42,380 nucleotides of DNA. It comes from Ardenticatenales bacterium. GTDB taxonomy: Bacteria; Chloroflexota; Anaerolineae; Promineifilales; UBA4811. Location: the NCBI GenBank assembly GCA_030593075.1, contig JAUVHW010000004.1:1-42380 (forward strand), written 5' to 3'. The notes below the pieces were generated by a model. That model worked only from the letters and a program-made list of their open reading frames with translations, did no database searches and was not told the origin of the DNA. Made by a program: the position numbers and the translations under genes. Shown here piece after piece: positions 1-42,380 of the stretch (its first letter is position 1; every line of letters begins with the position of its first letter).

Positions 1-1
1 G

Positions 2-1103
2 GCCGGTCCGCAAGGCCCGCCGGGTGAGCCGGGAGCCCAGGGCCCGCCGGGAGCAGACGGGACCGAGTATGAGCCGGCCGGCTACGTAGGCAGCGATTCC
101 TGCCAGGTATGCCACGCCGACATCTATGATGTGTTCATGAGGAGCGGCCATCCCTACAAGCTCAACAAGGTGGTCGATGGTCAACCGCCCGAGTATCACC
201 GAGGTTTCCGACCCGCCGGAGGGCTACACGTGGGATGACATCGAGTACGTGATCGGTGGCTACGGCTGGAAGGCTCGCTTTATCGACCAGGAAGGCTACA
301 TCATCACTGGGGATGCCGACGCGACCACCCAGTACAACCTGTACAACGACGTGTTGGGGATGGGCGAGAATTGGGTCGGCTACCACGCCGGCGAAGAGAA
401 CAAGCCTTACAACTGCGGCCCCTGCCACACCACCGGCTACAGCCCGCAGGGGAACCAGGATGATTTGCCCGGTCTGGTGGGCACCTGGGCGGAACCGGGG
501 GTTCGATGTGAGGAGTGCCACGGACCGGGCGGGCGGCACGTGACCAACCCGCAGTTCGAGCCCATGGAGGTCAACCGGGACGCTGAGCTATGCGGCGCCT
601 GCCACGTACGCGAGGGCTTTGAGGCTGTCAATGCCAAAGGTGGCTTCATCCGGCACCACGAGCAGTACGAGGAGCTGTTCGCCTCCAAGAAGCGCGTGAT
701 GGACTGCGTCGACTGCCACGACCCCCACCTCGGCGTGATTGCCGCCCGCAAGCAGGACCTGCCTACCACCCACACCCCTTGCGAGACTTGCCACCTTGAG
801 CAGGCGGAGTTCCAGGCCAGCGAGGTCCACCCCTCCGTGGCCGAGTGTGTCGACTGCCACATGCCGCGCATCACCAAGAGCGCGCTGAGGAACGCTGAAG
901 TCTACTCTGGCGATATCCGCACCCATTTGATGCGCATCTGGCCCTTTGCCACCGAGCAGTTCAGCGAGGACGGCAGCACCGCCATGCCTTACGTATCGCT
1001 CGACTTTGCCTGTAAGCACTGCCACAGCGAGGGCGGCACGGCGACGGTCAAGGCCGACGGGGACTTGATTGAGAGGGCGACCGGTTATCACAACCGGCCG
1101 TAG
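2..1103 (+). CDS. Octahaem c-type cytochrome, 5'-partial and frameshifted
   Basis: Extracytoplasmic electron carrier. The first 60 bases, read in frame 2, encode a collagen-like Gly-X-Y tract (GPQGPPGEPGAQGPPG), followed by a haem site CQVCH and the sequence SGHPYKLNKVVDGQPPEY. The coding sense then jumps to frame 3 near base 197 and continues as EVSDPPEGYTWDD to the TAG at 1101-1103. Frame 3 carries seven more CxxCH motifs (CGPCH, CEECH, CGACH, CVDCH, CETCH, CVDCH, CKHCH), so eight haems in all. Frame 2 stops at about 236 and frame 3 is closed by TAG at 87-89, so neither frame alone gives the whole protein. The ORF-track start at 177 is therefore an artefact of the break. The 5' end lies outside the window. 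It precedes the molybdopterin-oxidoreductase/NrfD genes and is a plausible electron partner for them. Whether the frameshift is real or an assembly error cannot be decided here. Confidence 0.85.
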
Positions 1104-1123
1104 GGATGGTGCCAGTGAGAGGG

Positions 1124-1139
1124 GCAAGCTCGAGCTTGC
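1124..1139. terminator. 16-bp perfect palindrome after the octahaem gene
   Basis: GCAAGCTCGAGCTTGC is a perfect palindrome 20 bases after the cytochrome stop codon. As RNA it can form a 6-bp stem with a UCGA tetraloop. No clear U-tract follows directly, so a terminator role is only suggestive; it could equally be a protein-binding site. Confidence 0.35.
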
Positions 1140-1383
1140 ACTTGGCGGTGATTCTTTGGGCTACGCAGTTGTCCCTGTAGCTGCGCAGTTCATTGCCATT
1201 CTCACCAGATCACGGTCTGCTGCGCCAGCCGGAAAGCTGTCTGCATTTGGAGTGTCGGATTGCGCTCTTTGGATTGGCTTGCACTCCAGTGTCTGGCGGG
1301 CCATCTGTGATCTCCATCAGCGTCTCTCCAATGATCGCGAGCTGCGCGGCGCTCCCAGGTCGGCCGCTCTCGCCGAGAGCCAA

Positions 1384-1600
1384 AGGGCACCGACCGTTTG
1401 CCACGTCTGCCCAGCCGGCTGTGCGGTGCTGGTCTGGACGGTCAGTGGCCGGGTGGTCAAGATCGAGGGGAACCCGGCCGCCCCTCAATCAGGGGCCAAC
1501 CTTGCCCCCGCGATGGGGTGGGCGACTTGGCCCCAAGGCAGCACATCGACGCCGAGGAACCGGCTTGTGACGGGATCCTGTACCCCTTGACAAGGGCGTT
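1384..1600 (+). pseudogene. Relic of a molybdopterin oxidoreductase N-terminus
   Basis: This fills most of the 541-base gap between the cytochrome and the first FeS gene. Frame 1 encodes APTVCHVCPAGCAVLVW and then GRVVKIEGNP. This matches the [4Fe-4S]-binding N-terminus of the intact oxidoreductase in this window (VPSVCGLCPAGCGILV, GRAVKIEGNP). After EGNP the similarity moves to frame 2 (PLNQG, then GRLGPKA, comparable with NNQGRLCPKGQA). It fades before 1600, where stop codons and frame changes follow. No TAT signal, start codon or catalytic domain remains. It is best read as a decayed copy of the catalytic-subunit gene that once headed the FeS/NrfD module starting at 1645. The bases from 1140 to 1383 show no supportable gene. 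Confidence 0.7.
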
Positions 1601-1615
1601 CCGCCGCGAGATAGT
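1587..1615 (+). promoter_or_regulatory. Candidate sigma70-type promoter for the first FeS/NrfD module
   Basis: TTGACA (1587-1592), a 17-base spacer, then GATAGT (1610-1615, 4 of 6 matches to TATAAT). The FeS start codon is 30 bases downstream, after a GGAGG ribosome site at about 1634. It lies within or at the end of the oxidoreductase relic, so the promoter may have arisen as the upstream gene decayed. Confidence 0.4.
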
Positions 1616-1644
1616 AGAGTATTGGCCACAGGTTTGGAGGTTTC

Positions 1645-2373
1645 ATGCCCCGCTGGGGAATGGTCATAGACCTGGACAAATGTACGGCCTGTCAGGCTTG
1701 CACGGTGGCCTGTCTGGCCGAGAACAACGTCCCCTGGGCTGAACCGGAGGAGGCGGCTCTAGGGCGGGCTATTTTCTGGCAGGACGTGATAACCGACGTG
1801 GAGGGTGAGTATCCCCGCGTCCGGGCTCGTTTCACTCCGCGTCCGTGCCAGCATTGCGAGGAGCCACCCTGCGTCAAGGTCTGTCCGGTAAGGGCTACCT
1901 ACAAAGACGAAGAAGGGCTGGTCCTCCAGAGGTACGAGAGGTGCATCGGTTGCCGGTATTGCGCCGTCGCCTGCCCGTATGGCGTGCGCTACTTTAACTG
2001 GTACGAGCCCCAATGGCCCGAGCCACTTGACCAGTTATTGAATCCAGATGAGGGCCCCCCACCTGAGACCCGTGGGGGGCGATCCGGCCCGGAGATCAGG
2101 CCCAAGGGGATCGTGGAGAAGTGCACCTTCTGCGTTCACCGGCTGGAGAAGGCCAGGCACGAGGCCGAAGAAGCGGGCAAGGACCTGACCGACGAAGAGC
2201 TCGTCCTGCTGCCGGCGTGCAACCAGACCTGTCCGGCCTCGGCCCGCTACTTCGGCGACCTCGACGATCCCGAGAGCACCGTTTCCAGGCTGGCCGAAAG
2301 CTCGCGGGCCTTCAAGTTGCTGGAGGATCTGGGGACCGAGCCCAAAGTGATCTACTTGAAGGCAGGCGGCTAG
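1645..2373 (+). CDS. Four-cluster ferredoxin-type FeS subunit, copy 1 (NrfC/PsrB/DmsB family)
   Basis: Electron-transfer subunit of 242 residues that should wire a molybdopterin-type catalytic subunit to an NrfD quinone-reactive membrane protein. Four cysteine groups are visible: C13TACQACTVAC, CQHCEEPPCVKVCP, CIGCRYCAVACP and CTFC with a later CNQTCP, as expected for four [4Fe-4S] clusters. There is no signal peptide, so it is either cytoplasmic or co-exported with a TAT partner. GGAGG lies 7 bases before the ATG. The NrfD gene follows after one base. The protein is a close paralogue of the product at 6413-7138: nearly identical first 35 residues, the same cysteine pattern and the same ending (LEDLGTEPKVIYLK). 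Its own catalytic partner gene seems to be the relic just upstream, so it may now share the oxidoreductase encoded at 3887. Confidence 0.93.
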   Translation: MPRWGMVIDLDKCTACQACTVACLAENNVPWAEPEEAALGRAIFWQDVITDVEGEYPRVRARFTPRPCQHCEEPPCVKVCPVRATYKDEEGLVLQRYERCIGCRYCAVACPYGVRYFNWYEPQWPEPLDQLLNPDEGPPPETRGGRSGPEIRPKGIVEKCTFCVHRLEKARHEAEEAGKDLTDEELVLLPACNQTCPASARYFGDLDDPESTVSRLAESSRAFKLLEDLGTEPKVIYLKAGG

Positions 2374-2374
2374 C

Positions 2375-3724
2375 ATGCGATATGAGGGTCCCAGAGAGGA
2401 CGCAGCCTTGTTCCAGCCAATCGTGCACACGGGCTGGAGGTTCTATGTGCTGCTGGCGGCCTTGGTGATCGTCGTGATCTGGGGCGTTTCAGCCTATTAT
2501 CGGCAGTTGAGTCTGGGACTGGGCGTGACAGGCATGAACCGGCCGGTCTTCATGGGAGTGTACATCGTCAACTTTGTGTTCTTTATCGGCCTGAGCCACG
2601 CCGGCACCCTGATCTCCGCCATCCTGCGCATCGTGGGGGCCGAGTGGCGACGGCCCTTCACTCGCGCGGCCGAGGCCGTCACCCTTTTCAGTCTACCCTT
2701 CGGCGCGGGGAGCATAATCATTGACCTCGGGCGGCCAGATCGCCTACTTAATGTGATCCAATATGGCAGTTTCCGATCGCCCATCTTGTGGGACGTGACC
2801 GCCGTCTCTCTGTACCTGCTGTCCAGCCTCTTCTACTTCTACTTTGCGTTGATCCCGGACGTCGCCATGTGCCGCGATCGCCTCCAGGACGTAAGCACGT
2901 TCCGCAAGAGGTTGTATGAGTTGTTGGCCCTGGGCTGGACCGGCAGCGGGCAGCAGTATCGTCGCCTGAACGTCGTGATGAACATCATGGCCCTGTGGCT
3001 GACCATGCTGGTGGTCACGGTGCACACGGTGGTGTCGTGGATCTTTGGCATGACAATTGTCCCTGGGTGGCACACGGCCATCATCGGACCTTACTTCCTG
3101 GTGGGGGCTATCTTTGCGGGTGCTGCAGCGCTGATCATCATCGCGGCCATCCTGCGCAAGGCCTATCACTTGGAGAACTATATCAAGCCGGTGCACTTTC
3201 GGGCTTTGTCCAGCTTCGTGTTGGCTTTGTCCCTGGCCTGGTTTTACTTCACCGTGGCCGAGTTCATGACTGTCTACTACGGGGACGAACCGGCTCACAT
3301 GGTCGTCTTCAACGCCAAATTCTGGGAGGAGTTTGCTTCGGCCTTCTGGCTCACGGTGGTGCTGTGCTTCGTGGTTCCAGTGGTGATCCTCGGCAACCCT
3401 TTCACCCGCACCATCACCGGGGCGGTGATAGCGAGCGTGGGCATCAATGTGGGCATGTGGCTGGAACGGTACACGGTCGTTGTGCCCTCCCTGACTCGGC
3501 CGCGGCTGCCCTATGGTATCGGGGTCTACCGGCCCACCTGGGAGGAATGGGCTATCACGGCCGGCTGTTTTGCGCTCTTTGCCCTCTTGTTTGCTCTGTT
3601 CACCAAGGTTGTCCCGGTGATCGCCGTGTGGGAGGTTCACGAGGCCAAAGAGCTCGCCATACCGGAGGCCGTCGAACGGCTCAAGTCCTACTTCCCAGGT
3701 ACCGTGTCAGCAACCCGGGAGTAG
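2375..3724 (+). CDS. NrfD/PsrC-family integral membrane subunit, copy 1
   Basis: Polytopic membrane protein of 449 residues with about nine or ten hydrophobic helices. It is the quinone-interacting subunit of complex iron-sulfur molybdoenzymes and related complexes (family knowledge: PsrC, ActC/ActF, QrcD). A short cytoplasmic N-terminus leads into FYVLLAALVIVVIWGVSAYY. The segment GVYIVNFVFFIGLSHAGTL is typical of the family, and the C-terminus is soluble. The start follows the FeS stop codon after a single base, so the two are translationally linked. A paralogue with matching length and motifs lies at 9168-10514 (448 residues). Confidence 0.92.
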   Translation: MRYEGPREDAALFQPIVHTGWRFYVLLAALVIVVIWGVSAYYRQLSLGLGVTGMNRPVFMGVYIVNFVFFIGLSHAGTLISAILRIVGAEWRRPFTRAAEAVTLFSLPFGAGSIIIDLGRPDRLLNVIQYGSFRSPILWDVTAVSLYLLSSLFYFYFALIPDVAMCRDRLQDVSTFRKRLYELLALGWTGSGQQYRRLNVVMNIMALWLTMLVVTVHTVVSWIFGMTIVPGWHTAIIGPYFLVGAIFAGAAALIIIAAILRKAYHLENYIKPVHFRALSSFVLALSLAWFYFTVAEFMTVYYGDEPAHMVVFNAKFWEEFASAFWLTVVLCFVVPVVILGNPFTRTITGAVIASVGINVGMWLERYTVVVPSLTRPRLPYGIGVYRPTWEEWAITAGCFALFALLFALFTKVVPVIAVWEVHEAKELAIPEAVERLKSYFPGTVSATRE

Positions 3725-3748
3725 GTGGGGTAGAAGGAGAGAGTCTGT

Positions 3749-3847
3749 ATGGCGGAAGGAGGGATCATCGTCTTGACCGCTGTGGGAATCGTCTTTCTGG
3801 CATTCAGCGCAATGCTGTTTTGGATGACAAGGCCAGACGGTGAATAA
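3749..3847 (+). CDS. 32-residue single-helix membrane peptide after NrfD copy 1
   Basis: Too short for the ORF track. ATG at 3749 with GGAG about 10 bases upstream; it encodes MAEGGIIVLTAVGIVFLAFS, then a few more hydrophobic residues and a polar tail TRPDGE before TAA. This gives one predicted transmembrane helix of about 20 residues. It sits 24 bases after NrfD copy 1 and 39 bases before the oxidoreductase gene. A second small one-helix ORF follows NrfD copy 2 in the same relative position, which argues that both are real. A role as a small accessory or stabilising subunit of the membrane complex is inference; I do not recognise a named family. Confidence 0.65.
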   Translation: MAEGGIIVLTAVGIVFLAFSAMLFWMTRPDGE

Positions 3848-3886
3848 TACCCGTATCGTCAGTCCGAATTGCGGGAGTTCATTTCG

Positions 3887-6313
3887 ATGACGAAACTCAG
3901 CAGGCGTCGTTTTCTCAAGTTGGCCGGCGCTGGTGCCGGTGCGATGGGACTGTACAAGCTCGGTCTGGAGGAAGCCGTCCAGGAGACCTTTGCCCAGAGC
4001 CAGAGAGGGCAGGAGCCAGAGCGCGAGGAAGTGCGGGTACCCAGCGTTTGCGGGCTGTGCCCGGCGGGCTGTGGAATCCTGGTCAGGGTCATTGAGGGGC
4101 GGGCGGTCAAGATCGAGGGCAACCCCCTGAACCCCAACAATCAGGGCCGGCTCTGCCCCAAGGGACAGGCTGGCTTGCAGCTGCTCTATAACCCCGACCG
4201 CATCAAGGGACCGCTCCGTAGGGTGGGCGAAAGGGGGAGTGGCGAATGGGAATCCGTTTCCTGGGATAAAGCCCTTGGTCTGGTGGCTGAGAAGCTGAAG
4301 GAGATGCGCGGCGAGGGTCAGCCGCACAGCCTGGTCTTCATGCATGGCGCCAAGCCGGGCTTGATACACAACCTCATTGCCAGGTTTGGCCAGGCCTTTG
4401 GCACACCGAACGTGGTAGAGGTGCCAAGCTCCACCGCCAGCGAAAGCGCCTCTTTGGTTCACTACCTGATGCAGGGCTGGAGGGCTCCCAGCGGGTACGA
4501 CTGGACAAACACCAACTACGTTCTGAGCTTCGGGAGTGCCTTCCTGGAATCCCGCCAACCGATTGTCAAGATGCTGCAGGCCTACAGCCGCTTGCGGAGA
4601 GGCCGTCCAGACCACAGGAGCAGGATCGTGCAGGTGGAGAGCCGCTTCTCCGTCACTGCGGCCAAGGCGGATGAGTGGATCCCGATCGAACCAGGCACGG
4701 AGGGAGCCCTGGCCCTGAGCATGGCCCGCGTTATCGTCGAAGAGGGACTCTACGACAGGGACTTTATCGAGAACCACACCTTCGGTTTCGAGGATTGGAT
4801 AGACGAGGATGGCAGGGAGCACATAGGGCTCAAGACCCTGGTACTGAGAAGTTACTCGCCGAGGGCGGTGGCAGCAGTAGTGGGCGTCCCGGTAGAGACC
4901 ATCCGGCGGATAGCGCGTGAGTTTGCCGTCACCAGGCCGGCCGTTGCCCTTGGCGACGTGAGCTGGCAGACCAACGGTCTCTTCAGCCAGATGGCGATCC
5001 ACGCGCTGAACGCCCTGGTGGGTTCCATAGATGTCCCCGGTGGGATCATCAGGCAGGAGGACCCACCTTTCGCCCCGTGGCCCTTGACAGTGGAGGATAG
5101 CGTAACGAGTCAGGGGCTGGCTATGCCCCGCCTGGACCATGCCGGTACCAGGAAGTATCCTCTGGCCGACGGGGTCTACGAAGCCTTGCCGGAGAGCATC
5201 CTGGCCGATGATCCCTACCCGGTCAACGCCATCTTCCTGTACCAGGCCAACCCCCTCTTCCACAGTCCCGAGCCAGATTGGTTCTACCGAGCTTTCCAGC
5301 GGGTTCCCTTGATCATCAGCTTCTCCTCTTTTGTGGACGACAGCACTTCGTATTCCGACCTGGTCCTGCCCGACCATACCTACCTGGAGGGATGGAGCGA
5401 CGATGTCCTCGTGCCCAGCCTAGGCTATCCTGTCCTGGGGCTGGGGCAACCCGTGGTTCAGCCGCTGTACGACACAAAGAACACAGGCGATGTGCTCATC
5501 GAGCTGGCCCAAGAGTTGGGCGGTACAGTAGCCGAATCCTTCCCCTGGCAGAGCTTTGAGGGACTGCTGCGCTTCCGGTTGAGGGACATCTTTGAGGCCG
5601 GCCGGGGCTCCATCGTGACCGATACCTTCGACCAGTTCTGGGACGAATTCCAAGAGAGGGGGGTGTGGTCTGCTCCGCCGTATCGTTTCGGGGACTGGGA
5701 ACGGGTGCTAGCCACTCCCTCGGGCAAGTTCGAGTTCTACTCACAGAATCTAGAGCACACTCTCGAAGCAGTGACCGCGAGAGAGGCGGCTGAGAAGGGC
5801 ACGACGGCCGAGGAAGAGATGGAAAAGATGCTCCAGGAGCTGGGGCTTCAAGCCCGGGGCGATGAACTACATGTGCCCCATTACGAGTTCCCGAGGTGGG
5901 TGGGGGAGGAGACCGAGTATCCTTTCCACCTCAACGTCTACGAGTTGATGTCCCTCCTTGACGGCCGACTGGCGAACTTGCCCTGGTTGCAGGAGATAGC
6001 CGGCTTGCACATCAAGGAAATGTGGAGCAACTGGGTGGAGATCAACCCCGAGACGGCGAAGGAGCGGGGCATCGCCGATGGAGACCTGGTGTGGGTCGAG
6101 TCACTCGTGGGCAGGATACAGGCCAAAGCCCGGCTCTATCCTGGGGCCATGCCGGAGGTGGTCAACATGCCCCTGGGCCAGGGTCACATGGCCCACGGCC
6201 GCTGGGCGAAGGGCCGAGGAGCGAATCCTAAGCGGATCATCGGCAATGAATTTGACTATCTGGGTGGGCTGGCCACGTGGTCATCCACGCGCGTGAGGAT
6301 CTACAAGGCATAA
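3887..6313 (+). CDS. TAT-exported molybdopterin oxidoreductase-type subunit
   Basis: Large subunit of a complex iron-sulfur molybdoenzyme (808 residues). I chose the ATG at 3887 over the TTG at 3869 because it places the twin-arginine signal SRRRFLKLAGAGAGAMG at the extreme N-terminus, so the protein is exported folded. Cys55, Cys58, Cys62 and Cys90 (CGLCPAGC, LCPKG) form the proximal [4Fe-4S] site. Middle and C-terminal segments such as NALVGSIDVPGG, YSDLVLPDHTYLEGW and MPLGQGHMAHGRW fit the bis-pterin cofactor domains. Where many relatives carry a cysteine ligand to molybdenum I see SSTASESASLV and no Cys, so substrate and even metal occupancy are uncertain. The FeS, NrfD and multihaem neighbours make a quinone-linked complex likely, comparable in parts list to Qrc or Psr. 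The substrate is not identifiable from sequence. Confidence 0.88.
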   Translation: MTKLSRRRFLKLAGAGAGAMGLYKLGLEEAVQETFAQSQRGQEPEREEVRVPSVCGLCPAGCGILVRVIEGRAVKIEGNPLNPNNQGRLCPKGQAGLQLLYNPDRIKGPLRRVGERGSGEWESVSWDKALGLVAEKLKEMRGEGQPHSLVFMHGAKPGLIHNLIARFGQAFGTPNVVEVPSSTASESASLVHYLMQGWRAPSGYDWTNTNYVLSFGSAFLESRQPIVKMLQAYSRLRRGRPDHRSRIVQVESRFSVTAAKADEWIPIEPGTEGALALSMARVIVEEGLYDRDFIENHTFGFEDWIDEDGREHIGLKTLVLRSYSPRAVAAVVGVPVETIRRIAREFAVTRPAVALGDVSWQTNGLFSQMAIHALNALVGSIDVPGGIIRQEDPPFAPWPLTVEDSVTSQGLAMPRLDHAGTRKYPLADGVYEALPESILADDPYPVNAIFLYQANPLFHSPEPDWFYRAFQRVPLIISFSSFVDDSTSYSDLVLPDHTYLEGWSDDVLVPSLGYPVLGLGQPVVQPLYDTKNTGDVLIELAQELGGTVAESFPWQSFEGLLRFRLRDIFEAGRGSIVTDTFDQFWDEFQERGVWSAPPYRFGDWERVLATPSGKFEFYSQNLEHTLEAVTAREAAEKGTTAEEEMEKMLQELGLQARGDELHVPHYEFPRWVGEETEYPFHLNVYELMSLLDGRLANLPWLQEIAGLHIKEMWSNWVEINPETAKERGIADGDLVWVESLVGRIQAKARLYPGAMPEVVNMPLGQGHMAHGRWAKGRGANPKRIIGNEFDYLGGLATWSSTRVRIYKA

Positions 6314-6412
6314 ATACCAAAAGAAGAGCCGACGAAAAAGCCATCGCCCCCCTTGTGTTGAAGGGACACCAAGATTCCTGAGACCTCTGACTACTGGCTG
6401 AGGAGATTGCCA

Positions 6413-7138
6413 ATGCCCCGATGGGGAATGATCATTGACCTGGACAAATGTACAGCTTGCCAGGCTTGCACTGTGGCCTGTCTGGCCGAGAACAACGTGC
6501 CCTTTGCTGGGCCAGAAGAGACCAGTATGGGCCGGGCCATCTTGTGGCATGAGGTCATCGGCGGGATAGAAGGGGAGTATCCCGATCTGTGGGCCACCTT
6601 CATACCACGACCCTGCATGCATTGCGACAACCCGCCCTGCATCAAGGTCTGTCCGGTAGGAGCGACTTACAGACGGGAAGACGGCCTGGTGATGCAGGAC
6701 TATGATCAGTGCATTGGGTGCCGGATGTGTATCGTTGCTTGCCCATACGAAGTGCGGTATTTCAATTGGCGTAACCCCCAGTGGCCTGAGCCCATGGACC
6801 AATACCTAAATCCAGACCAAGGCCCGCCCCAGCCAACCGGAGGTCGGGGAGGGCCGGATGTCAGGCCCCGCGGCGTAGTGGAGAAGTGTACCTTTTGCGT
6901 GCATCGCCTGGAAAAGGCTGAACGCAAGGCCCAGCAAGAGTATAGAGAGATGAGCGAACAGGAGTTGACCCTTCTGCCCGCCTGCAACCAAACCTGTCCT
7001 GCCTCAGCCAGGTATTTCGGCGACCTGGACAACCCCAAGAGCACCGTCTCCCGACTGGCCAGAGGTGCGCGGGCGTTCAGGCTGCTGGAAGACCTTGGCA
7101 CCGAGCCAAAGGTGATTTACTTGAAGGAGGGACGGTAG
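6413..7138 (+). CDS. Four-cluster ferredoxin-type FeS subunit, copy 2
   Basis: FeS subunit of 241 residues, paralogous to the product at 1645-2373. I chose the ATG at 6413 over the TTG at 6407 because the product then starts MPRWGMIIDLDKCTACQAC like copy 1, with AGGAG at 6401-6405. The four cysteine groups are conserved: CTACQACTVAC, CMHCDNPPCIKVCP, CIGCRMCIVACP, and CTFC with CNQTCP. The gene follows the oxidoreductase by 99 bases with no obvious terminator and precedes the 17-haem cytochrome gene, so it is the natural electron relay between them and NrfD copy 2. No export signal is visible. It differs from copy 1 mainly in the variable middle and in the loop after CTFCVHRLEKA. Confidence 0.93.
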   Translation: MPRWGMIIDLDKCTACQACTVACLAENNVPFAGPEETSMGRAILWHEVIGGIEGEYPDLWATFIPRPCMHCDNPPCIKVCPVGATYRREDGLVMQDYDQCIGCRMCIVACPYEVRYFNWRNPQWPEPMDQYLNPDQGPPQPTGGRGGPDVRPRGVVEKCTFCVHRLEKAERKAQQEYREMSEQELTLLPACNQTCPASARYFGDLDNPKSTVSRLARGARAFRLLEDLGTEPKVIYLKEGR

Positions 7139-7210
7139 CGTAAACCACCAGCCCATGTCCAGAAGATGCCATCATGTACCAGGGCGGGTAGGTATCCGAC
7201 GAGGAGTATC

Positions 7211-9166
7211 ATGAAACTTTATCATCAACTGTGTGTTGCGCTGGCGTTGCCTCTGATCATCCTCCTTTTTGTGTCCATGGCCAGCGCCCAACCGCCCGTC
7301 CCTCATTCCCCAGAAGGGCGGGATGATTGTCTAGCCTGCCATCAGACCGGGGTGGGAGGCGCGCCACGAGTGGTGACCGACCATGTGGGGCGCACCAATG
7401 AAACTTGTGGCCAGTGCCACGCCCCTCTGGGCGTTGAACCGGCGGCCGTGCCGGCTATTCCGCACTCAACAGAAGGGCGGGAAGCCTGCCTGGCCTGTCA
7501 CGAGGCCGGGCTGGCAGGAGCGTCCAAGATCCCCGGTGACCATGCGGAACGCACTGACGAAACCTGTAACCAGTGTCACGTCGCGGCCGGCGCTACACCA
7601 GCCCCTGTGTCCCCCGGCGCCCTGGCACTGCCGTTGATCCCCCACCCGCTGGAGGGACAGGAAGCTTGCCTGGCCTGCCACGAGACCGGGGTGCGAGGAG
7701 CGCCCAAGCTCCCCGATGATCATGCAGGACGGACCGGCGAGACCTGCCGCCAGTGCCACCTCGCGGCCGGTGTCACGCCGGCCCCAGTACCCCCCATCCC
7801 GCACCAGGTGGAAGGGCGGGAAGCTTGTCTGGCCTGCCACGCTGGCTGGGTGGGGCAGGCGCCCCTGATTCCGGATGATCACGCCGAGCGCCTGAACGAA
7901 GTCTGCCAATCGTGTCACCAACCAGCGGTGCTCATCCTGGCCACGCCTACTGTGCCGCCGCTGCCAACTCCCATTGTGCATCCCGTGTCTCCGGCAAAGG
8001 ATTCCTGCCTGGAATGTCATCGCACGCTGGGTGGAAAGTATGCGGACATAACCTATCAGTGGGAGGGGAGCTACTTTGCCGCCTTTGGCGTGACTTGCGC
8101 CGATTGTCACGGCGGCGACCCGGGAGCGGATGACATCGTGGCTGCCAAGTCACCAGAGGCCGGCTACATCGGCGTGGCCGACAGAGCCGACATTCCGGCT
8201 CTATGTGGTTCGTGTCACACCGATGCTGAGAGGATGTACCCCCATGGGCTGCCGACCGATCAACTGAGCGAGTATGAGAAGAGCGTGCACGGACAGCTCC
8301 TGGCCCAGGGGGATGTGAACGTGCCCACTTGCTTCGATTGCCACGGCGGTCATGCTACCCTGCAGAGCGATGATCCCAGATCGAGCGTCTTTCCCTCGAA
8401 CCTGCCGGCTACCTGCGCCCGGTGTCACGCTGACGAGGAGCGCATGAAGCCCTACGGCATTCCCACTGACCAGTACGATCTGTACCAGAGAAGCGTTCAC
8501 GGACGCGCTCTGTTGATATATGGGAACACCGATGCTCCCTCCTGCGTGACCTGCCACAGTAGCCACGGAGCTACCCTTCCCGGCCAGACCGAGGTGATAG
8601 ATGTGTGCGGGCAATGTCATTCCCTGTCGGCGAGGTATTACCTGACAGGCGGGCACCGCCGTGGCATGCAGGAGGGCTCTGAGGCACCGCGTTGCATCAC
8701 CTGTCACGGTCGTTACGATGTGGAGCTTGCCAGCCTGGAGCTGTATGTCGGTGATGAGCCACGCCACTGCGGTTCTTGCCACGCCTCAGGCTCGCTGGAG
8801 AGCGCGGCAATTCAGATCATGTACCAGACCCTGGCCGGGGCAGAACAGGCTCTCCAGGCAGCGGAGCAGGCGGTGGATGAAGCCCGCGCTGCGGAGCTAG
8901 GCCTTGACGCCCAGGAGTCCCGGTTGAAAACGGCCAGAACCAGGTTCGCTGAAGCAGTGGCGGCGCAGCACGAGGTGCAACTGGAGACCATTGAGGAAAA
9001 GACCGCTGAGGTCGAGTCCATCAGTGTTGAGGTACAGGAGGCAGTAGAGAACGCCATTGCCGCAAGGGAGCGGGAGCGATTGCTACCGGGGAAAATAGCT
9101 GCTGTCTTCCTCGCGCTGGGTGGCGCTGTTCTCATTGTGCTCAGGCGACGGGCACGGGTTGGCTGA
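7211..9166 (+). CDS. 17-haem c-type cytochrome with coiled coil and C-terminal membrane anchor
   Basis: Large extracytoplasmic electron conduit of 651 residues. I chose the ATG at 7211 because GAGGAG lies 5 bases upstream and a clean signal peptide follows (LALPLIILLFVSMASAQ). I count 17 CxxCH motifs. The first eight sit in four tandem repeats of about 50 residues, each with a CLACH and a second CxxCH (CGQCH, CNQCH, CRQCH or CQSCH). The next nine lie in a less regular domain that contains SVHGQ and SVHGR segments, typical of haem-ligand histidines in NapC/NrfH-like and OmcA-like cytochromes. After the last haem (CGSCHASGS) comes an alanine- and glutamate-rich coiled coil of about 80 residues, then one helix (IAAVFLALGGAVLIVL) and RRRARVG, a stop-transfer anchor. 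The NrfD gene begins one base after its stop codon. Confidence 0.92.
   Translation: MKLYHQLCVALALPLIILLFVSMASAQPPVPHSPEGRDDCLACHQTGVGGAPRVVTDHVGRTNETCGQCHAPLGVEPAAVPAIPHSTEGREACLACHEAGLAGASKIPGDHAERTDETCNQCHVAAGATPAPVSPGALALPLIPHPLEGQEACLACHETGVRGAPKLPDDHAGRTGETCRQCHLAAGVTPAPVPPIPHQVEGREACLACHAGWVGQAPLIPDDHAERLNEVCQSCHQPAVLILATPTVPPLPTPIVHPVSPAKDSCLECHRTLGGKYADITYQWEGSYFAAFGVTCADCHGGDPGADDIVAAKSPEAGYIGVADRADIPALCGSCHTDAERMYPHGLPTDQLSEYEKSVHGQLLAQGDVNVPTCFDCHGGHATLQSDDPRSSVFPSNLPATCARCHADEERMKPYGIPTDQYDLYQRSVHGRALLIYGNTDAPSCVTCHSSHGATLPGQTEVIDVCGQCHSLSARYYLTGGHRRGMQEGSEAPRCITCHGRYDVELASLELYVGDEPRHCGSCHASGSLESAAIQIMYQTLAGAEQALQAAEQAVDEARAAELGLDAQESRLKTARTRFAEAVAAQHEVQLETIEEKTAEVESISVEVQEAVENAIAARERERLLPGKIAAVFLALGGAVLIVLRRRARVG
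7298..7930 (+). repeat. Four tandem ~50-residue di-haem repeats inside the cytochrome
   Basis: Each unit reads roughly IPH-x4-EGREACLACH, then about 20 residues with a DHAER or DHAGR element, then C-x-x-CH and an Ala/Pro-rich linker (TPAPVPP). Units start near VPHSPEGR, IPHSTEGR, IPHPLEGQ and IPHQVEGR. The nucleotide similarity is still high, notably between units 2 and 3, which points to recent tandem duplication within the gene. Confidence 0.85.
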
Positions 9167-9167
9167 C

Positions 9168-10514
9168 ATGGCGCGCGTTATTGCTGAGCAAGACATGATA
9201 TTGCTCCAACCTATAATGCGCACTGGCCTGCGATTCTATCTGCTAGTGGCGGCCTTGCTCGCGGTCATTACCTGGGGCTTCTCCACCTACTATCGCCAGT
9301 TGACCGAAGGGCTGTGGGTGACCGGCTTGAACAGACCCGTTGTCTGGGGATTGTACATCATCAATTTCGTGTTTTTTATCGGGATCAGCTATGCCGGGAC
9401 GTTGACCTCGGCTGTCCTACGGGTCACCCAGGCGGAGTGGCGGAGGCCCATCACTCGTGTGGCCGAGGCGATCACCCTCTTTGCTCTTCTCCTCGGAGCG
9501 TCTCAGGTCATCATTGATCTGGGCCGGCCGGACAGGATGATCAAGTTGATCACGCATGGCCGTCTTCAATCGCCGCTGCTCTGGGACGTGGGTACGCTCG
9601 CCATGTATATGTTGGGCAGCCTGACCTACCTCTATCTACCGCTGATCCCAGATGTGGCCATTCTGCGAGACCACCTGGGAACGCAAGTCCCGGCCTGGCG
9701 GAGGAGGCTGTATCAGATTCTCTCCCTGGGCTGGCAGGGCAACGCTGAGCAGCGGCGGCGGCTGGAGAAGGGTATCAACATCATGGCCGTCTTTATCATA
9801 CCGGTGGCCGTTTTGGCTCACGCTGTTGTGTCGTGGATCTTCGGAATGACCCTGCGACCCATGTGGCACAGCACCATCCTGGGGCCTTACTTCCTGCTGG
9901 GTGCTATCTTTTCGGGCACCGCCACCCTCGTTATCGCCATGACCATTATGCGCCAGGTGTTGCACCTGGAGGCGTATATCACGATCAAGCAATACAACTA
10001 CCTGGGACTGCTTCTGCTGGTTATGAGCCTTTTCTGGTTCTATTTCACCGGCGCAGAATACCTGACCACTTTCTACGGTGATCTCCCTGATGAAATGACG
10101 GTACTCCTGTCCAAGCTCGTTGGAGAGTTCAGCTGGCCCTTCTGGGCGATGATCCTGTGCAACTTTGTGGTGCCGGTGAGCATCTTGATCTGGAAGAGGG
10201 GACGGGGAGTAGTTGGCACTTTCATCTCCGGTGTAGCCATTAACATCGGGATGTGGCTGGAGCGATTCACTATCGTCGTACCCACCCTGACCCGACCACG
10301 GCTCACGTTCTATGGTATTGGAATCTACCGGCCGACTTTGACTGAATGGGGCCTCTTTGCCAGCTCGGCGGCCATGTTTGTCCTGCTGCTCGCGCTGTTC
10401 CTCAAGCTGTTCCCCGCCGTTTCCATCTGGGAGGTGGAGGAAGGCAGAGAGATAGTAGCAGCCAAACAAGCTGTGGCCAGCATAGCCGCTTCGTCCGAGG
10501 GACCTGTTCGCTAG
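9168..10514 (+). CDS. NrfD/PsrC-family integral membrane subunit, copy 2
   Basis: Quinone-interacting membrane subunit of 448 residues, paralogous to copy 1 at 2375-3724. The ATG at 9168, one base after the cytochrome stop codon, gives the same N-terminal architecture as copy 1: a short soluble leader (LLQPIMRTGLRFYLL), then about nine or ten helices. The ORF-track start at 9120 overlaps the cytochrome and is not needed. Shared motifs include GLYIINFVFFIGISYAGTL, HAVVSWIFGMT and NIGMWLERFTIVVPTLTRPR. The one-base gap to a membrane-anchored cytochrome suggests co-translational assembly. Confidence 0.92.
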   Translation: MARVIAEQDMILLQPIMRTGLRFYLLVAALLAVITWGFSTYYRQLTEGLWVTGLNRPVVWGLYIINFVFFIGISYAGTLTSAVLRVTQAEWRRPITRVAEAITLFALLLGASQVIIDLGRPDRMIKLITHGRLQSPLLWDVGTLAMYMLGSLTYLYLPLIPDVAILRDHLGTQVPAWRRRLYQILSLGWQGNAEQRRRLEKGINIMAVFIIPVAVLAHAVVSWIFGMTLRPMWHSTILGPYFLLGAIFSGTATLVIAMTIMRQVLHLEAYITIKQYNYLGLLLLVMSLFWFYFTGAEYLTTFYGDLPDEMTVLLSKLVGEFSWPFWAMILCNFVVPVSILIWKRGRGVVGTFISGVAINIGMWLERFTIVVPTLTRPRLTFYGIGIYRPTLTEWGLFASSAAMFVLLLALFLKLFPAVSIWEVEEGREIVAAKQAVASIAASSEGPVR

Positions 10515-10534
10515 ATTCGATTGAGTGGAATGAA

Positions 10535-10672
10535 ATGGGCGACCTGAGCATATTGGGCAAGATATTCACAGAGACTGGCTATGGCGGGGCCATCGTACTC
10601 ATCGCACTCTTAACCTGTCTTGCCTTCTACGGCTCCCTGATTGCCTGGATCGCACGAGGAAAGGAGGAATAG
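10535..10672 (+). CDS. 45-residue single-helix membrane peptide after NrfD copy 2
   Basis: Starts 20 bases after NrfD copy 2. MGDLSILGKIFTETGYGG leads into one hydrophobic helix (AIVLIALLTCLAFYGSLIAW), then a charged tail RGKEE. The ribosome site is weak (GAGTGGAATG). It occupies the same place as the 32-residue peptide behind NrfD copy 1, although the sequences are not obviously alike. Likely a small accessory membrane subunit (inference). I do not recognise a family. Confidence 0.65.
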   Translation: MGDLSILGKIFTETGYGGAIVLIALLTCLAFYGSLIAWIARGKEE

Positions 10673-10755
10673 GCAAAGAGGCAGGACGACTTTTTCAGAA
10701 GCTGGAAGTGAGACACTCGTAACCTATCACACAACAAGACTAAGGAGGAAACAAA

Positions 10756-11553
10756 ATGACGACTCTCTTTGAATTGCTTCCCTGGATTACGGTGGCCCTA
10801 GTGACAGCCCTGGTCTTCCTGGTTCCGGCCATCAAGATCGTACAGCAGTACGAACGCGGTGTGGTGCTGCGCCTCGGCAGACTAGTCGCCACCAGGGATC
10901 CCGGTTTCAACCTGATCATCCCCTACGTGGATCGGATGATCAAGGTTGACATGCGTACCCTGACCTGGGTCTTGAAGGAACGCCAGGAGATCATCACACG
11001 GGACAACGTGACCGTCCACGTGGATGCCGTGGTGTACTTTAACGTCTTTGATCCGGTGAAGGCTGTTCTCAACGTAGAAGACTACAAGACAGCCACCGAG
11101 CAGTTGGCGTTGACCACCCTGCGGAGCGTCCTGGGCCAATCGGATCTGGACGAACTCTTGGCGCATCGAGACCGGGTCAACGAGCGACTGCGGGAGATTA
11201 TTGACGAGCACACCGAGGAACCCTGGGGCGTCCGGGTCAGCCTGGTGGAGGTCAAGGATGCGTTGCTTCCCGAGGCCATGCAGCGGGCGATGGCCAGGCA
11301 GGCTGAGGCGGAGCGCGAGAAACGGGCGAAGATCATCCACGCTGAAGGTGAGTACGCGGCGGCTGAGACTCTGAAGCAGGCAGCAGACATCATCGCCGAA
11401 CAGCCGATCTCGTTGCAGCTCAGGTATCTCCAGGCCCTGGTCGAGATGGCCGGCGAGAGTGGCTCCACCATCATCCCCTTGCCCCTCGACTTGCTGGGCG
11501 GCATCGCGCAGGCCCTGAAGGGAGCGGGATCGCAGGGGGAAGGAAGCGAGTGA
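10756..11553 (+). CDS. Slipin / stomatin-like SPFH-domain membrane protein
   Basis: Protein of 265 residues with one N-terminal membrane helix (ITVALVTALVFLVPAIKIV), then an SPFH/band-7 domain starting QQYERGVVLRLGR and containing DPGFNLIIPYVDRM. A helical stretch rich in Ala, Glu and Arg follows (ARQAEAEREKRAKIIHAEGEY), typical of slipins and prohibitin-like scaffolds that oligomerise on the inner membrane. The C-terminus has the family motif SLQLRYLQALVEMAGE. A strong ribosome site, TAAGGAGGAAAC, precedes the ATG. It closes the respiratory cluster, 83 bases after the small peptide. A role in organising the membrane complexes is plausible but inferred. No NfeD partner gene is adjacent. Confidence 0.9.
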   Translation: MTTLFELLPWITVALVTALVFLVPAIKIVQQYERGVVLRLGRLVATRDPGFNLIIPYVDRMIKVDMRTLTWVLKERQEIITRDNVTVHVDAVVYFNVFDPVKAVLNVEDYKTATEQLALTTLRSVLGQSDLDELLAHRDRVNERLREIIDEHTEEPWGVRVSLVEVKDALLPEAMQRAMARQAEAEREKRAKIIHAEGEYAAAETLKQAADIIAEQPISLQLRYLQALVEMAGESGSTIIPLPLDLLGGIAQALKGAGSQGEGSE

Positions 11554-11788
11554 GACCCCCAGCCTGCTACGACGGGACTGCCCTGGGCACCCGGGCGGGT
11601 TTCCACTGACTCTCGGCGCGTTGTCACCCCGCCCGATGGCTGGCATCATCCTGGCATGCGCCGAGTCCCTGACCGCCGTGAATGGTGGCGTCCTCTCATC
11701 TCAGACGCTCAGGCGCGGCCGGTCGATGCCAGCTTTCCACCTGGTCTCGACTGTACGTAACGCGAGCGACTAGCTGGCTGATCGGTGG

Positions 11789-11817
11789 TTGGACATTACC
11801 GGTCATTCTAGTACAAT
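11789..11817 (+). promoter_or_regulatory. Candidate sigma70-type promoter for the cytochrome bc operon
   Basis: TTGGAC (11789-11794), a 17-base spacer, then TACAAT (11812-11817), about 110 bases before the flavoprotein gene. It is the clearest signal in the 375-base gap 11554-11928. I see no gene and no convincing terminator in the rest of that gap. Confidence 0.45.
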
Positions 11818-11928
11818 GAATTCCGAGATTCGCCGGAGTCGAGCCCGGGGCCGGTCCGCCACCTGCGATGGTGGGGCCGTCTTGGCTGGCTGATCATATC
11901 TGGGGTACCGCTACCAAGAACGTCGACA

Positions 11929-13839
11929 GTGGACCGCGAGTTGCCAGCACGCAGAAGATATCAGGTCGAGATTCCTACGCTCGATTACTACCGGCGCCAG
12001 ATCAAGTGCCAGTATGCCTGCCCGGTCAGGACCGACGCCCAGGGGTATGTGACAGCTATTGCCGAGGGCGACTACGAGCGGGCCTACCATATCGCCCGTG
12101 AGCCTAACCCCCTGGCTGGAGTGTGCGGGCGAGTCTGTACTGCGCTCTGTGAGGAGGAATGCCGGAGAGGTGCAATTGACGACTCGATAACCATTCGGGC
12201 ACTCAAGCGTTTTGCCCAGGAGAGGGGAGCAAGCGAGAGAGCAGAAGAGAAGGTGCCTCGTTCAGGCAAGCGAGTGGCCGTAATCGGCTCCGGGCCAGCG
12301 GGGCTAGCGGCCGCTCATGACCTGGCCCTCCTGGGGCATCAGGTCACCATATTCGAAGCCGCCGAGGCAGCAGGGGGGATGATGCGCCTGGGAATACCGG
12401 CCTATCGGCTGCCCAGAGACCTGCTGGACCGGGAAATACGGGCCATCCTAGAGTTGGGCGTGGACCTGCGGCTCAACACCCCTGTTGGTCCTGACCTATC
12501 CCTGTCCGATCTGCGTGCTCAAGGGTTCGAGACCATCTTCATCGCTCTGGGTGCACATAGAAGCCGCGATATGGCTATCGAGGGCGTCGAACTGGATGGG
12601 GTGCTGAGGGCGGTGGACTTCCTCTTGAACGCCAATTTGGGCTACAAGGTTGAGTTGGGCAAGAAGGTGCTGATTGTTGGTGCCGGAGGCGTGGCGTTTG
12701 ATGTGGCGCGCACTGCGCTCCGCAGGTTGGAGGATGTCGATGCTCTGAGCCAGGAAGAGAGAGACCGTATCCTGACTGCGGCTGGGGATGCTCTGCAGCA
12801 AATGGCGGGCCTTGGCGATGGCAGGGTAGAGGACTTGACCGCCGCCATAGATACGGCTCGCTGGGTTCTACGTCTGGGGGTCAGGGATGTGCACATGGTC
12901 TGCCTCGAATCGCAGCAGGAGATGCCGGCCGACGTACGGGAGATCACCGAAGCCCTCGAGGAAGGCATCCAGATACATACTCGGCTGGGCCCCAAGAGAA
13001 TCCTGGGCCGCGAGGGCAAGGTGGTCGGCCTGGAAACCATCGCGGCAGCCTCGGTCTTTGACAGCGAAGGGCGATTCAACCCCGTGTACATCCCCGATAC
13101 GGAGACGATCATCCAAGCGGACACGGTGATAATAGCCATTGGCCAAACCTCTGACCTCTCCTTCATCGGGGAGGGTAATGGCATCGAGACCACCGGGCGG
13201 GGAACGATCGTCGTTGATCCTGACACCCTGGCGACCACCGCGCCGGGGGTGTTTGCTGGCGGGGACGTGGTCTTTGGGCCCCGGGTGCTCATCGAGGCCA
13301 TAGCCGACGGGCGGAAGGCAGCCCGCGCCATTGACGACTACCTGCGGGGCAGACACTCCCCCTCCGTCTGGAGGGGGCACATGACGGTCATCCTACCCTA
13401 CTCCATGCCCGCTGGCTACGAGAAGCTCAAGTGGCAGCGCAGGGTACCAACTCTGCCTGTTGAGCGACGCATCGGTGTCGCTGAGGTGGAACTGGGATAC
13501 GCTGAGAGGGAGGCCACAGAGCAGGCAAAGCGTTGCCTCAGGTGCAGCGTGAACACCGTCTTCGACGGTGACGAGTGCATCCTGTGCGGCGGCTGTGTCG
13601 ATGTCTGTCCCGAGCGTTGCCTAAAGATGGTGCCGCTGGAGCTCCTAGCGGAGAACCCACACCTGGCGGCATTGGTGGCGGCTCGCTTCGGGCGTCCCCT
13701 GGCCGGGTTCCCCGACGCATTGGGCACAGCCATGATAAAGGACGAGACGCGCTGTATCCGCTGCGGGTTGTGTGCCAGTCGCTGCCCTACGGGAGCTATC
13801 ACCATGGAAGCACTGAGCTTGGTCGAGGAATACGTGTAG
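11929..13839 (+). CDS. GltD-like FAD/NAD(P)-dependent FeS oxidoreductase with C-terminal ferredoxin domain
   Basis: Flavoprotein of 636 residues related to the glutamate synthase small subunit (GltD) and NfnB. The N-terminus has the FeS domain of that family (CQYACPVRTDAQ, then GVCGRVCTALCEEECRRG). An FAD dinucleotide motif follows (VAVIGSGPAGLAAAHDL), then an NAD(P) motif (VLIVGAGGVAFDVARTAL) and the C-terminal FAD element (GVFAGGDVVFGPR). The last about 110 residues add a two-cluster ferredoxin (CILCGGCVDVCPERC and CIRCGLCASRCPTGAI). No glutamate synthase large subunit is nearby. The gene heads a cytochrome b/Rieske/cytochrome c operon, so it may feed NAD(P)H electrons into that complex or the quinone pool (inference). 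The GTG start at 11929 has no clear ribosome site, so the exact start is uncertain. Confidence 0.87.
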   Translation: MDRELPARRRYQVEIPTLDYYRRQIKCQYACPVRTDAQGYVTAIAEGDYERAYHIAREPNPLAGVCGRVCTALCEEECRRGAIDDSITIRALKRFAQERGASERAEEKVPRSGKRVAVIGSGPAGLAAAHDLALLGHQVTIFEAAEAAGGMMRLGIPAYRLPRDLLDREIRAILELGVDLRLNTPVGPDLSLSDLRAQGFETIFIALGAHRSRDMAIEGVELDGVLRAVDFLLNANLGYKVELGKKVLIVGAGGVAFDVARTALRRLEDVDALSQEERDRILTAAGDALQQMAGLGDGRVEDLTAAIDTARWVLRLGVRDVHMVCLESQQEMPADVREITEALEEGIQIHTRLGPKRILGREGKVVGLETIAAASVFDSEGRFNPVYIPDTETIIQADTVIIAIGQTSDLSFIGEGNGIETTGRGTIVVDPDTLATTAPGVFAGGDVVFGPRVLIEAIADGRKAARAIDDYLRGRHSPSVWRGHMTVILPYSMPAGYEKLKWQRRVPTLPVERRIGVAEVELGYAEREATEQAKRCLRCSVNTVFDGDECILCGGCVDVCPERCLKMVPLELLAENPHLAALVAARFGRPLAGFPDALGTAMIKDETRCIRCGLCASRCPTGAITMEALSLVEEYV

Positions 13840-13877
13840 CTATGCCGGGCTGGAGGCAGAGAGAGGGCGAGAAAGAG

Positions 13878-14639
13878 ATGAGTATGGCGGCGAACCTGCT
13901 CGACCGCCTCGTCCACGGGGTCACGAACTCTCGGGTGTGGCGCTCCTTCTTCCGCCACGGGCTGCCAGACAACGACCTCGATCGCTCGCTCACGATCACC
14001 AGCAACCTTTTCCTGCACCTGCACCCGGTTCGGGTGCGAAAGCACGGGTTGCGGCTGACCTACACCTGGGGGCTGGGCGGGATTAGCTTCTTTCTGTTTC
14101 TGGTGTTGGGCGTCACTGGGGGGCTGCTGATGTTTGAGTACGTCCCCTCGGTGGACCGGGCCTACGGTGACATCGTCCGCATTCAGACTAGCGTCCCCTT
14201 TGGGGCGCTGCTGCGTAACCTCCACCGCTGGTCGGCCGAGTTGATGGTGCTGACGGTGTTTCTGCATCTGTGCCGCGTTTTCTACACCGGGGCCTACAAG
14301 CCGCCCCGCGAGTTCAACTGGATCGTGGGGCTGGCGGCCGGCTTTCTCACCCTGGCCTTCAGTTACACTGGATATCTGTTGCCCTGGGATCAACTGGCCT
14401 ATTGGGGTATCACTGTGGGCAGCAACATCGCCGGCTACGTCCCACTGGTGGGCGATCAGGTTAGAGTTCTGCTGCTAGGCGGCCCGACGGCGGGGCAGCC
14501 AGCCCTCATCCGTTTCTACAACCTCCACGTCTTCGTCCTGTCGGCCAGCATGGCTGTCGTACTGGGAATCCACTTCTGGAGAGTGCGCAAGGACGGTGGC
14601 ATCTCAGGGCCACCGCCGGCTGAGGAGAAGCGCGAGTGA
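13878..14639 (+). CDS. Cytochrome b N-terminal half (b6-type) of a bc complex
   Basis: Di-haem quinol-oxidising subunit (253 residues from ATG 13878). In-frame alternatives at 13842 and 13884 cannot be excluded because no start has a strong ribosome site. After a soluble leader come helices with the cytochrome b signatures: GGISFFLFLVLGVTGGLLMF, the haem-ligand helix LLRNLHRWSAELMVLTVFLH, then SYTGYLLPWDQLAYW (Qo-site region). The last helix contains FYNLHVFVLSASMAVVLGIH. Paired histidines in the second and fourth helices fit two b haems. Its stop overlaps the start of the C-terminal subunit (TGATG), the split arrangement of cytochrome b6/subunit IV. Confidence 0.9.
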   Translation: MSMAANLLDRLVHGVTNSRVWRSFFRHGLPDNDLDRSLTITSNLFLHLHPVRVRKHGLRLTYTWGLGGISFFLFLVLGVTGGLLMFEYVPSVDRAYGDIVRIQTSVPFGALLRNLHRWSAELMVLTVFLHLCRVFYTGAYKPPREFNWIVGLAAGFLTLAFSYTGYLLPWDQLAYWGITVGSNIAGYVPLVGDQVRVLLLGGPTAGQPALIRFYNLHVFVLSASMAVVLGIHFWRVRKDGGISGPPPAEEKRE

Positions 14640-15382
14640 TGGACGAGAGGCAAGATCCCCAGATCTTCCCCGCTGATACGAGCAAAACGTACGGCCTGAT
14701 GGAGCTGGCCCGAGGGACCTCGCCTCTGGTGGCGAAAGAGCCTGAGGACACGGTGATGACCTTTCCCCACCTGGTCATCATTGAGGTCCTGGCCGCGCTG
14801 GCGGTGATGGTTCTGCTACTGATCCTTTCGGCGGTGCGCGACGCTCCGCTGGAGGAGGCCGCCAACCCTGATATTTCGCCAAGCCCGGCCAAGGCGGCCT
14901 GGTACCTGATGGGCATCCAGGAACTGATCCTGCACATGCACCCCACGTGGGGGGCCATCATAGTGCCTGGACTGGCAGGCCTGGCCCTGGCGGCCGTTCC
15001 GTACCTCGACCGCAGCCAGCAGGATGTGGGTCGGTGGTTTGCCGGCCCGCGGGGCAGGCGCATCGCCCTGTGCACCGCAGTGGGTACCCTACTTGTGGTC
15101 CCGGCGCTGGTGGCGCTGGACAGCCTAAAGGGAGTGCGGAGCGTGTGGCCCGGCGTTCCCCCCCTTGTGGCAGGAATTGTCATCCCGTTGGGGACCCTGC
15201 TCGTGCTGCTGGCAGTGCTCTATGCCGTCCTGCGCCAGTTCAGAGCTTCGGTACGAGAAATGATGATCGCCTACTTTACCATCTTGGTCGTGGGCCTCGT
15301 CGTCCTGACCCTGGCGATGCTGCTGTTCCGGGGGCCAGGCATGCAGCTCTATTGGCCGTGGGCCATGCCGGCCGGACATTAA
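14639..15382 (+). CDS. Cytochrome b C-terminal subunit (subunit IV-like)
   Basis: 247-residue membrane protein completing the split cytochrome b. ATG 14639 overlaps the previous stop as TGATG; the track start is the GTG just before it. After a soluble N-terminus with FPADTSKTYGLMEL comes a helix, then NPDISPSPAKAAWYLMGIQE, the equivalent of the Qo-loop PEWY region, here with AAWY in place of PEWY. HMHPTWGAIIVPGLAGLAL follows, then additional C-terminal helices. Variation in the PEWY motif is known among menaquinol-using bc complexes, so menaquinone is the likely substrate (inference). Confidence 0.87.
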   Translation: MDERQDPQIFPADTSKTYGLMELARGTSPLVAKEPEDTVMTFPHLVIIEVLAALAVMVLLLILSAVRDAPLEEAANPDISPSPAKAAWYLMGIQELILHMHPTWGAIIVPGLAGLALAAVPYLDRSQQDVGRWFAGPRGRRIALCTAVGTLLVVPALVALDSLKGVRSVWPGVPPLVAGIVIPLGTLLVLLAVLYAVLRQFRASVREMMIAYFTILVVGLVVLTLAMLLFRGPGMQLYWPWAMPAGH

Positions 15383-15429
15383 GGCCTGTAACAAGTGATG
15401 ATTGACGACTAGAGACAGGAAGGTGCGAC

Positions 15430-15921
15430 ATATCTGAGGGAACCGGTGGCGGAAAGGAAATCACGCGGCGGCGGTTTTTCTTGTACGCCTGGACAACAAC
15501 GGTTTTCGTCCTTCTCGGCGAGGTGGTTGGCATTCTCTTCAACTTCTTGCGACCGCGGGCGGAAGTAGGAGCATTTGGCGGCAAGAGTGCGGTCGGGAAG
15601 GTGGGGGATTTTCCCGTAGGCTCAGTCACCACCTTCGGGCAGAGCCGGTTCTACCTCGTTCACCTGGAGGACGGCTTTCTAGCTCTGTACCGCGTATGCC
15701 CCCACCTCGGATGCATGGTCCCCTGGTCCGCAGAAGAGCAGCGTTTTCTGTGTCCTTGCCACGCAGCGGTGTTCAATATGACGGGCGAAGTCCTGGCGGG
15801 CCCTCCCCCCAGGCCACTGGACCTCTTCCCCGTGGAAATCGTGGATGGGGAGATTACTGTGGACACGGGCACGATCGTGCAGCGCAGCAGCTTCGAGGAA
15901 TCGCAGCTGGTCAAGCCTTGA
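15430..15921 (+). CDS. Rieske [2Fe-2S] protein, with no standard start codon (probable ATA)
   Basis: Rieske subunit of the bc complex, 163 residues if started at 15430. The ORF track starts at an internal TTG (15481), which removes a twin-arginine signal. In frame upstream I read ISEGTGGGKEITRRRFFLYAW and the anchor helix TTTVFVLLGEVVGILF. Back to the upstream TGA at 15403 there is no ATG, GTG or TTG. The codon at 15430 is ATA, 5 to 8 bases after AGGAAGG, and the protein would begin naturally as (M)SEGTGGGKE. Cluster ligands are plain: C90PHLGC and C108PCH, with C95 and C110 for the disulfide. It follows the cytochrome b halves by 47 bases and precedes the tetrahaem cytochrome. ATA could be a rare start or a sequence error. 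Confidence 0.85.
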   Translation: MSEGTGGGKEITRRRFFLYAWTTTVFVLLGEVVGILFNFLRPRAEVGAFGGKSAVGKVGDFPVGSVTTFGQSRFYLVHLEDGFLALYRVCPHLGCMVPWSAEEQRFLCPCHAAVFNMTGEVLAGPPPRPLDLFPVEIVDGEITVDTGTIVQRSSFEESQLVKP

Positions 15922-15946
15922 TGTTGCGTTGCATGAGGTGAGCGCT

Positions 15947-17167
15947 ATGGGCAGCATGGAGCGAAAGATACTCCTGGGTTGGGGGTTGACTCTGGTGATA
16001 GCTGTCTTCCTGCCAGTCTACTGGCTGAACGAGCCGCACCGCATGGCCGTGGCTCGCGAGGAGTTCCGGCAGGAGGCCGTGCGGCGGGGCGCGGAGCTCT
16101 ATTCCGACCACTGCGCCTCCTGCCACGGTGACGAGGGCCAGGGGAAAACCAACGTTGGCCCAGTTCTGAACTCGAGAAGTTACCTGGAACTGTACGACGA
16201 CCAAGCTATCCGCTCTGCGACTCGGGACGGCCGGCCCAACACGCTGATGGCCGCCTATGCCCAGGAAGAGGGCGGCCCCCTGCGCGAGAGCCAGATCGAC
16301 GACCTGGTAGCCTTTATCCGGAATTGGGACGAAACGGCTCCTGTGTTACCTACAGCCACGCCTGTGATTGACGCCGCCTCGCTTTACGCGCGGTACTGCT
16401 CCGGATGCCATGGGCCCAGCGGCGAGGGTACCGGTGCCGTCGGCCTGGTCTTGAACTCGAAAGGGTTCTTGGACCGGACCGACGACGCTGTACTGTACCA
16501 GTTGATCGCTCAGGGGAGGCCCGAGCAGGGGATGCCGAGCTTCGCTGGCGAACTGTCGAGCGGGGAGATCAACGCCGTGGTCGCCCTCATCCGGGCCTGG
16601 GAAGCGACCGCTCCCCAGGCGGTGCTGGGTGGCGAGACGCTATACGCCCGCTATTGCGCTTTCTGCCACGGCGCTGACGGAGAGGGAGCCAAGAATGTCC
16701 CGGTTGTCCTGAACTCGCAGGAGTTCCTGGTTGCCTACGACGACGAGTATCTCCAGCAGGTCATCGCTGAGGGCCATCAGAAGATGCCTCCGTGGGGGGA
16801 GGAGAGGGGCGGAGTACTGGCTACTGAGCAGATTGACGCCCTGGTGGCTTTCCTGCGTGCGTGGGAGACGCCACGTGGGAGGACAGAGGAGGCGGTGGGC
16901 GTGCCGACATATGCCCGCACCATCGGACCGCTGTTGACCGAACGCTGCGGTGCCTGCCACGGCGGCACCGCTGGCCTCACGGTTACAGACTATGACTCTC
17001 TAATGGCTGGCGCCTCGTCCGGCGCGGCAGTGGTCCCCGGTGAACCGGAGGAGAGCCGGATCGTCGAGGTGCAGCGCGGCGAGCACTATGCTCAGCTGAG
17101 TGAGGTAGAACTTGATCTCTTGATCGAATGGATCGGCAACGGTGCGTCCCCCGAGTATCTTGATTGA
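15947..17167 (+). CDS. Membrane-anchored tetrahaem cytochrome c of the bc operon
   Basis: Electron acceptor for the Rieske/cytochrome b subunits (406 residues). I chose the ATG at 15947 because GAGGTGA lies 5 bases upstream. An N-terminal helix (ILLGWGLTLVIAVFLPVYW) anchors it, with the rest outside. Three class-I cytochrome c domains follow, each beginning with a CxxCHG motif (CASCHGDEGQG, CSGCHGPSGEG, CAFCHGADGEG), with a similar spacing and an internal VLNS element. The repeats arose by duplication. The C-terminal 80 residues hold a fourth haem (CGACHGGTAG) in a domain more like planctomycete-type cytochromes, with GEPEESRIVEV and LIEWIGNGA. A hairpin lies directly behind the stop codon. 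Confidence 0.9.
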   Translation: MGSMERKILLGWGLTLVIAVFLPVYWLNEPHRMAVAREEFRQEAVRRGAELYSDHCASCHGDEGQGKTNVGPVLNSRSYLELYDDQAIRSATRDGRPNTLMAAYAQEEGGPLRESQIDDLVAFIRNWDETAPVLPTATPVIDAASLYARYCSGCHGPSGEGTGAVGLVLNSKGFLDRTDDAVLYQLIAQGRPEQGMPSFAGELSSGEINAVVALIRAWEATAPQAVLGGETLYARYCAFCHGADGEGAKNVPVVLNSQEFLVAYDDEYLQQVIAEGHQKMPPWGEERGGVLATEQIDALVAFLRAWETPRGRTEEAVGVPTYARTIGPLLTERCGACHGGTAGLTVTDYDSLMAGASSGAAVVPGEPEESRIVEVQRGEHYAQLSEVELDLLIEWIGNGASPEYLD

Positions 17168-17174
17168 CCTGAAG

Positions 17175-17202
17175 CCGCTCCGTCTCTTCCCAGACGGGGC
17201 GG
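17175..17202 (+). terminator. Hairpin after the bc operon
   Basis: An 11-bp stem with one G-U pair (CCGCTCCGTCT with AGACGGGGCGG) and a 6-base loop begins 8 bases after the tetrahaem cytochrome stop. No U-tract follows, so it may act as a Rho-independent-like terminator or as a 3' stabiliser. Confidence 0.5.
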
Positions 17203-17318
17203 CGGAAGAGCATCCCACAGAGGTGCTTGCAGCAGGCGCCTCACCCGGCACCGGCCGACCTTTCTGGCTTTGGTTCCAGACTCTTCAGTAGTCATGATAG
17301 GAGGAGCTCAGGTGCAGC

Positions 17319-17377
17319 TACCCACATTTGGGCAGTCGCCTCCCAGCGATGTGGGTAATCATACCCATTACGACTGC
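17319..17377 (+). other. Overlapping inverted repeats that could form alternative RNA hairpins
   Basis: TACCCACAT (17319-17327) is a perfect inverted repeat of ATGTGGGTA (17349-17357). The second arm can instead pair downstream, TGGGTA with TACCCA (17352-17357 and 17362-17367, loop ATCA), nested inside GCAGTCG...CGACTGC (17332-17338 and 17371-17377). These pairings exclude one another. It lies in the 921-base gene-free gap 17168-18088, where no ORF looks coding. It could be a riboregulator, an operator array or chance. Confidence 0.35.
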
Positions 17378-17516
17378 GTCTTCGGCCAACTGCGTTCTTG
17401 CCGTCAAGAGAAGAGCAACGTTTTGCACCGCCGTTCGTTTCAGCAATCCGCGCTGCGTACCGTTGATGCTGCCACAATCGTTGCCAGCCCCGGTTGACAT
17501 CTCTCATACATCCGCC

Positions 17517-17553
17517 GTGATATTTGTCATACAGCACCGGTGACCTTTGTCAC
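17517..17553. promoter_or_regulatory. Tandem CRP/FNR-family-like operator sites
   Basis: Two palindromic sites of the CRP-type core: GTGA-TATTTG-TCAT (17517-17530) and GTGA-CCTTTG-TCAC (17540-17553), 23 bases centre to centre. Downstream are TATAAT (17585-17590) and TACACT (17576-17581), neither with a recognisable -35. That is what an activator-dependent promoter looks like. The next gene is the decahaem lipoprotein at 18089, about 490 bases away. The regulator is not identified. Confidence 0.45.
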
Positions 17554-17810
17554 TTATCGGTCCCTGGGTATGGCCTACACTGCGTATAATTACCTAGGTC
17601 GATGGTGTGAATGGCTTCTCGGTTTGGTGTCATTTGCCCAGCACCGATATGCAGAACTCTGCGAGACGCCTGTTTGAGTTTGTGGTGGCATCCACACAGG
17701 CGCACCTCTTGAGTCGGTGTGCAGGGTGTGAGGCCTCCTGACGCGACGGCCGCAGCCGGCAAGAACGGCTTTTGAGTCGTCAAGTGAGCAGGTGTGGTTC
17801 GCAGCACCAG

Positions 17811-17864
17811 GGTCCGCAGGGCGAACCCGGACCGCTAGATCCGGTTGGGTTGGCCGGGCTGCAG
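17811..17864 (+). pseudogene. Possible relic of a collagen-like Gly-X-Y tract
   Basis: Frame 3 of this gap encodes GPQGEPGPLDPVGLAGLQ, about six Gly-X-Y-like triplets with one interruption. It resembles the collagen-like tract at the very start of the window. The surrounding ORF has no haem motif and ends soon after. It is probably the remains of the N-terminus of a cytochrome like the octahaem one; the short length keeps confidence low. Confidence 0.3.
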
Positions 17865-18088
17865 CGGCGGGCAGGCACCGGAACGGTGAGAACCGTCCGG
17901 CCTTATTCGCCGTTGAGAGCCCGTTCATGTAGCAGCAGAGGGACTGTGCAAGCCACCAAGTGACGGAAAGGAGATGGTGCGGAGCAAGGCGGAGCCAATC
18001 GGAAACCAGAAGGAAAACCAGACGTCGCCTTCCCGCCCGAGGAATTGAGCGGGACAGGCATCAGACTGCACACAGAAGAGGAGTGAAT

Positions 18089-20230
18089 ATGGATCTCAAG
18101 CGAACCGTACTGTCGGCAGCGGGACTGCTGTTGCTCTCTCTGGTCCTGGGAGCGTGCCAGCAGGAACCGGCCGAGTGCCCGGCGTGTCCGGAATGTCCAG
18201 ATGTCGAGTGCCCGGAGGCTGTTTGTCCAGAAGGTCCTGCCTGCCCGGACTGCCCGGAGCCGGCGGAGTGCCCACCGGCCGTGAAGGCGCCGTTTGAGGC
18301 GATGTGGGCCGGTTCTGGGCATGCCGACGCGTCGGCTGAGGCTTTCACCCACTGGGACGAGGATGATCCGCCCGAGGTCCCCACTAGCTGCGCCAAGTGC
18401 CACAGCACAGATGGCTATCGAGATTTCCTGGGCGTGGACGGGACCGAGGCTGGCGCCGTAGATAAGAATGCGCCAATTGGGACCGTCGTTGCCTGCATCG
18501 CCTGCCACAACGAGGCTACGGCGACCAAGGATAGCGTGGTGTTCCCTTCAGGCGTGGAAATCGCCGGTCTTGGCCCCGAGTCTCGCTGCATGGAATGCCA
18601 TCAGGGGCGCGCGTCTGCCGGCACGGTGGACGGAAAGATCGAGGAGCTGGGGCTGGCAGACGACCTGGACGCGCCCAGCGAAGAGTTGGGATTCACCAAT
18701 ATCCACTACTATGCGGCCGCCGCGACTCAGGCCGGCGGCGCCGCCATGGGTGGCTACCAGTACGAGGGCAAAACTTACGACGCCAAGTTCACTCACGTCG
18801 CTGGATATGACACCTGCAACGGCTGCCACGATCCCCACACCCTGGAGCTCAGGATAGAGGAGTGCAGCACGTGCCACACCGGCGTCGCCAGCGCGGACGA
18901 TCTCAAGGACGTTCGCATGTACGGCTCAGCGGTGGACTATGACGGGGACGGCAACACTGACGAAGGTGTCTACTATGAGATCGAGGGCCTTCGGGAGTTG
19001 CTCTACGAGGCCATCCAGGCCTACGCTGAGGATGTATCCGGTACTCCCGTCGTCTACGACTCGCACGCCTACCCGTACTTTTTCATCGACACTGATGGCG
19101 ACGGCGAGGCCAGCGAGGAAGAGGCCAACTATGGCAACCAGTACAATGCCTGGACCGGCCGGCTGACCAAAGCGGCCTACAACTACCAGGTCTCGGTCAA
19201 GGACCCCGGCGCCTATGCCCACGGCGGCAAGTACATCATCCAGCTCCTCTATGACTCCATCGAGGACCTGGATCCCGGTCTGCTGGCGGGTACGCACCGG
19301 ACTGACCCCGGCCACTTTGCCGGGTCGGAAGAGGCGTTCCGGCACTGGGATGAGGATGGTGCCGTCTCAGCGTCTTGCAGCAATTGCCATTCGGCTGCCG
19401 GCCTGCCCTTCCTCCTGGAGCACGGCGTGCAAATCGAGCAGCCGCTCGCCAACGGGCTGGACTGCGCCACCTGCCACAACGACCTGACCACCTTTACCCG
19501 CCACGAAGTGGCGTCGGTCGAGTTCCCCAGCGGAGCTGAACTGGACACCGGCAATCCTGACGCCAACATCTGCATCAACTGCCATCAGGGCCGCCAGTCC
19601 ACCGTCAGCGTCAACGTCAGGATTGGTGACGCGGCCGACGACGAGGTGACTGAGGGATTGAGCTTTGCCAACGTCCACTACTTTGCGGCCGGCGCAACCC
19701 TCTTTGGCACCGAGGCGCAGGGGGCCTACGAGTACGAGGGGCAGGAGTACAACGGCCGCTTCCCCCACGTCCAGGGCATCGACACCTGCATCGACTGTCA
19801 CAGCACCCACCGTTTGACGGTCAAGGTTGAGGCGTGCAGCGGCTGTCACCCGGTTGTGGAGGACGAGGAAGACCTGCTCCGCATCCGGATGGACCCCACC
19901 GACTTTGACGGCGACGGCGACACCAGCGAAGGCATCGCCGGCGAGGTGGAAACCATGTCCGAGGCCATGTACGCGGCCCTCCAGGACTATGCTGCCAATA
20001 CGGCTGGCGTCGGTATCGAGTACAACTCGCACCGATATCCCTACTTTTTCGATGAGGCGGGCGAAAGGTATGTCACCTGGACGCCACGCCTGCTGCGAGC
20101 GGCCTACAACTACCAATACTTGCAGAAGGACCCCGGAGCATTTGCCCACAACGGCAAGTACATCATCCAGGTCCTCTACGACTCTCTAGTCGATCTTGGG
20201 GCAGACACGGCCGGAATGGTTCGGCCCTGA
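18089..20230 (+). CDS. Decahaem c-type cytochrome lipoprotein with duplicated five-haem halves
   Basis: Predicted surface-exposed lipoprotein of 713 residues. The ATG at 18089 has GAGGAG upstream and gives a lipoprotein signal ending LVLGAC (lipobox); the track start at 17960 only adds non-signal sequence. Behind the lipidated Cys is a Cys-Pro-rich stalk (eight CP pairs such as ECPACPECP). Ten CxxCH motifs follow in two halves of five: CAKCH, CIACH, CMECH, CNGCH, CSTCH and CSNCH, CATCH, CINCH, CIDCH, CSGCH. The halves share FxHWDED, VxFPSG, CxxCHQGR, FxHVxGxDTC, the calcium-like DxDGDGDT, YPYFF and YNYQxxxKDPGAxAHxGKYIIQ. It stands alone, followed by a terminator-like hairpin. A role in extracellular electron exchange is plausible. 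The acceptor is unknown. Confidence 0.9.
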   Translation: MDLKRTVLSAAGLLLLSLVLGACQQEPAECPACPECPDVECPEAVCPEGPACPDCPEPAECPPAVKAPFEAMWAGSGHADASAEAFTHWDEDDPPEVPTSCAKCHSTDGYRDFLGVDGTEAGAVDKNAPIGTVVACIACHNEATATKDSVVFPSGVEIAGLGPESRCMECHQGRASAGTVDGKIEELGLADDLDAPSEELGFTNIHYYAAAATQAGGAAMGGYQYEGKTYDAKFTHVAGYDTCNGCHDPHTLELRIEECSTCHTGVASADDLKDVRMYGSAVDYDGDGNTDEGVYYEIEGLRELLYEAIQAYAEDVSGTPVVYDSHAYPYFFIDTDGDGEASEEEANYGNQYNAWTGRLTKAAYNYQVSVKDPGAYAHGGKYIIQLLYDSIEDLDPGLLAGTHRTDPGHFAGSEEAFRHWDEDGAVSASCSNCHSAAGLPFLLEHGVQIEQPLANGLDCATCHNDLTTFTRHEVASVEFPSGAELDTGNPDANICINCHQGRQSTVSVNVRIGDAADDEVTEGLSFANVHYFAAGATLFGTEAQGAYEYEGQEYNGRFPHVQGIDTCIDCHSTHRLTVKVEACSGCHPVVEDEEDLLRIRMDPTDFDGDGDTSEGIAGEVETMSEAMYAALQDYAANTAGVGIEYNSHRYPYFFDEAGERYVTWTPRLLRAAYNYQYLQKDPGAFAHNGKYIIQVLYDSLVDLGADTAGMVRP

Positions 20231-20260
20231 CCGGGTAGACTGAGGTCATGCAGAACACCG

Positions 20261-20286
20261 GACCGGGCTCACTCTTGGGCCCGGTC
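20261..20286 (+). terminator. Terminator-like hairpin after the decahaem lipoprotein gene
   Basis: GACCGGGC (20261-20268) pairs perfectly with GCCCGGTC (20279-20286) around a 10-base loop, 30 bases after the stop codon. The following sequence TGGTTTGCC has only a short T-run. Confidence 0.55.
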
Positions 20287-20395
20287 TGGTTTGCCTGCTC
20301 GGTGTCTGTCGCCGGCGTTCCGCGCCACTGCGTGAGGTGCGGGACCAGGGTGCTCCGCGGAGGTTTCCCTAGGCCCGCCTAACGATCGGTTTGCT

Positions 20396-20418
20396 GTCCA
20401 CGCTGGCGGCACTATAAT
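20396..20418 (+). promoter_or_regulatory. Candidate promoter of the two-component operon
   Basis: A perfect TATAAT at 20413-20418 with only a weak -35 candidate (TTGCTG, spacing about 16). The kinase ATG is 20 bases downstream, leaving a leader of about 13 bases without a clear ribosome site, so translation may be nearly leaderless. Confidence 0.4.
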
Positions 20419-20437
20419 AGGGCGCGTCTGTCTTGCG

Positions 20438-21943
20438 ATGAGCATGGCTGAGTTCTTCCAGGCGCGCATCGTCCACGTATACCTGGTCTATGGGTTGGGG
20501 TTCGTTACCCTGGGGCTGGCTGTGGCGCTGGAAGCGGGCCGTACCTCTGAGTCGTGGTTCGCTCGAGCCATGCGCCCGCTGGCCCTCTTTGGTTTGCTGC
20601 ATGGCTTCCATGAATGGATTGAGATGTTCGAACTGGTGGGAGAGGCCGCGTATGGCTTTGTCACGCCCGCGTGGCTGCAGTGGGGCCGGCTCGGATTGCT
20701 CGCCGTCTCTTTTGCCGAACTTATCGCCTTTGGGGTGGGCATACTCTACGCTTCTCCTGGCCAGCCAGCGACTGGCCTGATGAGCGGTCTGGGGATGCTC
20801 ACCTTGTCAACCGCGGGTGCGCTGGCGCTGGGCATCCAGTTTCACGGGGATGATTGGGTGCTGGCGGCGGACGCCTGGGCTCGCTACTCCCTGGGCGTGC
20901 CTGGCGCGCTGCTGGCGGCGGCCGGCATGCGCGCCGAGTGGCGCCTACTCCGCCAAACGGGGCGGACCGCATTTGCCAACGATTTCCTCTGGGCGGCCGT
21001 CGTGTTTGCGGTCTATGGCCTGGTCGGCCAGACCGCTGCACCCCGCAGCGCGCTCTTTCCCTCCAACCTCTATAACGCCAGGCTGTTCAGCCAGTGGTTC
21101 GGCTTTCCCATTCAGGCACTGCGGGCCGTGCTGGCGGCGTTGATGGCGCTTTTCGTCATTCGCGGTATGCGGACCTTTGAGCTCGACCGGCAGCGCCGGC
21201 TGGCAGACGCTCAACGCCAAGCTCAAGAAGCTATCGCACGGCGTGACGCCCTGCGGAGGGAACTCCTGAGGCGTACGGTCGCTGCTCAAGAGGAAGAGCG
21301 GGCCCGTCTGGCCCGCGAACTGCACGATGATACCCTTCAGGTGTTCACCGGGCTGTCGGCCGGGCTGGTGGGGACCCAGCAACAGCTGGCAGCCAGTCCT
21401 GAGAAGGCACGGGAGCAATTGACCCAGCTGGCTGCCATGAGCAGCCACGCCATAGCTGAGCTGCGCCGCCTGATCCGCGATCTGCGGCCGTCGGTGTTGG
21501 ACGACATGGGGCTGGTGCCGGCGCTGCACTCGTATCTGGAGGCCATGAGAGAACGGCTTCCGCCCGACGTGACAGTGACCGCAGAGGGTCTGGAGAGCCG
21601 CCTCCCGGCGCCCGTTGAAACCATACTGTTCCGCATAGCACAGGAGGGGCTCACCAACGTTGCCCGTCACGCCGGCGCCCATCGGGTGGCGGTGCGGCTG
21701 AGCTGCGACCAGGTGACCGCTCGCCTGGAGATCGAAGACAATGGCGCAGGATTCGACCCGGCGGCCGCGCTACGCAACGGTTCAAGTCTAGCGGGGTGGG
21801 GACTGGTTGGCATCCAAGAGAGGGCAGAGTTGGCGGGGGGTGAGTTCAAGATTGTGTCTGCTCCCGGCAAGGGCACTATTCTATCTGTAACTCTGCCGGC
21901 GCGGCTGCCTGAGGGTCAGGATGACGGAGGACACAGAGGTTGA
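20438..21943 (+). CDS. NarL-family membrane sensor histidine kinase
   Basis: Kinase of 501 residues partnered with the LuxR-type regulator that overlaps its 3' end. The first about 240 residues are hydrophobic, with roughly six or seven membrane helices and no recognisable ligand domain. A short coiled coil follows (RQRRLADAQRQAQEAI), then the HisKA_3 dimerisation domain with phospho-acceptor His296 in ARLARELHDDTLQ and the LIRDLRPSVLDDMGL motif of the NarX/DegS class. The HATPase domain has the N-box QEGLTNVARHAGA and G-boxes DNGAGFDP and GWGLVGIQERAEL. The multi-helix sensor could monitor the membrane or quinone state (inference). It is next to the cytochrome genes but nothing shows that it controls them. 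Confidence 0.92.
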   Translation: MSMAEFFQARIVHVYLVYGLGFVTLGLAVALEAGRTSESWFARAMRPLALFGLLHGFHEWIEMFELVGEAAYGFVTPAWLQWGRLGLLAVSFAELIAFGVGILYASPGQPATGLMSGLGMLTLSTAGALALGIQFHGDDWVLAADAWARYSLGVPGALLAAAGMRAEWRLLRQTGRTAFANDFLWAAVVFAVYGLVGQTAAPRSALFPSNLYNARLFSQWFGFPIQALRAVLAALMALFVIRGMRTFELDRQRRLADAQRQAQEAIARRDALRRELLRRTVAAQEEERARLARELHDDTLQVFTGLSAGLVGTQQQLAASPEKAREQLTQLAAMSSHAIAELRRLIRDLRPSVLDDMGLVPALHSYLEAMRERLPPDVTVTAEGLESRLPAPVETILFRIAQEGLTNVARHAGAHRVAVRLSCDQVTARLEIEDNGAGFDPAAALRNGSSLAGWGLVGIQERAELAGGEFKIVSAPGKGTILSVTLPARLPEGQDDGGHRG

Positions 21944-21948
21944 GCGAG

Positions 21949-22596
21949 ATGATCCGCCTGATGCTGGTAGAGGACCATGAGATGGTCCGGGCTGGCTTCC
22001 GGATGCTGCTGGAAGCGGAGCCCGACCTGGAAATTGTGGCCGAGGCAGACTCTGGGGATGCCGCGCTGGAACTGCTGGAGGCACAGAACCCGGACGTGAT
22101 TCTCCTGGATATTTCGATGCCCGGCATGAGCGCCGCCGAGACTGTCCGCGCCATCAAAGCCCGTCTTCCCGGCGTCGCTGTCCTGGTGGTTACTATCCAC
22201 GAGACCAAGGCGTACCTGCTCGAGATGCTGGACGCGGGTGCTGATGGCTACCTGCCCAAGAGCGCGGCGGCCGGGGAGTTGGTCGCCGCTATACGTACCG
22301 TCCGCGCCGGCCGGAGCTACGTCTACGGCCGGTTAGTAGGCGCCCTGGTGGAGGGCTACCGGGACTCTGCGGAACTGCAGACCAAGCCCTCAGCGTTGAC
22401 GCCCCGCCAACTCGAGGTCCTACGCCTGGTCGGCGACGGGCTCACCAGCCAGAAGGTAGCCGACAGGTTGGGCCTCAGCGCCCGCACGGTGGATCGCCAC
22501 ATCGAGAACATGATGAAGCGGCTGCAGGTCCACTCGCGGATTGAGCTTGTAAAGTACGCCATCCGCGAGGGTCTGGTAAAAGTAGGCGATCTTTGA
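21949..22596 (+). CDS. NarL/LuxR-family response regulator
   Basis: Response regulator of 215 residues from ATG 21949. The TTG at 21940, overlapping the kinase stop codon, would add three residues. Both have a purine-rich ribosome site at usable distance. The receiver has the acidic pair E8-D9, phospho-acceptor Asp54 in VILLDISMPG, and the conserved Lys in DGYLPKSAAA. The C-terminal LuxR-type helix-turn-helix is LTPRQLEVLRLVGDGLTSQK followed by VADRLGLSARTVDRHIENMM. It should be phosphorylated by the kinase encoded immediately upstream and bind DNA as a dimer. Targets are not evident. Confidence 0.93.
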   Translation: MIRLMLVEDHEMVRAGFRMLLEAEPDLEIVAEADSGDAALELLEAQNPDVILLDISMPGMSAAETVRAIKARLPGVAVLVVTIHETKAYLLEMLDAGADGYLPKSAAAGELVAAIRTVRAGRSYVYGRLVGALVEGYRDSAELQTKPSALTPRQLEVLRLVGDGLTSQKVADRLGLSARTVDRHIENMMKRLQVHSRIELVKYAIREGLVKVGDL

Positions 22597-22919
22597 CGCC
22601 CGGCGGGGCTCACCTGCTACCGCCCTCCCCTGCGGCAGCAACCTCCCCGCGCTCCCCAACGCCTTCCCTACGCCGGACGCGGAACTCGGCCGATTCCGCT
22701 CCCGCTCCAATTGTGACTGGGCGAAAGTCCCCACCGGTCGGCCGGAGCGCCCGGGCCCGAATTCAGGCCGCTTTCTGAGATTTCTGCATCCCGCCGGAGA
22801 ACAGGGCGTTCCTGGAGGTAGCGAGCCGGTAGAGAAAGAGCCCGACTGCGGCCCTGCCCGATGGCCTTACTGGGGTAGCTGAGTGGCACGTGAGCTCTCT
22901 GTCCGAGCTGCCGGGCTGC
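22597..22919. other. Gene-free convergent spacer
   Basis: 323 bases between the response regulator and the minus-strand DsbA-like gene. The ORFs here are shadows with no homology that I recognise and no convincing terminator. A short stretch around 22715-22742 resembles part of an FMN riboswitch but is not placed before a gene. Confidence 0.5.
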
Positions 22920-23612
22920 TCACCCCTCACCCCCCTCCCTCTCTAGCTCCTGCTCGATAAGCGCCTGGAAGGTCTCGAACGGCCGGGCACCGACGATCTT
23001 GGTCTCATTGACAAACACGGTCGGCGTGGACCCAACTCCCTTGGCCCGCCCCTCATCTAGCTGATCCTGCACCTCCTGCCGGTGTTTGCCGCCGTCCAGG
23101 CAATCGTCAAACACGCCGGTCTCAAGGTCGAGCGCGGCCGCGTACCGTTTCAGGCTGTCCTTGCTGAAGTGACCCTGATTCTCAAAGAGCACGTCGTGGT
23201 AAGGCCAGAACTGCCCCTGGTCGGCTGCGCAGAACACCGCCTCGGCCGCCCAGGTTGACCCTTCGCTGAGGAAGGCAAAGTTCTTGAACTCCAGACGGAC
23301 CTGCTCGGTTCCCCCGTAGGTTTCCTGTATCTGGCGCACCGCGCCAAAAGCAAGCTGCTTGCAGTATCCTCAACCAAAGTCGGACCACTCCTCAATGACG
23401 ACGGGAGCGCGGGCCAGGCCCCAGGCGTTTCTGTCGGCCCCGGCAGGAACGACGCTGTCCGTCGTTCGAGGTCGATTGCCGGACCAATACAGACCACCCA
23501 GAACGACGACCACCAGCGCCGCTATGCCACTGGCGCGCAGCCACCGTCTGCGCTCCCTGCGCTTCTGCTCCGCCAGCGCCCTCTGGCGCCGGGAAAGGCG
23601 CTTCCCAGTCAT
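22920..23612 (-). CDS. DsbA-like thiol oxidoreductase, candidate selenoprotein (TGA as Sec81)
   Basis: Membrane-anchored DsbA/BdbD-type (thioredoxin_4) protein of 230 residues if TGA is read through. The track splits it into 80 residues (23612-23370) and 139 residues from an internal GTG (23339-22920); both are in the same frame, separated by TGA and ten codons. N-terminus: basic region (RRQRALAEQKRRERRRW), one membrane helix (IAALVVVVLGGLYW), then the fold begins VVIEEWSDFG. The family motif FGCPYC here reads FG-TGA-GYC, so TGA replaces exactly the first catalytic cysteine and Cys84 is the second. Downstream are the helical insert and the cis-Pro motif GSTPTVFVN. Nothing else is broken. A perfect hairpin sits 30 bases past the TGA. 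A nonsense mutation is the alternative, less likely because a second gene here shows the same pattern. Confidence 0.8.
23330..23348 (-). promoter_or_regulatory. Candidate bacterial SECIS hairpin in the DsbA-like gene
   Basis: On the minus strand TGGCGC-GGT-GCGCCA forms a perfect 6-bp stem, extendable to 8 bp by a G-U and an A-U pair. The triloop GGU begins 30 bases after the TGA codon. Bacterial SECIS elements are stem-loops within the coding sequence with a G at the start of the apical loop, about 16 to 37 bases from the UGA (established knowledge); this fits. Confidence 0.65.
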
Positions 23613-23706
23613 GCCCGCCTCCTGATGCTCACAGAGTGATGCCTTATGTCAATATCGGGATGCCTGCAACGAACGAGTCCCTGTGGGGCGGAGCGAGGCC
23701 ACTGCC

Positions 23707-24030
23707 TCACTCCTCCTCTTCCCACTCGGCCGCCAGAACGGCCCTCGCCTGAGCGGCGTGCTCCTTGGGGACCCAGACGTGAGCGGTGCCCAAGGGGCCG
23801 ACGGTCAGGGCATACACCCGGGCGCCGATAGCTTCCTGCGTGACGTGCGTGGGGATGCCGCAGCTCTCGAGCCGGCCGGCAACAATGATCGCGTTGGGTT
23901 TGCCACTGGTGGCGGTCACTCTTACCCAGCCGGCCGGCGCGGCGGGGCCGCCCACATCGGCGCCCAGTTCCTTTTCGCCGCCCGGCGATTCATCGATTTC
24001 GGCCGCCCGCTCTGATTCCAGTGTGCCCAT
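23707..24030 (-). CDS. DUF2007-domain protein
   Basis: Small soluble protein of 107 residues from the ATG at 24030, with GGGAG about 9 bases upstream; an ATG at 24057 would add nine residues. The N-terminal 35 residues are acidic and probably flexible (SERAAEIDESPGGEKE). The rest matches the DUF2007 pattern: WVRVTATSGKPNAIIVAGRL, LESCGIPTHV and a C-terminal VWVPKEHAAQARAVLA followed by an acidic tail. DUF2007 has been called a putative prokaryotic signal-transducing domain; its biochemical role is not established. It is transcribed away from the MscS gene across a shared promoter region. Confidence 0.8.
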   Translation of the reverse strand: MGTLESERAAEIDESPGGEKELGADVGGPAAPAGWVRVTATSGKPNAIIVAGRLESCGIPTHVTQEAIGARVYALTVGPLGTAHVWVPKEHAAQARAVLAAEWEEEE

Positions 24031-24088
24031 CAGCCAACTCCCGGCGACAAACACCATGCAAAAGTCGCTCTCGCAGAATGGTATCAGG

Positions 24089-24117
24089 TTGCGCCGCAAA
24101 ATCAACTCTGCTAGAAT
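24089..24117 (+). promoter_or_regulatory. Candidate promoter for the MscS channel gene
   Basis: TTGCGC (24089-24094), a 17-base spacer, then TAGAAT (24112-24117), 67 bases before the ATG. The -35 lies within the palindrome TTGCGCCGCAA. On the opposite strand TTGATT and TACCAT, 16 bases apart, overlap the same segment and could serve the DUF2007 gene. Confidence 0.4.
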
Positions 24118-24183
24118 GAGGCCTGCCCGATCCGATGGACCGGAGAGAGCACGGGGACAGAGGCGAGGTAGGAGAGAGACGAG

Positions 24184-25278
24184 ATGAAGCTTGGCAACAC
24201 CCAATGGAGCGCGACCGGTCTGGAAGACGTTGACTGGAACACGGTGGCCCTGCGGGCGACCGCCATTCTGGTTCTCTGGCTGGTCATGTGGCTACTACAG
24301 CATTACCTGATTCGCTGGAGCAAGGCGGCCGACCGACGTCTGGGTGCGGTCGAGCTGGGCGAGAAAGACCGAGCCGCCTTTGAGCGGCTGGTGAACCTCG
24401 TCCTGCTCATCGTTGGCCTCGGCATTACTCTTTACATCCTCGACCTGGTCCCTCTGTTCTGGGTCAGCACGGTGGGGTGGCGAGTGATTGCGGTGCTGCT
24501 CCTCTGGACGGTGGTCTGGGTCCTGGTGCGCTACCTGAGCGAGTGGATCATGGCGCTGGATGAGAAGACGGAGGGAATTGACATCGACCCTCGCGACCTG
24601 AAAACGGTGGACCGTCTGCTGGACTCCATCATCATTGTCATCGGCATCATTGCGACGCTTGCGATTCTAGACCTCACACCGCTGCTTTACAGCGCGCTGA
24701 CGGCCGCCGGGGTTTTCGGCATCGCCCTGGGCTTTGCCGTGCAGGACGTGGCGTCCAACGTCATCTCTGGCGTGCTCATCCTCATGGACCGGCCGTTTGT
24801 GGTCGGCGATTCGATCACCGTCAAAGGCATCTCGGGTACGGTGAACAGGATCTCCCTGCGATCCACAGACATCATCACCTACGATGGCCCCATCGTCACC
24901 GTCCCCAACAGCACCATCGCCCAGGAGGCGATCACCAACTATACCCTGAGCCAGCACCGCCGAGTGCGCTTTACGGTGTCCGTGCTGAGCACGGCCGATC
25001 TCAACCTGGTCGTCAAGACAGTGCAGAACGTACTGGAGGCGGAGAAGCGACTGCTGGCGGACAAGCCGCCCTCGATCCTGGTAGATCAGATACGCGACAG
25101 CGCAGTGGACCTGCAGGTCACAGCCTACACGGCAAAGGAGGAACTGGTCAGCGTCCAGTCCGACCTGCAGAAGGAGATCGTCTCGGCCTTTACCAGCCAG
25201 GGGATCGAACTGGCAGTCCCGCTGCGAATGAACCTGACTGCGGTTCTCAGCGGACAGGACACCGGACAGTCAGAGTAG
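24184..25278 (+). CDS. MscS-family mechanosensitive ion channel
   Basis: Inner-membrane small-conductance mechanosensitive channel, 364 residues. About four or five membrane helices precede the pore-lining TM3-like segment (LTAAGVFGIALGFAVQDVAS), rich in Gly and Ala as in MscS. The beta domain follows with NVISGVLILMDRPFVVGDSI and IVTVPNSTIAQEAITNYT. The C-terminal alpha/beta domain is about 95 residues. There are more N-terminal helices than in E. coli MscS (286 residues). GGAG lies about 11 bases before the ATG. It protects against hypo-osmotic shock in characterised members. It probably stands as the first gene of its own unit, followed 30 bases later by the MaoC gene. Confidence 0.92.
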   Translation: MKLGNTQWSATGLEDVDWNTVALRATAILVLWLVMWLLQHYLIRWSKAADRRLGAVELGEKDRAAFERLVNLVLLIVGLGITLYILDLVPLFWVSTVGWRVIAVLLLWTVVWVLVRYLSEWIMALDEKTEGIDIDPRDLKTVDRLLDSIIIVIGIIATLAILDLTPLLYSALTAAGVFGIALGFAVQDVASNVISGVLILMDRPFVVGDSITVKGISGTVNRISLRSTDIITYDGPIVTVPNSTIAQEAITNYTLSQHRRVRFTVSVLSTADLNLVVKTVQNVLEAEKRLLADKPPSILVDQIRDSAVDLQVTAYTAKEELVSVQSDLQKEIVSAFTSQGIELAVPLRMNLTAVLSGQDTGQSE

Positions 25279-25308
25279 CCACCCGACCAATTCTGCGGAG
25301 GTGAATTG

Positions 25309-25791
25309 ATGCCCGACAAACCCGAATACCTGCCGCGCGGCCGATACTTTGAGGAGTTCCAGCTTGGCGACACGGGAGTCAGCGGCGGCCGGACCATTAC
25401 CGAGACCGACGTGGTGAGCTTTGCCGCGCTCTCCGGTGACTGGAACCAGATTCACACCGACGCCGAGTTCGCCAAGGGGATGCCTTTTGGGCAGCGGGTG
25501 GCCCACGGCCTGCTGGTTCTGTCCATTGCCACCGGCCTATTCAACCAACTGGGCTTCATCGAGGGGACGATACTCGCTTTCCGGGACCTGACCTGGAAGT
25601 TCAGCGCTCCGGTCTTTATCGGGGACACGGTTCACCTGGTGGCCGAGGTGACCAAGTTGAAAGCCCTCCCGCGTCTCGGGGGCGGATCGGTGGTGCTGTC
25701 GGCAAAAGTAGTGAACCAGCGAGATGAGGTAGTGGCTCGCGGCGACTGGAACGCTCTGATGGTCAGCAAGCCGGCCGAAGAGACCGACTGA
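25309..25791 (+). CDS. MaoC-like (R)-hydratase / hot-dog dehydratase
   Basis: Single hot-dog protein of 160 residues. The ATG at 25309 is preceded by an excellent GGAGGTGA; the track start is the adjacent TTG. The active-site signature is intact: SFAALSGDWNQIHTDAEFAK supplies the catalytic Asp and His, followed by GQRVAHGLLVLSIATGL, the acyl-binding helix. Members hydrate trans-2-enoyl-CoA to (R)-3-hydroxyacyl-CoA or act on related acyl-CoA substrates. It lies 30 bases after the MscS gene and 199 bases before the flavoprotein gene. A beta-oxidation operon is further along in the window, so a lipid-related role is reasonable. Confidence 0.88.
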   Translation: MPDKPEYLPRGRYFEEFQLGDTGVSGGRTITETDVVSFAALSGDWNQIHTDAEFAKGMPFGQRVAHGLLVLSIATGLFNQLGFIEGTILAFRDLTWKFSAPVFIGDTVHLVAEVTKLKALPRLGGGSVVLSAKVVNQRDEVVARGDWNALMVSKPAEETD

Positions 25792-25990
25792 GCCCCCCTG
25801 CCCCGACCGTCTTTTCTCGCATCAGTTCCGGAGCGCCACCAGGTGCAGAGATCACAGTCGCGCTGGCCCTTCGGCTGCCCGGCATCTGCTTCGCGCCGCA
25901 CGACCCGGACATCGCCAGAGAGGAGCACGATAACTCGGGACGAGGACGGCGCACGAGAAGCAGAATCGGCGTCCCGAAATAGAGGAAACC

Positions 25991-27592
25991 ATGAGACGCT
26001 GGAACGGATGGGGCGACGACACCTTCTCCTATCCCCTGCCGGAGTCGGCCGGCACCCGGCTGGTCGAATGGATCGGCCCAGGCACGCCGCCGCGAGACGC
26101 CCGGCTGAAGGACGTGGTGGCGAGCGTGCCCCCGTCCCGCCTGCCGGACCACTCGCTGGTCACGACTGACGCAGAAGAGCGGGTGCGCCACACGCGCGGG
26201 CAGAGCCTGCCGGACTGGGTCGCCGTTCGCAGCGGGCGAATCGAGGCTTTCCCCGATGGAGTTGCCTTTCCCACAACTGACGCCGAGGTACGAGAGCTGC
26301 TGAGCTGGGCGGCCGAGCGCGGCGCTGCCCTGATCCCATATGGCGGCGGCACAAGCGTGGTCGGGCACATCAACCCACTTCCTGACAATCGGCCGGTTCT
26401 GACAGTGGACCTGGGCCGGCTCAGCCGGTTGAGAAGTCTGGACGACACCAGCCAGCTGGCTGCCTTTGGCGCCGGCGTGCGGGGGCCAGACCTGGAGGCG
26501 CAACTGCAAGCCCAGGGGTTCACTCTGGGTCATTTTCCACAGTCCTTCGAGTATTCTACGCTGGGAGGCTGGGTCGCAACGCGCTCGACCGGACAGCAGT
26601 CCTACCGCTACGGCAGGATTGAGCGGACGTTCGCCGGCGGCCGCCTCGAGAGCCCGGCCGGGCCGCTGGTCATACCTCCGTTTCCCGCTTCGGCCGCCGG
26701 ACCCGACCTGCGGGAGCTGATTCTGGGCTCGGAGGGGAGGCTAGGAATTCTCACCGAGGCAACGGTGCGGGTGAGCCCGCTGCCCGAGGATGAGAGCTTT
26801 CACGCCCTCTTTCTCCCCGACCTATCTTCCGGCCTGGCGGCCGTGCGCGAGATCGTCCAGGCCCAACTCCCTGCCTCCCTGCTTCGCCTGAGCACGGCCG
26901 CGGAGACCGTCACCAACCTGGCGCTAGCCGGCCGCCCCCGGCTGGTTGGGCTCCTGGAAAAGGGACTCAAGGTGCTGGGCGCAGGAGAAGGCAGATGCAT
27001 GCTCATGCTCGGCGTCAGCGGGGCGTCTAGCTTGACAAGTTTCGCCCGACGGGCGGCCATCAGCATTGCCCGAAAGCACGGTGCGGTTCCCGTAGGCCGG
27101 TACATGGGGAGGCAGTGGCACAAGACCCGCTTCACCACTCCATATCTGCGCAATACCTTGTGGGAGATGGGCTACACGGTGGACACCCTGGAGACGGCTG
27201 CTCCGTGGGCCAGGATCCCGGTTCTTATCGGCGCGATTGAGGCCGCTCTGCGCAGCAGTCTTGAGACCAGAGGCGAGCGGGTTCACGTCTTTACCCACAT
27301 CTCACACGTGTACACCGACGGCGCCAGCATTTACACCACCTTCATGTACCGCCTGCAACCCGACCCAGAGCAGACGCTGGCTCTCTGGAAAGAGTCAAAG
27401 GCGGCCGCCAGCAACGCCATCGTGGCGGCTGGAGCCACAATCAGCCACCAGCACGGTGTCGGCACAGATCACGCCTGCTATCTGGAAACCGAAAAAGGGC
27501 CATTGGGCCTAGAGGCACTCAAGGCAGCGTGTAGACTCTTTGACCCGGAAGGGCTGATGAACCCTGGCAAGCTAGTGCCCGCTGGGCAGTAG
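25991..27592 (+). CDS. Alkylglycerone-phosphate-synthase-like FAD oxidoreductase
   Basis: VAO/PCMH-type flavoprotein of 533 residues most like alkyldihydroxyacetonephosphate synthase (AGPS), the enzyme that makes the ether bond of ether lipids. The FAD-binding half has PDGVAFPTTDAEVRELLSWA, the loop IPYGGGTSVVGHI, and HFPQSFEYSTLGGWVATRST, which closely follows the AGPS pattern. The C-terminal half has HVFTHISHVYTDGASIYTTF and SHQHGVGTDHACY, matching the active-site His region. GAGGAAACC is just upstream of the ATG. The gene is 11 bases before a glycerol-3-phosphate dehydrogenase gene; the same pairing occurs in mycobacteria (Rv2251 near glpD1). A glycolate- or lactate-oxidase-type activity is the alternative, so the substrate is uncertain. 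Confidence 0.82.
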   Translation: MRRWNGWGDDTFSYPLPESAGTRLVEWIGPGTPPRDARLKDVVASVPPSRLPDHSLVTTDAEERVRHTRGQSLPDWVAVRSGRIEAFPDGVAFPTTDAEVRELLSWAAERGAALIPYGGGTSVVGHINPLPDNRPVLTVDLGRLSRLRSLDDTSQLAAFGAGVRGPDLEAQLQAQGFTLGHFPQSFEYSTLGGWVATRSTGQQSYRYGRIERTFAGGRLESPAGPLVIPPFPASAAGPDLRELILGSEGRLGILTEATVRVSPLPEDESFHALFLPDLSSGLAAVREIVQAQLPASLLRLSTAAETVTNLALAGRPRLVGLLEKGLKVLGAGEGRCMLMLGVSGASSLTSFARRAAISIARKHGAVPVGRYMGRQWHKTRFTTPYLRNTLWEMGYTVDTLETAAPWARIPVLIGAIEAALRSSLETRGERVHVFTHISHVYTDGASIYTTFMYRLQPDPEQTLALWKESKAAASNAIVAAGATISHQHGVGTDHACYLETEKGPLGLEALKAACRLFDPEGLMNPGKLVPAGQ

Positions 27593-27603
27593 CGAGGCGC
27601 GCG

Positions 27604-29349
27604 ATGTGGCACGGAGACTGGCGGGACAGAGTCTGGGACCAACTCGATCAGCCTCGTGACCTGATCATCGTCGGAGGAGGGATCACGGGGGCAGGTATCC
27701 TGCGGGAGGCGACGCGCCTAGGACTCAGCGCACTCCTGGTCGATCAGCGAGACTTTGGCTGGGGAACCTCTAGTCGTTCCTCCAAGCTGGTCCACGGCGG
27801 CTTGCGCTACTTGCGAACCTTGCAGTTCGGCCTCACCCGCGCCTCGGTTCGCGAGCGCGAACGGCTGATGGGCGAAGCTCCTGGCTTGATCGACCCGCTG
27901 GGTTTCCTGATGGCGAACTATGCGGGCGATAGCCCCGGCCGCTGGAGCTTCACCGCGGCCCTCTCCATCTACGATCTGCTGGCACTACACTGGAGCCACA
28001 GGCACTACAGCACCGAGGAGTTCCAGATGCTGGCTCCTCATCTGACGCCAGAGGGGCTGGAAGGGGGTTTCCGATATGGGGATGCGCAGACGGACGACGC
28101 CCGGCTGGTGCTGCGCGTGCTGCGAGAGGCGGTCGCTGAGGGAGCAGCAGCCATCAACTACGTCCGGGCCGACGAGCTCCTGCGGGACAAAGACGGGCAG
28201 GTGACCGGCGTGCATCTGCACGACCTGGTCGCGGACCGTGCGTCCAAAGCGCGGGCGCGTGTGGTCATCAACGCAGCAGGCGCCTGGGCCGACCGCCTGC
28301 GAGCCTGGGTAGGCGGGGAGCCCAGGCTGCGGCAGTTACGGGGTAGCCATCTCATCTTCCCCAAATGGAGATTCCCTGTGGCGCAGGCGATCAGCTTCCT
28401 GCACCCCATTGACCGCCGGCCGGTGTTCGTCTTTCCCTGGGAGGGGATCACTCTGGTGGGCACCACAGATGTGGACCATCAAGCTGATCTTGACCTTGAG
28501 CCCCGTATCAGCCCGGAGGAAGTGGCGTATCTGATGGCAGGGGTGGGGTCTCAGTTCGCGCCGCTGTCACTGCGGGTGGAAGACGTGATGGCGACCTTTG
28601 CCGGCATCCGGCCGGTGGTCGATACCGGCCAAGAAGATCCGTCACGGGAGTCCCGAGACCACATCGTCTGGCAGGAGTGCGGACTGGTGACAGTCACAGG
28701 CGGCAAGCTGACCACCTTCCGGCTGATCGCACTGGATGCGCTGGAGAACGTGCGGCATCTGCTGCCAGATATGCCGTCGGTGGACACCAGCCACCCGGTC
28801 CTGAACCCGGTGGACATTTCGCTCCCGGCCGCGGCCGGCCTGGACGAAGCGGATCGTCGCCGGCTGCTAGGCCGCTATGGTGCCGACACCTTATCGCTGG
28901 TAGAGACCGCCTCGCCAGAGGAATTGGAGACCATTCCGGGCACCAATACCTTGTGGGCGGAACTGCGTTGGGCGGCTCGGGAGGAGGGGGTCGTTCATCT
29001 CGACGACTTGCTGCTGCGACGGGTCCGGCTGGGCCTGCTGCTCCCAGACGGCGGCCAGTCCCTGTTGCCGGCCGTCGGTGCGATTGTAAAGGGCGAGCTC
29101 GGCTGGGACCAGGCTCTCTGGGAGGCAGAGGAAGCCGCCTACCTCCACCTGTGGCAGCACTGCTACGGACCGCCTGACCCAGCCGCCATCCCGGACTGGC
29201 GGCCGGCGCTGGCGGCCACGCTGGCGGCTAGAAAGCAGCCGGTCAGGTACCGGGGAGCAAAGCGGCTGGTCTTAGCGGCCGGGCTGGGGACGCTCGCTCT
29301 TGCGCTGGCCTGGTACTTTGCCAAGGGCCGACAGAACAAACAGGTATGA
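27604..29349 (+). CDS. glpD: FAD-dependent glycerol-3-phosphate dehydrogenase with C-terminal membrane helix
   Basis: Oxidises sn-glycerol 3-phosphate to dihydroxyacetone phosphate and passes electrons to quinone at the inner membrane face. 581 residues. The FAD fold is LIIVGGGITGAGILREATRL, followed by the GlpD signature GTSSRSSKLVHGGLRYL. FVFPWEGITLVGTTDVDHQ and VTGGKLTTFRLIALDAL are typical, and the C-terminal GlpD domain contains LWAELRWAAREEGVVHLDDL. Unusually, the last about 30 residues form a basic stretch and a single hydrophobic helix (LVLAAGLGTLALALAWYFAK) not usual for GlpD, probably a membrane tether. It follows the AGPS-like gene by 11 bases, so the two are an operon that links DHAP supply with the flavoprotein. 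Confidence 0.92.
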   Translation: MWHGDWRDRVWDQLDQPRDLIIVGGGITGAGILREATRLGLSALLVDQRDFGWGTSSRSSKLVHGGLRYLRTLQFGLTRASVRERERLMGEAPGLIDPLGFLMANYAGDSPGRWSFTAALSIYDLLALHWSHRHYSTEEFQMLAPHLTPEGLEGGFRYGDAQTDDARLVLRVLREAVAEGAAAINYVRADELLRDKDGQVTGVHLHDLVADRASKARARVVINAAGAWADRLRAWVGGEPRLRQLRGSHLIFPKWRFPVAQAISFLHPIDRRPVFVFPWEGITLVGTTDVDHQADLDLEPRISPEEVAYLMAGVGSQFAPLSLRVEDVMATFAGIRPVVDTGQEDPSRESRDHIVWQECGLVTVTGGKLTTFRLIALDALENVRHLLPDMPSVDTSHPVLNPVDISLPAAAGLDEADRRRLLGRYGADTLSLVETASPEELETIPGTNTLWAELRWAAREEGVVHLDDLLLRRVRLGLLLPDGGQSLLPAVGAIVKGELGWDQALWEAEEAAYLHLWQHCYGPPDPAAIPDWRPALAATLAARKQPVRYRGAKRLVLAAGLGTLALALAWYFAKGRQNKQV

Positions 29350-29538
29350 TCAGCGGGCGCAAGAACTGGGGCGGCTGTCAGCGAGAGGACACGCGCAGGG
29401 GATGTGTGCGAGCCAAACCCCTTCACTCGCCAGCTATGCGACAAACTCTACCACCGAGTATGCCGCACCATCCGGCAGAAGCTCAGGGCGCTCTACGAAG
29501 AGATCCCGAGGACCATGGGCTACCCCCAGACGCTCTGA
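29350..29538 (+). pseudogene. 3' relic of an FGGY-family carbohydrate kinase gene
   Basis: Frame 1 between the GlpD stop and 29538 stays open for 62 codons. It reads GDVCEPNPFTRQLCDKLYHR, then VCRTIRQKLRALYEEIPRTM and GYPQTL before TGA. The pattern (EPxP, LYxxV, LxxLYxxI, TGYP-like end) matches the last helix and C-terminus of FGGY sugar kinases of the xylulokinase type. No start codon, ATP site or sugar-binding domain remains. It probably marks deletion of a kinase gene that ended here. It is not part of the GlpD frame. Confidence 0.5.
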
Positions 29539-29559
29539 GGCGCGAATCCGATTAGGGAA

Positions 29560-30873
29560 TCACGGTTCGCTGGCCGGCAGCCGCACCCGCGCGGTGCGCA
29601 CCGCCCTACCCGCGACTGACTCGACCGTGAACTCCATGCCGCGCCACGTGGCCTGATCCCCAACGGCCGGCATCGAGCCCAGCAGAGCAACTATGAGTCC
29701 GCCTACCGAGTTCACATCCGGCAGGTCGTCGCCCAGCGGGCTCAGTTCGTCAAGCTCTTCCAGCGGCAGATCGCCCCGCAAGACGTAATCGGCCGGTCCC
29801 ACCTGGCGCAGGGGGGGCAACTCCTGATCGAACTCGTCCTGTACCTCGCCCACCACTTCTTCCACCAGGTCCTCGAGTGTGACGATGCCTTCCGTGCCGC
29901 CAAACTCATCAATGACCACCGCCATGTGCAGCCGGAGCCTTCTCAGGGAGGTGAGCAGTGGTCCCACGGCCGCATACTCGGGCACTATCGGCGCCCGGCG
30001 CAGCAGCGCCCGCAGGTCGAACTCCCCCGGCCGGTGGATTTGCTGTCTCACCAGGTCCTTGAGGTGCAGGACTCCCACGACGTTGTCCAGATCACCCTGG
30101 TAGATGGGAAAGCGACTGTGGTTGGAGCGGCCCAGCTCCTCCAGCAGCTGCTCCTCGCTGACGTCCAGCGGAAACGCTTCGACGCGCGTCCGATGGGTCA
30201 TCACCTGGTTTACCCGGTGTTCGCCAAAGTGAAAGACCTTGCTCAGCATTGCTTCCTCTTCGGCATCGATCTGCCCGCCCCGGTAGCTGTCCTCGATGAT
30301 CATCTCCAGCTCCTCCGGGGAGTGGAGCCGGGCATGGCCTTCCACCAAGGGGATTCGCAGCAGCCTCAGCACCAGGGCGGCGAGCCCGTTGAGCAACCAG
30401 ACGGCCGGCCCGAACAGCCGCTGCGCCATTCGCATTGGATCAGCGATGCGCAGGGCAGTGTCCTCCGGGGACTGCAGGGCCAACGACTTGGGGACCTGCT
30501 CGCCCAGAACCACGTGCAGAGAAGTCAGCAAGGTCAGTGCAAAGGCGGCCGCAACGGTGTGGGCGGCCGGCTCGGCCAGCCTGCCCAGATGCTCCAGGGG
30601 GCCAACCAGCAACTCGGCGAACGCCTCTTCAGCGTACATCCCCAGCCCCAGGCTGGCAACCGTGATTCCCAGCTGGGCGGTGGAGATGTAGCGATCCTGC
30701 AGAACCGGACTTTCCAGGATACGCAAGATACCGGCCGCAACCCGGTTGCCCGATTCGGCGAGCTGGACTATCCGCGTCCTGCGCACCCCGATGATGGCAA
30801 ACTCGGCCGCCACAAAGAGACCGTTGATGAGGATGAGAACCGCGCTGACGGCCGCAGGCACCAAGAACGCCAT
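29560..30873 (-). CDS. CNNM/CorC-type (HlyC/CorC family) DUF21-CBS membrane protein
   Basis: Second gene of a pair. 437 residues from the ATG at 30873, whose A also ends the upstream stop codon (TGATG); the track counts the GTG before it. The DUF21/CNNM membrane domain comes first (LINGLFVAAEFAIIGVRRTR, LGITVASLGLGMYAEEAF, VVLGEQVPKSLAL). Then come two CBS domains (RFPIYQGDLDNVVGVLHLKD; MAVVIDEFGGTEGIVTLEDL) and the C-terminal CorC/HlyC domain with DVNSVGGLIVALLG. Related proteins are implicated in magnesium or cobalt efflux and in membrane-damage tolerance. The exact ion here is unknown. Confidence 0.9.
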   Translation of the reverse strand: MAFLVPAAVSAVLILINGLFVAAEFAIIGVRRTRIVQLAESGNRVAAGILRILESPVLQDRYISTAQLGITVASLGLGMYAEEAFAELLVGPLEHLGRLAEPAAHTVAAAFALTLLTSLHVVLGEQVPKSLALQSPEDTALRIADPMRMAQRLFGPAVWLLNGLAALVLRLLRIPLVEGHARLHSPEELEMIIEDSYRGGQIDAEEEAMLSKVFHFGEHRVNQVMTHRTRVEAFPLDVSEEQLLEELGRSNHSRFPIYQGDLDNVVGVLHLKDLVRQQIHRPGEFDLRALLRRAPIVPEYAAVGPLLTSLRRLRLHMAVVIDEFGGTEGIVTLEDLVEEVVGEVQDEFDQELPPLRQVGPADYVLRGDLPLEELDELSPLGDDLPDVNSVGGLIVALLGSMPAVGDQATWRGMEFTVESVAGRAVRTARVRLPASEP

Positions 30874-32213
30874 CACGCCTTCTCCGCCCGCTGCCCATCC
30901 AAGGTCAGTTCCCGGTCGTCGGGCAGCGTCATACTCACCCTGGTCACCGCCAGGTCATCAACCTGGCGCACGCAAAGAGAGAGAGCACCAATGGTGACCT
31001 CGTCGCCCACCTGCGCCGGGCGGCCCAGCAGACTGGTGACCAGCCCACCGACCGTGTTGCCCCGGTCGGTGGGAAGATTCAGGAAGAGGTACTCGTTCAC
31101 GTCGGTCACCAGCACGTCCGCCCGGAGTACAATTTCCCCCGCCGAGCCTCGCGAGATGAGCGGACCCTCCTGGTCGAATTCGTCCTGGAACTCGCCAAAC
31201 ACCTCCTCGATCAGGTCCTCCAGGGTGACCAGCCCGGCCGTACCTCCATACTCATCGAACACGATCGCCATGTATTGGCGATCCGCCTTGAGCAGGCTCC
31301 ACAGCTCTTCCACCGGCAGGGTCTCGGGGACAAAGGGAACCGCCCGCAGTAGGTCACGCACCGTAGCCTCTTGATCCTGCTCGACGAGACAGATGCGAAA
31401 GAGATCCTTGAGGTGGACGATGCCGAGGATGTGGTCTGTGTCCCCTTCATAGACAGGAATGCGAGTGTAGGGTGAGTCGGCGATCAGCGCCAGGAGAGCG
31501 CGGCAGTCCATGTCGGCCGGCGCCGCTTCGATGCGCGGCCGGGGTATCATCACCTGGTGGGCGACCAGGCCGCTCAAGCGAAGGATGTTGCGCAGCATCA
31601 CCTTCTCCTCGGCGTCCAACAGCCCCCCTTTGGCGCTTTCCGCCACCAGCATCTCGATCTCCTCCGGCCGGTGGGTGCGCGCATCTCCATCAATGGGCTG
31701 TACCCGCAGCAGGCGTAGGATCAAATGGGCGGCGCCGTTGAACAGCAGGGTGAGAGGGTTCAGGATAAACGTAGACCAGCGCATCGGCATTACCGTCAGC
31801 AGCGCCAGCCGCTCAGGGAAACGGATGCCGACGGACTTGGGCACGAGTTCCCCCAGCAGCACCTGCAGAGCAGTGAGAAACAAGAGTACGCCGGTCGCGG
31901 CGATGGACGCAGAGGCTGCCTCCTGGAGACCGCCCCGGTCCACTAGCAGAGGCTGTAGGGCACCGGCGAGCCAGGACTGGCCAAAGAAACCCAGCAGCAG
32001 ACTGGAGGCGGTAATGCCATGCTGGCAAGTGGCAACATAGTGGTCCAGGCGCCGGGGGTCAGCCAGAATGGGCTGCAGCAGGAGAGCAAGGCGGTTGCCC
32101 TCCGCGGCTAATTGGGCAACGCGCGTGCGCCGCGCGCTGACGGTGGAGAACTCGGCCGACACGTAGAACGCATTGATAAAGATCATCAATGCGATGGCTA
32201 GCGCGACTAACAA
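30873..32213 (-). CDS. CNNM/CorC-type DUF21-CBS membrane protein, first of the pair
   Basis: 446 residues, the same architecture as the gene that overlaps its 3' end: DUF21 (FINAFYVSAEFSTVSARRTR, LLLGFFGQSWLAGAL, VLLGELVPKSVGI), a CBS pair (YTRIPVYEGDTDHILGIVHL; MAIVFDEYGGTAGLVTLEDL), then the CorC domain (TVGGLVTSLLGRPAQVGDEV). The only in-frame start before the membrane domain is TTG at 32213, because an upstream TAG closes the frame and there is no ATG. The first ATG (32186) would cut into the first helix. The pair is a tandem duplication that has diverged considerably. It is probably transcribed from the promoter at 32334-32362. Confidence 0.88.
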   Translation of the reverse strand: MLVALAIALMIFINAFYVSAEFSTVSARRTRVAQLAAEGNRLALLLQPILADPRRLDHYVATCQHGITASSLLLGFFGQSWLAGALQPLLVDRGGLQEAASASIAATGVLLFLTALQVLLGELVPKSVGIRFPERLALLTVMPMRWSTFILNPLTLLFNGAAHLILRLLRVQPIDGDARTHRPEEIEMLVAESAKGGLLDAEEKVMLRNILRLSGLVAHQVMIPRPRIEAAPADMDCRALLALIADSPYTRIPVYEGDTDHILGIVHLKDLFRICLVEQDQEATVRDLLRAVPFVPETLPVEELWSLLKADRQYMAIVFDEYGGTAGLVTLEDLIEEVFGEFQDEFDQEGPLISRGSAGEIVLRADVLVTDVNEYLFLNLPTDRGNTVGGLVTSLLGRPAQVGDEVTIGALSLCVRQVDDLAVTRVSMTLPDDRELTLDGQRAEKA

Positions 32214-32333
32214 GGGGAGAGATCCACCCTTGAGACGTGATCCACGTCCAGCCGGGCGCTACTGCGCCCAGTATCGCGTTGCGTTCCACGCCTCGCGGGC
32301 GCAGAGCAAACATTGTGCACGTTCACTGTGGCA

Positions 32334-32362
32334 AATATAGCATCGCCGTTTGGGCCTGTCAA
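32334..32362 (-). promoter_or_regulatory. Strong sigma70-type promoter for the CNNM/CorC pair
   Basis: On the minus strand TTGACA (32362-32357), exactly 17 bases, then TATATT (32339-32334). It reads toward the pair of membrane-protein genes, with a leader of about 115 bases. Confidence 0.6.
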
Positions 32363-32376
32363 ATGGATCCTGCGAC

Positions 32377-32410
32377 GAGCATGCCACGCTGCTGGCAGCG
32401 CGGCATGCTC
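32377..32410. repeat. 34-bp near-perfect palindrome between divergent genes
   Basis: GAGCATGCC pairs with GGCATGCTC, then one A/C mismatch, then CGCTGC pairs with GCAGCG around a 2-base centre. That is 15 of 16 pairs, with no U-tract. It is 15 bases upstream of the -35 of the minus-strand promoter and 130 bases before the thioredoxin gene, so an operator or cruciform-type site is more likely than a terminator. The remainder of this 327-base gap shows no gene. Confidence 0.6.
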
Positions 32411-32540
32411 GCCACCCATGGGCACCTCCAGAACAGGCAGCGGTGCCCTCCCCTCCCGGATCGATGCAACCTTTTGGCGCGAGGTGCATCCAAGCATATG
32501 TGGCGATGAACATGATCCTAGCAAAACAGAGGAGAAAAGG

Positions 32541-32909
32541 ATGACAGACGTTGTGAAAGAGACGGCCGGCGAGGCACCTGTGAGTGGCGGCGCGCCGGTC
32601 CACGTCACCGATGACGAGTTCGAGCAAATCGTGCTAAAGTCGGAGGTACCGGTGGTGGTGGATTTCTGGGCGCCGTGGTGCATGCCCTGCCGCATGGTCG
32701 CACCCGCCCTGGAGAAAGTGGCAGCCAGCCTGGACGGTCAGGCGTTGGTCGCCAAGGTAAACACAGACGAGAACACCCAGTGGGCGATCCAGTACGGCGT
32801 GCAGGGGATTCCCACCCTGCTGTTCATCAAGGACGGACAGGAGGTGGATCGCATCGTCGGGGCCGCTCCGGGCGAGCAGATCAAGCGAAGGCTGGAGGGC
32901 TACATCTAG
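32541..32909 (+). CDS. trxA: Thioredoxin
   Basis: Cytoplasmic thioredoxin of 122 residues. The ATG at 32541 follows GAGGAGAAAAGG; the track start at 32313 runs through the palindrome and is not supported. A 20-residue N-terminal extension precedes the thioredoxin fold, which begins VHVTDDEFEQIVLKSEVPVV. The active site is WAPWCMPCRM (CMPC, in place of the more usual CGPC), and the cis-Pro motif is GIPTLLFIKDG. The ending KRRLEGYI is normal for the family. It is reduced by the thioredoxin reductase encoded at 34388. The next gene, for a membrane-anchored thioredoxin-like protein, starts 4 bases after its stop codon. Confidence 0.95.
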   Translation: MTDVVKETAGEAPVSGGAPVHVTDDEFEQIVLKSEVPVVVDFWAPWCMPCRMVAPALEKVAASLDGQALVAKVNTDENTQWAIQYGVQGIPTLLFIKDGQEVDRIVGAAPGEQIKRRLEGYI

Positions 32910-32913
32910 TCCC

Positions 32914-33333
32914 ATGGAACGAGCCGCACGATTCCTGGCAGAGAACTGGCTGTTTCTGGTCACGCTGGTCGCCATAGCGAGCGCATACGTCTTCTTGCGG
33001 TCCAGCCCCACCGCTCTGGCAGATGAGGCCGCCTTTGACGCGGTGTTGGCCAACGGCCGGCCGACAATAGTCGAGCTCTACAGCAACTACTGAAGCATGT
33101 GCCTGGTGGCCAAGCCCATCGTGGATGGGCTCGAGCGTCAATTGACCGGGACGGCCGAGGTGGTGCGCCTTGACGTCAGCAGCCAGCTGGGGCTGCGTGT
33201 CGCCCGTCGATATGGAGTGAGCGGCCTTCCCACACTGCTGGTCCTCGACCCCGATGGCGAAATAGTCTACCGCCAGGCCGGCCCGCCCAGCAAGGCCAGA
33301 GTGGTTCAGGCCGTGACTGCAGCAGCGGACTAG
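32914..33333 (+). CDS. Membrane-anchored thioredoxin-like protein, candidate selenoprotein (TGA as Sec60)
   Basis: 139 residues if the TGA at 33091 is decoded; the track shows only the part after it (33097-33333). The ATG at 32914 is 4 bases after the trxA stop and the frame runs uninterrupted to residue 59. One helix (WLFLVTLVAIASAYVFL) anchors the protein. A thioredoxin fold follows: RPTIVELYSNY, then TGA-S-M-C, then LVAKPIVDGLERQL, the strand VVRLDVSS and the cis-Pro motif GLPTLLVLDPDG. In relatives the active site would be YCSMC, so TGA again replaces precisely the first catalytic cysteine. A perfect 8-bp hairpin starts 20 bases after it. TGA also serves as an ordinary stop elsewhere in this window, so the code itself is standard. 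The alternative is a nonsense mutation, but the rest of the gene is intact. Confidence 0.82.
33113..33131 (+). promoter_or_regulatory. Candidate bacterial SECIS hairpin in the thioredoxin-like gene
   Basis: AGCCCATC-GTG-GATGGGCT is a perfect 8-bp stem with a GUG triloop. The loop G is 28 bases after the TGA (33091-33093). Distance, stem length and a G at the first loop position match the hairpin in the DsbA-like gene (30 bases, GGU). Confidence 0.68.
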
Positions 33334-33484
33334 CCGGAGAGAGCTCACCGGGAACGGGTCAGAGTACGAGGGCGGCAATGGTCGCCCGCCATTCGCCACC
33401 CGCTCCCCGGAGCTGACTGGTAGAAAGCGGCCAAGTCACTTACAATACGCTGGTTGACCCTCAGAGAAGGAGCAACCAGCGTAT

Positions 33485-34087
33485 ATGGAAGGTGAAGCGA
33501 GGTTGGTGTCTCGCCTCAAGGCCGGGGACCGGGCGGCTTTCGCAGAGCTCGTGGAACGCCATTCCCCACAGGTATACCATCTGGCCTTGAGGATGATGCA
33601 GGAGCCATCCGAGGCGGAGGAGATTCTCCAGGAGACCTTTGTTCAGGCAGCGAAACACATCGGGTCGTTCCGAGGCGATGCGAGATTGGGCACTTGGCTG
33701 CATCGGATTGCCACCAACCAGGCCCTCATGGCGCTGCGCCGACGACGGCCGGCCAGCGTCTCTCTGGACATCGATGAGGAAGGGAATGCCGGGACACTCG
33801 CGCAGCTCGCCGACTGGTCGCAACTGCCCGAGTCCGAGCTTCTGGACCGCGAGGCGCGTGCCCAGATGGAGAGGGCCATCAGAGCCCTGCCCGACAGCTT
33901 GCGAGCGGTTTTCGTGCTGCGCGACATTGAGGGCCTTTCCACAGCCGAGGCGGCCGCGGCTCTGAACCTTTCGGTCTCTGCTATCAAATCGCGGCTGCTC
34001 AGGGCTCGCCTGAGATTGAGAGACCGGCTATCGGTCTACTTTGGCGAGCGTGTGAGAGCGCAAGGGATTCACGGCGATGGAATGTAG
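33485..34087 (+). CDS. ECF-type RNA polymerase sigma factor
   Basis: Sigma factor of 200 residues. Region 2 is LKAGDRAAFAELVERHSPQV through AEEILQETFVQAAKHIGSFR and GTWLHRIATNQALMALRRRR. Region 4 is MERAIRALPDSLRAVFVLRD then LSTAEAAAALNLSVSAIKSR. Between them is a longer acidic linker (DIDEEGNAGTLAQL). The purine-rich AAGGAG is 13 bases from the ATG, rather distant. The anti-sigma gene overlaps its last 11 bases, the usual arrangement for a regulated pair. The neighbours, two thioredoxin-fold genes and thioredoxin reductase, suggest control of thiol homeostasis like SigR (inference). Confidence 0.93.
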   Translation: MEGEARLVSRLKAGDRAAFAELVERHSPQVYHLALRMMQEPSEAEEILQETFVQAAKHIGSFRGDARLGTWLHRIATNQALMALRRRRPASVSLDIDEEGNAGTLAQLADWSQLPESELLDREARAQMERAIRALPDSLRAVFVLRDIEGLSTAEAAAALNLSVSAIKSRLLRARLRLRDRLSVYFGERVRAQGIHGDGM

Positions 34088-34340
34088 CGGCGATTGCAGC
34101 CAACTGCTGGAGCCGATTTCAGAATACATCTCGGGAGAGGCGGCCGACGCCCTGTGCAGAGAGATCCAGGCACACCTGGCCGAATGCGAGGACTGCCGGG
34201 TAGTCGTGGACACTATCAGGAAGACTATCATGCTTTACCGGTCCGGTGCGGCAGAAGGCCTTCCCCATGACGTGCGGCAGCGCCTGTATCAGAGGCTCGA
34301 TCTCAGTGAGTACTTGGTCGATGCAGGAGATCAGCTCTGA
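34077..34340 (+). CDS. Zinc-binding (ZAS/RsrA-like) anti-sigma factor
   Basis: Soluble protein of 87 residues starting inside the sigma-factor gene. The HxxxCxxC motif is HLAECEDC (His33, Cys37, Cys40). Cys7 lies 26 residues before His33, the same spacing as Cys11 to His37 in RsrA of Streptomyces, and Cys27 falls where RsrA has Cys31. RsrA holds SigR inactive with a zinc ion and releases it when these thiols form disulfides; the reduced thioredoxin system resets it. The adjacent thioredoxin and reductase genes fit that circuit. There is no membrane helix, again as in RsrA. The alternative is an anti-sigma factor that binds zinc structurally without redox sensing. Confidence 0.85.
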   Translation: MECSGDCSQLLEPISEYISGEAADALCREIQAHLAECEDCRVVVDTIRKTIMLYRSGAAEGLPHDVRQRLYQRLDLSEYLVDAGDQL

Positions 34341-34387
34341 ACAGGCAGACCTATCTCCAACTGGACTATTGAAGAGCGGAGCACACG

Positions 34388-35362
34388 ATGAGCATGCAAT
34401 TCACATTGTCAACCCCAGAAATGGCAGAATCAGCGGAAGAGAAGGTGTACGACCTGATCATCATCGGCAGCGGGCCGGCCGGTCTGTCGGCCGCAGTGTA
34501 CGCCGGCCGCGCTCACCTGGATACCCTGGTCGTCACCGGTAACGAGCTTGGCGGGCAAATAGCCACGACTAGCGAAGTGGAGAACTACCCGGCCTTCCCC
34601 GAGGGCCTAAAGGGGCCCGAGCTGGCAGAGCGACTGCAAAAGCACGCCGAGCGGTTCGGGGCCATGGTGCAGATGGACAATATCACGGCCGTCGACCTCG
34701 GCAAGCGGCCTTTCACCCTCACCGGCTACAGCGGCCAGTATCGCACCCGCGCCCTCATCATTGCCACCGGCGCCTCCCCGCGCAAACTGGGCGTGCCCGG
34801 CGAAGCCGAGTTCACAGGTCGCGGGGTAAGTTACTGCGCCACCTGCGACGGCTGGTTCTTCCAAGACAAAGAAGTAGTCGTGGTCGGCGGCGGGGACAGC
34901 GCGCTGGAGGAAGCGATCTTTTTGACAAAGTACGCGAGCAAGGTGACCGTCATCCACCGCCGTGACGAGCTGAGGGCCGGACCCACACTGCAGAAGCGAG
35001 CTCGCGAGAACGGCAAGATTGATTTCATCTGGGACACGGTCGTGGATGAGATCCAGGGCGATTCTACGGTCCAATCGGTCAAGCTGCGCAATGTCAAGAG
35101 CGGCGAAACCAGCGAAATGGCCACCGATGGGGCCTTTGTCTTTACCGGACACATCCCCAACACCGAGCTGTTTGCCGGGCAACTGGCGATGGATGAGCGC
35201 GGCTACCTGGAGGCGGACGCTCGCCAGCGCACTGAGGTGCCCGGCGTCTGGGTGGCTGGCGAGGCCGGCGACCCACACTTTCGCCAGGCCATCACCTCGG
35301 CCGGGATGGGCGCTGCGGCCGCCATCGAGGCTCAGCGCTGGCTGGACGCTCAGGAGAAGTAG
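34388..35362 (+). CDS. trxB: Thioredoxin reductase
   Basis: NADPH-dependent flavoenzyme of 324 residues that reduces thioredoxin. FAD site: LIIIGSGPAGLSAAVYAGRA. Redox-active disulfide: SYCATCDGWFF. NADPH site: VVVVGGGDSALEEAIFLTKY with the HRRDELRAG basic patch. The C-terminal FAD motif reads GVWVAGEAGDPHFRQAITSA, with GEAGD where many relatives have GD followed by a variable residue. The N-terminus is extended by about 20 residues before the first strand. It is 47 bases after the anti-sigma gene with no visible terminator and may be cotranscribed with it. Confidence 0.95.
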   Translation: MSMQFTLSTPEMAESAEEKVYDLIIIGSGPAGLSAAVYAGRAHLDTLVVTGNELGGQIATTSEVENYPAFPEGLKGPELAERLQKHAERFGAMVQMDNITAVDLGKRPFTLTGYSGQYRTRALIIATGASPRKLGVPGEAEFTGRGVSYCATCDGWFFQDKEVVVVGGGDSALEEAIFLTKYASKVTVIHRRDELRAGPTLQKRARENGKIDFIWDTVVDEIQGDSTVQSVKLRNVKSGETSEMATDGAFVFTGHIPNTELFAGQLAMDERGYLEADARQRTEVPGVWVAGEAGDPHFRQAITSAGMGAAAAIEAQRWLDAQEK

Positions 35363-35394
35363 ATCCCCCGTCCCTCGTTGTGGAACGAGAAGCC

Positions 35395-35619
35395 ATGACT
35401 CTGTCCCCCGGCGCCAAGCAGATCCCCCGCGCTGACGACCCGTCCTGCCGCGCCTGCCTGCCGTGCGCTGCCCGAGCGGTCTGCCCTACCAAGGCCATTC
35501 GCGCCATTGACCGGGATGAGGCGCCGTTCATAGACGCCCACCTCTGCATGGGTTGTCACGCCTGCGTTGCAGCCTGCCCCTTTGAGGCCATCGTCCGTCC
35601 GGTCGTGGTCAAGGTATAG
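35395..35619 (+). CDS. Small ferredoxin-like 2[4Fe-4S] protein
   Basis: 74 residues from the ATG at 35395; a GTG at 35380 would add five. The C-terminal cluster site is canonical (CMGCHACVAACPFEAI). The N-terminal one is irregular (CRACLPCAARAVCPTKAI), with five rather than three residues before the last cysteine. Between them lies AIDRDEAPFIDAHL. A small electron carrier with an unusual first cluster, or one cluster plus a metal or structural site, would fit. It follows trxB by 32 bases and precedes a 58-residue ORF by 2 bases. The partner enzyme is not evident. Confidence 0.8.
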   Translation: MTLSPGAKQIPRADDPSCRACLPCAARAVCPTKAIRAIDRDEAPFIDAHLCMGCHACVAACPFEAIVRPVVVKV

Positions 35620-35621
35620 CA

Positions 35622-35798
35622 GTGCCCTCCACCAGAGAGCAACGCGTTGCCGCGTTGGAGCGGGAGATCCGGGAGCTGACGGGCAGCCTTCCGGCTCATT
35701 CCGTGCCCCCCTCCATGCTGATGCGGCTGGAAGACCTGGAAGCTGAGCTGGCGACACTCACCGCGGCATCTCCAGAAGAGAACCCAGATAGCGAGTAG
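35622..35798 (+). CDS. 58-residue helical protein, function unknown
   Basis: Not in the ORF track. GTG at 35622, 2 bases after the ferredoxin stop. The product starts PSTREQRVAALEREIRELTG, then SLPAHSVPPSMLMRLEDLE, then AELATLTAASPEE. It is predicted as two amphipathic helices with heptad-like leucines joined by a Pro-rich turn. The tight spacing behind the ferredoxin and the well-structured sequence argue that it is real. I do not recognise a named function; binding the ferredoxin or a partner is a guess from position. Confidence 0.6.
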   Translation: MPSTREQRVAALEREIRELTGSLPAHSVPPSMLMRLEDLEAELATLTAASPEENPDSE

Positions 35799-35856
35799 AA
35801 CCCGCCCGGTTGCCACCGCGCCGGCCCCCGAGATCCAAAGCCGGCGGCCGCCGGAC

Positions 35857-35884
35857 TTGCGGCCGTCGGCACGTTGGGTATAAT
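35857..35884 (+). promoter_or_regulatory. Candidate promoter for the winged-helix regulator
   Basis: TTGCGG (35857-35862), 16 bases, then a perfect TATAAT (35879-35884), 43 bases before the ATG at 35927. Confidence 0.45.
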
Positions 35885-35926
35885 GGCGCTGTCCCTGCCT
35901 CGGTGGCGAGGCGGGCAGAGCAGCCC

Positions 35927-36607
35927 ATGGCCCCCAAGACGCGAGTCCTACTAGTCGAGCTAAAAGGCAGAAAGTCGCAATCCTTTGCTCACGAACTGAC
36001 GGCCAAGGGATACGAGGTCGCCCTGGCCAGGACCGGCCGGAAGGCAGCAGAGACGCTGGCCTCGTTCGAGCCGAACGTGTTGGTGGTTGACACCACCTTT
36101 AGCCCGTGGGCCGGCGAGTTCGTGTGCCACACGGTGCGCTCCCTGGTTCCTGGTGTGCCAATGATCTACATCGGGGCGGCCGGAAGGCCCCAGCCCCCAT
36201 GGCTGCGGGCAGACGTTTTCCTTCGGCAGCCTTTCACCATACGCAAGTTGATCAACCGCATCCAGCGGCTGCTCCCTTCGGCGGATGGCCCCACTCTGCA
36301 GGTCGGCCAGCTCACACTCCACGTGGAAAAGCGGTCGCTGCACAGGAACAAGCGCGAGCACCGGCTGACGCCCAAACAGGCACACCTCCTGGAAGTCCTC
36401 ATGCGGCACCCGGGGGAGCTGATCACCCGCCGCGAACTAATGAAGCGCGTCTGGGACACGGACTATATGGATGACACTCGCACTCTCGACGTTCACATCC
36501 GCTGGGTGCGCGAGGCAGCCGAGGCCGACCCCAGCAAGCCCCGCTACATCAAGACGGTCCGCGGCAAGGGCTACCAGTTCGCCATCCCCCCCACCGAAAC
36601 CGCATAA
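35927..36607 (+). CDS. OmpR/PhoB-type winged-helix regulator with atypical receiver
   Basis: DNA-binding protein of 226 residues. I chose the ATG at 35927 because the fold starts there (TRVLLVELKGRKSQSFAHEL); the track start at 35810 would run across the promoter. The N-terminal domain has a receiver fold: Asp55 in NVLVVDTTFSPW aligns with the phospho-acceptor. But the acidic pair near the first strand is missing (LLVELKG), and the conserved Lys before Pro-Phe is Gln (FLRQPF). So phosphorylation is doubtful. The C-terminal winged helix is standard: HRLTPKQAHLLEVLMRHPGE, LITRRELMKRVWDTDYMDDT, LDVHIRWVREAAE and the hairpin YIKTVRGKGYQFAI. No kinase gene is adjacent. A terminator-like hairpin follows. 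Confidence 0.88.
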   Translation: MAPKTRVLLVELKGRKSQSFAHELTAKGYEVALARTGRKAAETLASFEPNVLVVDTTFSPWAGEFVCHTVRSLVPGVPMIYIGAAGRPQPPWLRADVFLRQPFTIRKLINRIQRLLPSADGPTLQVGQLTLHVEKRSLHRNKREHRLTPKQAHLLEVLMRHPGELITRRELMKRVWDTDYMDDTRTLDVHIRWVREAAEADPSKPRYIKTVRGKGYQFAIPPTETA

Positions 36608-36632
36608 CTGCGTCCATTAGGGTAATCCACCG

Positions 36633-36656
36633 CTCAGGGAGCGGCGCCTTCCTGAG
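36633..36656 (+). terminator. Terminator-like hairpin after the winged-helix regulator
   Basis: CTCAGGGAG pairs with CTTCCTGAG (9 bp, one G-U) around a 6-base loop, followed by GTTTG. An alternative smaller hairpin (CCGCTC-AGG-GAGCGG) overlaps its 5' arm. Confidence 0.45.
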
Positions 36657-36678
36657 GTTTGTGAATTCCTTCCCAATC

Positions 36679-36707
36679 TTGACAGCGAGCTCGGCCAGAT
36701 GTATACT
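36679..36707 (+). promoter_or_regulatory. Strong sigma70-type promoter of the TetR/fatty-acid operon
   Basis: Perfect TTGACA (36679-36684), exactly 17 bases, then TATACT (36702-36707). The predicted transcription start falls at about 36714, immediately before the operator repeats. Confidence 0.65.
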
Positions 36708-36715
36708 GACTATGC

Positions 36716-36746
36716 GTCACAGCGTGACCCAAGGTCACGGTGTGAC
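36716..36746. promoter_or_regulatory. Tandem palindromic operator for the TetR regulator
   Basis: Two palindromes GTCAC-AGC-GTGAC (36716-36728) and GTCAC-GGT-GTGAC (36734-36746), 18 bases centre to centre, at the predicted transcription start and 20 bases before the TetR start codon. The inner arms also form GTGAC-CCAAG-GTCAC. Binding here would block the promoter, the classic autoregulated TetR arrangement. Confidence 0.65.
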
Positions 36747-36765
36747 CTGACGTTTCCACCCCTCA

Positions 36766-37452
36766 ATGGCTCAAGCACACACCAAGCGGAGACGTGACCG
36801 GGAGCGCCGGCAACGGCGCGAATCAATCCTGACTGCTGCCCGCAAGGTGTTCTTCTCCCAGGGCATCCACAGCGCGACAATGGATGACGTCGCGGTGGCG
36901 GCCGAGGTCAGCAAGGGCACGGTTTACCTCTATTTCGCCAGCAGGGAGACGCTCCTGGCCGTTCTGCTGGAAGAGGGGCTGGCCCTCATGGCAGAGCAAC
37001 TGGGCCAGGCCTACAGCCCGGAGGAATCGCTCTCGGCCTCCAGCCGCCTCCGCCGCTTGGCGCGCGCCTACTTTGACTTCTTCCAGGCCCAGCCGCATTA
37101 CTACCGGCTGATGATGGCCTTTGAGCACCCCAAGTTCCAGCAGGCGGTTGATTCCAATCTCTACGAGAGGATCGTCAAACGCAGTACCCTTGGCATGTCA
37201 TACGTGGTCCGGGCTCTCGAGCAAGGCAGTGCGGACGGCGATTTCGTGGTTGAGAATGCTGCCGAGACGGCCGGCGTGCTATGGGCTATGCTGCACGGCG
37301 TGTACGTGATTCTGGGCCACCCGTTGCGCCGCGAGATGGTTGCAGCAGACCTGGAGTCGCTCTTTGATTCCGCGCTCAATCTGGCAATTAGGGGCCTGAA
37401 GGCCCCCCCAAGTAGACGGCAGGGCCATTTATCCAAGGAGACAGAGCAATGA
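36766..37452 (+). CDS. TetR-family transcriptional repressor (FadR-like by context)
   Basis: Repressor of 228 residues. The N-terminal helix-turn-helix is SILTAARKVFFSQGIHSATM, DDVAVAAEVSKGTVYLYF and ASRETLLAVLLEEGLALM. The rest is an all-helical ligand-binding domain including FFQAQPHYYRLMMAFEHPKF. An arginine-rich start (HTKRRRDRERRQRRESIL) may contact DNA. Its stop overlaps the thiolase ATG (ATGA). Position at the head of a beta-oxidation operon suggests that acyl-CoA is the inducer, as for FadR-type TetR proteins of Gram-positive bacteria and Thermus; the ligand itself is inference. Confidence 0.9.
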   Translation: MAQAHTKRRRDRERRQRRESILTAARKVFFSQGIHSATMDDVAVAAEVSKGTVYLYFASRETLLAVLLEEGLALMAEQLGQAYSPEESLSASSRLRRLARAYFDFFQAQPHYYRLMMAFEHPKFQQAVDSNLYERIVKRSTLGMSYVVRALEQGSADGDFVVENAAETAGVLWAMLHGVYVILGHPLRREMVAADLESLFDSALNLAIRGLKAPPSRRQGHLSKETEQ

Positions 37453-38657
37453 AGGAGGTCGTCATAGTTGATGCTGTCCGCACCGCCACTGGCAACCACG
37501 GCGGGGCGCTGAGATCCATCTCCGCCCAGGAGCTGGCCAAAACGGTAATAGCTGCTCTCATCGAGCGCAACGGCTTGGACCCTGCCGTGCTCGACCACGT
37601 CATCATGGGCTGCGTCGCTCAGCCATCCGACGCTGCCAACATCGCCCGGGTCGCGGCGCTGATGGCGGGCGTGCCCAACGAGGTGCCTGCGATCACGGTG
37701 GCACGCAACTGCGACTCTGGGATGGACGCCATCATTTCTGCCTGGCGCATGATGCAGCTGGATGAGGCCGAGATCATAATCAGCGGCGGTACAGAGAGCA
37801 TGAGCAACATCCCCTACCTCCTCAAGGGAGCCCGCTGGGGTCTCAAGCTGCGCCACTCGGAGCTGACCGACGCTCTGTGGGATGGGCTGACAGATCCCAT
37901 ATGCAACCAGCTCATGGGGCAAACGGCGGAGAACCTGGTGGAGGAGTTTGGCATCTCCCGCGAGGAACAGGACGAATTCGCGGTGCAGAGCCACAAAAAG
38001 GCGTTCATGGCCACTCGCATGAAAAAGTTCGAGGACGAGATCGTGCCGGTGGAGGTGATCAAGAGAGTGGCCGGGCAAGAGGTGGCGCGCGAGCAGATAG
38101 TGCAGGACGAGACAATCAACCCGGCACTGAGCGTACAGAAGGCGGCCCTCTACCCCACCATCTTCCGCAAGGGTGGCTCAGTGACGCCGGCCAACGCTTG
38201 CAGCATCTCCGATGGGGCGTCGGCCGTCCTGCTCTGCACCGCAGAAAAGGCAGCGGACATGGGCTGGACGCCAATGGCGCACTATGTAGCCCACAGCTAC
38301 GCGGGCGTCGGACCAGAGCGGATGGGAATCGCGCCCAGCATCGCCATGCCTCGCGCCCTGGAGAAGGCGGGCCTGTCTCTGGACCAGATGGACCTGGTGG
38401 AGGTCAACGAGGCCTTCTCCGGACAGGTGCTGGCGGTGGGCAGGGCTATGGAACAGCAGGGCCACAACTGGGATTGGGACAAGTCCAACGTCAACGGCGG
38501 CGCGGTCGCGCTGGGGCACCCGGTCGGGTCGAGCGGCAGCCGCATCGTCGTCACCATGCTGCACGAGATGAAACGGCGCGGTTCCCGCTACGGGCTGGCC
38601 TCCCTCTGCGCTGGAGGTGGTCAGGGAAGCGCTCTCATCCTGGAGCGACGGGAGTAG
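37449..38657 (+). CDS. fadA: Acetyl-CoA acyltransferase (thiolase)
   Basis: Thiolase of 402 residues, normal family length. It cleaves 3-ketoacyl-CoA to acetyl-CoA or runs the reverse condensation. Nucleophilic Cys88 sits in ARNCDSGMDAI, the catalytic His in VNGGAVALGHPVGSSGSRI, and the second Cys in SLCAGGGQGSAL. VEVNEAFSGQVLAVGRAM is the expected NEAF motif. AAGGAG is 9 bases upstream of the ATG, which overlaps the TetR stop by 4 bases. The fused dehydrogenase/hydratase gene follows after 16 bases. The degradative (class I) assignment rests on the operon. Confidence 0.94.
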   Translation: MKEVVIVDAVRTATGNHGGALRSISAQELAKTVIAALIERNGLDPAVLDHVIMGCVAQPSDAANIARVAALMAGVPNEVPAITVARNCDSGMDAIISAWRMMQLDEAEIIISGGTESMSNIPYLLKGARWGLKLRHSELTDALWDGLTDPICNQLMGQTAENLVEEFGISREEQDEFAVQSHKKAFMATRMKKFEDEIVPVEVIKRVAGQEVAREQIVQDETINPALSVQKAALYPTIFRKGGSVTPANACSISDGASAVLLCTAEKAADMGWTPMAHYVAHSYAGVGPERMGIAPSIAMPRALEKAGLSLDQMDLVEVNEAFSGQVLAVGRAMEQQGHNWDWDKSNVNGGAVALGHPVGSSGSRIVVTMLHEMKRRGSRYGLASLCAGGGQGSALILERRE

Positions 38658-38673
38658 ATGGAGGAGTAACGAA

Positions 38674-40728
38674 ATGTACATCTTCAAGGCAGGCGTATTG
38701 GGTGCGGGGGCAATGGGCGCGGAGATCGCGCAGGTGATCAGCTATTCGGGGCTCCCGGTGGTGCTCAAGGACATCGACCAGGAGATGCTGGACAAAGGTA
38801 TGGCGCGCATCCGCTCCATATACCAGCGGCGGGTTGACAAGGGCAAGATGTCGGCCGGCGAGATGCAGAGCCGGATTGACCTGGTTACTCCGACGCTGGA
38901 ATGGGACGAGTTCGCCGATGTGGACATTGTAATTGAGGCTGTGCCCGAGGTGATGGAAATCAAGGCGGCCGTTTTTCAGGAAGCGGCCCAGAAATGCCCG
39001 GCCGAGGCGGTCTTTGCCAGCAACACCTCTGCCCTCTCAATCACCGAAATGGGCGAAAGGGCAGGACGGCCGGCCAAGATGATAGGGATGCACTTTTTCA
39101 ATCCGGCACACGTGATGAAGCTGGTGGAGATCATCCCCGGCAAGGGAGCCAACCAGGAGACGATCGACGACGTCGTCTCGTTCACCGAATCGCTGCGCAA
39201 GATCCCGGTAGTGGTTCAGGAATGCCCCGGCTTTTTGGTGAATCGGCTCCTGATGCCCTACCTAAACGAAGCCACGCTGGCCCTTCAGGAGGGGCACGCG
39301 TCGGCCAGTGAGATAGACGAGGCCATGGTCAAGTTCGGCTGGCCGATGGGCCCCTTTACCCTGATGGACATGTTGGGGATAGACGTGTGCGCCCACGTGG
39401 GTGATTATCTCGTCGGGCAGTACGGCGGCCGGATGATCGGGGCCGGGCTGATAGGCAAGCTAGTGGAGGCCGGCCGCCTGGGCGAGAAGAGCGGCGCAGG
39501 GTTCTACGGCTATGGCGGGGAGTCAGACGAGCCGGTCAAAGAACTGATCGCGGCCGCAGCCGCCGAGCAACCCGCCCCAGAGGGGGCTGCCCTTAGCGTC
39601 AACAGGCTGATACTGCCGCTGGTCAACGAGGCCGCGCTGGCGCTGGAAGAGAGCATCGCCGACGTCAAGGATATTGACATGGCGATGATTGCCGGCACAG
39701 GTATGACCCACGAGGGCGAGCGGATGGGGCCGCTCCAGTTGTCCGACCTCATAGGACTGGACAAGGTGGTCGCCGAGCTGGAGGCTCTCCAGAAGGTCCA
39801 CGGCGACCGCTTCAAACCGGCCGGCATCTTTTACACACTGATCGAGCAGGGACGCACCGGCCGGGAGGCCAACGCCGGTTTCCTGGAGTATACTCCGGTG
39901 GAGAAAGAGGCTGCGCCAGCGGCCGAGGACGCCAAGCCGGCCCGTCAGTACGTGAAGATCGCCGTCGAGGACCGGGTTGCCACCCTGACAATTGACCACC
40001 CACCGGTCAACGCCTTCAACCCGCAGGTGATCCAAGAACTGAGCGACGTGGTAGATGAGCTGAACGCCGATGACGAGGTCAAGGTAGTGGTCATCACCGG
40101 CGCCGGTCAGATCGCCTTTGTCGCCGGGGCGGACATCACCGAGTTCGACCGCATGCTGCGGGAACGGGACTTATTGGCCGGGGAGGCATTCCTCCGGAAG
40201 GGGCAGGAGACCTTCTCCAAGATCGAGGACAGCACCAAGCCCTACATCGCCGCTATCAACGCTGTGTGTCTGGGTGGCGGGCTGGAGCTGGCTATGGCAT
40301 GCCACCTGCGAATCGCGGGGGACCGCGCCCGGCTGGGGCAGCCGGAGATCAACCTGGGCATAATCCCAGGTTGGGGCGGCACGCAACGGCTGCCCAGAAT
40401 CATGGGGCCGGCGCAGGCCGCGCAGATGATCCTCACAGGCAACCCCATCACCGCTCAGGAGGCAGCCAAGATGGGCCTGGTGAACAAGGTCGTCCCTGGC
40501 GGCGCGGTGCTCAAAGAGGCCATGGGCCTGGCCAAGATCATCGCCCGCAAGAGCGCGGTCGCCATCAAGGCAACCATGCAGGCAATCCGTGCCGGACTGG
40601 ACGCCGAGCTGTCCGACGGCCTGCGGGCAGAGGCCAACCAGTTCAAGGCGCTGTTCGCGAGCGAGGACATGCGCGAAGGGGTGTCGGCGTTCCTGGAGAA
40701 GCGCAAGCCGCAGTTCCAGGACCAGTAG
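38674..40728 (+). CDS. Fused 3-hydroxyacyl-CoA dehydrogenase / enoyl-CoA hydratase
   Basis: Bifunctional beta-oxidation enzyme of 684 residues. The ATG at 38674 follows GGAGGAG; the track start lies inside the thiolase gene. Domain order is dehydrogenase first: NAD site AGVLGAGAMGAEIAQVISYS, catalytic region MIGMHFFNPAHVMKLVEIIP with the His, then two C-terminal dehydrogenase domains (about 190-290 and 310-400). A hydratase domain ends the protein: VEDRVATLTIDHPPVNAFNP, the oxyanion motif AGADITEFDRM, and CLGGGLELAMACHLRIA through QPEINLGIIPGWGGTQRLPR, with both catalytic Glu positions present. FadB of enterobacteria has the reverse order; this order is seen in archaeal and some Chloroflexota enzymes. 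An 11-bp hairpin lies 10 bases past the stop. Confidence 0.94.
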   Translation: MYIFKAGVLGAGAMGAEIAQVISYSGLPVVLKDIDQEMLDKGMARIRSIYQRRVDKGKMSAGEMQSRIDLVTPTLEWDEFADVDIVIEAVPEVMEIKAAVFQEAAQKCPAEAVFASNTSALSITEMGERAGRPAKMIGMHFFNPAHVMKLVEIIPGKGANQETIDDVVSFTESLRKIPVVVQECPGFLVNRLLMPYLNEATLALQEGHASASEIDEAMVKFGWPMGPFTLMDMLGIDVCAHVGDYLVGQYGGRMIGAGLIGKLVEAGRLGEKSGAGFYGYGGESDEPVKELIAAAAAEQPAPEGAALSVNRLILPLVNEAALALEESIADVKDIDMAMIAGTGMTHEGERMGPLQLSDLIGLDKVVAELEALQKVHGDRFKPAGIFYTLIEQGRTGREANAGFLEYTPVEKEAAPAAEDAKPARQYVKIAVEDRVATLTIDHPPVNAFNPQVIQELSDVVDELNADDEVKVVVITGAGQIAFVAGADITEFDRMLRERDLLAGEAFLRKGQETFSKIEDSTKPYIAAINAVCLGGGLELAMACHLRIAGDRARLGQPEINLGIIPGWGGTQRLPRIMGPAQAAQMILTGNPITAQEAAKMGLVNKVVPGGAVLKEAMGLAKIIARKSAVAIKATMQAIRAGLDAELSDGLRAEANQFKALFASEDMREGVSAFLEKRKPQFQDQ

Positions 40729-40738
40729 GCCAGGAATC

Positions 40739-40773
40739 CGGGAACTGGGACCCGCTCGATTCCCCGGTTCCCG
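40739..40773 (+). other. Intergenic hairpin within the beta-oxidation operon
   Basis: CGGGAACTGGG pairs with CCCGGTTCCCG (11 bp, one G-U) around a 13-base loop, between the fused enzyme and the first acyl-CoA dehydrogenase. There is no U-tract and the next gene starts 30 bases later, so an RNA-processing or partial attenuation role is more likely than full termination. Confidence 0.45.
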
Positions 40774-40803
40774 TACCCTGATTGCCCGGCGAAGGAGCCG
40801 TAC

Positions 40804-41934
40804 ATGGATTTCTCTCTGGACGAGGAACAGGTCATGTTCCAGTCCATGTTCCGCGACTTTGCGCAGGAGGAGATCGCGCCGCTCGCCCCAGAGACAGACG
40901 AGAACGAGAGAGTGCCGGACGGGTTGCTGGAAGCGGCCGCCGAGCAGGAGCTCCTGGGAGCTCCACTGCCGGAAGAGTATGATGGAGCGGAACTGGATTG
41001 GGTGAGCACCTCCCTCTTGATGGAGGAGCTGGGGAAGGCATGCCTGAGCACGGCTACAGTCGTCGCAATCCACTCCGGCTTGGCCGCGCAGACCATCCTG
41101 GAGGCTGGCAGCGACGACCAGAGGAAAGCCTATCTGCCGGACATGGCGGCCGGCGAGTTGATCGGTGCCTTTGCCCTCACCGAGCCAGAGGCGGGCAGCG
41201 ACCCTAGTGCCATTCAGGCCACGGCCGCCCGCGACGGCGACGAATACGTCTTGAACGGGATAAAGACGTGGGTAGCCAACGCCAGCATCGCGGCAGCCTT
41301 CATTATCTTTGCCCAGGCTCCGGGCGGAATCACCGCCTTTGTCGTCCCCTCGGCCGCGCCGGGCCTGGAGGTGGGCTACCGGGAGCTGACAATGGGGCTT
41401 CGCGGCGTCGCTATCCACGCTCTGCACCTGAAGGACTGCCGCGTTCCGGCCTCCAACCAGCTGGGAGACGAGGGCCAGGGCCTGTCCATCGCCGGTCGGG
41501 CGCTGGACCGGTACCGCTTGCTGCTGGCCGCAGCAGCGCTGGGCGCAGCGGAAGCGGCTCTGCAAGAAGGCAAGCAGTTCGCCTCCGAGCGGAAGCAGTT
41601 CGGCGCCCCAATCGCCACCAAGCAGGCCATCGGCAACTACTTTGCGGACTCTGTGGTGGAGATAGAAACACTGCGCCACCTGGTGCACCATACGGCCTGG
41701 AAACTGGACCAGGGAACGGCCGAGCCATGGGAGCTTGCGGCCGCCAAACTCCACGCCGGCCGGGTCGCCCGCGCCGTCGCCAACCGAATGGTCCAGGTAC
41801 ACGGCGGGTACGGGTTCAGCAATGAATACCCCATCTCCCGCATCTACCGGGACGTGCGCGCGCTGGAGATAATGGGAGGCACCAGCCAGATGCAGCAGGT
41901 AGTGCTGGCACAGTCGCTGTTCGGCGGCCTATAG
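40804..41934 (+). CDS. Acyl-CoA dehydrogenase family protein lacking the usual catalytic glutamate
   Basis: 376 residues, normal family length. N-terminal helical domain (MDFSLDEEQVMFQSMFRDFA), the beta domain with FAD/substrate motif AFALTEPEAGSDPSAIQATA, and a C-terminal domain with RKQFGAPIATKQAIGNYFAD and MVQVHGGYGFSNEYPISRIY. The catalytic base of short- and medium-chain enzymes lies in a YEGTSEIQ motif; here the sequence is IMGGTSQMQQ, with Gly in place of Glu. The alternative Glu site of isovaleryl- and long-chain enzymes aligns with Tyr in DRYRLLLAAAALG. So the base is either elsewhere or absent. GAAGGAG is 6 bases upstream of the ATG, and a second acyl-CoA dehydrogenase gene starts 12 bases after the stop. 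Confidence 0.92.
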   Translation: MDFSLDEEQVMFQSMFRDFAQEEIAPLAPETDENERVPDGLLEAAAEQELLGAPLPEEYDGAELDWVSTSLLMEELGKACLSTATVVAIHSGLAAQTILEAGSDDQRKAYLPDMAAGELIGAFALTEPEAGSDPSAIQATAARDGDEYVLNGIKTWVANASIAAAFIIFAQAPGGITAFVVPSAAPGLEVGYRELTMGLRGVAIHALHLKDCRVPASNQLGDEGQGLSIAGRALDRYRLLLAAAALGAAEAALQEGKQFASERKQFGAPIATKQAIGNYFADSVVEIETLRHLVHHTAWKLDQGTAEPWELAAAKLHAGRVARAVANRMVQVHGGYGFSNEYPISRIYRDVRALEIMGGTSQMQQVVLAQSLFGGL

Positions 41935-41946
41935 GGAGAGACCACG

Positions 41947-42380
41947 ATGGACTTTTCACTGGCACCCGAGCACCACGCGCTCCGCCGGATGGTACGCGAG
42001 TTCTGCGAGCGGGAGCTGCGACCTGTCGCTCGCAGGATGGACCACGAGGAGTGGACGCCGATGGAGGCCATCCGCAAGGCAGGTGAGGCTGGCCTGTTTG
42101 GGGTTCCGTTCCCGCCAGAATATGGGGGTGCAGCGGGCGGCGAGATTGCCTACTGTGTGATGATGGAAGAGATAGGCCGGTGGGATACGTCCTTTTGCGC
42201 CATCGTCGGCGCTCACGTGGGAATCGGGGCCATGCCCATCTACCTGGACGGGTCAGAGGAACTGAAGAACAAGTACTTGAGACCGTTGGCCAAGGGCGAA
42301 AAGCTGGCTGCCTTTGCCCTCACCGAAGCAGATGCCGGTTCGGACGCAGCGGGCATACGAATGACGGCCACTCGGGAAGG
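41947..42380 (+). CDS. Acyl-CoA dehydrogenase, 3'-partial
   Basis: The first 144 codons of a second acyl-CoA dehydrogenase, cut by the window end. It starts MDFSLAPEHHALRRMVREFC and GGAGAG precedes the ATG. The N-terminal helical domain is complete (FGVPFPPEYGGAAGGEIAYC) and the start of the beta domain shows AAFALTEADAGSDAAGIRMT. It is related to but clearly distinct from the preceding enzyme, so the operon may serve two chain lengths or form a heteromeric dehydrogenase. The catalytic region is outside the window. Confidence 0.9.
   Translation, partial: MDFSLAPEHHALRRMVREFCERELRPVARRMDHEEWTPMEAIRKAGEAGLFGVPFPPEYGGAAGGEIAYCVMMEEIGRWDTSFCAIVGAHVGIGAMPIYLDGSEELKNKYLRPLAKGEKLAAFALTEADAGSDAAGIRMTATRE

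Follow-up and report, generated by a model that had tools for sequence, protein, structure and literature searches.

Tandem operons of a putative split ACIII/Qrc-type quinone:multihaem-cytochrome oxidoreductase in an Anaerolineales bacterium, the first with a decayed Mo-like gene

We propose, with a rough probability of 0.55, that the locus described here comprises two tandem operons for split ACIII/Qrc-type quinone:multihaem-cytochrome oxidoreductases, of which the first (beta) has lost its Mo-like gene and the second (alpha) is complete. The window, i.e., the whole analysed stretch of 42,380 nucleotides, belongs to an uncultured Anaerolineales bacterium known from a metagenome-assembled genome (MAG) that is 93% complete.

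Gene content of the locus and the decayed Mo-like gene

All genes are tightly packed on one strand in the order FeS1–NrfD1–peptide 1, followed by Mo-like subunit–FeS2–17-haem cytochrome–NrfD2–peptide 2. Gene calls and Pfam searches confirmed this arrangement of two NrfD modules with one Mo-like gene, as given in the original prediction. The features are:

1375..1509, + strand: N-terminal remnant of a second, decayed ActB1/ArrA-like (Mo-like) gene, detected by tblastn with the window's own Mo-like protein
1645..2373, + strand: FeS1, four-cluster ferredoxin-like protein of ActB2/QrcC/ArrB type, beta module (Pfam Fer4_11, 7e-17; 16 Cys)
2375..3724, + strand: NrfD1, ActC-like membrane subunit of the beta clade (Pfam NrfD, 4e-26)
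3749..3847, + strand: peptide 1, 32 aa, one TM helix, at the conserved post-NrfD position
3887..6313, + strand: Mo-like subunit, ArrA/ActB1-like, 808 aa (Tat motif RRRFLK; ArrA fold match)
4427..4447, + strand: codons of the Mo-ligand loop, SSTASES, residues 181-187, without Cys
6413..7138, + strand: FeS2, four-cluster protein, alpha module (Pfam Fer4_11, 6.7e-19; 16 Cys)
7166..9166, + strand: 17-haem cytochrome c with signal peptide (17 CxxCH)
9168..10514, + strand: NrfD2, ActC-like membrane subunit of the alpha clade (Pfam NrfD, 6.5e-31)
10535..10672, + strand: peptide 2, 45 aa, one TM helix, family-wide small subunit (post-NrfD peptide pattern)
10756..11553, + strand: SPFH/HflK-like protein, recurrent neighbour of the modules (HflK model, 9.2e-26)

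The remnant directly upstream of FeS1 had been missed in the original prediction. It shares 53% identity over 45 aa with the intact Mo-like protein (E 1.8e-13, tblastn against a 1.7-kb target); its fourth Cys is out of frame and a stop follows at about 1590. No further Mo-like homology was found in the same target between the remnant and FeS1. A first Mo-like gene merely frameshifted by a sequencing error was rejected, as only about 135 nt separate the remnant from FeS1 and roughly 700 downstream codons are therefore gone in any frame. Further to the left of 1645, the MAG sequence contains a frameshift at about 180-200, which may be an assembly error.

The 17 CxxCH motifs of the cytochrome comprise four di-haem repeats and nine further haems. 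The repeats are real, because the two haems of all four pairs (55/81, 108/134, 168/194 and 221/247) are 26 residues apart. An AlphaFold model of low overall confidence (pLDDT 46) places helices at 544-575, 581-638 and 644-665, with residues 561-590 near pLDDT 78-80, and its C-terminal part forms a helical hairpin and a C-terminal membrane helix. Motif count, spacing and predicted helices thus agree with the 17 haems, four di-haem repeats, coiled coil and membrane tail described earlier for this protein. No sequence relatives of it were found in the PDB.

Peptide 1 lacks the GxGG/RWI motif despite its position, and the post-NrfD peptides of many relatives carry the GxGG...RWI pattern. A small membrane peptide 3' of NrfD is conserved across a large part of the family and has probably escaped annotation. 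Homologues of the SPFH/HflK-like protein, 60-66% identical, adjoin the modules in eight other loci (L042, L043, L045, L090, L096, L102, L109 and L139).

Relation to known complexes and direction of electron transfer

With a Mo-fold A, a four-cluster B and an NrfD C subunit in one operon, the locus falls into the CISM superfamily. ACIII and Qrc had been named for comparison, which the alignments bear out: both NrfDs align over their full length with ActC (6f0k_C, 2e-103) and only weakly with ActF (3e-18), and the best PDB match of FeS2 is ActB (6f0k_B, 1e-51). The further statement that the genes match neither known layout was too strong, since published cases include split ActB1/ActB2 that carries CX2CX3CX27C as well as operons in which act genes are duplicated (PMC4643136, PMC9386147). 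Judging from these matches, the proteins are of the known split ACIII/Qrc/Arr kind, with two ActC-like NrfDs that, unlike ActF, retain the residues of the quinone site.

Split-ActB1/ActB2 forms of ACIII occur in iron oxidisers, Nitrospirales and Chloroflexota. The operon shares with them an ActB1-like Mo-fold protein with the CX2CX3CX27C motif, a separate four-cluster ActB2-type protein beside an ActC-type NrfD with quinone site, and a c-type cytochrome partner. It differs in having neither ActD nor an ActF-type NrfD nor an ActA-type pentahaem cytochrome, in the 17-haem anchored cytochrome between FeS2 and NrfD2, and in its two ActC-type NrfDs. From window position 1 on, no pentahaem ActA was found beside ActB in the operon, where the 17-haem cytochrome occurs instead. 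An ActF-type second NrfD without quinone site was not found either, as both NrfDs keep these residues; ActF is also missing from some published ACIII forms (PMC12342949). In the whole 93%-complete genome ActD (PF11821) gave no match, whereas the control, Thermus composti, did, and no haem-copper oxidase was found. NrfD matches are limited to the two in the window and to contigs C65 and C334, the former with another NrfCD in which a 12-haem cytochrome replaces the Mo subunit. A canonical ACIII in this genome was therefore rejected.

Each of the two quinone sites is intact at the level of residues. D117, S135 and D140 are kept in both NrfDs, together with the gate Arg (R365 in NrfD1, R366 in NrfD2); the D117/S135 spacing is that of QrcD D120/S138 and D140 corresponds to ActC D169 (for the roles of these residues see PMC13059093, PMC8076601). 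FeS1 and FeS2 each combine their 16 Cys with a CPY Tyr equivalent to QrcC Y113. The most likely function is that of a quinol:multihaem-cytochrome oxidoreductase for anaerobic electron export. Menaquinol would bind in NrfD2 on the outer membrane side, beside the Tyr-bearing cluster of FeS2, and electrons would travel through the chain of FeS clusters to the 17-haem cytochrome; on its helical stalk and C-terminal membrane anchor, this cytochrome would pass them to further surface cytochromes or an extracellular acceptor.

Qrc runs the opposite way. In this direction multihaem cytochromes would reduce menaquinone via FeS-NrfD with cytoplasmic proton uptake, having received electrons from an extracellular donor or from formate dehydrogenase in the periplasm, a reading that we regard as doubtful. 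Like QrcABCD, the locus combines a Mo-fold subunit that is non-catalytic (here probably so), a four-cluster FeS protein, NrfD and a multihaem cytochrome; the best-scoring NCBIfam model for FeS1 and FeS2 is QrcC (260 bits against a cut-off of 400), the Qrc-essential Ser138 and Y113 have counterparts, Y147 of NrfD2 sits where QrcD Y150 would, and the Mo-like family tree includes QrcB-like proteins from Desulfobacterota. Contig C405 moreover carries a Mo-bisPGD fragment that contains a TGA codon in frame. It may come from a formate dehydrogenase with selenocysteine and could supply electrons to a Qrc-like complex. However, the equivalog scores stay below the cut-offs for QrcB (315/440 bits), QrcC (260-261/400) and QrcD (37-42/570), the operon has no tetrahaem cytochrome c3 and a 17-haem cytochrome instead of the hexahaem QrcA, the gene order differs, and the FS0 Cys are kept here whereas QrcB is described as free of cofactors. 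Elsewhere the 17-haem family goes with cytochrome b genes, whose products usually oxidise quinol, and we infer that quinol oxidation is the preferred direction. DsrMKJOP is likewise below its equivalog cut-offs (DsrO 176/200, DsrP 105-112/350 bits).

The cytochrome family is present in 32 of 396 genomes of the class, and in 19 of 20 other loci a cytochrome b gene lies directly 5' of it; these Chloroflexota operons share the same C-terminally anchored 17-haem family and differ in that their quinone enzyme is cytochrome b and not FeS-NrfD. As the family also adjoins Mo-FeS-NrfD in five genomes, it is an exchangeable, general electron partner of quinone enzymes. Thirteen genomes with the Mo-like family also hold the cytochrome, against 2.8 expected (n=297; Fisher 9e-8, kinship of genomes ignored).

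One complex or two tandem operons

FeS, NrfD, Mo-like and cytochrome homologues were found together in dozens of genomes, so chance does not explain the gene set; no literature on it in Anaerolineae was found. In a search for the gene order in other genomes the parts and the alpha and beta modules recurred. In the nearest relative, G048, whose Mo-like subunit is 79% identical, the only module is alpha, together with the 17-haem cytochrome. The two clades are again arranged as tandem operons in other Chloroflexota: complete beta and alpha operons, each with its own Mo-like gene, stand in tandem in G234:C22 and are split over two contigs in G290. NrfD1 lies within the beta clade (11 rows, SH-aLRT 100) and NrfD2, 88% identical to the NrfD of locus L035, in the alpha clade, and by sequence comparison these are two old clades. 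A recent tandem duplication of FeS-NrfD was rejected for NrfD (53% identity, different clades). The remnant together with the NrfD tree explains how two modules came to stand beside one catalytic subunit, and on account of the remnant, the tandem operons of G234 and G290 and the alpha-only G048 the layout makes better sense as a pair of tandem operons, the first of which appears to have lost its large subunit.

The beta module does not have a simple history, since FeS1 groups in the FeS tree with FeS2 of the same subclade, apart from the FeS proteins of most beta operons. FeS1 and FeS2 are 72.6% identical, and FeS2 is 92% identical to its L035 counterpart. Given this grouping, it is possible that FeS alone was duplicated or converted.

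The original prediction had assumed one complex with two quinone-reactive subunits per catalytic subunit, which the remnant, G234:C22, G290 and G048 do not bear out. Such a heteromer would join alpha and beta ActC-type NrfDs, two FeS proteins, one Mo-like scaffold and the 17-haem cytochrome, much as ActC and ActF are paired in ACIII, except that both quinone sites would be active. The tight packing, the absence of a strong terminator between the two modules, the conserved residues of both quinone sites and loci that pair alpha and beta NrfDs with a single intact Mo-like gene (L102, Mo-FeS-alpha-FeS-beta; L045/L099, Mo-FeS-alpha-beta) are consistent with it. Nevertheless, we consider it unlikely, because most relatives have one module only (beta without alpha in at least G005, G116 and G019; alpha without beta in many), the modules of G234 and G290 have separate Mo-like genes, and a promoter-like site (10/12 match, 1587-1615), of a kind expected by chance, lies just 5' of FeS1. 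Gene neighbourhood is not proof of a complex, and the two-to-one ratio of NrfD to intact Mo-like genes reflects numbers of genes, not a measured stoichiometry. Very unlikely is the version in which a single complex, built on one ArrA-like scaffold without catalytic activity and with two different ActC-type subunits (alpha and beta) whose quinone sites work at different potentials, acts in this anaerobe as a Q-cycle-like or electron-splitting quinol:cytochrome reductase with the 17-haem protein as wire.

Under the preferred reading of two tandem operons, the beta module is most likely an additional quinone-reactive NrfCD unit that would feed multihaem cytochromes without a large subunit of its own. 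It may resemble the FeS-NrfD pairs of Melioribacter (PMC3534657) and MBNT15 (PMC9386147), which have been proposed as quinol electron donors to multihaem cytochromes without a Mo subunit; MBNT15 also carries an operon with duplicated actABCD (PMC9386147). Unlike those modules, the pair here has a decayed Mo-like gene 5' and a full Mo-like module 3'.

The Mo-like subunit and what the modules mean

Aligned to ArrA and PsrA, the Mo-ligand position is Ala or Thr; when the SST motif is instead aligned with the nearest relative it is Ser, and in neither case is it Cys. This Cys is absent in 94 of 100 members of the Mo-like family, which keep the N-terminal 4Fe-4S motif, so that the likeness to non-catalytic relatives that had been pointed out holds. 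The AlphaFold model (pLDDT 90.5) matches ArrA best (6cz7, TM 0.86). As in ArrABC/PsrABC, an A-B-C logic and a P-side location by Tat signal are found; the missing Cys ligand, the degenerate ligand loop and the extra multihaem cytochrome set the locus apart.

Cys loss alone is compatible with Mo binding or catalysis, and Ser is a possible ligand in the protein of the window. Arsenite oxidase works without a protein ligand to Mo. An active Mo or W enzyme with a Ser ligand, or with no ligand from the protein, in a substrate reductase or dehydrogenase module, for instance a relative of arsenate/polysulfide reductases, would fit the catalytic ArrA (6cz7) and PsrA (2vpw) as closest solved structures, the four FS0 Cys, and the Ser (L035, L036, L037 and L082) or Cys (six close relatives of the same tree clade: L038, L076-L078, L084 and L115) at the ligand position. 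We give it little credence: the ligand loop, compared with L035, is in the 12th percentile of local identity and has an indel, against the 64th-94th among Cys-bearing relatives (five comparisons); the ArrA active-site His beside it is also lost; within the folded core, pLDDT is lowest (68) at residues 181-190; and the equivalog scores for ArrA (332/1600 bits) and PhsA (349/694) are far from the cut-offs. The protein probably serves mainly as a scaffold and to relay electrons, and not as an enzyme.

The locus indicates that FeS-NrfD quinone modules, Mo-fold scaffolds and multihaem cytochromes behave as separate units that can be exchanged one by one. In most Chloroflexota the 17-haem family is the partner of cytochrome b, in this locus that of FeS-NrfD, and the quinone part can remain intact even where the large subunit has been deprived of its metal ligand or is gone altogether. 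As a grade, the Mo-like family stands between the catalytic ArrA-like enzymes and the cofactor-poor ActB/QrcB, with the 4Fe-4S motif retained and the ligand Cys mostly lost; this opens the origin of ACIII and Qrc to tests by both sequence analysis and biochemistry. Anaerolineales are described as lacking the porin-cytochrome route (PMC7399161), and the modules are concrete candidates for electron export in this group.

Gene content of the locus and a lost large subunit

The genes of the locus are closely packed on one strand and form an alpha module (Mo-like large subunit, FeS2, 17-haem cytochrome, NrfD2, peptide 2) and a beta module (FeS1, NrfD1, peptide 1):

1-1103: multihaem cytochrome ORF, entered without the beginning of its gene, as position 1 is the contig start
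1375-1509: remnant of a Mo-like large subunit
1645-10672, one strand: FeS1, NrfD1, 32-aa membrane peptide (peptide 1), Mo-like subunit with Tat signal, FeS2, cytochrome, NrfD2, 45-aa membrane peptide (peptide 2)
10756-11553: SPFH/HflK-like protein
11929-15382: flavoprotein of the GltD-like type that carries two ferredoxin clusters, immediately 5' of cytochrome b and a subunit-IV-like protein
beyond these: a tetrahaem and a decahaem cytochrome

The original prediction of two NrfD proteins per large subunit describes the layout of the locus correctly, but the arrangement is better read as tandem operons, the first of which is without its large subunit. Immediately 5' of FeS1, the overlooked remnant encodes 45 residues with 53% identity to the N-terminus of the Mo-like protein (E 1.8e-13, 1.7-kb target); its fourth cluster Cys is out of frame and the remaining ~700 codons are gone. 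FeS1-NrfD1 therefore once had a dedicated Mo-like subunit.

The cytochrome ORF at 1-1103 has seven CxxCH motifs in frame 3 and one more before, a collagen-like GPQGPPGEPGAQGPPGADG start and a frameshift near 180-200, which is either an assembly error or the mark of a young pseudogene. Homologues adjoin the module in loci L036/L079 and L082. In the nearest relative (Anaerolineales E26_bin7, G048/L075), positions 1-1430 5' of the module hold remains of an IS66-like transposase as well as a fragment of a decahaem cytochrome (judged by eye), and the neighbourhood has therefore been rearranged there. The SPFH protein recurs beside FeS-NrfD modules in L042, L043, L045, L090, L096, L102, L109 and L139, and the genes at 11929-15382 may form a cytochrome b complex linked to NAD(P)H.

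History and quinone sites of the two modules

All data come from MAG sequence, and the trees were built from short searches, which leaves their deep branches uncertain. Among 80 NrfD proteins, NrfD1 falls into a beta clade (11 rows, SH-aLRT 100) separate from the alpha clade of NrfD2 (36 rows, 92), which argues for two old modules and against a recent duplication of NrfD. FeS1 and FeS2 fall together in one small subclade (support 94), and the FeS gene may thus have a history of its own. Alpha and beta NrfDs also occur together in L102 (Mo-FeS-alpha-FeS-beta-SPFH), in L045/L099 (Mo-FeS-alpha-beta-SPFH), as two complete operons on contig G234:C22 and split over two contigs in G290, but in the nearest relative the order is Mo-FeS-17-haem cytochrome-NrfD alpha, with beta absent, so that the joint layout is facultative.

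Many relatives encode a short single-TM peptide 3' of NrfD with a shared GxGG...RWI pattern. Peptide 2 matches this pattern; peptide 1 has the same position and length class and lacks the motif. In other phyla a longer membrane protein occupies this position.

The predicted quinone reactivity of both NrfDs is borne out at the level of residues. Both retain D117 and S135, 18 residues apart as in QrcD (D120/S138), together with D140 and the gate Arg, and FeS1 and FeS2 each retain 16 Cys and the CPY Tyr corresponding to QrcC Y113 (functional roles from PMC13059093 and PMC8076601). A profile built from these NrfDs covers the whole of ActC from ACIII (2e-103) and only part of ActF (3e-18), which is without such a quinone site (PMC5928083). 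By these features both modules can be considered competent for quinone reaction.

The Mo-like subunit and the 17-haem cytochrome

The best sequence matches of the Mo-like protein are ArrA (1.7e-89) and PsrA (9.5e-69), and its AlphaFold model (pLDDT 90.5) superposes on ArrA with a TM score of 0.86. Near the N-terminus, the 4Fe-4S motif (C-x2-C-x3-C-x27-C) retains each of its four Cys. The absence of a Mo-ligand Cys, as originally predicted, was confirmed: the aligned residue is Ala, Thr or Ser, with a register uncertain by one or two residues. Compared with a 78%-identical relative, the ligand loop ranks at the 12th percentile for local identity; when Cys-bearing relatives are set against one another, five such comparisons give the 64th-94th. 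Within the folded model no block is weaker than this loop. We read these findings as relaxed constraint on the loop of a probably non-catalytic subunit. Arsenite oxidase can hold Mo without a protein ligand, and the lack of Cys alone is therefore compatible with Mo binding.

Only 6 of 100 family sequences have Cys at this position; Asn is commonest (35/100, in a conserved SLN motif in Chloroflexota), followed by Ser, Gly, Asp, Ala, Glu and others. A Chloroflexota-centred clade of ~35 Mo-like proteins (L041-L054, L090-L128, L139, L153) has an intact 4Fe-4S motif, a conserved ligand loop and, at the very position that the Mo-ligand Cys takes in catalytic relatives, a conserved Asn (SLNIEA); since the loop is conserved, this Asn is probably functional. 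Records labelled Halieaceae, Rhodobacteraceae and Euryarchaeota (L139, L153, L084) hold members near the Chloroflexota ones, through either binning error or recent transfer. In the family tree (FastTree, long branches, deep order unsure) these proteins group together with QrcB-like proteins and with ActB of both the split and the fused form, and an ActB-ArrA link has been proposed earlier (PMC10100899). Six proteins from Desulfobacterota/Myxococcota (L141, L145, L147, L148, L151, L154), 770-850 aa long and carrying the 4Fe-4S motif, exceed the cut-off of the NCBI QrcB equivalog model, although QrcB itself, where characterised, is described as cofactor-free; the model may be too broad.

The cytochrome between FeS2 and NrfD2 has 17 CxxCH motifs, and the four di-haem repeats noted before are real, with a constant 26 residues within each pair. 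No sequence relatives were found among solved structures. Members of its family are encoded in 32 of 396 genomes from the class; they lie immediately 3' of a cytochrome b gene in 19 of 20 inspected loci, and adjoin Mo-FeS-NrfD in the window, G048, G049, G157 and G005. With the Mo-like family this family shares 13 of 297 genomes versus 2.8 expected (Fisher 9e-8, the relatedness of the genomes being ignored). The cytochrome is best regarded as an electron partner that can be swapped between quinone enzymes.

Direction of electron flow and placing

Neither a haem-copper oxidase nor ActD was found in the 93%-complete genome. Besides the Mo-like gene of the window, its single Mo-bisPGD match is a fragment with an in-frame TGA. 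Contig C65 (L070, 1449-4813) carries a 12-haem cytochrome-FeS-NrfD operon without a Mo-like gene. As several multihaem cytochromes surround the locus, our best guess would be anaerobic quinol oxidation with electrons passing toward surface cytochromes; the main rival is reverse electron flow, as in Qrc. Anaerolineales have many large multihaem cytochromes and no porin route (PMC7399161).

The claim that the layout fits neither ACIII nor Qrc as known was too strong: the locus belongs to the known CISM/ACIII-Qrc kind, and a split ActB1 bearing CX2CX3CX27C has already been published (PMC4643136). What is new here is the combination of split subunits, a 17-haem partner inside the operon, and a tandem of alpha and beta NrfD from which one large subunit has disappeared.
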